Assembly (NCBI GenBank): GCA_945643635.1
Contig: CALZFC010000005.1
Coordinates: 4,697,501 to 4,761,500, forward strand
Source: Allodiplogaster sudhausi
Taxonomy: Eukaryota > Nematoda > Chromadorea > Rhabditida > Diplogasteridae
DNA length: 64,000 bases
Reading direction: 5' to 3'
Below the pieces are notes generated by a model. The model ran no database searches and was not told where the DNA came from. It was given only the letters and a program-made list of their open reading frames with translations. Below, one piece after another: positions 1 through 64,000 of this stretch. Both the position numbers and the translations under genes were made by a program. Every line of letters begins with the position of its first letter. Positions within the stretch are counted from its first letter, which is position 1.

Positions 1-1052
1 TAATGAGTCTCTTTATTGTCGCAAAGACAGTAGAAGATTGTTACCGTAATGGAAGAAAGAGACTGGGAAACAGAGAGCAAGAGAGAAGAGGGAGCGAGAG
101 GAGCAGAGAAGGAGACAGAAGAGGGAGCGAGAGGAGCAGAGAAGGGCACTCCCGCCGCAACAGCCGGTCTTTGCTGTTCCGCCTGGTTATGCTCGTGCCT
201 TGGGGCGGTGCCGTGCATCGCGTAACTGAGAGGCCTCCTGTAATTGTACCATTCACTCTCTTCATTCCCTCTTCTCCTGGACTGAATTATAAAAGCACTC
301 CAATGACTTATCCAGCCGGAGCGTGCAGCTTCTTCGTCATCATTTATGTTTGCTTTCAACCCAAATGAACGGCAGAAACGATTACCCATTTAAACTTTCC
401 TTTTCTTTCTTTTTGCTTTCCTTCCCTTTTCCGATTCTCTCTGATTTCTCTAACTCGCGCTCTCTCTCTCTTTCTCACTTTCCGTTTTGCCCTCTCGTCC
501 CCCTCCTCCATCAATCTTACTCTCCCCAACTTGTATCGTATCCTTTCTTCCTTTCTCCGGCACCCTCCGCCAGGCGTGTTTTTTTCTCGTCCTCTAAGTG
601 AAAAAAGTGTGTTAGCCGGGCAGGAAGGTGCAAGCAAAGGAGACAAGGAACGGACGGGTTCATTCGGGAGGATGCCCAGTCACGACCTGTGGCGGACAAA
701 GAGGAGGGGGGGGGGGGGGTGACGAGGGTGAGAGCGAGAAGGGGAGAGAGAGAGAGAGTAGAAGAGAGTGAGAGAGCACAACGCGAAAAAAATTCGTGGA
801 AAGAGAAACGAAGGGGAAATAAATGCTGATGATCCAACTGAAATGACGCCGTTGATTGGGAAGCAAAGTGAATGGTGGACCTGAGGGACCAGAGAGAGAC
901 TCAGAAATGGGCAGCCTCCTCATTCCAATGAATACATGGAACGCGAACAGACTGACTCGTTTATGCGCGAAGTGGAGGCTCTTTAAGAAAGTGGGTCTGC
1001 CTCCGACCTTCCCTGTACTTAGCCTTATACACTTAGACGATGGAATGCACAG
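1..1052. other. Low-complexity spacer, no supported gene
   Basis: This stretch lies downstream of the AlaRS stop codon on the minus strand. It consists of purine-rich and pyrimidine-rich tracts (GA-rich at 60-145, CT-rich at 400-600, G-run at 700-720, GA-rich at 725-780). The open frames here are short, repetitive and lack splice-flanked conserved segments, so I call no gene. Confidence 0.6.
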
Positions 1053-1334
1053 CTATAGATCATCTAAAGGCAAGGATTTGAACAGTTCGCAAACCCTGGC
1101 TTGAGAACGGAGCTTCTCGTATTCTTCGAGTTCGAGAGGGAGGGAGAGGGGAGTCGCCCACAACTCCACGATATCAGGCGAGATTCCCTTCTCGTTGTGC
1201 AGTCTCCAGAGTTCTTCCCCTCAACCAGATACTCCTTATCTTTCACCTCTCACTCCACTTCTCAACCGCACAATGACACTTCTTCTCGATCAAGACATTC
1301 ATCTTCCACTCGAGACCAACTTCTCCTTCCAATA

Positions 1335-1370
<36 letters not shown>

Positions 1371-1513
1371 CCTCTGGCTTCTCATGCAAGGAAAGATGCT
1401 GCAGGTTCGCGTTGCTACATTCTTCTACCTTATCAGAAGAGAACATCTAGCTCTGACCATGAGAAGCATCAAGCATACATGTAGTAGGCGAGTCTGGTAG
1501 AGAGGAGAGCGAC

Positions 1514-1555
<42 letters not shown>

Positions 1556-1831
1556 AGAAAGAATGGAGAGCAAAAAGAGATGCGATGACTTGAAGACCAC
1601 GCAGAAGTCGGAAAGGAATGCCAACCAGAGATGCAACGAGGGTCGGTTGGAAGTCCTGCGACAAGTCGATTGAACTCTGCCCGGCCTCGGTCAAACAAAC
1701 GCCAGAATTTGGTCTCCTCTTCCATAAGGATGGAATTGATCGTTGATTCGCTGGATACCAAATCGGGATAGGCATCGGACTGAATGAGAAATAGAGATAA
1801 GGAAAGTGAGACAGAGAGGGAGACAGAGAGG

Positions 1832-1865
<34 letters not shown>

Positions 1866-4315
1866 GGGGGGGAAGACGGACGAGAGATTCGATGACGGGA
1901 GAAACGAGAGTGGAAAGTGAACAGCGCTGAGCTCCGAGCACGGACACCGCCTGGAATGCCATGCGACGAAGAATCTTCCGCAGGACAAAGCTGCAAATAA
2001 TAACTTCTCATAACTGTCCAAGTTGTTCCCCTTTGAATCTCTCCCCTTGCTGACCCTGTCTCGACTCCAGCCGGCCTGGCTCCGTCACTCACTGCCACCA
2101 CAGCAGTGCGCATGTGATCTGCCACGATTCGGAATGCCGTGTCAACTAATCCCACATCTAGGCTACCGACTCGACCCTTATAGACGTAGCCATTCGAAAT
2201 CTGAATAAAGAGAAGCGAAAAGAAAGAAGCACGCGACACATTCTCACGCTCTTCTATGACAAGCAAGTTGCCGCTGCTTCTTTCAGCCTTTTTTTTTGTC
2301 CTTTCTTATTCGGCGAAGATGAGAGCCATGGCTGATTGCCATTCTCACGGCTCCTCTCTCAGATGACGTCTCTCTCTTACTCATCCTCTGATTCCCCCTC
2401 CCCCCCCCTCTGATTTGAATGAAAGACCCACCTTGGCAATGCTGTTCAAAACAGGCTGGAATGAGTCGATGTCAAAGTTGGAGTGTACTCCCTGAATAAC
2501 GGCGGCGAGTCTCTCCAGCCCCGCCCCCGTGTCCACGTGCATCTTCTCTTGCATCCGAACACTTCCGTCTTCTTCTCTCAAACACTCTTTCTTATCAGTC
2601 CATTCAGAAGAGAGTCTCATCATTTTCATTCCGTTCAACGGCTGTTCAATAAATATAAAATGTGCGCGAGAGATTTCACCGATGTTAGAAAGAATGAATT
2701 GCCGGAAGACAAGACATGAAAGGTCACCACGGACGAGCATGCAAAGTAAGAGAGTGGAGAATAAGAGATTGTGGAGAGAGAAGAGAAAGCGAGATGTGGG
2801 AGAGAGATGAGATAAGGAGAGTGTGTAAGAGGGTTGAGAGAGGAAGACGAAGAAACGAGACAGAGAGTGGAACAGGCCTTATCTGCAATGTCACCTACAA
2901 ACCAGATGGTTATCTGGAGAGATCTGCCCTCGGGAATACACCTGGCAGTCAAAATACACGGCAGAGGAATTTCGAAGACCAGAAGAAATGTGGTTGGTTG
3001 GCATAGCATAAAATTTTACAAAAGGGGGTGCCCCAAACCTCGAGGAAGGATGAGTGAGGGGACGGCGGACACCGTTAATTCATGTAAAATACTACTAATA
3101 TGTTTATATTCCGCTTACGCTTGAATTGTAGACCGTTTAACAAAGAAGTATGACTTTAACTTTGTCTAGGCAATCTATGCTGGTTGGGAATGAGAACTGG
3201 CGGTAGGGAGAGTAACCTGACAGAATTGGTGAAAACAATGTTCCAGAGTTCAACGATGGAGTCATCCCGATTGACAAGGGCCGTGGAATCACGAGGGACA
3301 TCAGAACGGTCCAAGTGGATCTCAGTTGACGGCCCGCATGGACCAGTCGGACCCATCTCCCAGAAGTTCTCGGCCACGAAGGGCAGAACACGACTGGGGG
3401 GCACTCTGCAAACACAACTCCTCTTGGCCTTCTCACAAGATTAAAGATATGCTTGTTTGTTTTCTGTCTGTCTGTTCACAAGGTTGTCCTGATTTGCTGT
3501 CTTCTATCAACCAGAAGATGCAAGATAAGGAAAAGAGCGCAGAAACACATCGGGCAACTCATTATTATCTCTCTTCACAACTCATGGCCAAGGTGTCAGG
3601 GGTCAGTGATGAATAAATGGGGGAAGGATAGACACGCCGTCTGCCCCGCCGCACTAGCGTTCTCCTTCAAATAAACAGAGGCCACAGTTGAATGGGAATT
3701 CATAAAAGAGACAAGTCTTCAGCAGCCCGTGCCTTGATGTAGATGGTCGGTTTTCAGTACGCCACTTCGTGTTTATTCCCTCCCTTCTAATCATCAGGGG
3801 CTCTATATATTGATGAATACCGCAACAATATTTAGTTTGATTCCAGCCCTTCTTTCATCAACAAATTTTTCAATTGTTCTTCTTACACCAACAAATTATG
3901 TACAAAAAAGAAAAGTTAGTTGATACCCGAGATCAATCCAAATGTTGCGTGTTTCCTCATCGCTTGGGACCTTCCATTCCCGACAGCCTCCAAAGTAAGT
4001 GAGATAAAGGCGGCTGGGAGAGATTCCCAGAACCTCAGTGATGTACTTCCACGCGAATTGGCAGGCCGCTCTCTGCAGTGTTCAGTTGATCCTTGCATAT
4101 CACTCAAGCCTCCCAAAATGCAAGCTCTGTTTTTCGCGGCTTGTCTGTTGCGACTGATAAAAGTGACAAGTCTAATAGATAAAGCAGTTTATGACTGCCG
4201 GCTCCCTCTCCTGCCCCGAATGCCAAAGGAAGGCGCCATGGCCAGTGCGCCAGATAGGATGAAGGCTTTGGAAATGGCTGAAGAGAGCAAAAGACAACAC
4301 AAATCAGCAAGAGAG

Positions 4316-4373
<58 letters not shown>

Positions 4374-6628
4374 TTAACAGGATCGTTGAAGACGCCCACA
4401 TATTGACAAAAGCGAACGGCGCCTCTAGGGTAATCTTCAGGGGAATGAAGCGGGAAAGTGACGGGAGGGGGGGGGGATGAGCAGCACAACGGGCACCAAT
4501 CACGATATATTTACCCCTCTACCATATAATGCTGAACTCCTCATTATGAAGTTTAGGGAAACTAATCACAAAAACAGGCTCAATAATACAACTTGGTGAG
4601 GATCTAATCAATTGTAATACACATAATATAGAGAATTTGCTTACTAGAAGAGGGTACAAAGTCACAAAAAGTGGTGAAGCAGTGTGACCCACCCGGAAAA
4701 TTTTGTTTGTTTCTCTACCCGATGACAGGCATTACTAAGCGTTGGGGGTGCTGATAGTTTTTACACATACTTTTGCTTTTTTTTCTGGAATGTCCTTCTG
4801 CAAACGAACGCGACGGGCACTTTGCCTAAAACAATTATTAGTAAGGATGCCATTGAGATATTTTTTCGAATGTCAATTGAGGGCAGCAGGATATAAAAAA
4901 GGTACAGACTATTTTACAGACCCACCCTTCCTCGGATCCATACCCCACATAGATTTTGACGTACAATTTTGTAATTTTACCCACTTTGCTTCGCGAGCAC
5001 CAAACCATCTATACCACCCCATTTTCACAAGCAGTATACTGCGGCATAGTTTAAAAGCCGGCTGCTTAGTCAAATTTTCAATCAACCAGGTAGGTTTAAT
5101 AAAATCGAAAAATCGAGCGTAAGAGACATCGAACATATTAGCATTATTTAAAAATGAATTAACTGTGTCCGCCGATACCTCACTCATCCTTCCTCGGGTT
5201 TTGGGCGCACCAGTTTAAGCTATTGTTCGTAAGTTTCTTTCCTTTGCCTTGTTCTATGGTTATTATATCATTGTCCGATGCCAGGTTGTCCAAGAACTGA
5301 AAACCATAAAACCCTCAAGGAATCATTTATTCCATTAATGAAAAAAAGTTTTGGAATATCACTTGGAAACCGCGTCACTCTTCAATTAACTGCTAATCAT
5401 GGACACACCCTCATCTAAAAATGCTCCATTCGGGATTACAAAGAAGGGATGATTGATTATGGTTAGATGTGATGAGAATCTAGAAGACCAAACCTTAGAA
5501 TAAGAGTCGTTGAATGACCAGTTGCCAAGCATCTCGAAGAAGGAGAGGTGGTGCAAGTCCCTGCCCACACCATCGAGGTCATTGTGCTTCCCTCCTGCGC
5601 GGATGCACTTCTGGTGTGAGACAACGCGAGGGGGCCATCTACTGCTTGGCTCTGTGCCTTCCAGAATTCCTTTGAACTGCAAAAGAACATAACGTTAATA
5701 CCCGATTATTCTTTTCTTGCCTCTAATTAAGTTTTTACGCTAACTGTACTTCTTTTCAGAAGAATTTTGATTTCACTGAATCCTCATCAAGTGCAACATA
5801 TTTTGGACGTAATTTTTTATTACTTTTTTCAGGTTCCATTCCTTTCTTACAGTTAACATCTCGCTGTTACCCGTGTGTTATTTAAACAATGCTCAATCGC
5901 TTAAATATCGTTCGAAAAGGTCCGCCACCACAAATTAAGAATATTAGCCTCTTTCGCCTTAAAATATACCAAGTCAGGCGATTACGGGCGTTTTCGTTCA
6001 ATTTTCGGCAGGTGTTCCTCAGTTTATCAGGCCTATTTCTCGGACGGTCCGTGGCAAAAGAGAGACCTATCTAAATACTGGCTGTTACAAGAGTGTAGGC
6101 CGGTAAAGCAAAAATCTTCTGATCCGGACTTGCGACTATAATAGAATGAAAGGTAAGCGCTTTTTTATAGCAACTATACTTTCATCATTTCTTTTTTTAG
6201 TGATCAATACGTACAGGATGGTATCTCAAGGGATCAGTCTTTTTTTTCTGCAAAAGCAGTTACGAAGCTCTCTGGTTCTGGTAGTATTATTTTACAATAG
6301 CTTGTAAGTACAATTACAAGATTATAAGAGATTTGTAGTGAATTGTCGTTTATCAAATAAAAGGATAACGAATGCCAGCAATTGAAAAAATAAATTTGAG
6401 GTAGTCCCAGAAACAAAAGAATTTCCAGAAGAACAAAAATAATGCTGATTGAACCTGATTCATTCCCGCATTTGTGAACAGAAGAGAAGAGTCGGCTGCC
6501 GAAGGAATAACAGAAGATGACGGGACGTGAACATGGCCTTCTTGCTCGAAATATTTGATGAAAGAGCGACGAATTTGGCTAGTAGAAAGTGCTGCTACTT
6601 GCTTCCGTTGAATAGAAGTAACCCGCAT
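1053..6628 (-). CDS. AARS2: Mitochondrial-type alanyl-tRNA synthetase, short form (470 aa)
   Basis: The enzyme charges tRNA-Ala with alanine, most likely in mitochondria. Nine exons read on the minus strand: 6628-6455, 5676-5494, 4072-3927, 3405-3217, 2576-2432, 2200-2055, 1990-1882, 1779-1626 and 1219-1053. They join to 1413 nt without a frame break. Visible class II AlaRS landmarks are [68 protein letters not shown] and [15 protein letters not shown]. The tRNA-recognition region follows ([28 protein letters not shown]) and the reading frame then ends at SLPLDDL. Family members usually continue with an editing domain and a C-Ala domain; both are absent. The N-terminus has a short basic lead ([10 protein letters not shown]) that could be a targeting peptide. 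It starts 223 bp from the divergent TRIC gene. Splice sites are my reading; the family assignment is secure. Confidence 0.93.
3022..3120 (+). repeat. Left copy of an interspersed repeat inverted in AlaRS introns
   Basis: The segment beginning GGGTGCCCC and containing GAGGAAGGATGAGTGAGG and GCGGACACCGTTAATTCAT recurs in inverted orientation at 5095-5215 with roughly 80 percent identity by eye. Both copies lie in introns of the AlaRS gene, outside its exons. It is probably a small transposon-derived repeat; no open frame or target duplication was identified. Confidence 0.75.
4314..4371 (+). repeat. (GA)n microsatellite in AlaRS intron
   Basis: An almost pure run of about 28 GA dinucleotides lies in the intron between AlaRS exons 2 and 3. 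On the sense (minus) strand this is a polypyrimidine (CT)n tract. Similar sense-strand (CT)n tracts fill many introns of this window. Confidence 0.95.
5095..5215 (-). repeat. Right copy of the AlaRS-intron inverted repeat
   Basis: Read on the minus strand, this matches the copy at 3022-3120, including GAGGAAGGATGAGTGAGG and GCGGACACAGTTAATTCAT. It sits in the large intron between AlaRS exons 2 and 3 (4073-5493). The rest of that intron, about 4380-5090, shows no supported gene. Confidence 0.75.
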
Positions 6629-6851
6629 TCGACAGAAGCATTCAAATAAGCTTTAAAAAAATTCAGATAAACTAAAGAAAATTATAAAATGAATCTTATA
6701 TTTGGTGTCATCACGAAATTCGAAATACACCAAACTAACGGACTTTGATTTCTTATTTCGCCCTTTTCTAACTACACAACGTACACACTATATTCATCTT
6801 CGCGATCTCACTCGCCTCTGGCCAGATCTGGCTACAGTCTCTACTGTGTTC
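6629..6851. promoter_or_regulatory. Short divergent intergenic region (AlaRS / TRIC-1)
   Basis: Only 223 bp separates the AlaRS start codon on the minus strand from the TRIC start codon on the plus strand, so both promoters and 5' UTRs must share this AT-rich interval. I see no unambiguous core element. The call is positional inference only. Confidence 0.4.
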
Positions 6852-8229
6852 ATGTCGTTGGAAGATATCAATGCTGCTGGTCTCCAACTAAAAAGATTAA
6901 TCTCAGATGGGCTTGTCTATATAGATATCGCTCACTACATTTTGGTAGGTATGCTTTGGTCTCGGTAAGGATCCACTGGAAGAACATAGCTGTATCGTTG
7001 TTCAGTGTTGTTTAGATGTCCATGAGTGTAAGGGATGAATATGGAGTGCTATTTTCCCGTCGTTCTCCTATTGCCTGTTGGATCTCTACTACTCTCATCT
7101 TCTTTTCCGGGACTTTTCTCACAAATTTTCTGCTTGGCGATCCAGTTGTTGCTCCTTTCTTCAAAGTCCGTGATATCTCGGTGGTGGGTGATGTTGTTTG
7201 TATTTCCGATGGTTGAAGTTGTCTCTACCTCTTGTCCAATTTAGTCGACAGTGGTGTGGTATGCAGTGTTTTATTCGCCATTTGACGCAGTTCCTTCCAT
7301 TTGTGGTTTCTTTCCAATTCTTGTGATTCTTTCCATTCTCAAGGAGCTTCAAAGGACGCATAAGGTACTAGTAGTCCAAGTTGCTCCTCTCATTCTCTCT
7401 TCTCAGATATGCCTCGGAGTGTTGTCGGCTGTAAAACTATTCCCCGAAGACATATTGTTGCATGTTCTGATTGGCACGACGAAAGGAGCCGCTTCCGGAG
7501 TACTTCGAACAGCACAAGAAGTTAGTCTCTCTCTTTGTCTCTGCACTTGCACAATCGGTCACCGTTGAAGCAGGTCGATGTTGTAATGTGTTTTCTGTTC
7601 AGTTTGTGCATGGAACTTGGAGACCTGAAGGAAACGAAATCCTTCGACCATCGACAACTACAAAGGCAACCATTTTGTCAGCAGCAATCTTTCGATTGTT
7701 TTCATCTGCTAACCATGGAATCGCCTATCTGGTATTGTCACAAATATTTCTGGATTCCTAACACCATTTGTTCTTTTGTTATTCTTTCACTTTTTTTTGT
7801 TAAAATGTTGGAGTCTTCTTTGTAGCTTGTGGCCGTTCTTCTTGTTGGAGTGAAGCTTCTCTCTCTTTTTGCACTCACCAAGCAGCCATTTACTCTTTTT
7901 GAAACTAAGAGCGGGAATCTACTCTTTGGCACCTCCGACGAAGACGTGAGGCAAGAGCTAAATTCTTTTCTTTACGGGGTATCATCTCCCTCCTTTGTCT
8001 TGTTTATTTTCACAATATTTTTACGCTTTTTGCTATTCCTGGCTAACGTTAATGATGGTTTTAAATTTGATAAGCCTCTCTCAGTATTGTTTTTGAGAGA
8101 ACTTTATTACTTCACAGACGAAATGAAACTGATAAGGAGCTGAGGAAGCTGCCTCATGACTTCTCCTCCGATCCCAGAACAGGAACTCCGGTAGCCACGA
8201 GGGCAAGAAGGAGAAAGGCCAGACAATGA
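6852..8229 (+). CDS. TMEM38: TRIC-type intracellular monovalent cation channel, copy 1 (285 aa)
   Basis: TRIC channels are trimeric K+-permeable channels of the ER/SR membrane that balance charge during calcium release. Seven exons (6852-6944, 7016-7180 or 7183, 7245-7364, 7407-7520, 7603-7731, 7826-7950, 8118-8229) join to an intact frame. Family signatures are DIAHYIL, the CWISTTLIFFSG membrane segment, TVVWYAVFYSPFDAV, LKELQRTHK, the Gly-rich pore-helix segment LIGTTKGAASG and FVHGTWRPEGNEIL. The tail is short and basic (RARRRKARQ). Exon phases match copy 2 one for one. The join of exons 6 and 7 works in frame only if intron 6 begins with GC (GTGAG|gcaaga), giving a GC-AG intron. The start Met is in exon 1 shortly before DIAHYIL; compared with copy 2 the N-terminus is more diverged. 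Copy 1 and copy 2 are clear tandem duplicates. Confidence 0.92.
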
Positions 8230-8693
8230 GCCCGCCTCTCGCAGTGCAGTGATGCTGCCCCCCCCCCCCTCCGCACTCACATCCCTCCTCTCTCTGCCTT
8301 TCTCTCCCCCCACACACTCTGCTAAGCTTTAAGATATCCTCCCTTCCCGTGTCTCTCTTCTCTCTTGCTTCCTTGCCGATGTTTGCCCGTAGTATTCTTT
8401 CTACTACCGCATTTACCATCTCGATCGCTGTAGCATTTCTAGATGAATTGAGTAAGTTTAATTCGAGTTCTGTTAGATTTCGCTTAGATGAAGTGTTACA
8501 ATCAATACCCGTGGATAACAGCTGCCTGGTCTTTCTGGATGTATTGTGCCTGCTTTCCTCATCTTTACCACCGCCTCCCGCCTACGCCTTTCTTTAGCTT
8601 TTTTGTTGTCTGTTGCTCCTTTCATCCACTTTACACGTTCGCGCGATTGTATATTTCTAGTTAATAATAGTTGTGATACGAGTCAGATTAGGT
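8225..8693. other. Spacer between the tandem TRIC genes
   Basis: This 464-bp interval contains a C-run (8251-8270), pyrimidine-rich sequence and two overlapping short frames without conserved content. It presumably includes the 3' UTR of copy 1 and the promoter/5' UTR of copy 2. I see no additional gene. Confidence 0.5.
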
Positions 8694-10167
8694 ATGGATG
8701 TGCCAATGGACCAAGCGACCTTACTGGAGTATGGCGCCTGGGTGCATCGACTCAAGATGTACCCTTACTTTGACATCGCTCACTACATTCTGGTCAGTCG
8801 GTATATCCACCGCCTCTTTCATATTTCATCCGACCAATACAGCCGTGTGTACTTGGAAAGTGGCTGGTGTTCCTACTAGTTGTTGTAGGTGACATGCGAA
8901 GTTCGTGATGAGATGGCCTCCGCTGCGGGAGTCTTCTCCCGCAAGCACCCCCTCTCCTGCTGGCTCAGCACAATGATCCTCTGCTTCGCTGATGTTATGC
9001 TGGCTTCTTTCCTCCTTGGAGAACCACTCATCACTCCCTTCAAACGACACGATGACATCATTCTTGTTAGCCACATCCCTCCATTCTATTTACGTTTCAC
9101 TTCATTTATAATTTGGATATGTTGGGCTCACAGAACCTTTGAATGGAAACGAGGAGTTCGTTCCTCTCAGGCTACGCTAGTGTGGTACTTGGTCTTCTAC
9201 GCCCCGTTCGATGCGGTCTACAAACTGGCCAAGATCACTCCCGTTAAAGTCGTTTTGTGCGTTCTCAAGGAAATCAAACGAGCACACAAGGTTTTTTCCC
9301 TTTCCAGCTAACTTTTTTTTGATGATGCTTGTGGCTTTGTTAATGGGCCAAGAAACCAGGGTGCGTTATTTTCCCGGAGCAGCAAAGATTCCGAAAATTC
9401 GCTGGTTACTTTTAGGTGTCACAAGGAGTGTCGCATGCTGCAAAGTTGTATCCTAATTCGTATCTGGTGCAAGTTTTGGTCGGAACTGGGAAAGGAGCCG
9501 GTGCGGGCATCGTTCGGCCCATTGAACAGGTTGTCTGTCTTTTTATTTCTTCAAGCATTTATCATAGTTATTGGTTTAGCTCTGTGTGTCGTAGGATAAA
9601 GTAAGTAAAGAGAAAAAGTTTAGTTTGTCCGCGGGGTGTGGCTGCCTTCCCACAACGAACTTCTGCACCCTTCTCTCTACACCAAAGTCTGCCTCATCGC
9701 TTCGACTCTCCTGGTCCTCGAGGCCAACTCCACTTACATCAGTGCCCCCCACGATGTCGTCTATCTCGTATGCTATTTCGTTTTACGCCTTTTACTTCTC
9801 ATGATTGTTTCTATCTTCCCTCTATCCGTTGTACCGCAATCGAGTTTCAGGGTATGGTTGGCTTTCTGATCTACTTCAAACTGGCTTATCTACTTTTCCA
9901 CGTCTCTGAACCCTTCGCTCCGTTCGAGAACCTTTTCTGCGCTCTTCTTATGGGCGGCATTTGGGATGCACTTTCGAGGTTTTTTTTCCGCCCATTAATT
10001 TTGCCATGTCTTATTACTTTGTCGTAATTATCTATTACTTTGTCGTAATTGTCTTCTTCCATGGAGGTAATTAATGAATGATGTTTAGGGCAGTGGCGGC
10101 GAGTAGAGAGAGGAAGGCTGCAAGCAAGGAGAACAATTCTCTGCCCGGAGAGAAGAAGGACCAGTAG
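8694..10167 (+). CDS. TMEM38: TRIC-type intracellular monovalent cation channel, copy 2 (286 aa)
   Basis: This is the second of two adjacent TRIC genes. Exons are 8694-8792, 8889-9065, 9171-9290, 9416-9529, 9624-9767, 9851-9978 and 10089-10167, joining to 861 nt in frame. Motifs include KMYPYFDIAHYILV, the HPLSCWLSTMILCFADVM membrane segment, VWYLVFYAPFDAVYKLAK, LKEIKRAHK and VLVGTGKGAGAGIVRPIEQ, then GVWLPSHNELLHPS. It preserves the canonical KGAGAG motif better than copy 1 and so looks like the more conservative member. The C-terminus is short and charged (SKENNSLPGEKKDQ). Intron 6 contains a short direct repeat (TATTACTTTGTCGTAATT twice near 10010-10050). All introns are 80-130 nt. Family assignment is secure; which copy corresponds to which TRIC of other species cannot be told from sequence alone. 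Confidence 0.94.
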
Positions 10168-10605
10168 GCTTGTCAAAGTATTTGCCACTCGCTTTACATA
10201 GGTTGCTTTATTAAACTTGCTTTAGGATATGTTAGGAATATGTTTGATTTTATTATGCTTCTTGGAATTATGTTTTTACTTTGCCTCTACTTGAGTGTTT
10301 CTTAGATGAGCGATTGTCGCGGGATGCTCAAATGAATTCACAAATCACGTAACTTTCAACTGGTAATTTGTGTTTGGTATCTGAGCGCAGAACATGATAA
10401 AATTTGTATGTAATGAGATCGGTTTGAAGTAAGTAATGAACTCGGCAGAAACATTCGTTTATTCGGTATTCGTGATACATTTGTGGTTCATAAGGTTTGA
10501 TCGCCAGAAGCAGCGTTGGGATACGGTAGTGGGAATGCAGTACTGTCACACATTGATGGTGGTTAATGTAGTTTTAGAGCTTCATTCAGCTTGAGAGGGT
10601 TGAGG

Positions 10606-11092
10606 ATGGAACTCGAGAGCATTGATGTTGTGGAAGTGAACAATAAGAATGTCAACCGCCTGTGGCCGAGTATGCTACTCTCAATCAGGAAGGCGACATT
10701 GATTGCCATTGATCTCGTGAGTTGTTGATTAGTGACTGATGTGAATGGACAACCATTCTTGGTTGTGTTCTTCTTGCACAACTTTCCATGCCTCTGCAGG
10801 AACTATCCGGCCTTGGATGTCCCCGTGGGAGGCAGTCCCCTGGCCTTCCCGCCCGCTACGAATCCCTTCGCGAGGCTGCCTCTACCCGTTCTGTTCTCTC
10901 TCTCGGTGTGGCTCTCTTTGAACAACTACCTTCTAAGAAGAATAAACGACTTCGCTTTCACTGCCAGGTATTCCTATTTTGGTCAATTCAGAATCACACT
11001 CATCACACCTATCCTTTCTTGTTTTGTTTCTTCTTAGATTCTTTTCTACTTCCTGTCCTATCTCTTTCTCTGTCTCTCTCTCGGTCTCTCTG

Positions 11093-11146
<54 letters not shown>

Positions 11147-13059
11147 ACAGGTCTTCAATGTCTTGACTCTGTGCTCTTCCCCATTCACGATCGAACCAGA
11201 TGCGCTACAGTTTCTGGCCGCCCATTCATTTGATTTCAACCGTCTTATCCACCACGGAATACCATATGAGCGTTCTGCGATTAGTAAGAAGGTTAGGAAG
11301 GGAAGTACATTTCTAGAAATAAAGATTATGAAGATGAGAGAGATGAAGAGAGTTCAAAAGGGTATTGAGTGGAGAGGGTCTGAATGGCAAGATAACTTCA
11401 GGAATGCTGCATTCGATCTCTGGTGACGGAATTGCTCGGGGCCTCCGTGCCCTTAGCTGTCCATAACGGACTCGTTGATCTTGCCTTTCTCTTCTCTCAC
11501 TTTTACTCCGAACTTCCCTCTTCTTTGCCTGCCTTCCTCTCCGACCTCACTGATCTCTTCCCTCCAGACTCTTGTCCAGTCATAGACTCGAAGTTCCTCG
11601 CCGAGTTCCACTCCCGTCTGCCTTCTTCGTACCTGGAGTATGTCTACAGGAGATGGTATTAAAACTTTTAATTTCCTTTCCTATAACTAAATAAATGTTA
11701 AGAGAGCCTCTCCGTAAGAATCAAGGAGGCTCCTATTTGTACCTGGCCCAGATGCAAAATGTGAGAAACTACGCCTTTGAACATGGTCAGACCTGAACCC
11801 TAGATGCTATAAGATGATAGGGGGGGAAATAGATTAAAACTTGATACGGTACAAATATGGAAAACGTTTGATATACTCACGTTGGTGTCAATATTTTTGA
11901 AATATCCTATTTTGCGATAAATTATTTCAGAGAGTCTATCCATAGATTTTTCATGAAAAGTTGATTCCTCACTTTTGCATCTATAGCATGTGCTGGACCC
12001 CTAGAGAGAGGTTCCCTTGAAGTAATAAAAGGAAGGACTTTGCTGACAGTTTCCCTTCATAGCCATCGGGAGAATGCTCTGGAAGCCAATGAAGGTCGAG
12101 TACACATCAAGTTCTCCTTCGACTACTCAGGATACTGTATGGAGGAGGGGGAATTGGAAAGCAGTCCCTGCGGTCTGCCTGCAGGGTTCCCCAATCAGCC
12201 TCTCGCATGCACCGGAGATGAACTTTGTGCACAATTTGCTGTTAGAGATTTGGCATTCGCTTTTAAGGAAGTTCAATTAGGATCTTGTTTTTTTTAGTAA
12301 ACCTGTGGATGTCTAATGATCCTGGTCATTCAGAGTCACGGCTTCTGTAGAAAACGAAGGACGTGCAAGCTGGTTCATGATGTAGATGCAGTGTTGGATT
12401 GGGAGAGAGTGAAGCAAGAGAAGGAGAGAGCCAGACGGAAGAGGAGAAGAGAGAGCTACGCCCAACCAAAGGGAAGCGAGTCTCTTCCAGACAAAGATGA
12501 AAGGAGTACACTGCAGCCTGGGACGAATGGAGCTTCAACCCAACAAGACACGCTGAACAGTAATGGTGAGATAGATATTCTGTGACTCTTTTTATTGCCA
12601 TAAGTTAATTTTTTTTATAAAAGTTTCTTAGCGAAGTATAGCGATGAACCGCCAAATGACACGATTTTTGAGTGTATATATCGCGGCAGGGAGGCCAATT
12701 TAAAAATTATGATACGGTAGCTGGAAAGAGCTGATTGGTACCATTTTTGAGGAGGGAGAAGGGCGAGTGTGAGTGGGAGTCACCGGGCAGGAGCGGATGC
12801 CTTCATGACGGGAGTGGCGGTGCTGGTGCAGCTGCGGATGTTCCTGCAGAAGAGAAGCGGGCCGGATGAGCCCTTCTGGCCGGCCGAGCTGGTGAACCGA
12901 CTGCCATTGGGGGGGAAGCCGCACCCTCTCCATATTGACAGCAGCAGCTTCGTCCAGTCCTCCTCCAATCATCTTGACTCCTTCATGCTCATTCAGGCTG
13001 CTCGCAGAAAGACTCAGCTGGCCAAGGAAGCCCGTTCTTCCCTCTTCCAGACGCCTTAG
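10606..13059 (+). CDS. TOE1: TOE1 / Caf1z 3'-exonuclease (463 aa)
   Basis: TOE1 is a nuclear DEDD-family deadenylase that trims 3' ends of snRNAs and other small RNAs. Seven exons (10606-10716, 10800-10967, 11151-11291, 11402-11655, 12063-12240, 12334-12565, 12752-13059) give an uninterrupted frame. The N-terminal VNRLWPSMLLSIRKATLIAI leads to DLELSGLG, whose Asp and Glu are the first catalytic pair. Further motifs are EPDALQFLAAHSFDFNRL, VHNGLVDLAFLFSHFY (third acidic residue) and AEFHSRLPSSYLEYVYRR. A CCCH zinc finger is created across the exon 5/6 join: Cys-x8-Cys-x5-Cys-x3-His, which fixes the exon 5 donor at 12240. A basic patch (RARRKRRRES) looks like a nuclear localisation signal. The C-terminal HRAGADAFMTG block is a TOE1 hallmark. 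Intron 2 has a (CT)n array before its acceptor. Exon 4 to 5 and the last acceptor are less certain. Confidence 0.93.
11095..11144 (+). repeat. (CT)n array at TOE1 intron 2 acceptor
   Basis: A pyrimidine array ending in CTCCTAACAG directly precedes TOE1 exon 3, so the microsatellite is the polypyrimidine tract of a functional 3' splice site. Confidence 0.9.
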
Positions 13060-13466
13060 ACAATCCCGTTCATGTTATCTTCTTGACTGATCTCCCCTTG
13101 TTACGTTGTTATTAACATTCTTACAAAACACAGTTGTTACTTTAATCCTTTATTGGTATGAGAATATGTTTTGTATTAAGATCTCTTCTGTATCGTTTGA
13201 CAGTTCCATAATTACTCATAACTTAAAGCATATAAATACTTTAAAATGCAATTTGAAAAAGGAGGAAAATCACATTTCGTATAAGATAAAGGCGTCTACA
13301 AACTGGAAAGTGCGAAAATGCAGGCAAAACCGGTAGAAAGCGAAGCGGTATGGGATAGCGAGTGAGAATAGGAGATGTTTATTGACGATAGAGATTATCT
13401 TGTAAGTAAGGAAGGAGAACTAGCCCGGAAATAGAACCATAAGATCACAAAGGATGGGGAAGAAGG
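13060..13466. other. Convergent intergenic region TOE1 / ARHGAP1
   Basis: AT-rich spacer between the TOE1 stop on the plus strand and the ARHGAP1 stop on the minus strand. It holds the two 3' UTRs. No gene or strong repeat was seen. Confidence 0.5.
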
Positions 13467-15074
13467 TCACTTCTCGAAGATATCGCTGTAGTGAACAATC
13501 AACTGGTAGCAGAAGTTGTTCAGATTACCCAGTTGGGCGATGTTCACCTGAGGGGAAATATTAGCTTTTCAGCCTTGAAAACATTTTTGAACAGCACTTG
13601 AGAAATGAAAATATATTTGAATGCAGAAAGAAAAATCTGAACCTGTTGGTCAGTTGGCCAAGCAAGATTCGGGCCGAAAACGACGCTGAGGTTGTTTGCC
13701 GTCATCAGATTAACTTGAGAATTCGCAGCAACCTCAACAACAATACAATGAACATTGTCACTACGGCCATTCCAAGCAAGCCAGAAATAATAGTGTCGAT
13801 TGTACAGACCATTCGATTTTGGCCCCTTTGTTGTTTGGCCCCAACCAAAATTAAATACAACGTTTTAAATTAAATACAAAGCAACAAGGAATAAGCAACA
13901 AGCAGTAATGTCGCAATAATGCTGACCCCACAATGTTTTTTTATAGCCAAGGCCTTAACCCACCTCGTTTTCAGATCTCTGCGAAAGCGGATTTCATTCC
14001 GATTTCCAATAACCGAATACCGTACATAGTACTATTATACTTCCTCCCAGTACTTATACGAAAACAAAAGAGAAAAATAACGCACACAATAAAAATAACA
14101 TCTTGCACACTATTGGAAGATAAAAAAGAGGAGTTCACCTTTGTGAGGAGCTGAACAACCGCCTTGAGAAGTCGATAGTTGGGTTCTGGAAGCAACTTGA
14201 CGAATTCAGCGACGAACTTGTGCTTCTCCTTCTTAGGAACATCTCAAATCAAGATTTGCTTTCGAACCCTTAAAACATAAGATTTATGAAAAAAAATAAT
14301 TTAAAAAAAAAACCAAGCGAAAATATACCTTGAAGCTCTGTGAGCTTCGGGTACAAGGCATTTGTGATGACGGGCTCGCCAAGCGAGCGAAGGAAGGTCT
14401 TGAGAAGCACCGACGCGTGCAGAGACGCCACTTCTACGTTGTCTCGGTATTCAGCATCCTCCAGGAAGTCAACTCTCTCTCCTCAAATCAGACGAATGGG
14501 CTTGTCAAATGAAAACGCAGCCCACAACCCATTAGACAGTTGCATACAAATATAACTTCTTATGCATACGATACAAAGCATTTATGGTAAGCTAAATATA
14601 GAAAACAAAAATAGAGCCATCTGGGGAATAATAGGAAGTAGGAAAAGTATGCTCATCTGAATACGCGTGTTTATGAAGTTGCGTTTTCTTGTGTCAAATA
14701 GAGGTCGTCAAATTATATGACGCGTAGCTAGTTGTCTAACTGTGAGATCTAGCAGTCTCTTTACATTGTAACCAGAGGGAAACCATCCAAACATTCATTG
14801 ACTGATGTATTTTACCCATCTCTTTACAAACAAGTAATTAGGGGAAAGAATGAAATGGTAAATAGAAAACCCCGGTTGATGCGCTCTCGTATTCGCTTGA
14901 TCGATCCCTGATTTGCGCTCTTCCGAAAGATGCCCTCCACATCGAGACTATACGATTCGAGGAAAGCCAAGAGGTCCACAACAACCGGAGGGATATCGTG
15001 GTCGGGGTGGTGAGACAGGATACTGCATTGCCGAAGTTACACCACCATTCAGAAAAGAGAGGTGGAGATGAAAG

Positions 15075-15121
<47 letters not shown>

Positions 15122-16465
15122 TAGAAACAGAGAGAAAGATAGACCAACAATTCGAGAGGGACGTCAAACTGCTGGGATGGCCTGGGTGGCTGTTGCGGCA
15201 GCTGCGGTCCTCCCACTCCGATCTCGGATGCTCTTCTCTGGCTCGCGTCGTGCTCCCTCACTGGCGCTGCCACATTCAAAACCCTTCAACCAGCTCAGGA
15301 TTAGAAGACCCGCAAACCGAGCAAGGACTCTTTTTCACAGATAAGCATCTTATTTAAAAATTAATTTAGAAAACCTATTAAGTTCAAGTAGATCGTGCAG
15401 TTCCTTTAGCGAGTTGACGCAGTGAAGTTTATCATCAAACTTGGCGGAGATGAACGGACGGAAAAGAGTGTGGAGAACACGAATGAATCGAGTTGGGTGG
15501 ACAACATACAAGGCCTTCAGATTCTTCTTGTATCTCAACAAGTACGAGCCAAGAGTAGATTGTGTTAAAAAGCCAAGAGGCACACCTTCGATCGAGCACT
15601 TTATAGGCTTGCACCAGCCAACGGACTGGCGGCTTGTTGTGACTGCGAAGACCGTAGTGATAGTAGATGATTGAATAGTCCAGGTCAACCACCTACAAGC
15701 ATTCATCAAAACATTCATAGTTTTCAAACTTCATCATATTATAATTTATCATACTATAGGAAAGACATAGTTCTATTTTTGTAATAGTTTAAAAATAGGA
15801 AAGAAACATTTCCATACATCGAAAGAAATGCATTTTCGAATTTGGGGAAAAACCAAGTAAGCAAAAAAAGCTAACGAGATTCGAACTAGGCAGACAGGTT
15901 CAAACCGATGCTATTTTTCTATCAAGGAATACAAAGAAAGGAAGGACACCTTGTCAAGTGTCGCTTGAAGAAAACGCAGCAACTTGTTGTGATCGAGGGC
16001 CTTATTGGATGGCAGTCGATAGGCATAAAAGACTATGATTGGCCTGTAATAAAAAATAAACAAATATAGAGAACTGACAAGTGTGAATGAGAAAACTGAT
16101 AGTTTTCTCATGAACAATCAAATAAAGGAAATTTAAATAAAAACCTTCCAACTCGATCGCCATCCGCAATGATCTCAACGATGTCGTGCTTCGCAATGTC
16201 AGCAAAGTCTTCTCCGAATGGATCAACGCTTCCCAGTTCCGATTCGAAGTCTTCTCTTTCAAGAAAGGAACGAGGGGCTGGAGTTGGCAAACTTTCGACG
16301 TTCACTACAAAGCCTCACACGATTCAACGAATCATGGAAACAGAAACGTCGCTCACAGTGGACATCTTCGGGCGAAAGCAGATCGTCATCTGCAAACCCA
16401 TCTTCCGGGTCGATGAAGTCAACTCGAGAGGCGCCCTCCATCGCCTCCACTCTAAATGAATCCAT
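13467..16465 (-). CDS. ARHGAP1: p50RhoGAP-like protein with CRAL-TRIO and RhoGAP domains
   Basis: The protein is expected to stimulate GTP hydrolysis by Rho/Cdc42-type GTPases. From the start at 16465 it has an acidic N-terminus (DFIDPEDGFADDDLLSPED), then a CRAL-TRIO/Sec14-like domain: KHDIVEIIADGDRVGR, RPIIVFYAYRLPSNKALDH, DYSIIYYHYGLRSHNKP, then YKKNLKALYVVHPTRFIRVL. A proline-rich linker (PQQPPRPSQQFDVPLELL) precedes the RhoGAP domain. There the arginine finger lies in VEGIFRKSAN (about 14900-14930), followed by VASLHASVLLKTFLRSLGEP, LPEPNYRLLKAVVQLL and the FGPN block near 13680. The frame ends at VHYSDIFEK, stop 13467-13469. Domain order and linker match ARHGAP1 rather than other RhoGAPs. 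A (GA)n array interrupts the intron at 15074-15116. The gene converges on TOE1 and lies upstream-to-downstream in tandem with the Rod gene. Confidence 0.92.
15074..15116 (+). repeat. (GA)n array in ARHGAP1 intron
   Basis: GA dinucleotide run on the plus strand, hence CT on the sense strand of the minus-strand ARHGAP1 gene, lying in the intron between the proline-rich linker exon and the arginine-finger exon. Confidence 0.9.
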
Positions 16466-16924
16466 GCCTAACGTGTACTATTTACAACTACAAGGGAGCA
16501 AAAAGGCACATTACACGACGCGAGCGAACAAGAAGAGACTGTAACAACCCTTTCCATTCTTCCATCTCTCACTCTAAAAAGAAGGAATCAATACTCGATG
16601 CCGCGTACATTGTATCAGACTCATGTCAGATCAGTAAACGCAGTTGCAAAGAATAGACATTTATTCACTTCCGAATAGAATATAAGCACATCCGTATTGG
16701 TAATACTCACATGTGACATCGAGATTATTCGTAGTCAAGAAATATAGACAAAGATAAAACTCTTGGCGTATCCAGATTTCAATTTCCGTTGTCCTACATT
16801 ATCCGTACGGAAAACTTCTGCATATACACAATAAAATACACAGGGAATCAATGACATAATGAGCTGTTGAAAGGCAGAAATGACTGTATCCGAGGGCTTC
16901 GGATTCCAGTAAATGAACTAAGCC
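16466..16924. other. Spacer between Rod 3' end and ARHGAP1 5' end
   Basis: About 460 bp between the Rod stop codon and the ARHGAP1 start codon, both on the minus strand. It should contain the Rod 3' UTR and the ARHGAP1 promoter. Short plus-strand frames here show no conserved content. Confidence 0.5.
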
Positions 16925-19085
16925 CTAGGGAGAAGATGAGCTCTGCGCCCAGCAGCAGTTCAAATCTAATTCTTCGTTACGGCGGTCGAGGGAAGGACGC
17001 GGAATGATCTGAAAGGAAAAGAGTGGAGATGAAATGGCAGTGCTAAACAGGCAACCTTGGTGTAGGAAGTAGAGAGATGGATGAGATGGGCAGAGACTTG
17101 GGCAGAACGAGCCAGGAAGGCAGAGCGAGGAGAGTCGAAGGCCCGTCCACCCTCCACTGGGCACGACAGTGCGAACAGAAGACACTCGCGCAGTCTGCTG
17201 CCCGCTTCTCCTTCCGCTTCCGACTCATCTTTATAAAAAAAATTCTTTTATAAGTATAATAGCAACTTTGGGTTCCTGATGAAATGAAGTCTGAAATCAT
17301 TAATCATTTTGTGATTTCACCTTGACGTGGAACCTCAAAATGACATGAAGGAAAAAAAGAAAGAAAACGCGCACCAATAAGTCCAAGAGCCCAGTCAAGG
17401 GTTCGGCCCCAATACACATTCAGATTTTTCACAGAACGAAGTGAAGGCTCATCTCTGAAATACCACTCATCATAGGAGAACAAAAAGAAGTTGTCTTCAA
17501 TCTTTGCTGCCAGTATTCTGTTTTTTACTTCCTAGCCATTTGCATTATCATAACTATCAATCTGAAGTCTGGATAAAAGGAGAAGAGAGAGGGATGTGGG
17601 GGGGGGGCAAAAACCTGGAGTGTCTGAGCAGCAGACTCAGCATGAGATTATTCCTCTCCCCGTGCATCTTTGCCAGCACGTACTCAACCACCTTGGCATC
17701 AGTCAACTCGTAGTCAATGCAGATCGAGGCCGCCAGATGAGCCATGTGGGGACGACCACGCTGAGTTCCTGCAGTGGGAGAGAGCGTGAGGGAGAGAGAG
17801 AGAGACAGAGAGTGAGAGAGAGTGACAGAGAGCGAGAGAGAGAGAGAGAGTGAAGGAGAGGTTACCAGAGAGAAGACTCTTGACGAAAGACAACTTGTCG
17901 GTAGCTTTCATGAAGGCATCGACTCTGTCTGCGCCGACCGAGATGTCCATGAGACGAGTGTAGAGAACCCGCTCGATAGCCATACTCAACAAAACTCTTC
18001 GTCTCTTTCCCTCTGCTTCTGCCCTAGATCTCAGAGTCTCTCTTCACTCTCCCTGTTCCGCCTTTGACCTTCCCCTCAATCTCCGTCCTTCGTCTCTATT
18101 CTTACCCTAGATCCCTCTCCTCCCTTTCCAGATTTCTTCTTCGCCATCCCAACCACCTTAGCATACCAAAGAGGTTCATAGCCCATGCCGATCACTTCCA
18201 GCAGTCGTTCCTCGCTGAACCTCAGGAGAACGCACAGAGCGCGCAGCCTCGTTTTGTGGCCTCCGGTAACCAGGGAAGCATCCTGGAAGGAGAAAGAGTA
18301 TTATAGGAGCATTAAATTCATACGAAATAAGAGGTAGAATAATAATAACATAAGCGAATGGAATAAAAGAAGACATACTTTGGACGCTGTGTTCAGAAGC
18401 ATCCGAATTGTTCCGGCGTTGTCGGTTCTCATGCGGACGAGACGAACAATCCTATGGAAAAGGTCATCAGAAGGAACGAAAGAATGATAGATAAAAAGAA
18501 AGAAAGAGAAAGAGGAAACCTTGTAATGGAAGAGTGGAAGATAGGGAGTTCGAATACTTCTTCGTTGTCAGTGCAAGTCAATGCAGATGGCGATGATTCA
18601 GTGAATCCACTTGCACCCATCGTCTGCACAATTGAATCAATCATCATTATCTTCACTAATTCTCACTTCATAAAATGCTAAGATTGCAATATCATACGTC
18701 ATTCAAGTCGACACCAGCAGAGGATTCGACGAACTGCCCGTCCGGTAGCCAGTCATGTAGCAGATTCTCATGCACCTGCAGAGAAAGAGAAGAGAGAGCG
18801 AGAGAGAGAGAGGGTGAGAGTGATTGAGAGGAATAGAGAGAGAGTGAGAGACAGAGAGACGGATCCGCGCTGCTTACTTGCTCGAGACGGACGCCGTTGA
18901 CTGCTGCGAGTTGGTTCATTAGATTCATCTTCTTTTCACAGTCCACAGCATCGTCCCAGTTGACATATTTAGTGTGAAGCAAGGCTGAACGATACTCTTT
19001 CATCAACAAGGAAGGAGATGAAATGGATGGTAGAGACCAAGAGAAAGAGAGGAGAGACAGAGGCAGATACAGGGGAGACAGAGAC

Positions 19086-19122
<37 letters not shown>

Positions 19123-22100
19123 CAGAGGCAGACAGATGAGTTTGTTGGGATCGTCCATGAGAGTCTTGGTGTCGAGATTGTGGAGAGAGTGCTGCTCGAG
19201 TAGATGGCGAGTCTGCATGAGGCTCAGTCCACTTGTGATCCTCTCCGTCTTCTGCGAGATGACTTCTCGCGTTTCTTGATCGATCTGGAAAGGCTTCTCT
19301 TCCACTCTCTCTCTCTCTCTCTCCATCCCTTCTCCTCCACTCACCGATTCATCCTGCATCCACCGCAGAGCCATTCGATGGCCAATGCGTAGCAACTGGA
19401 TACGGATCTCTCCTTAACAGCAACTCCATTCTTGGTAAGCAAGGATCTCAGTGAATCTCTTCTCCTTTCATCTCTCAGTCTCTCTCTATCTCTCCCTTCT
19501 CAGTGTCTCGTCGCTTTCCCCCGTGAATCATACTCTACCTCCTTCAATCCCATCTTTAACCCCCTCCCGACATTTACTCACCTGGAGGCACATTCCAAAT
19601 GTCGCTCGAGAAGGAATCGAGAAGTAAGATATGATGTTTCGAGGCCACCAACTCAGTTTCCATTTCCACGACATCCTTCTCATGCAGCTTCTCGAACTGA
19701 ATCAAACATCAAGTCAGTGGAATTTCACCTTACAAAGAGAAGAAGAACCTTGGCAACGGCGTCGAGACTTGTTGCAATGATGGCCTTGGTAAGGAGACCG
19801 ACTCGGTGGAGAGTGGGGGAGAGGGCCAGCCAGGGCACTCTCGAAATCACTTCACTCCACACCGACACACTGCTCACACTCAACTCGGCCAGCAACACGG
19901 GGCGCAGAGACTTGCTCAGCACTTCTTCAGTTGACTCGGTGAAGAGATGGAAGGGCAGGCGAGAAGATGACTGCAAAGGATGTCTCCTTCCCTTCCTCTT
20001 TCCCCATTCACGAACCATGACAGGCATCATCTCTGCGTCCAGCATATTTCTTTCCTCTGCCTCAAAGCGATTCTTGCTCTCAACCTGTGAAGAAACAACC
20101 CTCCTAATAAGACATCTCATTGTGGCAGGAGACTAACGGATTGATCTTGAATGACAGCCTGCCTCTCTGCGAACCACGCGCACTCCTGCCAGACCGGCTT
20201 CTTCCTTCGACTCTTTCCAATGATCACCGAACACAAAAGGAGGCAGCCCTTGACCCAGGCGCAACTCGCATCATCATTTGCAAGACTGTATGGAAAGAGA
20301 AGAATGCAGTGAGAGGGAGAACGCAGGAAATAAAGAGTACTAAAAGAAATAAATGACAAGATGAGAAACCCATGCAGGCGTCGCAAGACGAAGTGAATGA
20401 CTTCGTGTGCATAGGGACAGATGCGATCGAAGGCATCTCGGAGATCGTGGAAAAGATCCGAGTGAGAGGGGATGAGCTGCAAGAGAAGTCAATCAGCCCA
20501 CTAAGGAACACTCTTCACAATCGTCTCAACCACTCTATTTTCTCCCAATTACTAGTCAAGTGTACTCCCGAACCTAATGAAATGATCTTTTTTTCAAATT
20601 GGGTGGGTAATCGCCGCCAAATGACATAATAAAAAAGATGTAAGAGTAGCATATTGTATATACTTGAATAGCCATGTCCGCGTAAGTGAGTAGCTTGAGT
20701 AGGAGAGGGGAGGAGGTAGAAGAGGAGTTGAGTGAAGAGGCCTTGTTCACCAGCATAAGCACATAATGAAGAAGGTGGCCGGATACCCACTCGTGTGCAA
20801 CTTTTCCTTTCTGCCGGACACTTTCCATCTCCAAGAATCTGTCAAATTAAAGGCATGGAATAAACCAAGAGAGTAAAGAATTGCCAGCCATCTCAGAATG
20901 AAAACAAACTCGTGAAGAGTCGAAGGGAGAACCGGCAAAGCGGCCAATTCAGCAATACACTTAGTCATATTCGAGTGTGAGGTCACGCCCAATTTAGAAA
21001 TTCTCTTCTGGCACAACGAAGTCAGGAAATTTTTCTGCAATAGATTTTTACAAGCTTATTAACAAATATCGTACAGTATCGAAATATGTATATGAAGAGT
21101 AAGAGGAAGAGGAAGAGATAGAGAGAGAGAGAGAGAACGAGGGAGGGGAGAGAGAGGAGAGAAAGAGAAGAGAGATCAGCAGAATACCTCAAGAGCCGCG
21201 AAGTGCTCCTTGGAGCCGAGTAGTAGAGAGCAGAACTGAGCGAGACGGACTGTGTTCAAAGTAGTTTGAGGATTCCGCCGACTGCCCGCCCACTTCCCCA
21301 GTTCAGTAACCATCTCAAGAAAAAGAAAGGGAGATTGGAATTAAAGAAGAATGAAAGACCTTTAACAGATGAATCGGCTGCATAGCCCCCAGGACCGAGA
21401 CAAGCGCTAACAGATCACAGGGATGAGCAATCAGCAGACGCTCCGAGAAGACGCGCACAGCGGAACGCCATGATCCATCCGGGACAGTTGAAGCTGAGAG
21501 GAATGGGTTGAAGAGAGGATGGCAGACAGGGACTAACTGAGCAGGGAGTGAAGGACCCTCCCACGCATTTCAAGCACACTCTGGCCATACAAGGAATACA
21601 CGGAGAGCAAGTCCGACCAGGCCAGTTCTGATTCCATTTGAGACTCCGCATCTACTTGTCTGAAAGAGGACGGAGTGGCTTGCTACTACCCGGGAATAAA
21701 GTGATCAATCTCAGATGCGACCAACCCGGATGACGGCAGAACAAACGATTTGGCCACGCAGCACAGCTTCTCGAGCACATCTTGAGGGCCAAAAATAGGC
21801 CCGTCTTCGCGGGGTTCGTAGATACTCAGGCGGCGAGAAAACCCTCGTACCAATCTCAATTGCAAAATATATTTTCTCACCACACCATTTTAGGAATCAC
21901 AAAATCGTTAAAGTACAGTTTTGAGATGAAATAATAATAATTAGAAATAACTGATTGTTGGAGGAAGAGCAGTCAGAGTCGCTTTGTGACTCCCGTGCAG
22001 CATCCAATTGATGGCAAGTCGCCATGAAGAGACAACAGAACTCGTTGATTCGCAAAAGACGAATGGCCAGATCGGGACGTGGCTCCAGGTGAGTCCCCGC

Positions 22101-25100
22101 CACGGCCACGCACACCAACTCCTCCACCAGAACCGTCATCTCTTCCATTATCACACAACAACTGCAGCACAAGTTCGTTGTCAACTGCAAAATAGACGAA
22201 AAGAATCCAACTTGTTAATAGCTTCCTCTTTTGGATGATCGCTACTGGAGATTGTGGAATGAAGGTAAAGAAGTGTCCGGTCCAGAGCAGCGAGAATGGC
22301 CTCCAGCAAGGAAGTGCTGACAGCTCGCGAACAATGAGAGACCATGCAATCTCTGGCAATAGTCTATTTCAGAGTTTAGTCGATAAATAGAAATGCCAAC
22401 TTGAGAATGTAAAGAACATTGGCGGGGTCGTTGTCGGCGGCAAGTTGAAGAAGAAGAATGCTCTCCTCGTCAACTGACATCCCCAGAGTACGAGCGAGGG
22501 CGTGCAGCTCAAGAAAGAACAGCTTCTTTCTTTGCCATGGCATCCCTGATCATTCACATAAAAAGGTAATAAAGGGAATTGCAACATTCAGCGTCTAAAT
22601 GTCCTATTCAATGGACAAGTATTCGAGAAGGTTCACAATGACAAATTCAGGAGGGTCCACTAACTTCAATGGAGTTTTCCAGCAATACGAACATTTCCAC
22701 AACATTTCTATCTGTTCCAAAACAAAAAAAAATAGCCAAAGCTACCAAAATTCGTTTTTCCCGTGAAGTATGCCATCACATATATAAATTACTTGTTTAC
22801 ATGAAGTGCCCGCGCTCAACGACGAGGAAGAACCTCGAGATGTAATTCTATGTGTTAGAAAGAACAGAAGGAGCTTATGGTTTGCAGCATTTCACTCTCG
22901 CAGTCTGGTCTGCGATGGATCTATCGCATGCTGATTCGAATACCTCTTTTCATGTACCATTTCACCTTGGCAGGATGAAAAGGAAATACAACATTTCGAA
23001 GTCCAGTTATTTCTCTTTCTTAATCAACCAAATACCTCGAGAACAAAAGATTCGCTTTCGGGTAGATCCTCCATATTCCAAATAAAAAGGATTAAGCTAA
23101 ATTACTTCTTTTGAAACCAGACTGAAGTGTGAAAGCCTAAAGAAGATAGAAAAAGAACCTCGGACAAGTCGCGCTCCTTCCTGGTAGAGAAGTCTCTGAG
23201 CATCGCACATCGGTAGCTCTCACTTCGTAACTCTCCGAGTGTAGTCGTCAGTTCGTACGTATCCTCAAAGACAATATCTTCTCTCAGATAAAGAAACTAG
23301 ATTCCTACAGGATGTTCCGATCTCACTCCTCGTCACACCTGCAACTTCAGAAGCCGACGAAGTTCTGCATAGAGAAGTTGGCATTCCGAGTCGTCGTAGC
23401 GATAGCGAACGAGGAGACTGAGAGAGGCCGACAAGAGGGAGACGCGTCTTCTCTTCATCTCCTCAACCCAAGAAGAGCAGATGATTGACATCGAGGAAGG
23501 AACTGACTGGATTCGAGGGGAGGGTAGAGTCCGCGATGTGTGAGATCCGTTCTATCGCAGCATCCACAACAGCCGCCCTCTCCTCTTCGCACAGCGATTC
23601 CAGCATCTCGTGCACTTCACACAACTTCAAAACATAAGGATCGGTTAATCAGACTAAAGGAGGCACAGAAAGGGTATGACGGGTCTCGACATCATCAAGA
23701 ATAATCGTTTCAAGTACACAACTATCCATCCATTACCGTGAAGAAGCTACCTTTCCTTCAAGGACGAGATGTTTCAGTGCAATGACGTAAACATGAGTCC
23801 TCATCTCTGATTCACACTCCAGACGCATCTTCGAGAAGAGGTGAGCGGCCTGAGCAAGAAAGACTCCATCTCAGTCATTGGCTTTAGCTCGCACACCTTG
23901 AGAGCATCCTCAACCCGCTCCGCGAAGTTCTCCATCTCCGAATTCTTCGAAATCAGATAATCCAGAAACCTATACAAATAAAAATTTTCATATTCAATAC
24001 AACAGAACTCAAGAAGATATCCATTTTTGAAAACAGCTCGGGAAAAGTTCGAGGTGCATTTATTATTTCAATTAAACAAGTACAAGTGATACCTTAGAAA
24101 TCGTTGTTTCCTGCTAAGCACAGAAGGGAGGTGCTGGAAGGTGAGAGAGTACTTCATGAGAATCAGGGCCAGTTCACACTCCTCCAGAGCTGTGCGCATT
24201 GCGTTTGTTCTGCAACTTCTCCTCTCACCAGCAGGAAAATATAACTGATTGTGAGAGAATAAAAGCGAACACTGCGACGTCTGCATTAGAATCAGCGAGA
24301 ATAGCGTGCACGGCCTCTCTCAACTTGCGGGGCCAGGGAGGGTGCGCCGTCTTTGCAATCAGGGCGACTGCAGCTGCACGAATGCCTGGAAAGGAAGAAG
24401 TAGCCAGCCAAAGACATCCTCAGTGGGGAATGACCTTGTTTGGAGATTGCCTCTGAGACGGCGAGGCAGTGCAAGATGAATGGCTCAGAAGATGAATACA
24501 AGACGCCGTTGGAGGAGCACAGGGAAGATGCCTTCTGCAGGAACACAGCTTATCCCGAGAGAACAAAAACTGAGGAGATACCTGCACGTAACCGAGGAGG
24601 GTTTCATCCGCAGACAGGTGATGTTCCTGCATAAAAGGCAGAGCAAGACGCTCAATGTTACTCTTGACGGCTGCTGGGTTCTGGACGGATTGCTCGAGGA
24701 TTCGATGGCAGATCTCTTCCGTTGAAAGAGTCTAAAACAACAGTTGCAACATCCTTCCCTTCGACGCACTCATACTTCGAATGAGTGATAAGAAAGCGGG
24801 CACTCGTAGGCATCCTTGAGAACGGCGATGGCCTTCAGATTCCGGGCACGGCGGTTCAAGTCTTCCACGACATCCGACACTTGGGCACACGTGAAGGCCA
24901 GCGCGGCCTGCAAGGGAATACTCTTGCTATTGCACTCTCCTCTCTCCTCACTCACTTCCTCATTTGGTGTGATCTTCTCTCCACTCATCCTGGAAAGCAT
25001 TCTCTCCACTGCTCGCGTTGCATGCAGAGCATTCGACGGAAAGTCTGCGTACAAAAAAGTTGTTACATTAGTGGGAAACATTAGGAAAAGAATTTAATGT

Positions 25101-27994
25101 TAACCTTCCACAAAGTGCGTCTCCAATTCCTGAGAAAGCCGAACGAGGAGGGAAGAGAAGGGAGGGATTACTTCCATAGGCTCTGAGTTTGCTAAGAGGG
25201 GCAGAATGTCCACTTCGAGATGTTCGACAACTTCTCTCCACTTGTGCAGACGACGACTCCCTTCTAAACAGCTCAATTATAAGATAGCTGAGAGATGAGA
25301 AAGACAGACCGAAGAGCATTGACCCGAAAGATGAGAAGAACTCAGAAATCTTCTCTTCCAATGAATTGTGAATAACAGAAGTGATGTCAGTAGTGTAACG
25401 ACTCCACACAATACGACTCTCTGCGATCTGAAATGGAAGAAGAGAAAATAGAAGAAGACAAGAGAAAGATACGAACAGAAGCAACGCGAATGAGATTGAG
25501 CCAGATGGAGTGCCAGCCGGGGCCTTCACAACTCTTGTACTCTCCCCACGAAGAGTCTCCATCGAACTCGGCAGCAGGCCCAAAGACCATTCGATAGGTG
25601 CAGAGGTTGTAGCAAAGAGTGTGCAGACGAGACAGAGTATCATCATCTACAAGGAAGAAAGGGAACATGGCTTGGCTAACAAGAAGACTCACCAGTCACA
25701 TTCCGGGTACGAGCATAGGCGATGACAGAAGAGATCAGTTGGGGATCGATCAGACTCTCAGCTGCAGAAAGGCAAAAGTCTCCCCCCTGAAATGACTGGA
25801 TCCTCCAGGGAACCCCCGGGAAGATGCACTCACCATATTGTCATCTTCCACTTTTTGCAGGCAACCCATGAACTCCTTAAACTTCTCCTCGCAATCCGCA
25901 ATATTGATCTGGTTCAGTAGGGACAAGATTCGAGATGCGTGGACTTTCTAAACAACGGAAGCCAGTAACATTAGCAAGAGTTGACATCCATTCATCCTTC
26001 TGAACAAAACAATTCAAAGTGAGAAACAGCCCATCAGCACTTCGGCAAGAAAACACACCTGGAGATCCAGTTTGTACTTCAGAGCGAAGAGTTCAGCTTC
26101 ATCCAGTTGCCCGGAAGCCAAAAGCCGTTCTAAGCGCTGTTCAGGGTGAGATTCAATGACTTCCTTCAACCGAACTTCTTGCTCTGCCCTATAAAGATTG
26201 CTCTGCCCTATAAAGATTGATCTTAGTTCATATTTACAAATAACTATTTATAAATGACAGGAAGAAATGCCATGGGAGGGGAAGCAACCGAGGCAGAGAC
26301 GAATCGGCGTGCTCGATGAAGAGAGCCACACGGTCAACGGCGGCAGAGAGAGCGACGAGAGAAGTGTCGGCTGCCACTTCCACCGAATAGGCAGACTCTT
26401 CGTAAGGAGAGGACAAACTTCGGATGCGCAACTCAACCACAACACTCATCATCTACCATTCAGTTTGCACATTTCAATTGAATCGAACCTTCATGGAGTT
26501 ATCCGCCAGACGCACGATGAGAATAATATTCGAATCTCTCAAAACAGACTCGACACATTCCACGAAAACAACATCCAAGACCTGAAGAATAAAGAGACTC
26601 CAAGAGATGAAGAAACCGGGAAGCGTCAACAAGAACACAAACTTTTCCAGCGTCAGAGGCGAGTGGAAGTCGAAATAGCTCTAGGTATGTGAGAGCATCA
26701 AAGACAATAAGATCCCCAGCGAACGAAACTGCCGCAATGAAACGGCCTTCAGAGATGGGACGTACGAATCTCCAACCACTCGAATCATCTGAAGAGTGGA
26801 ATCAATTAGATTAAGCCATGTCAAGAACAACTCAGACTCTACCACAAAGATCGAAGAGGAAGTCAAAGTCAGAGCCATCGGCGCACAAGACACGGCCTTG
26901 CTGAGATTCGATGGCCAAAAGGGTTCCAGAAGGCATGAAATGGCATTCACTAATTCCCTTTCGAAGTCGAGAATGTACAAGCGACGCGGAGTTAAAGCTC
27001 TGAAAGTAGCGAGATTACTATAAATTTCCCTTTCTTATTAACACATATGGTCGACGACGGAATAAACTAAAAATAGAAATGCTCCAACTTGCGCAATAAC
27101 AGCATCAACAGTCTTGCGAGTGACAGCCACGAGATCTTTCCAGTGAAGGAGGGAAAACCGACACACGTCCCCGTTAGAAGACAAGATGGCGATATGGCAG
27201 GAGTCTTTGAACACATAGCTGCTCAGCCAGCATCTAGCCCACTTTTCGTTTGTAGGACACTGAAACCATACGTAACTCGGACATGCTTCTATTCACAACT
27301 CATTCAAAATCTTTTATATCTTATCTTTAAGGCTATTATCACTTCTTATCTCCATAGCACGTGTGCCACTTAAATTAATCAAATCGATTAATCAAATTAA
27401 GCATATCTCTATTGAAAAAGAAAAGAACTTACAATGTCCAGCACAACGATCTCAGCTGCGATTGAAACGATGATAATCCGACCATTTCCAAGCACAACGA
27501 GAAGAAGGCTGCTGTTATTCAACCATGTCAGACCGACAACATTCTCTAAATTAAGAAGAAGCATACACAAAGTTAGAGTGTAAATGTGGATAGATAGAGG
27601 GAAAAGATAGAAACTTTAAAAACTAAACCACCATCCCCTCTGAATCTCTTGAATGGGATGACAAACCGTCGAATGACTGGGAGAAAAGATGGCTGAGCTC
27701 AACGCCAATCTTAAAGAAGGAAACATCCTTCTCGGTTGACACGGCCACAATGGACCCATTCGACTCGGACAAAGTAAGAATCGGTTCTCCCTCAGCTCGC
27801 GCCTGCTTCGTCTCCGTCGCATCCAATTCCCCTTAAAACTATTTATAAGCAATTGTAGAATACAAATTGAGACGAATAAACTGACGTGAGATACTGGCGA
27901 TGCTTTTAGTCTCGTAAAGATTCGTTGAGCTTTCGCCTCGAATACTCAGCTCAGCGTCATCAGTCGATAGAATGGCCACAGAAATGAAGCTCAT
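16925..27994 (-). CDS. KNTC1: Rod/KNTC1-like kinetochore protein, very large multi-exon gene
   Basis: Rod forms the RZZ complex with Zwilch and Zw10, recruits dynein/Spindly and supports the spindle checkpoint. About 11 kb of minus-strand sequence is filled by many short exons with no competing gene. The first exon starts at 27994 (MSFISVAILSTDDAELSIRG). The N-terminal third has beta-propeller-like strings (ILTLSESNGSIVAVSTEKDV, SSIFVVESELFLTWLNL). The central part is helical, with the Rod-type segment RLERLLASGQLDEAELFALK near 26120. The Rod_C-like region includes ESRIVWSRYTTDI, PLQAALAFTCAQVSDVVEDL and PFMQEHHLSADETLLGYVQ (about 24580-24640). Near the end come ICIDYELTDAKVVEYVLAKM (17640-17720) and the last exon, ending AQSSSSP. 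These strings resemble Rod family signatures as I know them; NBAS/Sec39-type proteins share the architecture and are the main alternative. Exact exons were not all resolved. Confidence 0.65.
17765..17856 (+). repeat. (GA)n-rich tract in Rod intron
   Basis: GA-rich simple sequence on the plus strand separating two Rod exons; pyrimidine-rich on the sense strand. Comparable tracts occur at 18778-18858, 19055-19130 and 21105-21175 within the same gene. Confidence 0.85.
22590..23160 (-). other. Large Rod intron, no gene seen
   Basis: One of the longest introns of the Rod gene. AT-rich, with a plus-strand open frame at 22852-23085 that shows no conserved motif or splice context. I see no repeat with flanking duplications. 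Confidence 0.45.
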
Positions 27995-28320
27995 TCCTGC
28001 AGCCTCTAAAAAAGGAGAATATAATATCACATTTCATGAGCACTGAATATGTTGGAGGAAAAATGTTGTTGTGTTAGGAGGTAGAGCAAATGAGTAACAC
28101 GGGGAGCGAGCGGGCTCAGCCGGGATGATCTTTGCCAACGTCTACGGACGAGAGGGAGACAACTCTAATTGATATCTATCAAACACTGACTCGACATGAT
28201 CTACCTAACAAGTATGATAGATGATAGAAAGAAATTTTTCCGCCAAAAAGAAATATTTAAAAAGTACCGTATCAAAGTTATCATTGTTGGGCATTTTTCT
28301 TTTTAAATGTCTTTTTTCTT
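27995..28320. other. Region upstream of Rod and left flank of the MULE
   Basis: AT-rich interval between the Rod start and the MULE target-site duplication. It probably includes the Rod promoter. The acceptor-like TTTTTTAG just before the first Rod ATG could mark an upstream non-coding exon or a trans-splice site; the sequence alone does not decide this. Confidence 0.4.
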
Positions 28321-28329
28321 GCGCCTGAA

Positions 28330-28433
28330 GGCAATTAGAGATATTCACCATTCACCATATTCACCAGCATTCACCACTAGTAATATTCACCACGCTTATA
28401 GTTTTATTCACCACGCTTATAGTTTTATTCACC
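28330..28433 (+). repeat. Left terminal inverted repeat of the MULE
   Basis: Starts immediately after the 9-bp duplication. It contains five ATTCACC-type units and two copies of the 21-nt ACGCTTATAGTTTTATTCACC module. It differs from the right end at only a few positions. Confidence 0.93.
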
Positions 28434-28548
28434 CAGGCTTTCAAGCTCTCAGTTTCTAGCTTTCTAGCTTTCACCCTGATGTTTTGATTCAATTTATTGT
28501 TAATGGTAATACTTGTTTAGTAATTAACTGCATTTTTTCAGCAGAAAA

Positions 28549-30002
28549 ATGGAAGATCATAGCTTTGACCCCTTGATGAGCAGCACTGTTGAAGTTGAAG
28601 AGGAAGATGAAGTCGAGTTTCATAGGCCTTCTCAGCATCGTGAGGCGGAAGATGTTCTTTCTAGTCCATCTCGAGCTACAAGAATGTGCGTCACTTAAGT
28701 AACGAAAATGCAAGACGCTAGCTAATATGATTTAAATTCAGGTCGTCGTCGATGCTGTCTGATTTGTCATTCGAAAACGACCACTTGGATGCTACAATGA
28801 CAGGAGATAATGACCAGTCAGTGGCGCGAGCCCTTTTTGTAGATAATTATGCAATTATCTCAGATATTTCACTCGCCTTTTTAATCGCAAGCATTTAGTG
28901 TCAGGCACGATGAGGATGGAAGTGAGGCCGAGGGCGAAAGTAACTCTGATGATGAGCGTGCTCCTGCTGAATGTTCGGACCCGTTCGATGCTGCTACTCT
29001 CTTTGAAGATGACGAGGGATTTGTCTGCTTCAGAGGAGAGGAGATTCAGAGAAGCGACTACATCAGATATTTGGGGAAGATGTACGCGTTTCTTTTATAC
29101 GTGATAATTCTGTCATTAATTCAGCTCTTTATTTACAGTGTAGAAGAGTCTTGGGTCAACAAAGCGCCACCTTCTTTTCCACCTCCTTCGTGTACCATCG
29201 ATGCGTTCCATTACCTTGTCAAAATCACTGATGCGTATTCAGTGAAAGAGCTTTCGAATGACTCCGCTGGACCCTGGAATCAGTTCAACGGTATGCTTTT
29301 CCCCCAAGAAACTGCTTTTACGGAAAAAAATAAAGCATATTGTACAGGAACGAGAGCCAAATACGACAAATTCTTCGCAAAGAGGCAAATTGCGGCTACC
29401 TTAATTACGGTTGGAAGAACATCCGAGGATTATCAGGTATTTTCAATTTGCTGGGCAACAATATAGCTCATGTTAGTGTTTAGTGTTTCGGTGAAATACT
29501 CTCGAGGCATCTTGAGAGGCTCGGGTTTGGGGATAGAAAGATTCGATCCCTGACGACGGACGGAGAAGCTGCCTTCAAAGGATTTCTTAAGGTTATTTTT
29601 ATTCATGTTATGAGTTTTATCTCATGCGATGATTTCAGAGCAGCGTCGCGAGTATGGCCATTCATATAGGATGTCAGCTGCATGAACGCGAATCCCTTAC
29701 TCGTCAGATGAACCAGCACGGAAGTGAAATTGCGGATGTCAGTAAATGAGTAGGAAATGTCTCTTTCTTGTTCATGTAGCTACTCTTCGGAACTGTGAGA
29801 GAAAGCGGCACGAAGAGGCGTGGAGTACTGGATTGTGCAGACGCACAGCGTTCCGAACAGCAGCATCGGTCCACTTTTGTGACCGTGAAATGGAAAAGCA
29901 TTTGCTACGGTATGAGTTCATTTGGGCATACTTCGTGACAGATAGTAACTAAGATTTCTGAACGGCCCTTTCTCTATAGATACGGTGTCGTACATTTGGT
30001 GA
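28549..30002 (+). CDS. MULE-type transposase-like protein
   Basis: Probable transposase of the surrounding MULE, acting on the inverted repeats. Nine exons with clean GT-AG junctions can be read from 28549, with introns of 40-80 nt. The N-terminus is acidic and serine-rich (VEVEEEDEVEFHRPSQ, GSEAEGESNSDDERAPAE). The middle contains the segment CTIDAFHYLVKITDAYSVKE. The core AATLITVGRTSEDYQCFGEI, then RSLTTDGEAAFKGFLK and MAIHIGCQLHERESLT, resembles the MULE transposase fold, in which an Asp lies in a TDGE-like motif and a Cys/His string follows one helix later. The first and third acidic residues of the DDE triad cannot be placed confidently, and the protein ends soon after this core (stop 30000-30002). 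It may therefore be a truncated or diverged copy. No disabling stop was seen in the exons. Confidence 0.6.
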
Positions 30003-30258
30003 GTTGTTTGTTCATGTTTCACTCTCATACAACTGGGAATCCTACCATGCCCCAAGCTCTTCAACTCGACGTTTAAGCTTTTTATTCACAACTTTAGCGT
30101 CAATTTAAACAATTTTATTGTTTCTTTAATATCTTTCTTCTTAGAACATAAATCAAGAAAACAAAGTGTTAAAGCTCCTTTAATCCGAGCACAGGAGAAA
30201 GATTACAAGCACCAAAACATAAAAATAGCAGGCCATAATCAGATGTTAAACTTTATGC
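30003..30258. other. Spacer inside the MULE
   Basis: AT-rich 256 bp between the transposase-like gene and the convergent myosin fragment. It probably holds both 3' ends. No frame of note. Confidence 0.45.
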
Positions 30259-32400
30259 TTAATTCAACCAAAACATCTGGGCTAGATATATCCATCTATT
30301 TATCATCGGAACAGCAACTTTGAAGAAGCGCTGCTCAGAGAGAGGAGTCCGGTGAGATGAGAGTTGGCGGGAGATCGCAGGCGCAGTCGGCACGGGATTC
30401 TCACGACACGTCCGGCGGGTTCGCCACTCGTTCAAGACCCGGAGACGGCGGTGGAACTCCTCCTTGCATCTCAGAAGCTGCGACACATCTAAATACACAT
30501 GAGGCTGTTTTATAATCCTCTTTCTCATCCAGATTCAGAAAGGGTTGAGAAAGAGGATTAGAATCTTGCTCTAACCAGTTGAATTGTTAATAGTGTAGCG
30601 CAGCTTGGACAACTGCCAAGTAGAGAGGTCAGTATCATTCTCGATGAGAGGCGGCTGATGCTTGCGGTCGTCCTCCCTCCCCTGCTCCCTGAGGGTCGCA
30701 TCTAGACTGCTCCTCTCTTTCTCCATCTCTTCCTTCTTCTGTTTCTCCTTGTCTTCCTTCCTCATCCTCTCTTCTTCCTCTTCCCTTTTTTTCGCCGCCT
30801 TCTCTGCCGCGAGTCGTTCTTCCACCCTCCGCAGTCGTCTGAAAACCGTGAAAAGAGAATAGTTTTATGCTGGCCAAAGCAGATAGAAAGGATAGAAAAC
30901 GACAGCACTTGACACTCCAGATATGCCGGCTCCGAAAAGGCCTTACCTCTGTTTCTCCTTCAGAACCAGCGTAGTCTGCTTCTCTTCCTCTCGCCTTCTC
31001 TCTTCTTCTGCTTCCCTCTCCCGTCTCAGAGCCTCGGCATCACTGAACGAGAATAAGATTAGGAAGTCCCAGAAATGTAAAGATCTGACCGAATGCTGGC
31101 TAGAATGGTCTCGACCATCTCCACGCAGGAGTCGTACTCAGCTGTCGCCTTTTCAAGGGGCCACTGGGTCATCTGGGAAAAGAATGACATCATGAAGAGA
31201 AAGGAGAGACTGATAGAGCAAGAAGGGGAGGAGAAGCAAGATTGGCAGAAGGAGGGAGACGAACTCGGATATGCTCGATGAGTTGCAGGAGACTGTGGTT
31301 GAGTGTGGCGACTTCATCCACAAAGCGGTCTCCTTGGCGGAGTTCGGCATTCGCCTTCTGCAGTTGTTGGGCCCGCGAGAGAAGAGCCATTCTAAGAGAG
31401 AAAGAGGGAGATCATGAGAGAGAAGTAACGGAGAATGGACAGCAAGTGAGAAACCTCGGGAGGAATCGCCGCCTGGCGATGAAGCCGCGCACGTAGCGCT
31501 GAATGGTCACAACAGCGTGACGGCGGTATTCAATCTTCCGCTGCACAGCAAAGAGAGTGAGAGAGAGAGAGAGGAGAGAGAGAAGAAAGAGAGCGAGAGT
31601 GACGGAGGAGAGAAAAGAGGGAGAGAGAAAGAGCGAAAGAGAGAGAAGAGAGAGAGAGAGTTGGAGAGGCCAGAGGAGAAAAGGAGAAAACTGACGTTTC
31701 ACACACACACTGCCACGCGGCGTACTGCACCATCCGCCAGCGGAGAGTGAGCAGGGCGGACTTGGTCTTCTCCACCAGCACAGCCATCTCAGAGGGGTCA
31801 CACGACAAACCCTGAGAAGGCAGTGCAGTCGTAAGGGAAACAATCGAGAGGAGAGAGAGATAGAGAGAAAGAGAGAGATAGAGAGTTTACAAGTGAGGGA
31901 ACCTGCTGGGATAGGCAATGTCCATGAGTTTGAGAAGGCTGGGAATGCCAGCGCAGAGGAGTTGCGCGAGTACGAGGCCGCCGTCGAATTCGTTCACCGA
32001 CATCTTCTCGTTCGGCTTGACGCATCTCACGAAGTGGGTGCCCTGACATGAACCGCCTCCTTTCCTCTCTCTTTCTCTCTAATTTCTCCCGCCCTTTCAC
32101 TCCTCACAGTCTTCTCCAGTTTGAGCAGCAGATCAGTCAACTGGTTCTTGAACTTGTTGCCGACGGAGACGGAGCGGGGGCGGTTGATGTTGCTGCCGGC
32201 CTTGGGCTTCTGTTCCTTCTCGCCGCCAAACAACTCGCGAATCGGAGGTGAACTGAAGTGCTCATCTTTCCATCTTCTTCTTGTCTTCTCCACTCTTCCA
32301 TCTCTCTTTCTTTCACTCCTTTCTCTCTCTCTCACACACGCACTCCTCTCTCTCTTCTCTCTCTCTCTCGACATACGCGGATGACTCCATGAGATGCACT
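30259..32400 (-). pseudogene. MYO6: Myosin VI gene fragment (headless, converter and tail end missing) carried by the MULE
   Basis: Exons on the minus strand encode recognisable myosin VI in the correct order. The end of the motor comes first (RPRSVSVGNKFKNQLTDLLL, then FVRCVKPNEKMSVNEFDGGL). The lever start follows (SCDPSEMAVLVEKTKSALL, RWRMVQYAAWQ) and then the IQ segment HAVVTIQRYVRGFIARRRF. Next are helical and charged coiled-coil segments (ERLAAEKAAKKREEEEERM). The start of the cargo-binding region is DTDLSTWQLSKLRYTINNST, CKEEFHRRLRVLNEW and SEQRFFKV. Missing are the ATP-binding motor core (no P-loop, switch I or II anywhere upstream), the exon encoding the converter between DIAYPSR and GLSCDPS, and the final cargo-binding lobe. 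Introns are retained, so capture was at DNA level. The remaining exons keep open frames, so a headless product is conceivable, but a motor function is not. Confidence 0.85.
31555..31672 (+). repeat. GA-rich tract in myosin fragment intron
   Basis: Interrupted (GA)n sequence on the plus strand, pyrimidine-rich on the sense strand of the myosin fragment, lying between the exon ending QYAAWQ and the IQ-motif exon. Confidence 0.85.
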
Positions 32401-32779
32401 GGACGTTGCAACTACAGATTAAAACCGGATCTAAAAGTAGAACAGGCACAAAAAATGGACAATCGGTATTCATTCGGTTGAAACGAAGGCATAGAACACG
32501 AGTTTTTTTTCATATAAACACTTTCATTCCAATTCACAGTTGACTTCATCCACTCATTTTTTTTCCAACAAACATTATAGCATTCACATTGAAATAAGCT
32601 AGGCACACATATCACAGAAAGAGCAATGAACGGTGGGAAGGAGATATTTACAAGATATTAAAATATAACTCACATGAAGTTCCAGCAATAAATTGGCGAG
32701 ATCGAGTAATTTTTCTGTACTCGCGTTGGGCTAATGCACAAGATATGTCACAGGGAATTAAAAGAAGATTAGCATGAGC

Positions 32780-32885
32780 AGAAAGACATTAAGTAGGGCA
32801 CTCTAATAATAAAATGAGCCACCTTTGCAGACTATCATATTGGCACTCTAATAATGAAATGAGCTAGCTTTACCGACCATCAATA
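32780..32885 (+). repeat. Imperfect tandem pair (about 45 bp) inside the MULE
   Basis: The phrase CACTCTAATAATGAAATGAGC and its near copy with TAATAATAAAATGAGC are spaced about 45 bp apart. Function unknown. Confidence 0.6.
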
Positions 32886-32915
32886 TAAAAAAAAGCATCA
32901 GTGCCATTTCACAGT

Positions 32916-33740
32916 TCACTGAGTGGGCTCATGCTCAACATTGGGGACCATTCTCGGCCGGCCACCTCTTTTTCCTCGGTGAGTCGCGCGCCACCCGCCT
33001 CCTCGCCCAGCAACGGTGTTGTATACGATCGTGCCACTGAAAGTGGCACCCGCAGCAACGTTGATGTTGCCGAATGTCGGTGGGCGCGTGTTGAAGCTTC
33101 TCTGACGAGAGTTGCTGAAAATCGAGTTTCTTGCCTTTCTCAATTAAAAATGCAACTATTTTCACAGCTTATTACAAGAAATTTAGTTACCTGTAAGTCT
33201 TGCGCGTCCATGACTTCGGGACGGGTCGCTGCCCTTGCGAAGATGAACTAGAAATATCAAGTTTGCTCAGAATATTGTAAAGAAATTAACAAACGAATAA
33301 CCTTAGGGCTTGGGCGGGAAGAGGCTGAACTTGTCCTGCAGGAATCACGGACGCTTCCATAGACACTGCTCTGCAAAGATACATCGAAATAAGTAATCAT
33401 ATTTTGTAAAAGAATCTAAATCGCTCGGCACAAACAATGTTCAATTCATCTTGGATTTAACTAACTCGTCTTGCTGAATCTGTCGAGATTCCGCGGATTG
33501 CTGAGAAGTGGGAGCTGCAGCCTGGCGGTCGTTGGGCTGCGAGCGCGCGCTCATCTTGTCGTTGTGGACGGAGACACACAGCTGGAGCGACTCTCTCAAA
33601 GCTCACAAGGAACATAGAGAACACACAAAAAAGGTCAAAATATGCGTAATATTTCCTGGACCGAACCTGTCGATCTGAGAAGTCGCCTGCTCGCGATCGC
33701 GACTGCTTGAGGTGAATTGGCGCGGCTGGTACGGCATCCT
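32916..33740 (-). CDS. Unrecognised Arg/Gly-rich coding segment inside the MULE
   Basis: A chain of short minus-strand exons can be read from about 33738 (MPYQPRQFTSSSRDREQATS) through segments rich in Ser, Gln and Arg (SARSQPNDRQAAAPTSQQSA; SVRDSCRTSSASSRPSP; ATRPEVMDAQDLQ). The last exon encodes NINVAAGATFSGTIVYNTVA followed by an RGG-like tail (GRGGGWRATHRGKRGGRP). I do not recognise the family. The last exon is open in two frames, so the reading frame is not settled. It may be another captured host gene piece or a MULE-borne gene, and no start context or homologue confirms expression. Confidence 0.35.
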
Positions 33741-34479
33741 GGAAATGAAAGCTAAAAAAAAGATTTAACTAAAAGAATTACCAACGTAACACCCGGCGAC
33801 AAAAAAAGAAATAAAAAGAACGCGCATCCAAGTCCTAAAAAGCAACGCGACCGCACGCGTAGGAAACCCAATCTAATTCACGGTCAAAACCATAAATCCC
33901 ATCCGTTGATTAGTCAAAACCACGAATCTGTCCGTAAATTAGTTTTTCATCAGAAGCCGCTCAAACTAGGGGGGACAAAACGCTGTGCAGACGAGTCACA
34001 CGGCGAAGCTGAATGGAATAGGCTGTTACTGAAGTTTCCAGGGAACATACGAGAAATGTTAGTTACAGTTAATTTTTCTGCCAAATGGTGTTTGTTTTCC
34101 TATTGTTCAGCGCACTTCCGATGTTCCGCTCACATACGGAATTCGGAGTCGAATACTGGCCGGATGGGGAATCGTTCCCCCCACAACCAACTCGGCCGAA
34201 ACCCATAACAAATGGCTGCGTGAGAAAGTTGGAAACAGGCAGCCGCTTCACGTTTTCGCGCAGCGTCTCATGGAGTACACCGAAAGTCAGTGCCTTTCTT
34301 ATTAGTAGAGATATTAAACACCATAACGTTTAGCTCACGTGAAGCTCCTCAAAGCAGCTCTCCATGGTGGCGGAAGCAAGAAGCTTGCTAGTGGTGGCCG
34401 ATCACATCGGTGGTGACCGGCGCTGTAAGGCGCTCTGATCATCAGTCATACAATTTAATTTTCTTACAGTATTAGTTTG
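33741..34479. other. MULE interior without a supported gene
   Basis: Contains short frames on both strands (33906-34208, 34085-34333) with no conserved motif. Motor-domain sequences that would complete the myosin VI gene are not present here. Confidence 0.4.
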
Positions 34480-35181
34480 ATGACTCGTTCAGGATTTGAT
34501 GCACTCGGCGGAGTTCCCACGCTGCAGCAGGATGCCGTTGCTGCACTGGACGCGTCTTCTGCTGAAGTGACTGAGGTATCCTATTTATCAGTTGAATTGT
34601 CTCTTGCACTACATTCTTTATACTCAGAAACTGGAGCGATTTCTCATCTTTCTCCCGTCACCTCAGCGATTGCAAGAATTCGTCGATGGGACAAGTCGAA
34701 CAAAAAGGCTGTTCTTCTACCAGAATGACAACTCGATGGTGCTGTCGCTCGCAACAGGTTCCATTAAGCTTCTAGATCTTTCGGTATGGCATTGACGACA
34801 AGGAAAAGAGTTGGTTGTAGAAATGCCGCAAAATCAGCCAAAGAAGTGTGCCGAGTGCTATGGTCCCCTAGAGCGCAAGATTGACGGACTTGCTTCTGAT
34901 CTTGTGGTGGCACACTATGAGGCCTTCGAATATGTGAATCAGGAAGGAAAGACGTGTCGTGGATTAGGAACGAGGTACATAATAACGATTTTCTCCACAC
35001 GCATATTGTAAACATGCCTCATTTGTCTTTCAGATACATGCACGTTCGATTTTCCTGTGTTGTCGGTCGTCACTCGCACATCACCCATCACGACTTTGTC
35101 TTCTCTTCCAAACTGAAAGCCTCCTTGACTACTTTCTACAAGGAATGGATTCGTAGGTCTTTTGGAATTGTGAACTTCTGA
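34480..35181 (+). CDS. Unrecognised multi-exon gene next to the right MULE end
   Basis: Exons beginning at 34480 encode MTRSGFDALGGVPTLQQDAV and later RLQEFVDGTSRTKRLFFYQN. The third segment has a CxxC pair (KKCAECYGPLERKIDG), and the last exon contains YMHVRFSCVVGRHSHITHHD and KASLTTFYKEWIRRSFG, with the stop at 35179-35181. Introns have GT-AG ends. I do not recognise the family. Position suggests either a second MULE gene or a captured host fragment. The frames are open across several exons, which argues for coding potential. Confidence 0.45.
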
Positions 35182-35384
35182 GGATTTTGATGATGATGAG
35201 GATGAGTGATTTTCGACCTTTTTTCATTTATGCTAAGCATACCTGTAAATTACTGCAGTCCGGTAATTAGTGCAATAAGTTAATAATGCTTGTCTGGTGA
35301 ATAAAATTTAACCGGTTACATTAATGGTGAAGTGGAAAGAAAGAATTGATAGCAAGAAATCGTTGGGTGTAAAGCTATAAGCGT

Positions 35385-35488
35385 GGTGAATAAAACTATT
35401 AGCGTGGTGAATAAAACTATAAGCGTGGTGAATATTACTAGTGGTGAATGCTGGTGAATGTGGTGAATGGTGAATATCTCTAATTGCC
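35385..35488 (-). repeat. Right terminal inverted repeat of the MULE
   Basis: Reverse complement of the left end, ending at the 9-bp duplication (35489-35497). It has one additional ACGCTTATAG module on its inner side (to about 35365). Confidence 0.93.
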
Positions 35489-35675
35489 GCGCCTGAAATA
35501 TTTTTTCCTGACTGAAATATTAATAGATTTGCAACTTTCTTTGCATTGTGTTAAGAGGTTAACTTCCTTGGCGAAAAATATGTACACCGTTCGGAATCAT
35601 ATGCCACAACGCTCGGCTATATTTGTACTACGATAATTTGCCATTTCAGGGTAAGGACATCGTTGTCAACTGGAA

Positions 35676-38115
35676 ATGAAAGTGTGGTCTTCTGGCTTCA
35701 CCTTGTTTCCATATAGCTTGGATGAGCTCTGCACCATCTTCTGGGAGCGATATCCAAACTCATTCGCGGGGCATATCATCTCCGAAGACGTTCTTAGCCG
35801 TGAAGTCACTCGAGACACCATCGTCACTCGTAAATTGATTGTCAAGCAGGGTTAGTTACTTTTACGTTTTCAAAAATATTTATGCTTTTAGCTTTATGCC
35901 AATGGGCGTTATTTGAAGGGAACTCGATTCTAAAAAGAGTACCTCGTTGGCTAAGCAAGATGACTGAAGTCCGAGTAGTTCCGACTATCGAAGAGAGTGT
36001 CTTCGACCGCTCGTCCAACACTCTCACCACTTACACCCGGAACGTGAGCCATGTCGACCTCTTCGAGATGCATGAGAGATGCGTATATCGACCTTCCTCC
36101 AACTGCCAGGTTATTTCTCTCTTTTCTTATTGGAATAGTTGCAGAAATTTTAGGCAACCAAATGTACCCCTTTGGGCCTCTTTATACTCCACGCCTGCGT
36201 TTCACTTGTCCCCATTTGTAGCTTAACAGTTGCCCATTTAAACAGTATAAGGTGAACTCAATGGGTAGAATATCACAACACAAGAGCGCTCAAGTAAACC
36301 CCTTTTTAATTCCGGTGTATAGTGGTCTGGATTAATTTTGGATACTCGTAGGTTTTAAGTGACAAAATCAATGATAACGTATGACATTAAGTGTGAACTT
36401 CCTTCGTTTAATAATTTATGATCCATTTTTCCTAAGTATGTTTCCCGGTGGAGTTAGCAGACCACGGAAACATACCAGGATGCAGAGGTGTCAATGGGCC
36501 GGCCCGGCCCGGCCCTCAGGGCTGGCTGGCCCAATTTTCCAAGGCCCCGGGTAGGGCCCAAGGAAAGTTGGGCCGGCCCGTAGGCCCGATTGGGCCCTCA
36601 AGTCAGAAATTCCTGGCAAATTGATGGTAAAGACATAAACTTTAAATTTTCGGAAGTATTAGAAATTGGTTTATATATAGTGGCATGTTACTTGGAGGTG
36701 GGGCAACATATTTTTGCTTTGCATTTCATTCAAACTGTGCACAGGGGGGTTTTCGAACATGGAGAACACGAATATTACGTTTTCCTCTACGAGGACCAGC
36801 AGATTCACACGGTGGCTGGGACGGACTACGGAGACGGAAACCTGGGAACTCGCGGAATGGCTCTCTTCTTCCACTCACTCGAGAGCAAAGACATCTACCA
36901 CTAACTCTGCCTCACTGAATTCGATCTGGGTGCCGCGGTAAGACGAGCACTCGCGGAAGCGTCCTGCCGCACGGCCACACGCTGCGTTGCAAGGAACAGG
37001 GGAGACACTTGTGGCTCAGTTACTTTGTTAAACTGCATGCAAGCCCAAAACAAACCCCCAATTAACATAACACCAATTTTTGAAAAACAAATTTTTTCGG
37101 ATTTTGAAAATTGGGCTCAAACGGGCCCAAGGGCCGGGCAGGGCAGGGCCCAAAATTACAAGGCCCGGAAATTTCCGGGCGGGCAAGGCCGAGACTTTGG
37201 GCCCTCAGGGCAGGGCTGGCCCAAAAATTTAGGGCCCGTTGACACCTCTGCCAGGATGTCTACTTTTTTTTCCTTTTGAATAAGGCAGCTTTATTTACCT
37301 TTGCTTTGAGGCAAATAGTGATATTCACCCATTCACCCCGCATTCACCCAGGATTCACCCAGCATTCACCCACATTCACACAAGTACTAAAATACATAGC
37401 GTGGGTGAATGTGGGTGAATGGGTGAATATTGCTATTTGCCTTGCTTTGACGTTATGACTTCTTTTTTTCAACTATCTACTATTTACAATTTTAGTTTCA
37501 GCCGTAGAAATGTATAAAACCTTGTATTTTGCATCTCGCCAGTAAACTTCACGTCCATGTGGATTTGAAATTTTTTAATATTGCCCCATCACCAACAATT
37601 CGTTGAGAGACGTAAATTTCGCTTGTAGTCAATGAAACTAGATGAGGCCCCAAAGATTTGTCTCTTAAAGGTTTTTTTTGGCTTTGTCCCTTAAGTTGAA
37701 CATAGTTGTATTCTATTTCTTCTAAGGAGAAGCCGTCGTCGGGCATCCTTCGCAGCGTCTTCATCAATGTCAATACCGGAAGAACTAGCAAATACGTCTA
37801 CGAAAATGTGATGTTGATGGGTTTCCAAAAGAGTGTCGCGGCCACTCTCAAAGGACTCACTGAGAAACTTGAGGTCAGTTTTAAACGCTCACTATTTTAT
37901 TTATTTATTTTGACATGTTTCGTTTAGTACTTTTTTTAAAGTCGCAGTTAAGGTGGCTGTTCTCTTATCCTTATATTCTTTAGGAGCGTTACGGTATGCG
38001 ACACCCGGAGACGACTCTTCATCACTTCTCGGAGAAGGCACAGAAGTTGAAGGAGGGAACAAAGGAGAAGCTGCGAGAAAGAGCCCATCTCGTGGGCGAG
38101 AAAGTCAATTGCTAA
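35676..38115 (+). CDS. PRELID1: PRELI/MSF1-domain lipid transfer protein (223 aa)
   Basis: PRELI-family proteins shuttle phosphatidic acid or related lipids across the mitochondrial intermembrane space together with TRIAP1. Exons 35676-35850, 35892-36109, 37727-37873 and 37984-38115 join to 672 nt in frame. The domain is recognisable from the N-terminal FTLFPYSLDELCTIFWERYP, HIISEDVLSREVTRD, VPRWLSK, STTRYT-like TLTTYTRNVSHVDLFEMHER and ERCVYRPSS, and from the second-half helix LMGFQKSVAATLKGLTEKLE. The C-terminal helix (EKAQKLKEGTKEKLRERAHL) resembles the LEA-like tail of PRELID1 rather than PRELID3. The protein length is close to the family's usual about 220 aa. Intron 2 (1617 nt) is far longer than its neighbours because it has received a hAT element and a MULE-family MITE. 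The start lies only about 180 bp from the MULE. Confidence 0.88.
36484..37250. mobile_element. Non-autonomous hAT-type element, 767 bp, carrying an eEF2-kinase exon relic
   Basis: The ends are CAGAGGTGTCAATGGGCC and its inverted counterpart CAGAGGTGTCAACGGGCC. The element is flanked by an exact 8-bp direct repeat CCAGGATG (36476-36483 and 37251-37258), the target duplication size of hAT elements. Both subterminal regions are GC-rich and built from GGGCC/GGCCC strings. There is no transposase frame. The interior (about 36740-36940) encodes a piece of an alpha-kinase domain. It sits in PRELID1 intron 2. Confidence 0.92.
36739..36952 (+). pseudogene. EEF2K: eEF2 kinase alpha-kinase exon fragment inside the hAT element
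   Basis: The plus-strand frame reads HEYYVFLYEDQQIHTVAGTD, then YGDGNLGTRGMALFFHS, and after an in-frame stop LCLTEFDLGAA. The string DxQIHTxxGTDxGDGNLGxRGMALFF followed by an LxxFDL block is characteristic of the nucleotide/metal-binding end of the eEF2K alpha-kinase domain. The exon is bounded by an acceptor-like TGCACAG at about 36743 and a donor-like GCG|GTAAGA at about 36953, so it appears to have been captured with flanking intron sequence. The stop codon in the middle shows it is a relic. It has the same orientation as PRELID1, so cryptic inclusion is possible. Confidence 0.8.
37310..37441. mobile_element. 132-bp MULE-family MITE
   Basis: A nearly palindromic element beginning GGCAAATAGTGATATTCACCC and ending with its inverted form. 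It is flanked by an exact 9-bp duplication TTGCTTTGA (37301-37309 and 37442-37450). The termini match those of the large MULE at 28330-35488 (GGCAA-TAG-GATATTCACC with iterated ATTCACC). It lies 51 bp from the hAT element in the same PRELID1 intron. Confidence 0.93.
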
Positions 38116-38607
38116 CTTGAGTCTTTTGTTGCTTGAGGGCTTGTGCTCCCATTTACAATATGCGTTCCTCATATCTTGGAGTCCATAAGTGTCTTTCTTT
38201 GTTTTGTTCCTCGAAATATTGTGTGTCTAACATACCTCGAGCGTTTGCTTGTAATAGTTCAAATTCACTGGAGCGCATAGTCGAGTCACTTGTATATATG
38301 TGGTCATTTATCTCAGACTCGAGTAATCTTTCATTCGCCGCTTATTTAAGCATGGCCATTTATAGCAGGCCTTGATTTTAGTCGTAGAACTACGCTGGTG
38401 GACTTTCCTGGGGTGACATTCCTGATCGAATGAAATCGACTGAAATCCTGGTTCTACTATGGATCGTATTAAAAACTCGATAAAAGTGTTGTTATGATAC
38501 TGTTTGTGAATGAGATTGACCTGTTTGAGTTCAGTCGGTTACTCTTGTGTAAGGAGAGGGATGAGAGAGTGAGATGAGAGTGGTTGAGGGGTGAGTTGTT
38601 CCGTGTG
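38116..38607. other. Spacer PRELID1 / EMC5
   Basis: 492 bp, AT-rich, containing a plus-strand frame (38133-38375) without recognisable content. Presumably the PRELID1 3' UTR and the EMC5 promoter. Confidence 0.45.
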
Positions 38608-39122
38608 ATGTCCTCTTCCTACCGTCTGCTCGCGGTTGCTTCCCTTCTCTCTCTTCTACACGCTGCTTACTCTGCTGCCCAGCATCGTCTCTATCTCCGT
38701 CTCACTGAACAACCCTTCTCCTCTCTTCCTGCAGATATAGTCGCGCAGGTATGTCCCTGTTTTGGAAGTGGGTAGTAGTTGTTGTGGTGTACTTGAATGA
38801 TTGCTTGAGACTCTTGTGTCCCTGGTGCTTCTCATCCTCGCTTGCTCTTTCGTCGCCGGCAGCTTCCAACTCATCCGAGCGGACATTCAGGTCTATTTCC
38901 GTTTTCCTTAGCTCTTCTTCTACTTGCGGTCTAAGTAACACAAAGTGCAACATATGCTGCATGACACAGAATGTTCAGAACCAGAAGCGAAAATGGGAGG
39001 ACGTGGCTGCCTGCCCCTCCTTCATTACATTCGATCACCGCGCCAAGGCACTCTCGCCGGCCTTTGCTCTCCTCTCCAATCCTTTTCCGGTCTTTTCACT
39101 TCGTGTATTTTCGTTTGTTTGA
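38608..39122 (+). CDS. EMC5: ER membrane protein complex subunit 5 (124 aa)
   Basis: EMC5 (MMGT1) is a core membrane subunit of the EMC insertase. Exons 38608-38748, 38810-38890 and 38970-39122 join in frame. The N-terminal membrane helix [20 protein letters not shown] with the following [19 protein letters not shown] is diagnostic. The second helix is [20 protein letters not shown], and the C-terminal cytosolic part has [20 protein letters not shown], equivalent to the PSF..FNHRGR motif of vertebrate MMGT1. Length is close to the usual 105-131 aa. The stop is only 53 nt before the first recognised acceptor of NDUFAF6. Confidence 0.9.
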
Positions 39123-39175
39123 TCTATGGGATTCCCAACGGACTTGTAATTATACCGAATGTGGATGTTTTGCAG

Positions 39176-40667
39176 GAATTGGACGTTGCTCACTGAGGAA
39201 CTCATCGTCCTCTGTGTCTAGTGCCCCCTCTTCTTCTAATCCCTCCTCTCCTGATTTCTCTCGTCTCCCTGGTGCTCGTTTTCCTTCCAGTTCCCCTTCT
39301 CCCTCTGTTCGTCGTCCTCCCACCCGCCAGCAAGCTCAGCAGGCTTTATCCCATTGTGTTTCTCTTCTTCGTAAACATGACACTGCCAATTATTTAGCCG
39401 CTCTTCTCATGCCTCGCCAGGTTTTTTCTTTAGTTTACATTTATTTTTAATTTTCACTATATTCCGAAGTAAATACAATATTTGAAAAGCAAGTTTTTGA
39501 TGACGGTGCTCGCCATTTCGGTATATTGAGTAGCAGGAGCCTGATTAACAGATTAATTTTCTGTATATATTCAGGCTCAGCACTGTATCTTTGCAATTCT
39601 GGCAGTGAATGCAGAAATTGCTCTGACTCGTGACAAAGTCTCTCAGCTGTCGTCTTCTCCCATGTACCGCCTTCAGTTCTGGCGTGACACTTTCAGTGCA
39701 ATCTACGAGGGAAAGGGACTTATCCCGCAGTTAGATCTTTGGACAAAGCTAATTAAGTTAATTAAGTAAACAGATGAAATTGATTTAGAATATCCCTTAA
39801 CCTTAAATTGTGTTGCAGACAACCCTCAGCCACTGCTCTGCAAGTCTTTGCCCCCTCGGCTTCCTTCTCTCTCCTCGATTCTCTCGCTCTCTCTAGACAG
39901 AGAACTATCGGTGACCGTCCTTTTCCTTCTTTGCAACACGTCTGTGACTACGGTCGGCAGTCCACCGGTTCCTATTTCCACATTCTTTCTTCATTGTGTA
40001 AAGAATGTAATGTTTAATTTAGGTTCCTTAATTCGCTTGCAAATGAATGCCCTATGTAAATTGAAAGAAGGAGAAGAGAAGGTGGAGGAGGCAATAAACT
40101 CACTTTCCGAGTCATTTGCACTGCTCAATTTAGTTCGGTTAGATCAAGCTGCTTTCTGGTATTGTTTGCCTTCAATTCGAATTTTGGTTTGCGTGGGTCG
40201 GACTGCTGGTGCTCGCACTTCGGTTGCATCCTAGATTCTCGTTTCAGCTGTGCGGGTCCTTTCACTCTTCGCAGCATCGTTGTTCTCCCAGCTGATATCT
40301 TGTCCTTGTATGGAGTCACGCCTGATAATGTTGTGAGTGGGAAAAATCCAGATGACCTGTGCAAAGTTATTAAACATCTTGTTGAGGTAAGTACTTGTCT
40401 AGTTATTTCTACTTACTGTTTCCCTTTATCTAGTTTAGTTGAACTGTGTTTGAGGAAGGGGAGACTCGTCTGAAGAGAAGTAGAAGCTTGCGTGATTGGG
40501 TACGGAGAGAGCATCGCCCCGCCTTCCTGGCCGTAGCTGCTCAGTGCGAGTACATCGTCAAGCAGTCACGAGCTGCCCACTTCGACATCCGTTCTCCCCT
40601 CTTACAACGGCCTCGTCCGTTCCTGCCCTGGAGACTTGCTGCTAGGAGAATTGCTTCCACCTTTTAA
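39176..40667 (+). CDS. NDUFAF6: NDUFAF6-like squalene/phytoene-synthase family protein
   Basis: NDUFAF6 is a matrix complex I assembly factor with a degenerate isoprenoid-synthase fold. The first recognised exon (39176-39420) encodes a Ser/Arg-rich lead and ALSHCVSLLRKHDTANYLAA. Next come ILAVNAEIALTRDKVSQ and YRLQFWRDTFSAIYEG (39575-39770), CDYGRQSTGSYFHILSSL (about 39820-40005), the helix EEAINSLSESFALLNLVR (about 40085-40140), SIVVLPADILSLYGVTPDNV (about 40255-40387), and the last exon VRREHRPAFLAVAAQCEYIV ending at 40667. The order matches NDUFAF6 (pathway-typical RMQFWKKTVEDIY and VFLPMDICMLHG equivalents). The start codon is missing: no in-frame ATG follows the acceptor at 39175. A tiny upstream exon, or a transcript shared with EMC5, is needed. 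The serine/arginine-rich lead would suit a mitochondrial presequence. Confidence 0.85.
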
Positions 40668-40871
40668 CTCACTCCTACAATCCGTTTGTTCTTACTTTTA
40701 ATTGTTTTCATTTGCGAGATGAATAAAGATTGGTTGTACTACTGGCGTAGGAGATGAATGATCTGACATGTCATTGTAGACCAGTGGTTGAGGAATCACG
40801 GCTAATGGTAAGGAGATGAGTTGTGCTGGAGGGGAAGCGAAGAGCTCTCCCCGTTTCAAGTCTGTACTGTC

Positions 40872-40924
<53 letters not shown>

Positions 40925-41500
40925 GTTGTTTCTCCTTCTCTCTGTCCTAGACAAACAGTATCCGCAGCATCGATCATCATCACCGCAGTCTACGCCGCTG
41001 TAGGAGTGGTCGTTCCTCCATTCCTACTCTGCCTCTCGCTCTTCTCTCTCTCTCTCGGTCACTTTCTCTCTCTCCTCCTTCAATCTCTCCTCTTTCTTTC
41101 TCTCGCTCTTCTTTGTCCTCATTCGCCTGCTTCTCTTTGAAGTCTACGGTGACACACCGCGCACACTTCACGATTCACGTAGCGAGTCGGCGTTGTCCTC
41201 TTTAGGCTGGGTCTACCAAGGATCGCTCTCTCCCTCTCTCTCTACCTGTCTCTCTCTCTCTCTCCCTCTCTCTCATCACTCATTCTCACGTTCTACACCC
41301 GTGTACAGGTGTCTGGAAGAAGTGAATGAATGGACTGGAACAGCTCGCGTCCTGACGTGGTATGAGGGGGGAGAGAGTGTAGACTGCTGTGGTTGGTGGC
41401 CTTTCACCTGCCATCTCCAGATCCGCCCTTGCCCTTGCCCGGATCTGTTGGCACCACCTGCCAATTCCCTTCACTCCTCAGTTGCCAGCTGGCTGGAAGA
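40668..41500. other. CT-rich spacer upstream of the GPCR
   Basis: Contains the (CT)n array at 40878-40922 and further CT-rich sequence at 41040-41110 and 41225-41275. Frames here are low-complexity (Ser/Leu) and no conserved exon was recognised. It may include 5' UTR exons of the GPCR. Confidence 0.5.
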
Positions 41501-42251
41501 ATGGAACTCGAGTCGCTTCTCTCTTCTGATGATCAACTTATTCCCTTCTGTAACTTCTCCGCCATCTCTGAACATCGCTCAGTCCGTTTCAATGGGGGGA
41601 GGGGGTTAAATGAGTGATGAGAGATTCTTCGCTGCAGGACCATGCGTCCCTCGTGTGGTGGTCCAATTCGGTCTTCCTCCCTTCCATCGCCATCGTTGGA
41701 ATCTTCTTCAACCTTCTCAACATTGCTATTCTCACGACTAACCGAGCAGCGCGTCGGATGCCCAGCTGGCATGTTCTTCTCTTTCTCATTCTTGCTCGCT
41801 CTCTCACTATCTCGCTCCCTTTCTCTCTTTTCATTCTTTTTTTTTCTCATTTGTTCTCGTTCACTCTCTTTTTTCACTTTCTTAGTTGATATCTTTTTAC
41901 ATTCTGTACTGCATATGTACAATTTTGTGCTTTTTTAAAAGCACTGATTGATCCTTCATATTTTTTTCATTCCGCATTAAATCCTATATGTAAATATGCC
42001 TACTTTTTCGTTATATTCATAGTTAGGAGGGAAAGAGACATGAGCTGCAGGAGTCTGCTGGTATCTCTCGCTCTCTGCGACTCTCTCTTCCTTCTCTTCG
42101 CCCTTCTGGAGACCACTCCCCTCTCTGTCTCTGCCGTCGCTGCTTCTCCCCTCCTCAATCGTCTTTATCTTCATTCCGCTCTCTACATTCGCACAGCTGC
42201 TTCCACTTTCTACAAAAGCTCTGTTTTGTAAGTGGCAGAAAAGGAGAGCGT

Positions 42252-42302
<51 letters not shown>

Positions 42303-43086
42303 CGAGAGGGAGAGAGAGTGAGAAAGTTGGGAGATGTTATGATAGAGAGAGCAAGTGAAAGCGAGATTGAGTGAAGGGAGGGAGAGATATGTATGTATGT
42401 AGAAAGAGAGCGGGAACGAGAGAGGGCGAGTAGTAAGGGAATTTTTCTTAGAATGAAATAAGAATAAAGACTAAGAATGTTGAGGATTGTTGTGGCCTTC
42501 AACATCGAGAGATACGTGTACGTGGTGTGGCCTCTTCGATCTCAGAGGATCTGCACTGACAGATTGTCAAGGATCGCTGTGGCTGCCTGGTTCCCTAGTC
42601 TTATTAAACATTTCTTTTCCTAGTGATCATATCTTTTTTCTATTGATTATAAATCTAAATATATCGTCATATAAATAACTGTATCTATTTCATCAATTCT
42701 AATTACTTCCTTTTGAATAGCGCCTCCATAGCAATGAACTTTTGAGCATTGGAGTATCCCTGGCGTCCTCCCTGCAATGGCCTCTGTGCTACGAAGTGAC
42801 AGCTTGCCAGGAGCCGAGTACCAACCAATCCATGCACTTCATCCTCCTCAAGCAGAGCGCCGCTGCTCAGGCACTTTCCATTATCACTCAAGGGGTTTAC
42901 TTCTCAGCATTCCAGGCATACTACAGAGCCATGGACTTCCTCGCTCTCTTCGGTTTCAACATTCTTCCAATCTGCATGCTGCTATTCCTGAATACTAGAC
43001 TCATTCTGACTCTTAAACGAGTTGCGGCTGATGATTTACAAAGAAAGCAAGGAATGCTTCATCAGGTTTGTACTATTATATTAACT

Positions 43087-43128
<42 letters not shown>

Positions 43129-43727
43129 TCTCTCTCTCTCCCTCTCTCTCTCGTTTTGTCCTCTATTCTCTGCCGCTCACTCTTCTCTTTCCCTCTCTGT
43201 TCCCTGTCTTATCCTCTTTCTGCAGGACAACCATTCCTCCCCGGAGCATTCCACCCAGACGAGTAGACGAACAGCGAATGCGATGCTTTTCGCAGTAGTG
43301 GGAGTGTTGTTGGTGTGCCTTGGCCCTCAGGCCCCTGCTCGTCTTCTCTTCTCTCGCCTCGGGCAGTACCATCCAACTGCTGTTGTCTATGCTTGCATCA
43401 CTCAACAGGCATGCAACCACTCAGTAGATCAATCAGAGTATTCATCCATTGCAGTTGGTGTTCCTGAATGCCTCTCTCAACTTCGCCCTGTACTGCGTTG
43501 TCTCTCGTCGCTACCGAACCCTCATGCGTTCAACCGTTCATCGTCTGTTATCCTCAGTAGGCTGTTTCTGTCTCTTTCTCTCGCCGTCCTCTCTGAACCC
43601 TCGCTGCTCCAAGCAACCTCTTACGTCCCTCTACGAACCCGCTGGCATTCCCCTCATCTCCACTTCCACTTCTTCTCGCCCTTCCACTTCCTCTCACCAC
43701 ATACAACACTCCACGAACTGCACGTAG
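41501..43727 (+). CDS. Rhodopsin-class GPCR, probably neuropeptide-type
   Basis: Seven-helix receptor. The extracellular N-terminus has an N-glycosylation site (FCNFSAIS). TM1 is FLPSIAIVGIFFNLLNIAIL; TM2 is SLLVSLALCDSLFLLFALLE with the conserved LAxxD-like LALCD. TM3 leads to IERYVYVVWPLRSQRI (ERY version of the DRY motif). The TM4/ECL2 region contains CYEVTACQEP, and TM5 is ALFGFNILPICMLLFLNTRL. TM6 is NAMLFAVVGVLLVCLGPQAP, and TM7 NASLNFALYCVVSRRYRTLM has an NFALY form of NPxxY. The pattern resembles FMRFamide-receptor-like GPCRs of invertebrates, but the ligand is unknown. At least five introns; two carry (CT)n or (GA)n arrays (42257-42331, 43088-43124). The exon 2 donor is not resolved. 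The 5' part of the TM6 exon with its intron is duplicated inside AP3D1 (46831-46948). Confidence 0.85.
42257..42331 (+). repeat. (GA)n array in GPCR intron
   Basis: Pure then interrupted GA dinucleotides on the sense strand of the GPCR gene, one of the exceptions to the sense-strand (CT)n trend. Confidence 0.9.
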
Positions 43728-44234
43728 TATTTCTTATTCATTATACACCAAATGGTCATTTAAACCGCGTAGTTCTTGTGCCAGATCACCTGTAGCTTCA
43801 CCAAAGTTGCACCTAATAAGTTCTTTCTAAAACTCAACGTTGTTGAGATGTACTCCGGGTCCTCCTTCATAATGTGCGCGAGTCGTCCCATCTTTCATGA
43901 ATACTGAAGTTTGTTGCCTTTTCCGTTGTAATGCCAATTATGAGCCTTTAGATAAGCGAAACGGGTGGTGAGGACGTGTTTATCTTGTAAAATATTCTGT
44001 ACATTGTTCGAATAAACAATATCGTCAACTTTCTTTTAGCCTTAAATACATTTTCTACGTGAAAATATACAAGAAGATAAATGTGGATGGAGTATTTACA
44101 CAGTTTCACACGAATAAATGATATATACGGACAGAGAGGCACTTCATATCGCTGATCAAAGAAAAGGCCTAATTCGGTGTATTCTTCGTTTGATGTGTAC
44201 GGTAACTTTCTGAAATATATTGAATCGAGTACCA

Positions 44235-46120
44235 CTCGGGAAAAATCGGAGCAACTGCTTCGCAGCGAAAAAGAAGCAAAGTTGTCATTTAGCAGCGAAA
44301 ATTTGAAATAGCAGTGCTAAAGTGGATGGGTAGTCGAACTCAAACGAACGACTTTTGAACTGCTAAGCCGTTGCATAGTTTAGTACTACTTCGCTGCTAA
44401 TATTTGAATGCTCAATATTCTCGAAGCGAATATCCTTACTGAACAATGAAAGAAATGGTAAAAATTTAACATTTGATCTGGAGTTTCAATCAGCTGTTGA
44501 ACCATATGTTCAGACTTTGGCTACTTGTTAAATGTAATTCTTGCGTGTTAAATGTTTCCCTGCCTATAAACCAGACTTAAATAATCTTTATTTCAGCAAT
44601 TTGTTTTGATGTTACAAGACTGAGTGCAGTGGAATTGTCGAGTCTTACTCGCAAAAAATGTTGGTTGAATGCGGTCACATTTTCTAATGCCGGTTGTGAG
44701 ATATGACTTTTGTTTGTTACTGGTTCTCCCCTTTCATACGTCGCAGGCGTGCTCTTCCGCTAATGCGAGCTACTGCGACGCGAGCAACTCAGAAGTCAAA
44801 TGTCGGTAGTGCAGTATCCACCAATGATACAGGTTCGGTGTTGGTTTGTTTTCTACTTGTGGTTTCAAGGCTAAGAAAACTATTCGTACCGTATTTATCG
44901 TCCTTGAGATTGGCGGTTGCTTGATGATCCTGGACAGCTGACACCTCATGACTCCGAAGACGCTAGCTCTTCAGGAGAGGACGAGTCATTGCCCTCTCCT
45001 AATAACGGTATGTTTTTATGCTGATGTGAGCAGTACAACTGGTTTTCTTTAGATACTATCGACCTGCAAGTACATCATTTATTGGCGACAGCTCCTTCAT
45101 CCATTTCGGGTTCATTCATTTATGCTGTTCTTGTCTAAATCTATAATTTGTGTATTTGTTTAGACGATCTACACTCAGTCGTCAGTTCGCTGACGAATGA
45201 TGAGTTGCTGACGACCTCCTTCCTTTTCGATGAGGGGATATCGAAGAAAGGTTTGCAAACTTAAAAAAAATATTAAGCGAATTCCTCTGTTACTATGTTT
45301 TTGACTGCACTATCACTGATCCTATTTATATCTTTTCAGGAATTGATCGGTATTTCCTGCTAAATGGCGACCGTTGTGAGGAAGCGCACCAAGCGGTGAA
45401 GAAACGGATTCGAGGGACGATAACTTCAGCGGAAACTGCGCGGAAGAGGAGTGAGCATACCTGACCATTTGTATAACTTTCATGTTAATTTGATGAGTGC
45501 CAGTTCGTATGATTCGACGAGTGACATTTATCAGGATCACGCATATCTTATTGATCTCGCGCATCCTTTCGCTTGCTCATCACGTGTACTTGTTATTTTG
45601 TTATTTTCCTCTAAGAACGAGCTTCTTCCTTAATGTTTGTTTATTCTTTCTGTATGTTTTAACTCCCCCATCCACTCCCTTTTTGCACTGTATGCCGTGA
45701 TTTTTTCTTCTCCAGCCTAAACAACTCTGTTGCTGTTGTTTAGGCTCCATGTTGCGTTGTTAAACTGTTATAGTAAAAGAATAAAAGTAGTTCCGGGCGA
45801 GATTAGGTGAAAACAACGTTAAAGAAAAAAATTCGGTGGGAGCGCTACAGTAATCGTTTTAGCAATTGAAATGGAAGAAAATATTTTTGGTGTCATCACT
45901 CGTAGTATACAGTTTGCCTTTTAGCAGGCGAAATGCTGCTGCTTCGCATCCTCTTAGATTAGGCTTCGCTCTCATTTAGCAGCTGCTACGCACTTGAAAA
46001 GATGCATAGCAGTAAAAAATACTCGGAATAGAAGTCCTTAAGTGGAAGGGTAGGTGTGCGATTTGAACTGCTAAGCAGTTGCTTTTGAAGTGCGTAGCAG
46101 TTGCTCCGATTTTTCCCGAG
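44235..46120. mobile_element. 1886-bp element with 25-bp terminal inverted repeats
   Basis: Left end CTCGGGAAAAATCGGAGCAACTGCT-type sequence (44235-44259) is exactly inverted at 46096-46120. Subterminal regions share strings built on GCAGC and TTGAACTGCTAAGC. Flanks give at most a CA/CA dinucleotide duplication, so the superfamily is not determined. The interior carries a few spliced-looking plus-strand exons but no recognised transposase. It lies between the GPCR and AP3D1, ending 236 bp before the AP3D1 start codon. Confidence 0.75.
44702..45463 (+). CDS. Unrecognised small spliced gene inside the 1.9-kb element
   Basis: Possible exons with GT-AG borders encode ATATRATQKSNVGSAVSTND, then LTPHDSEDASSSGEDESLPS, DLHSVVSSLTNDELLTTSFL and GIDRYFLLNGDRCEEAHQAV with a basic end (KKRIRGTITSAETARKR). 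Exon order and acidic/serine-rich character resemble the N-terminus of the MULE gene only in composition. No family is recognised and the start is uncertain. Confidence 0.3.
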
Positions 46121-46356
46121 CACATCAAAGTGACCTCGATGCCCGCGCTGTTCATTTCTATTTTCGTTCTCGCTCATAGAGGCGGTATATCTTTAGATTT
46201 ATTTAGTTGTTTGAAGGTGATAACTGCTTTGCAAACTGTCAATGGATGGCTCCCACTATTCTTTGGCAATTATTGTGAAACTGAAGCAACCATATGATTT
46301 TATTCGCTTGTTTTATTATTATTCGAGAAATAGGCTGGATTTCTATTCTCTTGCAG

Positions 46357-49300
46357 ATGGCTCTTCGAAAAGTACGCACGAATTTAGACCGACTTTTCGA
46401 CAAGAGCCTTACTGATCTCATTCGTGGCATCCGAAACAACAAGGACAATGAGGTCTAACTTCTGTTGATAATCTATTTTTCGAAGCTTTATTCATTCTAA
46501 TACAGGCGCGGTACATTGCATCGTGCATCGAAGAAATTAAAATGGAACTGAAGCAGGACTCGACTTATGTAAAGGCCAACGCCATCGAAAAGCTGGCTTA
46601 TGTTAGTATACCTTGAATCGTTTATTCTTTACATACAATTAATTTATATGCAGCTACAAATGCTCGGCTACGACATTTCATGGGCATCTTTTAATATTAT
46701 CGAAGTCATGGTTTCCACGAAGTACACTGAGAAACGTGTGGGGTTAGTAGTCGCTCTCGATTATTTCTTATATTAACTATCCATTCTTCCTCCCTCTATC
46801 TGTCTTTCTCTTTCACTCTCTCTCTCACACTTTGTCCTCTATTTCTCTGCCGCTCTCTCTACTCTTTCACTCTCTGTTTCCTTTCTTATACCCTTTCTAT
46901 GACTCTACAGGACAACCATTCCTCCCCGGAACATTCCACACGGACGACTTTTTTTTCTTTTTCTATTTTCATTTAATTTTTGTACCATGAAAGATGATGT
47001 TTCAGGTATCTGGCTGCGTCGCAGTCTTTTCACGAGAACACTGATGTTTTAATGCTGACGACAAATCTAATACGAAAGGACTTGACCAGCTCGAACATGT
47101 ATGATTCTGGAGTTGCTCTTGGCGGACTTTCTTGCTTCGTCACTACTGATCTAGCTAGGGATCTCTTGCCAGATATTGTCAATCTTGTTAGTCATTACTT
47201 TTTTTCACATTCACACGAGAGTCTAAAGAGACTTAACATATATTGGAGTGCATTATTTATTATGATGTGCTTTTTTCAGTTGACCTCAACTCGTCCGTAT
47301 ACGAGGAAGCGGGCTGTTCTTTTGTTGTACAAGGTATTTCTTCGATACCCCGATGCCCTTAGACCCACTTTTCCTCGTTTGAAAGAGCGTCTCGAGGACC
47401 CTGATCCCGGTTCGTTGTCTGGTTCCCTGTCTCTTCCCTTCATCTTCTAAATGATAGGAGTGCAAAGTGCTGTCGTAAATGTCATCTGCGAGTTGGCCCG
47501 GAAGAACCCAAAGAACTATTTGACGCTGGCCCCGGTTTTCTTCAAGCTGATGACTACCTCCTCCAACAACTGGATGCTCATTAAAATCATTAAGCTTGTT
47601 AGTATGTAGAATGAACTAATATCATCTTTGTTTTATTATCCTCTTTAGTTCGGAGCCTTGGTTCCCCTTGAGCCTCGACTTGGGAAGAAACTTCTTGAGC
47701 CTCTCACAAGTCTTATCAACAGGTTCTTTTTTTATAAGTTCTTTGAGAGTACGTATTTGAAATTGTTGTTAGCTGTGTTTAAATGCCCCTGCAATGAATT
47801 CAACAAGGGCTCCAAGGGCTGAAAATTGGAAAACCGTTGCTCCAAGCCAAGTACTATTGAGGGTCAAATAAATAGGTGGATCCTATTTATTTGGGCCGAT
47901 GCGAAAGAATTCTAACTCAGTCTGATCAATAGTTTTCGCTTACCTGCCGAGAGAAAAGGCCATGAGGTTCCTCTTTTTCCAACCCGGAATCGGGGAGAGG
48001 GGACACGGAAATTCATGGCGATGGTTAGTAAAATTTTCGGTGGGGTAGATAAATCAAGTTCTCTAGTTGATGTCTACTGTAGCACTAAATAAAATTTCTC
48101 TTACCAAAATTTGAAATATAGCACATCATTTCCCTTAATGCAATCTTGAGATACTGTGTTTTTTAATTATGTTTTTTTTGGCAACGTGCCATGAAAATCC
48201 ACGATTTGGCTAACTACGCAAACTACACAGAGTGGGGTGGAGGCAACGTAAAGTGAGACCATCTAAACACTGTTCATGAGCATCGATTTTAGCACGTCGG
48301 CGATGTCTCTTCTCTACGAGTGCATTAACACTGTCATTGCTGGTTCGTTTCTTGTACGAGTGATAGCAGCGAGACCTTTTCCTCTCTTTGCAGTGCTAAT
48401 CAGCGTTTCTGCCAGTGCTCCGGGTGATCAGACTGCCAGCATTCAAGTCTGTCCTTCTTTTGTCCTTCAACTAAAACTGATCCTAGTGTGTGCTATTCTG
48501 CCTTTCAGCTTTGCGTGCAAAAGCTGGGAGTTCTGATCGAAGACAGCGACCAGAACCTTAAGGTCACCATCATCTGCGCTCTTTTCTGTTCTTTACCTTG
48601 CTCTGCTTACAGTATCTTGGTCTTCTCGCGATGGGGAAGATTCTGCTGACCCATCCAAAGGCCGTCCAGGCACACAAGGAAATTGTCTTGCGCTGTTTAG
48701 ATGATAAGGACGAAAGCATCCGGCTGAGGTGAATGAATAAATTAAACCATTTGTTCGAATCCATATTCTTGGAAGAGGGAAGTGAGTGTTCTTGCTTAGA
48801 ACTGACATGAAATGAAAAGAAGGAGATTTTACTTACATAACTGCAGAGCGCTGGACCTCCTGTATGGGATGGTTTCGAAGAAGAACATCATGGAGATCGT
48901 TCGTAAGTTGATGGAGCACGTCGAAAATGCTGAGGGCTCGCATTACAGGTTTCTTTCTCCCTCTTATTAACATTCTTTCATGTAAATGAAGTCTTCAGTT
49001 CGCATGGAAGACGCTGTCCAATAAAAAGTTTTGGTTGTGAGAATAAAAAATGCCGCTGATGGGAGTGATAGTGTTCCAAAAATGGCAGGGATTACTGTTT
49101 AAAAAAGTTGACTTTTCTTTAAAGCATGGAATGCCATATAAAAGTAGAATATGAATGGGAAACCGAGCTGCAATTGTGCCAATTTCCCCCCCCCCTTGTT
49201 TCTCCGATGAGGTGTTCTCAAGCAAAGTGGAAAAGATTAAGTTGACAACATCCTATGTAATAAATGAGAATTGCAGAGACGAGTTGCTGTCGCGCATAAT

Positions 49301-50364
49301 CAGCATCTGCTCGTACAGCAACTATCAATACATCACTAATTTCGAGTGGTTCGTCATTTTGCGCATTCTGTTCTTGTTGAATCCGGAAGATTATTGTACA
49401 GGTACATCTCGGTCCTAGTGGAGTTAACTAAAGTGGAAGGCACGAAGCATGGAACGAAGATTGCTGATCAGGTTACATTTCCTTCCTCTCTTAGCTGCTG
49501 CTATTTCTTTCGTTCGCCCTCCCTCTCTTGGCTGCTGCTCTATCTTTCGCTCGCCCTCTCTCTCTCTCGCTCTCCCTCTCTTATTGTTAGCTGCTGCTCT
49601 TTCTTTCGCTCTCCCTACCTCTTTTAGCTGCTGCTCTTTCTTTCGCTCGCCCTCTCTCTCTCTCCCTCTCTTGGGTGCTGCTCTTTCTTTCGCACGCCCT
49701 CTCTCTCTCCCTCTCTTATTGTTAGCTGCTGCTCTTTCTTTCGCTCTCCCTCCCTCTTTTAGCTGCTGCTCTTTCTTTCGCTCGCCCTCTCTCTCTCTCC
49801 CTCTCTTGGCTGCTGCTCTTTCTTTCGCACGCCCTCTCTCTCTCTCTCCCTCTCTTATTGTTAGCTGCTGCTCTTTCTTTCGCTCTCCCTCCCTCTTTTA
49901 GCTGCTGCTCTTTCTTTCGCTCGCCCTCTCTCCCTCCCTCTCTTTCTCTCGCTCGCCCTCTCTCCATCCCTCTCTTTCTCTCACTCGCCCTCTCTCCCTC
50001 CTTCTCTTTCTCTCGCTCGCCCTCCCTCCCTCTCTTTCTCTCGCTCGCCCTCTCTCTCCCTCACTCTTTCTCTCGCCCTCTCTCTCTCTCTCCCTCTCTT
50101 AGCTGCTGCTCTTTCTCTCTCTCTCTCTCTCTCCCTCTCTTCCTAGATCCAAGACGTCACTGTCCGAGTGGAGTCGATTCGTCACTTCTCAGTGTCGCAG
50201 ATGGTGTTGCTGGTGGAGAATGCCGAGTTGCTGCTGGCTGGCTCGGCGTGCCAGAGATCCAATGTCTCTGAGGTTTTGCTCGCTGCTGCTTGGATCTGTG
50301 GCGAGTATTCGCAGTCAGTTTCCTACTTTTGCATTTCGGGTTCTCTTATTCTCAAGTCTTGCTC

Positions 50365-50413
<49 letters not shown>

Positions 50414-53400
50414 CTCTTTCTTTTCCTCTCCCCTCTCTCTCCTTTCCTCATTTCCCCCACTGTTCCAGACATGTCCGCAACAAGCCTTCCGTATTGGATG
50501 CGATGTTGCGTGCGAAAGTGGCCTCGATGAATGGACACATTCTTTCCGTATACGTCCAGGGAATCGCGAAGTTGTATTCGGTATTGATGGTCAAAGCAGA
50601 GGAGGTAATTCGCATTCTTTTTGCCTTTACATTCATTGTTAAATCTAATATGTAATATCTAGGACAGGTAATAAAAAACACTTTCAAGGGCATGCAATAC
50701 GGTGCTTCTTTCCAAATTGGGACAAGACTATTTGGTCTAAAGGCTTGAGTGGTTTTTGCACAGTCGGTAATAATATAACTTCTTCCATGCTGCAGGAGAA
50801 CGATTGGGATACTGTAGACTCTCTTGACAATCTTCTTCTCTCGAAACTTCCCAACTTTGAAGTGGCGGAACATCTGGAGGCTCAACAAAGGGTAATAATT
50901 GTATTCCTTGGTCTGTAATGCTGACCTCTTTCTGTTCAGGCCTGCACTCTGAGTGCGTTGATTCGTGTGGTGGAAGGAGAGCACTCGGAGAGGAAGAAGA
51001 TTGGACACGAAGTGGCTAAGCTCTTTGAAGGGGAACTCAACCCAGTCGCTCCCAAGGCTCAGCGGAAGGTGCCCGTCCCTGAAGGGTGCGTGGCTTGTCT
51101 GCTTAGGCTTCTCGCTATTCACTTTGACTTCAGATTGAACTTGGACTCGTGGATCGGCTCTCCATGGCCAGAAAGCGATGAAGAACTGGAAGATGAGGAA
51201 AAGGAGGACGGAGTTGCTGATGTCTTTGGAATGCCTTCCAGCAGGTTTTCCCAGAGATTCGACTACAAAAGCAATGGAGACGAGGAGAATTCTTACAAGA
51301 AATCAAAGAAGAAAGAGGTTGGATGTCATGTCTTTTCTATTCTCTCATCTGGTATTGCAGAGCAAAGTGAAGGAGATGTCAGAAGAGGAAATGGAAAGCA
51401 GAAGAAGAGCGAGAGAAGCAGAACGCGAGCGGAATCCCTACTATGTCAAGGTATTCTCAATATCTAATAGCTATATCTAATATTTCCTCTCGTCTTTGCT
51501 GCGTTCATCTCTGATCTATCCTGACTGACTCCTTCGCTTTCAGGGAACAGCTGCTGCTCCAATGAAGAGGCCCACCAAGATCTCCTCACATATCGAAGTT
51601 GAAAGCCATAAAGTGGAGACCATTCAGAGTCCCCTCGAGATTCCTGGTTGGGCTTCCCTGCTCCCTTGTCTCTCCACCTCTTTTTATCCATCCATTATTG
51701 CAGGGGTTGTAGGACTGTCCCGATACATGGAACAACAGGACTCGACTCTGTCATGGAAGAAAGCAAAGAAGGAAAAGGAGGCAGTGGTGGGAAGTGGGAA
51801 GAAGGCGAGGAAGATGAAGGGCAAGGGAGGGAAGAAGAAGGAGACGTGTCTGCCATGTGTCTCTTCCTCTTCTGACGACGAGGCGAATATCATCCACCGA
51901 GTGAATCGAGAGGAGGGAGAGATGCCTCTGGATGCGAAGAGCACCGACGGAGAAGACAATGACCGGGCACGACTCCCCTCCTCCTTCTTTGGGATGCTCA
52001 TTCTCTCTCTTGCAGAATGGATTGACGGACGAGTTCAAGGCCCTGGATATCAACTTGGAAGACGTCATTCTCGGGGTGCCTCATGAGCTCAAAAAGGCCT
52101 CTCCGGCTGAGACTCGAATGGCTTCTCTCGCTTCTTCTTCTCTTCTTCATCAACCAGCGTCTTCTCCCAGAACCAAGAAGAAGGCGAAGAAGGGCAACGC
52201 AGAAGAGTCAGCTAACACTACAATTCTTTTTCCGTAATTGTCGTTTGTATATTTTTTTTATTTTTATTTTTAAGAATATGTTTATGGGAATGCTGTAATT
52301 TCTTTAGGGGCACGAAGAAGAAAGTGAAGAAGACGAAGGATTCAGGAAAGTCTAAGAAAACCGAGAAAATAGGAGAGCAAAATTTGCTAGACATTGACCA
52401 GTGGCTGGAAGTGTCCAGTGGAGCGGCAGAAGGAAGTAGCAATGAGAAGGCGAGGAAAAAAGAAGGGAGAAGCCAGAGTCAAGGAGAGGAGATCCACCGC
52501 CGATTATGAGGTTTCCTCAGTTTCTTTTATCTTCAATATCTTCATTTACAGAATTATAGGTGATATTTGATGAACAAAGTAAAGGTATTTATTAGAATGT
52601 AATAACAATATTAATATCATCAAAATTGTGTTAGTATGTAGTGAAATATGACTGAGAGAAATGAATTGAAGGAGACATCAGGAGTGTGCACTCCGTCGAA
52701 CCCCCTTCTGGATTCCTCGGGCTCTCCCCCCTGCGACCTCGCCCCTCGACTACTAGCTTCTAATGAATTCCTGTGCATTGTAAGTGACCCCTCCACCTCC
52801 TCCCTCACCCTTTCACTTAAGGAGCTTCTCTCCGTGGAGTGGAGAGAGGCAGCCCTTCGGGTTCTTCTGCGGCTGCGCAACTCTGGCTCGGCCACTCTGC
52901 GCAGAGCTGAACTCTCCTTCTGCGATGCTCCCGGACTGAGAGTGACGGCAGAGTCAGAAGTCAGCTCCCTTCTCTCCCTTCCCCCCTCTTCTAATCTTCT
53001 TCTTCATTCAGTTAATTCTAACTGGCCTTGGTCACGGAGAGGCTGCCACTCTCTTGGTTGTTCTTCAAGGAGAGACCGATGTCGATTCCTATAAACTTCG
53101 CGGTTGCCTTTCCTTCATTCGAGAGGTTTCACTCTTTCACTTCTTTATGTGTCATGTCTCACTCACTCTCGCTGTTTCTCTCTCTCACTCTCTCTCTGTC
53201 TCTGTCTCTTTCTCTCTCTTTCTCTGTCCCCATCTATCTCTCTTTTCTCTCTTTCTCTGTCAATATCTCTCTCTCTCTCCCATTATTTACAGGAAGACGA
53301 TGACATGGGAGTGTGTGAGGAGCAGCTGAAGGTAGTTCTTCCGATCTCAACGTTTTGCTTCCTCCAGAGAGCTGATCTGAGCAGGTGAGAGAAGAGTGAT

Positions 53401-53988
53401 TGAGGGCCGTAGATTCGTAGTCACTTGCATGTCTTCTCCTGATTGCTGTTGCAGTGAGGCGTACTCGGTTCTGTTGTCGAAGGAGGAAGTCTCCTCAGCA
53501 GCCCACGAATCAGTGCAGAGCCGGCTGCCCCTTCGTGCCATCCTCACCCTCATCTCCGCCAATGCACACTTTTCAGGTTAGCCGATTCTTCCCCATCTCT
53601 ACAATTCACGCCCTATCATTCTCGACCATGTTCTTTTCTCTTCCTTTCTCTCTTTCTCTTCCTCTCTCACTCTCTTCCTCTCTATTCCTCTCTCTCTATT
53701 AATTTCTCTCTCACCATTCTCTCGTCATTTCAGTAGTGGAAGAAGAGTCGTGTGCTGCCTCGCTCTACGCAGTCACAATCTACTCTCATCCTCTGTGCCT
53801 GCTTGTCAAGAAAAATGTCAGTTTGTTTTCAACAAATTGTATTGTTTTGATTGTGAAACTTGAAAGCGAGACTCGAGCATGCAATTAAGGGTACAAACGT
53901 GAGCATCGCAGTGAAGGCAGGCGACCAAGCCGTGGCTGAAGCTGTGGTCTGCGACCTCCGGCTGCTAATCGGACGGCATTCATCATAA
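46357..53988 (+). CDS. AP3D1: AP-3 complex delta-1 subunit
   Basis: The delta large chain of the AP-3 adaptor sorts cargo from endosomes to lysosome-related organelles. The first exon is preceded by TTGCAG at 46356 and encodes ALRKVRTNLDRLFDKSLTDL. The adaptin trunk follows in order: YIASCIEEIKMELKQDSTYV, ANAIEKLAYLQMLGYDISWA, LGGLSCFVTTDLARDLLPDI, RPYTRKRAVLLLYKVFLRYP, LTHPKAVQAHKEIVLRCLDD, IRLRALDLLYGMVSKKNIME, NVSEVLLAAAWICGEYSQ. A highly charged hinge contains SWIGSPWPESDEELEDEEKE, FKALDINLEDVI and LLDIDQWLEVS. The ear-like C-terminus includes SCAASLYAVTIYSHPLCLLV and ends at GRHSS (stop 53986-53988). The join near 52500-52650 is unclear: one frame stops at 52509, while another stays open to a donor after TADYE. 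The gene contains large CT-rich introns (49470-50147) and a transplanted piece of the GPCR gene. Confidence 0.92.
46831..46948 (+). repeat. Duplicated GPCR intron/exon piece inside AP3D1 intron
   Basis: This segment matches 43151-43263 of the GPCR gene, including the intron phrase TTTGTCCTCTATT and the exon start GACAACCATTCCTCCCCGGA with its preceding CAG acceptor. It lies in the AP3D1 intron between exons encoding KYTEKRVG and YLAASQSF. By eye identity is around 80 percent over the intron part and higher over the exon part. Confidence 0.85.
47730..48280 (+). other. Long AP3D1 intron with a perfect inverted repeat
   Basis: AT-rich intron without recognised gene. It contains the 29-nt palindrome CAAATAAATAGG-TGGAT-CCTATTTATTTG (47865-47893). 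Nothing else in the intron identifies it as a transposon. Confidence 0.6.
49480..50142 (+). repeat. Minisatellite of GCTGCTGCTCTTTCTTTCGC units in AP3D1 intron
   Basis: A roughly 80-bp module, TTAGCTGCTGCTCTTTCTTTCGC followed by a CT-rich spacer, is repeated many times and degrades to (CT)n with TCGCTCGCCC interruptions. It fills the 678-nt intron between the exons encoding GTKIADQ and IQDVTVRVES. Each module carries a pyrimidine tract plus TTAG, i.e. a potential 3' splice site, upstream of the real acceptor at 50147. Confidence 0.9.
50369..50411 (+). repeat. (CT)n array in AP3D1 intron
   Basis: Pure CT dinucleotide run on the sense strand in the intron before the exon encoding HVRNKPSVLDAM. 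Confidence 0.92.
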
Positions 53989-54200
53989 TCCACCAGGCAG
54001 TTGCTGCCATCCCCTCCCCCTCCCCCTCCCTTTCTTGCTTCCATGTTTCTCCACTTCATCCAACCCTGCTTATGAATATCTCTCGCAGGCTCCTAATCGG
54101 TGCTGGGTTCTTTTCCTACTTCGACATCTATCTTTCTCTGTTTTCTCTCATCCCTTCTCCATCGTTCCTTCACCTCTCTCTCTCTCTCTCACTCTCTCTT

Positions 54201-54241
<41 letters not shown>

Positions 54242-54649
54242 TACTTATGATTCCGGGATGCCCAGTCATGGATATTCCTTGGGCTTGCATCATGACTTCT
54301 TTCTGCATGGCTGATCTCCATCGGATTCGCCGATATTCTCCCTTCCTCACCCCTCTCTTTCCTCTCTCTCCCCCTCTCTCTCTCTCGCTCTATCTCTCGC
54401 TCTATCTCTCTTCTCGAGGGCGTTGCTTTTCGTGTGGTTTCCCTTTGCTCCTTTTTACTTTGCCTTTCTCATTCGTTGCCGAGAGGAAGCAGATGCCATC
54501 TAATTTTGTTTATTCGTGCTGCTCATTTATATAATTGGGAGTGGGAAGTGTGCATTAGACATTGAATGACGGCTGGATGATTGCATTCTACACAGAATTG
54601 CTATCTCTCTTTCTTTCTCACTTCTCTCCTCTATCTCTTCCCATCGTTG

Positions 54650-54695
<46 letters not shown>

Positions 54696-55479
54696 TCCCT
54701 CCCCTCTCTCTTCTCCATCCTTGCAATCTTTAGTCTTCGTTACTAACCGCTTCTATAAATTCGACTCAGTCGGGTATCCGTAATCCATTTCTTGGGTATT
54801 TATCGATAGGTCTAACAAACTTCTCACATTTTCCCCTAACAATTTCGTATTAAGTTCAATAACATCAAGTGTTCACTTCGTTGTTAAACTTGAAATTTTA
54901 GTTTTGATACTAACTTATTTCGTTGTACACTTCAGAGTACTTATAGAGTATACTTTAGCAGCCTTTTTTATCCGTCTGATAAGAGGAGGCCGTGCGTGAT
55001 GTGGTTGTGAAACATTTTCTAATAATTATTTGTTTTATATTTCGTACTTTCGACATCTTTCCATGCTGTAGAAGGAATTCTTTACCATTCTTTTTTTATG
55101 ACACATCTTTATAAAGCGGACCAATGTTCTATATACAACGAGAAATGACATAGTGTGAATTCGGGAATTTCTTCTGGGTGGTGGAATCAATGGCTGCCTG
55201 TCTCTTTCTATTTCCAGTCTTGGATCAATCATCTCACTAGCGAAACATTCCACGAGAGTTTGTGAGTCTGCAGATGGCAGTTGAGACATTCGCGTTATAG
55301 GTGGTCCGGATATGAAAAGAGATTGAATTACAGGGTAGGAGAGAAAGAGGTCGTGAGAGTGCCCCCATGAGAAACGAGTGCGCGAGACTCAGAATCCCAA
55401 AAGAAACAACTCTACAAAAGTCCTTCCGTGCATCAAGCAGATATTCTTGTTGAGACGCCATTTCTTAGCATAGTCTGGG
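53989..55479. other. CT-rich region downstream of AP3D1
   Basis: Contains (CT)n arrays at 54178-54238 and 54655-54692 and AT-rich sequence from 54780. Plus-strand frames are Ser/Leu low-complexity. One possible minus-strand gene occupies the end of the interval and is listed separately. Confidence 0.5.
55035..55461 (-). CDS. Possible small two-exon gene, unrecognised
   Basis: Minus-strand frame starting at 55461 (MASQQEYLLDARKDFCRVVS) runs through a hydrophobic stretch (FGILSLAHSFLMGALSRPLS). A second open segment (RMSQLPSADSQTLVECFASE, then IDPRLEIERDRQPLIPPPRR) could be joined by a short intron around 55290-55330. No family is recognised. The start lies 18 bp from the start I favour for the EF-hand gene on the other strand, so at least one of the two starts may be wrong. 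Confidence 0.3.
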
Positions 55480-55859
55480 ATGAATCGCCCTGAGCAAGGC
55501 TGGTGCAAGGGAAGGAATCACCGGAGTCGGTTGCTGGAGTTGCGAGGAATCGAACTCCCCTTCGGTCTCGCTCGCCCTTTCCAACGAGTCCTCAAGTGGC
55601 TTACCAAGCAGGATCATGGTTTCTACTTCTATTGAGGATCACCATTGACAGAAGATATTGATTGTAGAGGAAGAAGAAGAAGCGGAAGATCTGGGAAGTG
55701 ATCTACTGACGACTCTGCCGCCTTCCCTTCCCTCCCTCGTTCAGGCAACCTCTTTCAACCCCAAGTGGATCACTTTCCTCTATCGACACTTCAAGCAGGT
55801 ATTTATTGCTGAACACCACTTGAACAGGGAGAGAGAGATATTGGGAGAGCGAGAGGGAT

Positions 55860-55896
<37 letters not shown>

Positions 55897-56396
55897 TTGG
55901 GAGAGAGAGATGTTGGGAGAGAGAGAAGAGAACGGGAGTAGAGAGGAAAGAAATAGAGAGAAGCAGAGAGTAATAAATGAAGAAGCAGAGAAGTGCGAAT
56001 GGCCGAATGACTCGTGAAGAGTGGCGCCATCTGATGGCCTCTCTGTTTCCTGGCAGTGGCAACTTCCTCTTTGCTGACCGCTCCTTCGCTTTCATCTCTT
56101 CTCAGCCTAATCAAGCATCTGCCATCACTTTCAAAGTATTTATTAAATTCTTTAACGTTTTTTCGTCAAGTTCATTTTGAGCATTCCGATCGTTTTGTTT
56201 TTACTGCGAATTCGTAAGATTTTGCGCTATTTTAAAAAGAAATGGTAGCATGGACCATATTATGTGTATTCTTCAGGATTTGTTGCTTTTTGCGCATGGA
56301 TTGTGTACCAGTGATGAAAAAGTCACCGACTTCATCTTCGCACTCCTTCAACCTGATACACTGGTATGTCTGTTAGGAATGGATGGCAAAGGGAGG

Positions 56397-56437
<41 letters not shown>

Positions 56438-56863
56438 AGATTTGATAGAGTTATGAAGGATGAAAAAGATGGAAAGATTTCGAGAGATGAGAGGATGAGT
56501 AAGAGAAAGAATACTTACTGTTCCTCGCAGGGTCGCGTATCGTTGTCATCATTTACTGCTTACGTTCGTGCAGTTGTTGCTCTGAGAGAGTCGACGTTCT
56601 CTACTTCTTCAGTTGATGAGAGGTTCTGTATTATTTGTCGAGTATTCTTAGTGAAATTGGAGAGTAATTCCCAGTGTCAGATCAATAACTGCGTTGGCTT
56701 CTCTCCGTTTCCGTGAGCTGGATTTGGATTCGGATGGCTTTATCGTTCGTGCCGACATCGCCCGTCTAGTGGCAGAAGAGCAGCCACGCTCTGCTCTATG
56801 CTCCTCTGCCGCTCTCCTCTCTTCCCATTCTATCTCTTCTCGCACTCGTTTACCCGTCTAAAG
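55480..56863 (+). CDS. Neuronal-calcium-sensor/KChIP-like EF-hand protein with one canonical EF loop
   Basis: Exons at about 55666-55799, 56005-56133, 56276-56363, 56531-56620 and 56691-56863 encode a protein with the spacing of NCS/KChIP proteins. An acidic lead (EEEEEAEDLGSDLLTTLPPS) precedes FNPKWITFLYRHFKQ, equivalent to the first EF helix of that family. RMTREEWRHLMASLFPGSGN and FADRSFAFI follow, then DLLLFAHGLCTSDEKVTDFI, then RFRELDLDSDGFIVRADIAR. Only the last loop (DLDSDGFIVRAD) has regular calcium ligands; the first three are degenerate. The tail ends TRLPV. A 5' exon beginning at 55480 (MNRPEQGWCKG) is possible but unproven; no clear myristoylation start is visible. Assignment to the wider calcium-sensor superfamily is good, to a particular subfamily weak. 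Confidence 0.6.
55867..55925 (+). repeat. (GA)n array in EF-hand gene intron
   Basis: GA dinucleotides with GATATTGGGAGAGAGAGAT interruptions in the intron after the first recognised EF-hand exon. Confidence 0.88.
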
Positions 56864-57081
56864 GATATCTGCAAGAAAAATCTAGAAAATCTAGTGAAAC
56901 GAAAACAATTATGATTTTTAGCTCAAGAAAATGAAAGGAAGCCTTACCATTTTGAAGTATGAAACATTTCTTCCGTTTGTGCTTCTAAAAGAGCATGCGA
57001 AGGAACATCCAAAATGTCTTATTCAGTGCATGGGATGGCGTGCTTCGCCAGTTACTGTTTCTGTTGTGGTTGTTCGCAATT

Positions 57082-57143
<62 letters not shown>

Positions 57144-57172
57144 TGAAAGAGAGAGAGGGAGGGAGAGGGAGG

Positions 57173-57205
<33 letters not shown>

Positions 57206-58035
57206 CACGGCAGGGCCGATAGAAAGAAAAGATAGAAATAGAGAGAAGTAGGAGAAGAAAGAGTGAATGGGAAAGATGTGGGAGGCTCTCTCTTTCTTGC
57301 CTCTTCAATCCCTCCAAACAGTCCCTTTAGTCGCTGTGAGAGGAGGTGGCCCTCCGGTATCTCGGCTTCTGTTCTCCTGAACTTCTGCCTCTCTCGCTTT
57401 CTCCCTCTCCACCTCTCAGTCTCTCAATTAGTCTCACTCTCTCGCCCTCGCTTTCCTCCTCTCTTAGCCTAGTAACTTATCTCGCTCTCTCTCCTTTCTC
57501 TCCCTCCCTCAACATTCCTGCCGCCCCCACTTGCCTGCATACTTTTATACCTTTGTTCGCTATTTCTGTTCACTCGTTTAAACATAAATTTTTCCATTTA
57601 CGCGTTGCCTCTTAAAATTTATTTCCGTTAATATGTATTTTATTTGTTTATTTATTCGATCTTTCTTTTAATTTTGCATATTAATTTATCTCATAGTTTT
57701 TCTAATCGAAAGTTTTATCCATGTTTCAACCGCAATGAACTGCAGAAATGTATGCTGGTCCTACGCGGATATCTCGATCTACCAGACAAGAAAATGCATT
57801 CAATGTCATTATTACGGTAGAGTAATAAAATGAGAACGTTGCGGTTGAATGAGTGAAGAAAGTTAAGTGGCAATGTTGGAGGAAGTGATGGAAGAATTCA
57901 GATTCGATCAGTCTCCTCCGTTCAATCACTTTTCACTGCTTGCTGTCGGCTTATGTTTTTTTCTATTTGCGCAAGCTTTTTCCCTGAAGAGAGGGCGTTA
58001 TGCGAAGAATTGAGATGGAAGAGAAGAAGAAAGAG

Positions 58036-58077
<42 letters not shown>

Positions 58078-58810
58078 TAGAGAGAGAGGAGAAAGAGAGG
58101 GAGAGAGAGGAAGAGTGAGAGAGAGAAAGAGAGAGTGAGAGAGAGGAGGGAGTGGCAGAGAAAGAAAGAGAGAGAGAGAGACAAAGAAAGAGAGAGGGAG
58201 AGATAGAGAGAGAAAGAGAGAGAGATAGGAAGAGGGAGAGAGAGAGACAGAGAGAGAGAGAGACAGAGAGAGAGACAGAGAGAGAAGGTGTAGCTGTGCG
58301 CATGCTGACACTTAGTGAGAGATGCTGAAACTCTTAGGGAGCAGAGAGAATCCATGCTTAGCTTTCTCTGTTTCTCTCCCTTCCAAGTACTATTCACAAC
58401 ATTTGTCTTGGCAGCAAAGTATGTCGCCGATTGTGCCATTTTTCCTTCTTGCACACCTCAAGTCAGGCAAAACCGTCTTAGGCTTCCGTTCTCCACTCAA
58501 ATGGAGAACTGTCATGTTGCAGTCTCAAGGAGAACTCTTTATTCATTTTTCTCTCTCAATTCCTCTCACTTCTCACTCCCCACCACGATCTATTTATCTA
58601 CATATTTATCAATAACCAATCAAGCAATCAAGAATCAATCAATATGTCTGTCTATATACATATTAGTAATCAAGTATGTATTTCCAACCCTCCCACGACA
58701 GTTCACCTGTTAGTTGATCATTCTTTACTATTGTGCTTCATATCGTCTGCAAAAGCTTCTTGTCGAATTTCTTCCCGAATTTTATTTAACTGATACTTTA
58801 AGAACTTGGC
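56864..58810. other. Microsatellite-rich spacer
   Basis: Two long purine arrays dominate: 57084-57214 (near-pure GA) and 58038-58290 (interrupted GA). CT-rich sequence lies at 57300-57500. Short frames at 57726-57929 and 58315-58713 show no conserved content. I see no supported gene in nearly 2 kb. Confidence 0.5.
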
Positions 58811-59559
58811 ATGAAAGAGCCGTGTTTTCGCTGCAAGCGGCCGACGTATTTCAATGATAAGGTAAATAAATGAGATTGTCAGAGCTGAAATATTTGCACT
58901 GAATTATAATTATAATTTTAATTGACTTTTAAACAGTTCAATCGATCAACTTAGTTTTAAATTAGTTTTTCTTCATTAAAGCTTTTTTCAATCTTTTGAA
59001 AATAACATTAAGAAAACTGTTTTTTTTGCGTATTATGATTGCTTCCAAAATACAGAGTGCGAACTTGCAGATTGGTCCTCTAAAAGATGGCTCGCTGTTC
59101 CATAAGGGATGTTTCAAGTGCTGGATCTGTGGCACGCGACTTACGCTCAAGACCTATCACAACAATCGAAACGACACGCAGGATCTCGAGGTAGCACAAT
59201 ACTCTCTCCTCCCTCTTTCTCCATTCTTTCTCCCATTGTCTACCCCTCCCTCTCCCCTTCTCTCTCTCCCTTTCTCTCTCTCTCTCCCTCTCTCTCTCCC
59301 TATCTCTCTCCCTCTCTCTTTCTCTCTCTCTCCCTCTCTCTTTCTCTCTCCCTCCCTCTCTCTTTCTCTCCCTCTCTCTCTTTCTCTCTCCCTCTCTCTC
59401 TCTCGCGCTCTCTCTCTCTCTCCATCCTAGGTATACTGCGCCGGTCATGTGCCGACTCCCGGTCCCCACGATCCGATTCCTCACCGATCGAATTTGTTGT
59501 TTTCTCCGAAAACAAAGGGAGAATATCCACATAATCTGATGCGGCCCGCTGCTCCTTGA
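58811..59559 (+). CDS. Single-LIM-domain protein related to hillarin/LTD (99 aa)
   Basis: Three exons (58811-58861, 59071-59190, 59431-59559) join to a 300-nt frame. The product is one LIM zinc-binding domain: CFRC, 19 residues, HKGC, then FKCWIC, 22 residues, CAGH. The segments IGPLKDGSLFHKGCFKCWIC and LTLKTYHNNRNDTQDLEVYC strongly resemble the LIM domain of hillarin / LIM-and-transglutaminase (LTD) proteins, where it is followed by a KY/transglutaminase region. Here the protein ends at HNLMRPAAP soon after the LIM domain. An open frame in another phase (LEEEFRKDYELLDLLTDLST) follows directly and could be coding only with an alternative splice. A CT-rich intron (59200-59430) precedes the last exon. 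Confidence 0.75.
59255..59430 (+). repeat. (CT)n-rich tract at LIM gene acceptor
   Basis: Interrupted CT array running up to the acceptor TCCATCCTAG of the last LIM exon, again serving as polypyrimidine tract. Confidence 0.9.
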
Positions 59560-60453
59560 AGAGGAATTTCGGAAGGATTACGAACTTCTCGACCTCCTCA
59601 CTGATCTTTCTACTTTTCAACCTTTTCAGATTCCTCTTTGCGACACCAAAAACCTTACAATTTCACTTATGCCATGGTTGTTGTATTTTAAATTCATTTT
59701 CACTTCTTATCGCCCCATGGGTTGTGCTGTAAAGAAAATACGATGCTGCTTGTACATGATTATGATAAGTGTAAAGTTTCTTTTTCTTTTGCATAGTTAC
59801 GACTTTCTCTGAAACCACACTATAAAACATATGTACTATGTGTAGAGTCTTCCACAAACCCTACAAAGCGACCGAAGTGTAGAATGCTCGCTTTGTAGTT
59901 TCTACTCTTCCTTCCAATCCTACAGTATGTACATATGTACATATGATTATGTATGTACATACATATGTACAAATGCAAAAGTAGTGTGGAAGAGGATTAA
60001 AGGAACGTCATTACACGAAGCACAGATGTAGTACAATCTATAGCAATAATGGCTAAGAAATCTCTACTTCGCGAAATGAAAATACCAAGTGGCTCAGCAC
60101 CTGTTCTTGTCCGTTGTTCTCACCATCCCATGATCCCGTGAATTACTCTCTTCTCATCTTCAAAGTGAACCATTGAAACAACAAACGGCACATTCAAAGG
60201 GATTCAGAATGGCAGAGGAAGAGAAGAAAATGAAGGTGAGAGTTATAGAAAGGAGAGAAGAGAATTGAGAAGAGGAAAACATCACAAGAGAAAGGAGAGG
60301 AAAGGAATGCTACGGAGTCATTCGGGGTGTCATCACAGGTTCGAGGCATCCCTGAGGCATGAAAAGTGAGAGGGAACAGGGGAGAGAAGAGAGAGGAGGG
60401 GAGAGAGGGGAAAGAGAGAGGGAGAGACAGGGAAGAGGGAGAGAGAACGAAGA

Positions 60454-60498
<45 letters not shown>

Positions 60499-60562
60499 AC
60501 GCGAGCAGCTGTCATGGCAAGGAGCGGATCGGCAGAATGGAGGTACGGACAACTCGGTGAGG
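59560..60562. other. Spacer with short palindromic ATG/TAC repeats
   Basis: Around 59925-59975 the sequence alternates GTACATATG, GTATGTACATAC, a set of overlapping palindromes. A GA-rich block lies at 60360-60495, including (GA)n at 60459-60493. No gene was recognised. The LIM gene 3' UTR and the next promoter must be here. Confidence 0.5.
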
Positions 60563-61401
60563 ATGGAGAGTGTCGGTCTCCTTTGGTGGCCACGTTTCCT
60601 CTTCTCCTCTGTGCTCCTTCATTTCCTTGTTCTTCTCCGCCCTTCTCATCCTCTCCCAACTTGTGCTGTTGGACAGGTTTGTGATCTTCTCGAATCTTCA
60701 CTTTCACAATGTTAGGAAAGATTATTAAAATTGATCTTCTCAATATTTCTTCAGAAAATATACTTCAGCAAATAATTTTAAGTATGTAGTATCTTTACAA
60801 TAATAAAATTTGAAAATCGTAAGAGGGAGCTCAAAGTGTTGTTGAAGCCATTAGAGGTGTTCTCCTTCCTATGAATTCTGAAGGTATGGGCTCGGAGTCG
60901 CGACATGGTTTCATCTTCCCGGGGAAACATTCTCCTCGTTGCCATATCTGCTTCCGAACACAACAGAAGCTTCTATCAAAGGTTTTTTTTAATTATTTTT
61001 TTTTTTATCATGCAATGATCTTTTAATGTTCATTTTGTAGACTTCATCTTCTATCAGTTTTAATTTTAATATTAAAATCATTTATCAATGCCTCTTGTGT
61101 TGCGAAAACAAGGATGGCCGCCTGTTACCTCGCCGTAAAGATAGATGAAATCCGATAGAGGAGAATGAATGGTTGTTTGAGTCTGTCTTCAATGGCTTCA
61201 TCCCATTCTTCTCTTCGTGTTCTTGTCCTTCTTCCCCCTTCGACATCTCAAGAATCTCTTCTTCTCATCTCCTCTGAGAATCCTGCTCTCATCGTTGATC
61301 GGGATGAAATGCAGACTAGGAGAAGACTTGGAATCGTTAATCACGACAACCTTTTGTTATTCGATCGGTATGTTCTTTCATGGGCTTTTCTATCTTACTC
61401 C

Positions 61402-61455
<54 letters not shown>

Positions 61456-62693
61456 ATTGGTACTTCTGACTCCATCTCTATGTACATATTTCTGCCTCCT
61501 CCGTTTTATCTTTGCTTGATATCCTAGATGTGGCCGATTAGTTCGCTCTCTCCACTACAATCAATCTGATACGCGACTTCTCTTAAAGACAATTAAGCAA
61601 GCTCAGCAGTTCGCAGTTTGTGGATTTTGCCAGCACGACAAAGAAACAGTCCAAGTTGGTTATTCTCTTTAATCTCTTTTTAAAGACTTCTTGCATTGTT
61701 CTTTCAAAATGATTCGTATTTGGTGCACTGAGACCGCTTCCAACAAGGTCGATGCCTACGTGAGAAGTGGAGCCGCAGCCGAGACCGGAGTCTTCATAAT
61801 CCCAACCGAGAGACGGCGACCCCCTCCCCCCTCTCCCTCCCCCTTCTACCGTATCCCCTCCTCTCCCTCCCCCTTCTACCGTATCCAATCGAACACTAAT
61901 TCGGACCGCCGATTCCATCCAACTCGTCCTTCGTACCAAACCACTCATGTGACACACCCGTACCAGTCCCCTCACTACACTACTCCCTCTTCGCATCTTC
62001 TCACTCACATCCAATACCCCCCATCTCATCTGCTGTACTCTCAGTCGCCCCGTCCTCCCAATCCCCCTCCAGCACAGCCAATTCACTCAACACGCCAGGA
62101 AGTCTCCCCTAATACAGAATCTCCAACTGATCTTGAATACGGCGACTATGAGGACTTTCCCACCACGAAGCCAGCAGCAAGAGAAGGGAGAATGGAAAGG
62201 AGAGATTACAGAGAAGAGGCGAGAGTTGCTGGCAGGCAGTCATCAGTCTCGGCTGGTGTGGTTATTAAATTTCTAGTTCTTTTCTTGGAAAAGGATTGTT
62301 TATTACATTTTGATAATTCGCAAAATTTAATAATTATACTATCCAGCCAACTTCCGATAATATTAATCTTTTCTTTTCGCAGGGAAATCAGAGGAAAAAA
62401 GCGTAAGAAGAGGATCTTCCTCAACGACTTCGACTACTCCTCTGCCCCCGTCCACAACTAAGAATTCCTTCCAGTACACGGAAGACGACTACCCGGATTA
62501 TACATTCGCAGAAGAAGCAACAGCAGCTGTCTCTTCCACTGAAACTCCCCCCGAGGTCAGTCCGAGCCTAGGAGACTCAGCCACGAACTCTCTTCAGACA
62601 CAACTCGAAGCCCCTCGAGCTGCCGCCCTGACCGCGATGGACGAAGATGTCCCCTGCTCAGCAGTCACTGATGACATCTGTTTCCATCAGGCA
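60563..62693 (+). CDS. Secreted protein, possible SelP-N-like domain with Pro/Ser-rich tail
   Basis: The first exon (60563-60676) encodes a signal-peptide-like start, MESVGLLWWPRFLFSSVLLH followed by FLVLLRPSHPLP. Later exons encode SLRVLVLLPPSTSQESLLLI and RRLGIVNHDNLLLFDR, which joins at 61368/61529 to CGRLVRSLHYNQSDTRLLLK and AQQFAVCGFCQ. The DRCGRL block followed by a CGxC pair resembles the N-terminal thioredoxin-like domain of selenoprotein P; no UGA/Sec can be asserted. Next comes a long low-complexity region rich in Pro, Ser, Tyr and His (62-aa scale repeats of SPSPFYRI; YQTTHVTHPYQSPHYTTPSS), acidic stretches (TDLEYGDYEDFPTT; YTEDDYPDYTFAEE), and an end near PCSAVTDDICFHQ. Exons between 60676 and 61190 are not resolved, nor is the 3' end. 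Function unknown. Confidence 0.45.
61405..61448 (+). repeat. (CT)n array in the secreted-protein gene
   Basis: Pure CT run on the sense strand in the intron that splits the DR|CGRL motif. Confidence 0.92.
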
Positions 62694-63050
62694 AGCCAGA
62701 CTGGACTTTCTCTTCTTCAACTACATTACCGCTGGGGTACGGATCGAGTTGCTTGAGGCAAGATTAATTAAAAATTGTGGAAAATTATTGATGGTGGTGT
62801 GTGTTCATATCTTTGACTTCAGCACACTCTCGCGCATCCCTATTGTTCAAAAAGGTAATGCAAATACATTTATATATATTGAATTACGGCACATCTCAAA
62901 CCATTCAGAGGCTCATAACGACTCGAGCGCTAAGAACCACGCAAATTCAATTGCTTCATATATTAATAACTCAGCAAGCATTATGTATTTTATTAGCACT
63001 TCTTGACATCTATCGGTACGAGAGAGTGTGCTGAAATCAAAAATACGTAT

Positions 63051-63549
63051 TGCATTATATGAATATTTTTTTCCGATTTTTAATTTAATCGTTTTGCCCA
63101 AGCCGCTCAGATCCGCTTGATCCGTGTCCGCTGGCTTGCGGCCGGAACTGTATGTGCATACAGTTGTATAGTTTTTTTTATTCTTTGAAACTCTGTTATT
63201 TCATATTTTATGCACTTTTGAAGAGAAAAAGCGGAAGGAAGATGTCTTCGTGTTGCACGAAGGGAGTCTATCTAGTAGATTTCTGCCAACCTGGAAAGTG
63301 CATTGTATGAATATTTTTTTTCCGATTTTTAATTTAATCGTTTTGCCCAAGCCGCTCAGATCCGCTTGATCCGTGTCCGCTGGCTTGCGGCCGGAACTGT
63401 ATGTGCATACAGTTGTATAATTTTTTTTATTCTTTGAAACTCTGTTATTTCATATTTTATGCACTTTTGAAGAGAAAAAGCGGAAGGAAGATGTCTTCGT
63501 GTTGCACGAAGGGAGTCTATCTAGTAGATATCTGCCAACCTGGAAAGTG
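63051..63549 (+). repeat. 248-bp tandem duplication (two near-identical copies)
   Basis: Copy 1 (63051-63298) and copy 2 (63299-63549) begin TGCATT(A/G)TATGAATATTT and end CTGGAAAGTG. They differ by about three substitutions and one extra T. Each copy contains CTGTATG-TG-CATACAG, a 7-bp inverted repeat, and the start of a Cys-rich frame. High identity suggests a recent event. Confidence 0.93.
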
Positions 63550-63596
63550 TTCAAACGCCACTATTCAGCCGTGTTGCCTTCAGAAATTCTTGCAGG
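63490..63596 (+). CDS. Cys-rich exon, partial gene of unknown family
   Basis: An open segment from ATG at 63491 encodes MSSCCTKGVYLVDICQPGKC followed by SNATIQPCCLQKFLQ and then a donor-like CAG|GTTCTC at 63596. It may be the first coding exon of a Cys-rich protein continuing beyond the window. Upstream copy 1 has the same start but runs into a stop right after CQPGKC because the duplication junction interrupts it. No family is recognised. Confidence 0.35.
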
Positions 63597-63699
63597 TTCT
63601 CAGTTTCATTAACCTAGAGCTGTTTTCATCCCCATAACTCTTCTCTGTATTTGCTTATTAGTAGTCACTATTCCTTGTTGTCTATTACCATCCATTTGA

Positions 63700-63812
63700 T
63701 CCAGCGGTCTCTCTGTTCCTCCCTCTCACTCCCTCTCTATTTCCCTCTCTCTCTTTCTTTCTCCTTCCTTCACTCTATCTCATTCTCTCGTTGTCTGCCC
63801 CGCTCATTCTCT

Positions 63813-63857
<45 letters not shown>

Positions 63858-64000
63858 TATCTCTCCATTTCTCTCTTTCTCCATATACCTCTCTCTCTCT
63901 TTTCTTTTTCTCAATCTCGTTCTCTCCCTCCCTCTCCCTCTCTCTCTTTTCTTTTTCTCCATCTCGTCCTCTCCCTCCCCCTCTCTCTCTCTCTCTCTCT
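63700..64000 (+). repeat. CT-rich terminal region
   Basis: (CT)n at 63813-63852 and CT-rich sequence to the window end. No coding content recognised apart from serving as probable intron of the preceding Cys-rich exon. Confidence 0.85.

Follow-up and report, generated by a model that had tools for sequence, protein, structure and literature searches.

The interval 28330-35488 of the analysed window (64,000 nucleotides of genomic DNA from the nematode Allodiplogaster sudhausi) is very probably composed of two nested cut-and-paste transposons, of which the inner, CMC-like one carries a captured piece of a myosin VI gene as a neutral passenger. An animal DNA transposon has indeed captured host gene sequence here, and the captor is the CMC-like element with its 6-bp target-site duplications. 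The host is an animal, since its genome has nematode SL1 RNA genes; an Rfam scan of the window itself gave 0 matches. The following features have been identified for the inner element:

29838..29843, unstranded: left 6-bp target-site duplication of the nested transposon, CAGACG
29844..33987, minus strand, following its genes: CMC-like transposon of CACAGCGTT type, 4144 bp long, nested in the outer gene
29844..29852, plus strand: left terminus of the nested element, CACAGCGTT
30317..32394, minus strand: captured myosin VI fragment with introns, comprising the motor end, an IQ motif and a coiled coil
32916..33554, minus strand: predicted small 4-exon gene, about 137 aa, Arg/Gly-rich
33979..33987, minus strand: right terminus of the nested element, AACGCTGTG
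33988..33993, unstranded: right 6-bp target-site duplication of the nested transposon, CAGACG

In the copies compared, the termini of this family read CACAGCG...CGCTGTG, with one exception at the right end of the C270 copy (...CTGTA). Of 16 two-ended copies in the genome, 14 are flanked by exact duplications of 6 bp and two by duplications of 5 bp. The complete 300-bp left end is found at 18 places, i.e., the window and 17 others. Pfam gave no match for the small gene, whose first and last exons recur in the five copies compared, with one stop in L043.

The best solved relative of the myosin segment is myosin VI (E 5e-10), and its Pfam matches are Myosin_head (8.5e-10) and IQ (3.5e-5), with MYO6_lever below the cut-off; the first-pass annotation, which had noted a myosin VI segment with introns, was right on this point. 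Eight host loci encode a myosin VI cargo-binding domain. One of them, the host gene at L055, extends past both capture edges, reaching the cargo domain in one direction and GESGSGKT in the other. The window fragment matches positions 600-2986 of L055 in blocks at 89-92% and, for 24 bp, at 100%; it has internal deletions, and 758 of 843 non-exon bases are identical. The alignment to a host myosin VI locus that had been proposed as a check thus holds at the DNA level, introns included, and an animal DNA transposon has genuinely taken up several exons of myosin VI as DNA: as in Pack-type elements, the introns are kept and a parental copy of the host gene piece exists elsewhere.

Matches to L055, in the window as in nine fetched copies, are confined to 600-4225, a span of about 3.6 kb with introns included. 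The edge at 600 recurs in the window, L036 and L039, and also in L075, and the edge at 4225 in L039, L040 and L041; the cargo limits of subfamily B differ, with a start at 679 and an end at 3974 in L043 and 3499 in L044. At 18 of 18 places, window included, the myosin match adjoins the whole left end of the nested element. The acquisition would have been a single capture, possibly by template switching or gap filling. Two partial copies show no myosin in the sequence fetched: L054, which has the right end alone, and L079, which matches the nested element over just 276 bp, all in the left end, and was for this reason rejected as a pre-capture element.

The alternative that retains some weight, although it is unlikely, is that no active capture took place, and that chance insertions put transposon ends around a host myosin VI copy, after which the composite moved. 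No pre-capture relative of the nested element was found, and formation of a composite at one of the host loci is conceivable because there are eight of them; however, nested-element sequence was not matched in the flanks of L055 (0.6 kb past one capture edge, 1.8 kb past the other), and in the family a transposase gene lies inside the element, with the cargo on one side of it and the right end on the other.

This gene, encoding a DUF1280 (Chapaev-type) transposase, is present together with the cargo in three nested copies (C16, C137 and C6:0.35M), whereas the window copy lacks it and shows the transposase-free state of Pack-type elements. The DUF1280 match in the L040 model has an E-value of 5e-15. 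The C16 and C137 copies each comprise left end, myosin, DUF1280 and right end within matching 6-bp duplications; the right end of the C6:0.35M copy was not found. Relative to L077 (C6:0.35M), the C16 transposase (L040) has a frame break at one spot and that of C137 (L041) two in-frame stops, while the 796-aa frame of L077 stops short of the end of L040, so that none of the three genes emerged as intact. A protein search with the DUF1280 transposase model scored 8000 candidates, 0 of them at E <= 0.001, a PDB search with the L077 frame reached a best E of 0.81, and an NCBIfam search returned 0 families. Mobilisation of the nested family would be due to the DUF1280 protein.

The placement of this family near Chapaev/CMC rests on likenesses to the cited descriptions (PMC4079192, PMC12730594, PMC3985635), namely the CAC...GTG termini and the DUF1280 transposase, a domain assigned to Chapaev in PMC3985635. 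Motifs of the CxxC and HxxxxH kind were also read by eye in the transposase proteins (CFLC/CYLC and HWLLCH; compare CxxC and H(3-4)H, which in Chapaev/CMC lie between the second Asp and the Glu). The 6-bp duplications count against the placement, since the duplications described in these sources are 3-4 bp for Chapaev (PMC4079192) and 2-5 bp for CMCT (PMC12730594). Further differences are a PHD-like finger that stays below the cut-off and the captured myosin VI itself.

Between subfamilies the transposase is conserved and the cargo is not. The dN/dS of the transposase is 0.12 (791 codons) and 0.13 (794 codons), against 0.82-1.80 in ten pairs for the cargo, the window giving 0.90 and 1.14. A domesticated, functional cargo, e.g., a truncated myosin tail supplied by the transposon, is therefore highly improbable and was rejected: the nine cargo exons examined are open in the window copy where present, but to the dN/dS values are added ten codons partly gapped relative to L043 and to L044, a stop in L036 and deletions that differ among copies. 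The synonymous divergence between subfamilies is about three times higher in the transposase (0.22) than in the cargo (about 0.06), a gap that simple joint descent does not explain.

With the myosin piece as a neutral passenger, it is possible, though slightly less likely than not, that the family represents a nematode CMC-like lineage with 6-bp duplications that is an autonomous animal 'Pack' transposon, combining a transposase under purifying selection with a permanent, neutral, multi-exon myosin VI piece. The animal Pack-TIRs surveyed by Tan et al. 2021 (PMC8277862) are alike in holding host sequence between DNA transposon ends, with parental copies elsewhere, and in their multicopy spread with distinct duplications. 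Of the 370 cases given there, 323 belong to hAT and Tc/mariner; no Pack-MULE is reported from reference genomes, Ssk-FB4 of fly populations being termed Pack-MULEs, and the words Chapaev and CMC are absent from the main text. In contrast to the Pack-TIRs as there described, transposase-bearing copies of the nested family carry cargo too. Turmoil-1 of C. elegans, in the account of PMC2572040, is likewise a nematode DNA transposon holding pieces of host protein-coding genes; it is a Harbinger element with nine listed copies, and its pieces are short (205 and 131 bp) and part of the inverted repeats themselves, whereas the piece in the nested family is about 3.6 kb, multi-exon and internal. Pack-CACTA/Pack-TYPE elements, as characterised in PMC8903248, share gene capture by a CACTA, CMC-group transposon, but are plant elements, non-autonomous by definition and with CACTACAA-type core ends. 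Among the open-licence PMC titles listed, no earlier description of such a capture of myosin VI, or by Chapaev/CMC, was found.

The case is thus a large (about 3.6 kb, multi-exon) capture that was spread by an animal CMC-like DNA transposon, from a group unnamed in the main text of the animal survey. Since a single genome holds the parental genes and the cargo, along with copies that bear the transposase and copies that are deleted, capture, cargo decay and transposase selection can be dated against one another.

The element in which this transposon resides is MULE-like, with the following features:

28321..28329, unstranded: left 9-bp target-site duplication of the outer element, GCGCCTGAA
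28330..28433, plus strand: left terminal inverted repeat of the outer element, with ATTCACC modules
28549..29837, plus strand: 5' half of the outer multi-exon transposase-like gene, starting MEDHSFDPL (from open reading frames)
33994..35181, plus strand: 3' half of the outer transposase-like gene (from open reading frames and copy comparison)
35385..35488, minus strand: right terminal inverted repeat of the outer element
35489..35497, unstranded: right 9-bp target-site duplication of the outer element, GCGCCTGAA

The inverted repeats and the 9-bp duplication delimit exactly 28330-35488 (7159 bp), and the same limits follow from a 20-base terminal sequence present at both ends, for which the chance expectation is 0. 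The repeats are 104 nt long and 98% complementary, and a search of the whole window found GCGCCTGAA at the two flanking sites only; both the modular repeats and the exact duplication first reported hold. A 121-bp query from the outer end gave 52 genome matches, including two from the window itself. Terminal inverted repeats are common to the copies, and 13 of 17 two-ended copies, window counted, have exact 9-bp duplications, which agrees with the mostly 9-bp (8-10 bp) duplications of MULEs; the others have 7 bp (L013), 7/9 (L022), 8/9 (L027) or none (L023). A transposon with Mutator-type ends is therefore supported, and a chance match of the end repeats or independent MITE insertions are ruled out by the common 9-bp duplication and the family-wide ends.

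Coding stretches of the outer element in the window are 28549-29843 and 34063-35181. Counted from the open reading frames, the 5' half contains the Asp of TTDGEAAF at 29559-29561 and the CxxH of GCQLH at 29672-29683, both motifs read by eye, and the 3' half the Glu of TTNSAETHNKW at 34198-34200. A D...D-CxxH...E arrangement was seen by eye only. Apart from the nested insertion, the gene is incomplete by comparison with other copies: about 1.0 kb is missing at 29387, a stretch present in L048 and L049 (L046 and L047 have about 0.35 kb there instead, holding IDSTF), as is a stretch of 0.72-0.81 kb at 34402, present in L045-L049. The MULE profile check on the outer exons, proposed at first pass, was negative, as the Pfam MULE domain PF10551 matched neither the window exon pieces nor the hand-joined pieces of L046, L047 and L049, and 0 of the 59 places listed for it genome-wide fall at fetched loci of the outer family; the outer element thus differs from MULEs with a PF10551-bearing transposase. 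The only Pfam match of the protein is DUF7747 (E 1.2e-5, one exon), besides two weak ones (E 0.1-0.2).

The stretch 29844-33987 is a separate DNA transposon inserted in this gene. The outer copies L046, L047 and L049 are uninterrupted at the insertion point and have a single CAGACG, and in the locus comparison the outer-element loci L009-L028 and L045-L052 gave no match to 29844-33983, and the ten nested-element loci L035-L044 no match to outer-element sequence. It is next to impossible that the outer element itself took up myosin VI, along with further host pieces, within its pair of 104-bp repeats, for although every feature sits inside one inverted-repeat pair with a 9-bp duplication, the cargo has transposon ends and a 6-bp duplication of its own, the two elements occur apart, and the three empty sites refute it. 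Consequently, of the single 7159-bp Mutator-type element first proposed, the ends and length stand and the interior does not; the outer element is not supported as the owner of the cargo, and in the loci compared its other copies gave no match to the nested cargo block. Two further spliced units had also been noted; such coding-like units exist, but one is the small gene of the inner element and the other the 3' half of the outer gene. Nested transposons can imitate a Pack-MULE.

Under the reading of two nested transposons, the outer element, of Mutator type by its ends, would have inserted at GCGCCTGAA, and a copy of the unrelated CMC-like family would then have entered its transposase-like gene, giving the 6-bp duplication. 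An ancestor of the inner family would have taken up the myosin VI piece of about 3.6 kb at the DNA level, and the piece, neutral even in copies with the transposase gene, would have spread to at least 18 places. The window copy is an internally deleted derivative, which would require the protein from elsewhere.

The outer family, likened here by description only, resembles the Tm1 Mutator/Foldback elements of root-knot nematodes as presented in PMC3169594. Tm1-A matches the Pfam MULE domain, in contrast to the outer family; both are nematode families with composite inverted repeats, mostly 9-bp duplications, and MITE-like as well as transposase-like members.

Through alignment of genome copies, two nested transposons have been recognized where the first-pass annotation had placed one 7159-bp Mutator-type element; its outer ends and 9-bp duplication stand, but 29844-33987 is a separate transposon.

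Features of the window
28330-35488, outer MULE-like element (7159 bp), transposase-like gene on the plus strand
29844-33987, inner CMC-like element (4144 bp), starting CACAGCGTT and ending AACGCTGTG, CAGACG on both flanks; myosin VI fragment on the minus strand
37310-37441, MITE (132 bp) of a related outer-type family, 9-bp duplication TTGCTTTGA
63051-63549, tandem repeat, a 249-bp unit present twice, 98% matches

The inner block is marked by (i) its own ends; (ii) the CAGACG duplication; (iii) empty sites in three outer copies (L046, L047, L049), which are uninterrupted and hold a single CAGACG. A single element over 28330-35488 is thus ruled out, and the inner element is inserted in the outer gene, downstream of its CxxH stretch (29672-29683) and ahead of the Glu presumed to be catalytic (34198-34200). 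The copy alignment sets the edges at 29843/44 and 33987/88. In a genome search with 32401-35360, the first 1587 bases behaved as a separate multicopy repeat, and the remainder matched outer-element copies.

The minus-strand exons in 30317-32394 are indeed myosin VI; the outer element, previously taken as their carrier, is not, the fragment lying within the inner one. The suggested search for a host locus, with DNA alignment, led to L055, a myosin VI gene on C299, which the window and nine inner copies match only within positions 600-4225 (76-100% per block). The window, L036, L039 and L075 share the lower edge (600), and L039, L040 and L041 the upper one (4225); the cargo of L043 and L044 starts at 679 in both and ends at 3974 and 3499, respectively. 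Deletions differ copy by copy. Beyond the matching part, L055 encodes the cargo-domain side and the P-loop GESGSGKT. The cargo is read from these alignments as a putative single, contiguous capture of ~3.6 kb, including introns, in which neither the N-terminal motor nor the cargo domain is present. Eight genome places, two on C299 and one with an internal stop, exceed the cut-off for the myosin VI cargo-binding domain, so that myosin VI seems to form a small gene family in A. sudhausi.

A 300-bp left-end query of the inner element gave at least 28 genome matches at about two dozen places, at least 24 starting at base 1 and at least 18 spanning all 300 bases. A myosin-segment match adjoins the full left end at 18 of 18 places; none was found within the 2 kb examined at L079 (C347; 276 bp of left end). 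Five other whole copies are flanked by CGGTCG, TATATA, AAAGTG, TGTATG and CCGCTG, and ten further two-ended copies (small end pieces) show 6-bp duplications in eight and 5-bp in two (C262, C140). Subfamily A comprises the window and L035-L042, subfamily B comprises L043, L044 and the C6:0.35M copy (L076; 98% identical to L044, 97% to L043), and a third group has the left end at 83-86%. The right end of the C6:0.35M copy was not found at the position guessed.

The C16 (L040) and C137 (L041) copies each unite left end, myosin blocks, DUF1280 and right end in one element, with the same 6 bp on both flanks. The L040 transposase model (902 aa, cut to 827 aa) matches DUF1280 at E 5e-15, has a PHD-like finger below cut-off and spans a probable frame break. 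The C6:0.35M frame (L077) is open for 796 aa, stopping earlier than L040, and the C137 frame has two in-frame stops relative to L077; an intact transposase gene was seen in none of these three copies. PMC3985635 assigns DUF1280 to the Chapaev transposases and groups it in one clade with RAG1. The CAC...GTG termini agree with those of Chapaev (PMC4079192), whereas the 6-bp duplications do not, nor do they fit the 2-5 bp given for CMCT elements (PMC12730594). The inner element is provisionally regarded as CMC-like, without being filed as Chapaev. Gene capture is described for animal DNA transposons, namely Turmoil-1 (PMC2572040) and 370 Pack-TIRs (PMC8277862), and for plant CACTA elements as Pack-CACTA (PMC8903248). 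Within the open-licence literature searched, an animal CMC-like family with 6-bp duplications, whose transposase-gene copies also carry a multi-exon host fragment, is new.

Transposase dN/dS between subfamilies is 0.13 for L077-L040 (794 codons) and 0.12 for L077-L041 (791 codons); within subfamily A (L040-L041) it is 0.49, on 16 changes. For the cargo, values reach 0.90 for window-L043 (248 codons) and 1.14 for window-L044 (218 codons), with 0.82-1.80 across all ten A-B pairs; judged by these A-B values, the cargo behaves as a neutral passenger. Window against host gene gives 0.38. The transposase dS of 0.22, versus about 0.06 for the cargo (non-exon identity 0.92-0.94), counts against simple joint descent; recombination among inner copies could be the source of this gap.

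The outer boundaries had been placed exactly: the window's two instances of GCGCCTGAA lie at 28321-28329 and 35489-35497, and the inverted repeats, estimated at about 104 bp, measure 104 nt (98% complementary). The terminal 20-mer is present at both ends, with none expected by chance. The proposed end-sequence search, with a 121-bp query, yielded 52 matches in the 352-Mb genome. Exact 9-bp duplications flank 13 of 17 two-ended family copies, window included; the exceptions are L013 (7 bp), L022 (7/9), L027 (8/9) and L023 (none). Duplications of 9 bp also flank five of five variant-end relatives (L046, L047, L049, the MITE inside L045 and the window MITE), which are all such relatives with both ends seen, apart from L027.

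Two family members are long. One (C246:85878-105352, L014+L015; 19.5 kb, duplication AATCAAGGA) is filled with two arrays in which a 1.37-kb unit is repeated in tandem, about 11 times in all; the other (C246:1575183-1592458, L018+L019; 17.3 kb, duplication CTTGGCAAG) holds retroelement-like frames, apparently another nested insertion. A shorter type, L010 (C110:335605-338407), occupies the same 9-bp target as the window's 28321-35497, in opposite orientation; its flanks resemble the window's (89% left, 96% right), and C110 is the only other match to the adjoining right flank among those listed. This pair could have arisen by repeated insertion or by ectopic repair via the inverted repeats.

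MULE-type transposases follow a D...D-CxxH...E arrangement. At 29387 the window's outer gene lacks ~1.0 kb that L048 and L049 possess, and L046 and L047 have ~0.35 kb there, encoding IDSTF, taken by eye as the putative first catalytic Asp of such an arrangement; at 34402 it lacks 0.72-0.81 kb present in L045-L049. Because these stretches are absent, the gene looks incomplete even apart from the inner insertion. The profile check on the translated exons gave no support for a MULE transposase: the outer protein pieces gave no match to PF10551, a profile found at 59 listed places elsewhere in the genome, so the element is named only MULE-like.

The stretch 36482-37250 is a repeat with dozens of genome matches among those listed. 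The host is a nematode, since both SL1-model loci read contain GGTTTAATTACCCAAGTTTGAG, the nematode SL1 leader, although matches to this model (26 rows) score 44 bits, below the Rfam gathering score of 75.
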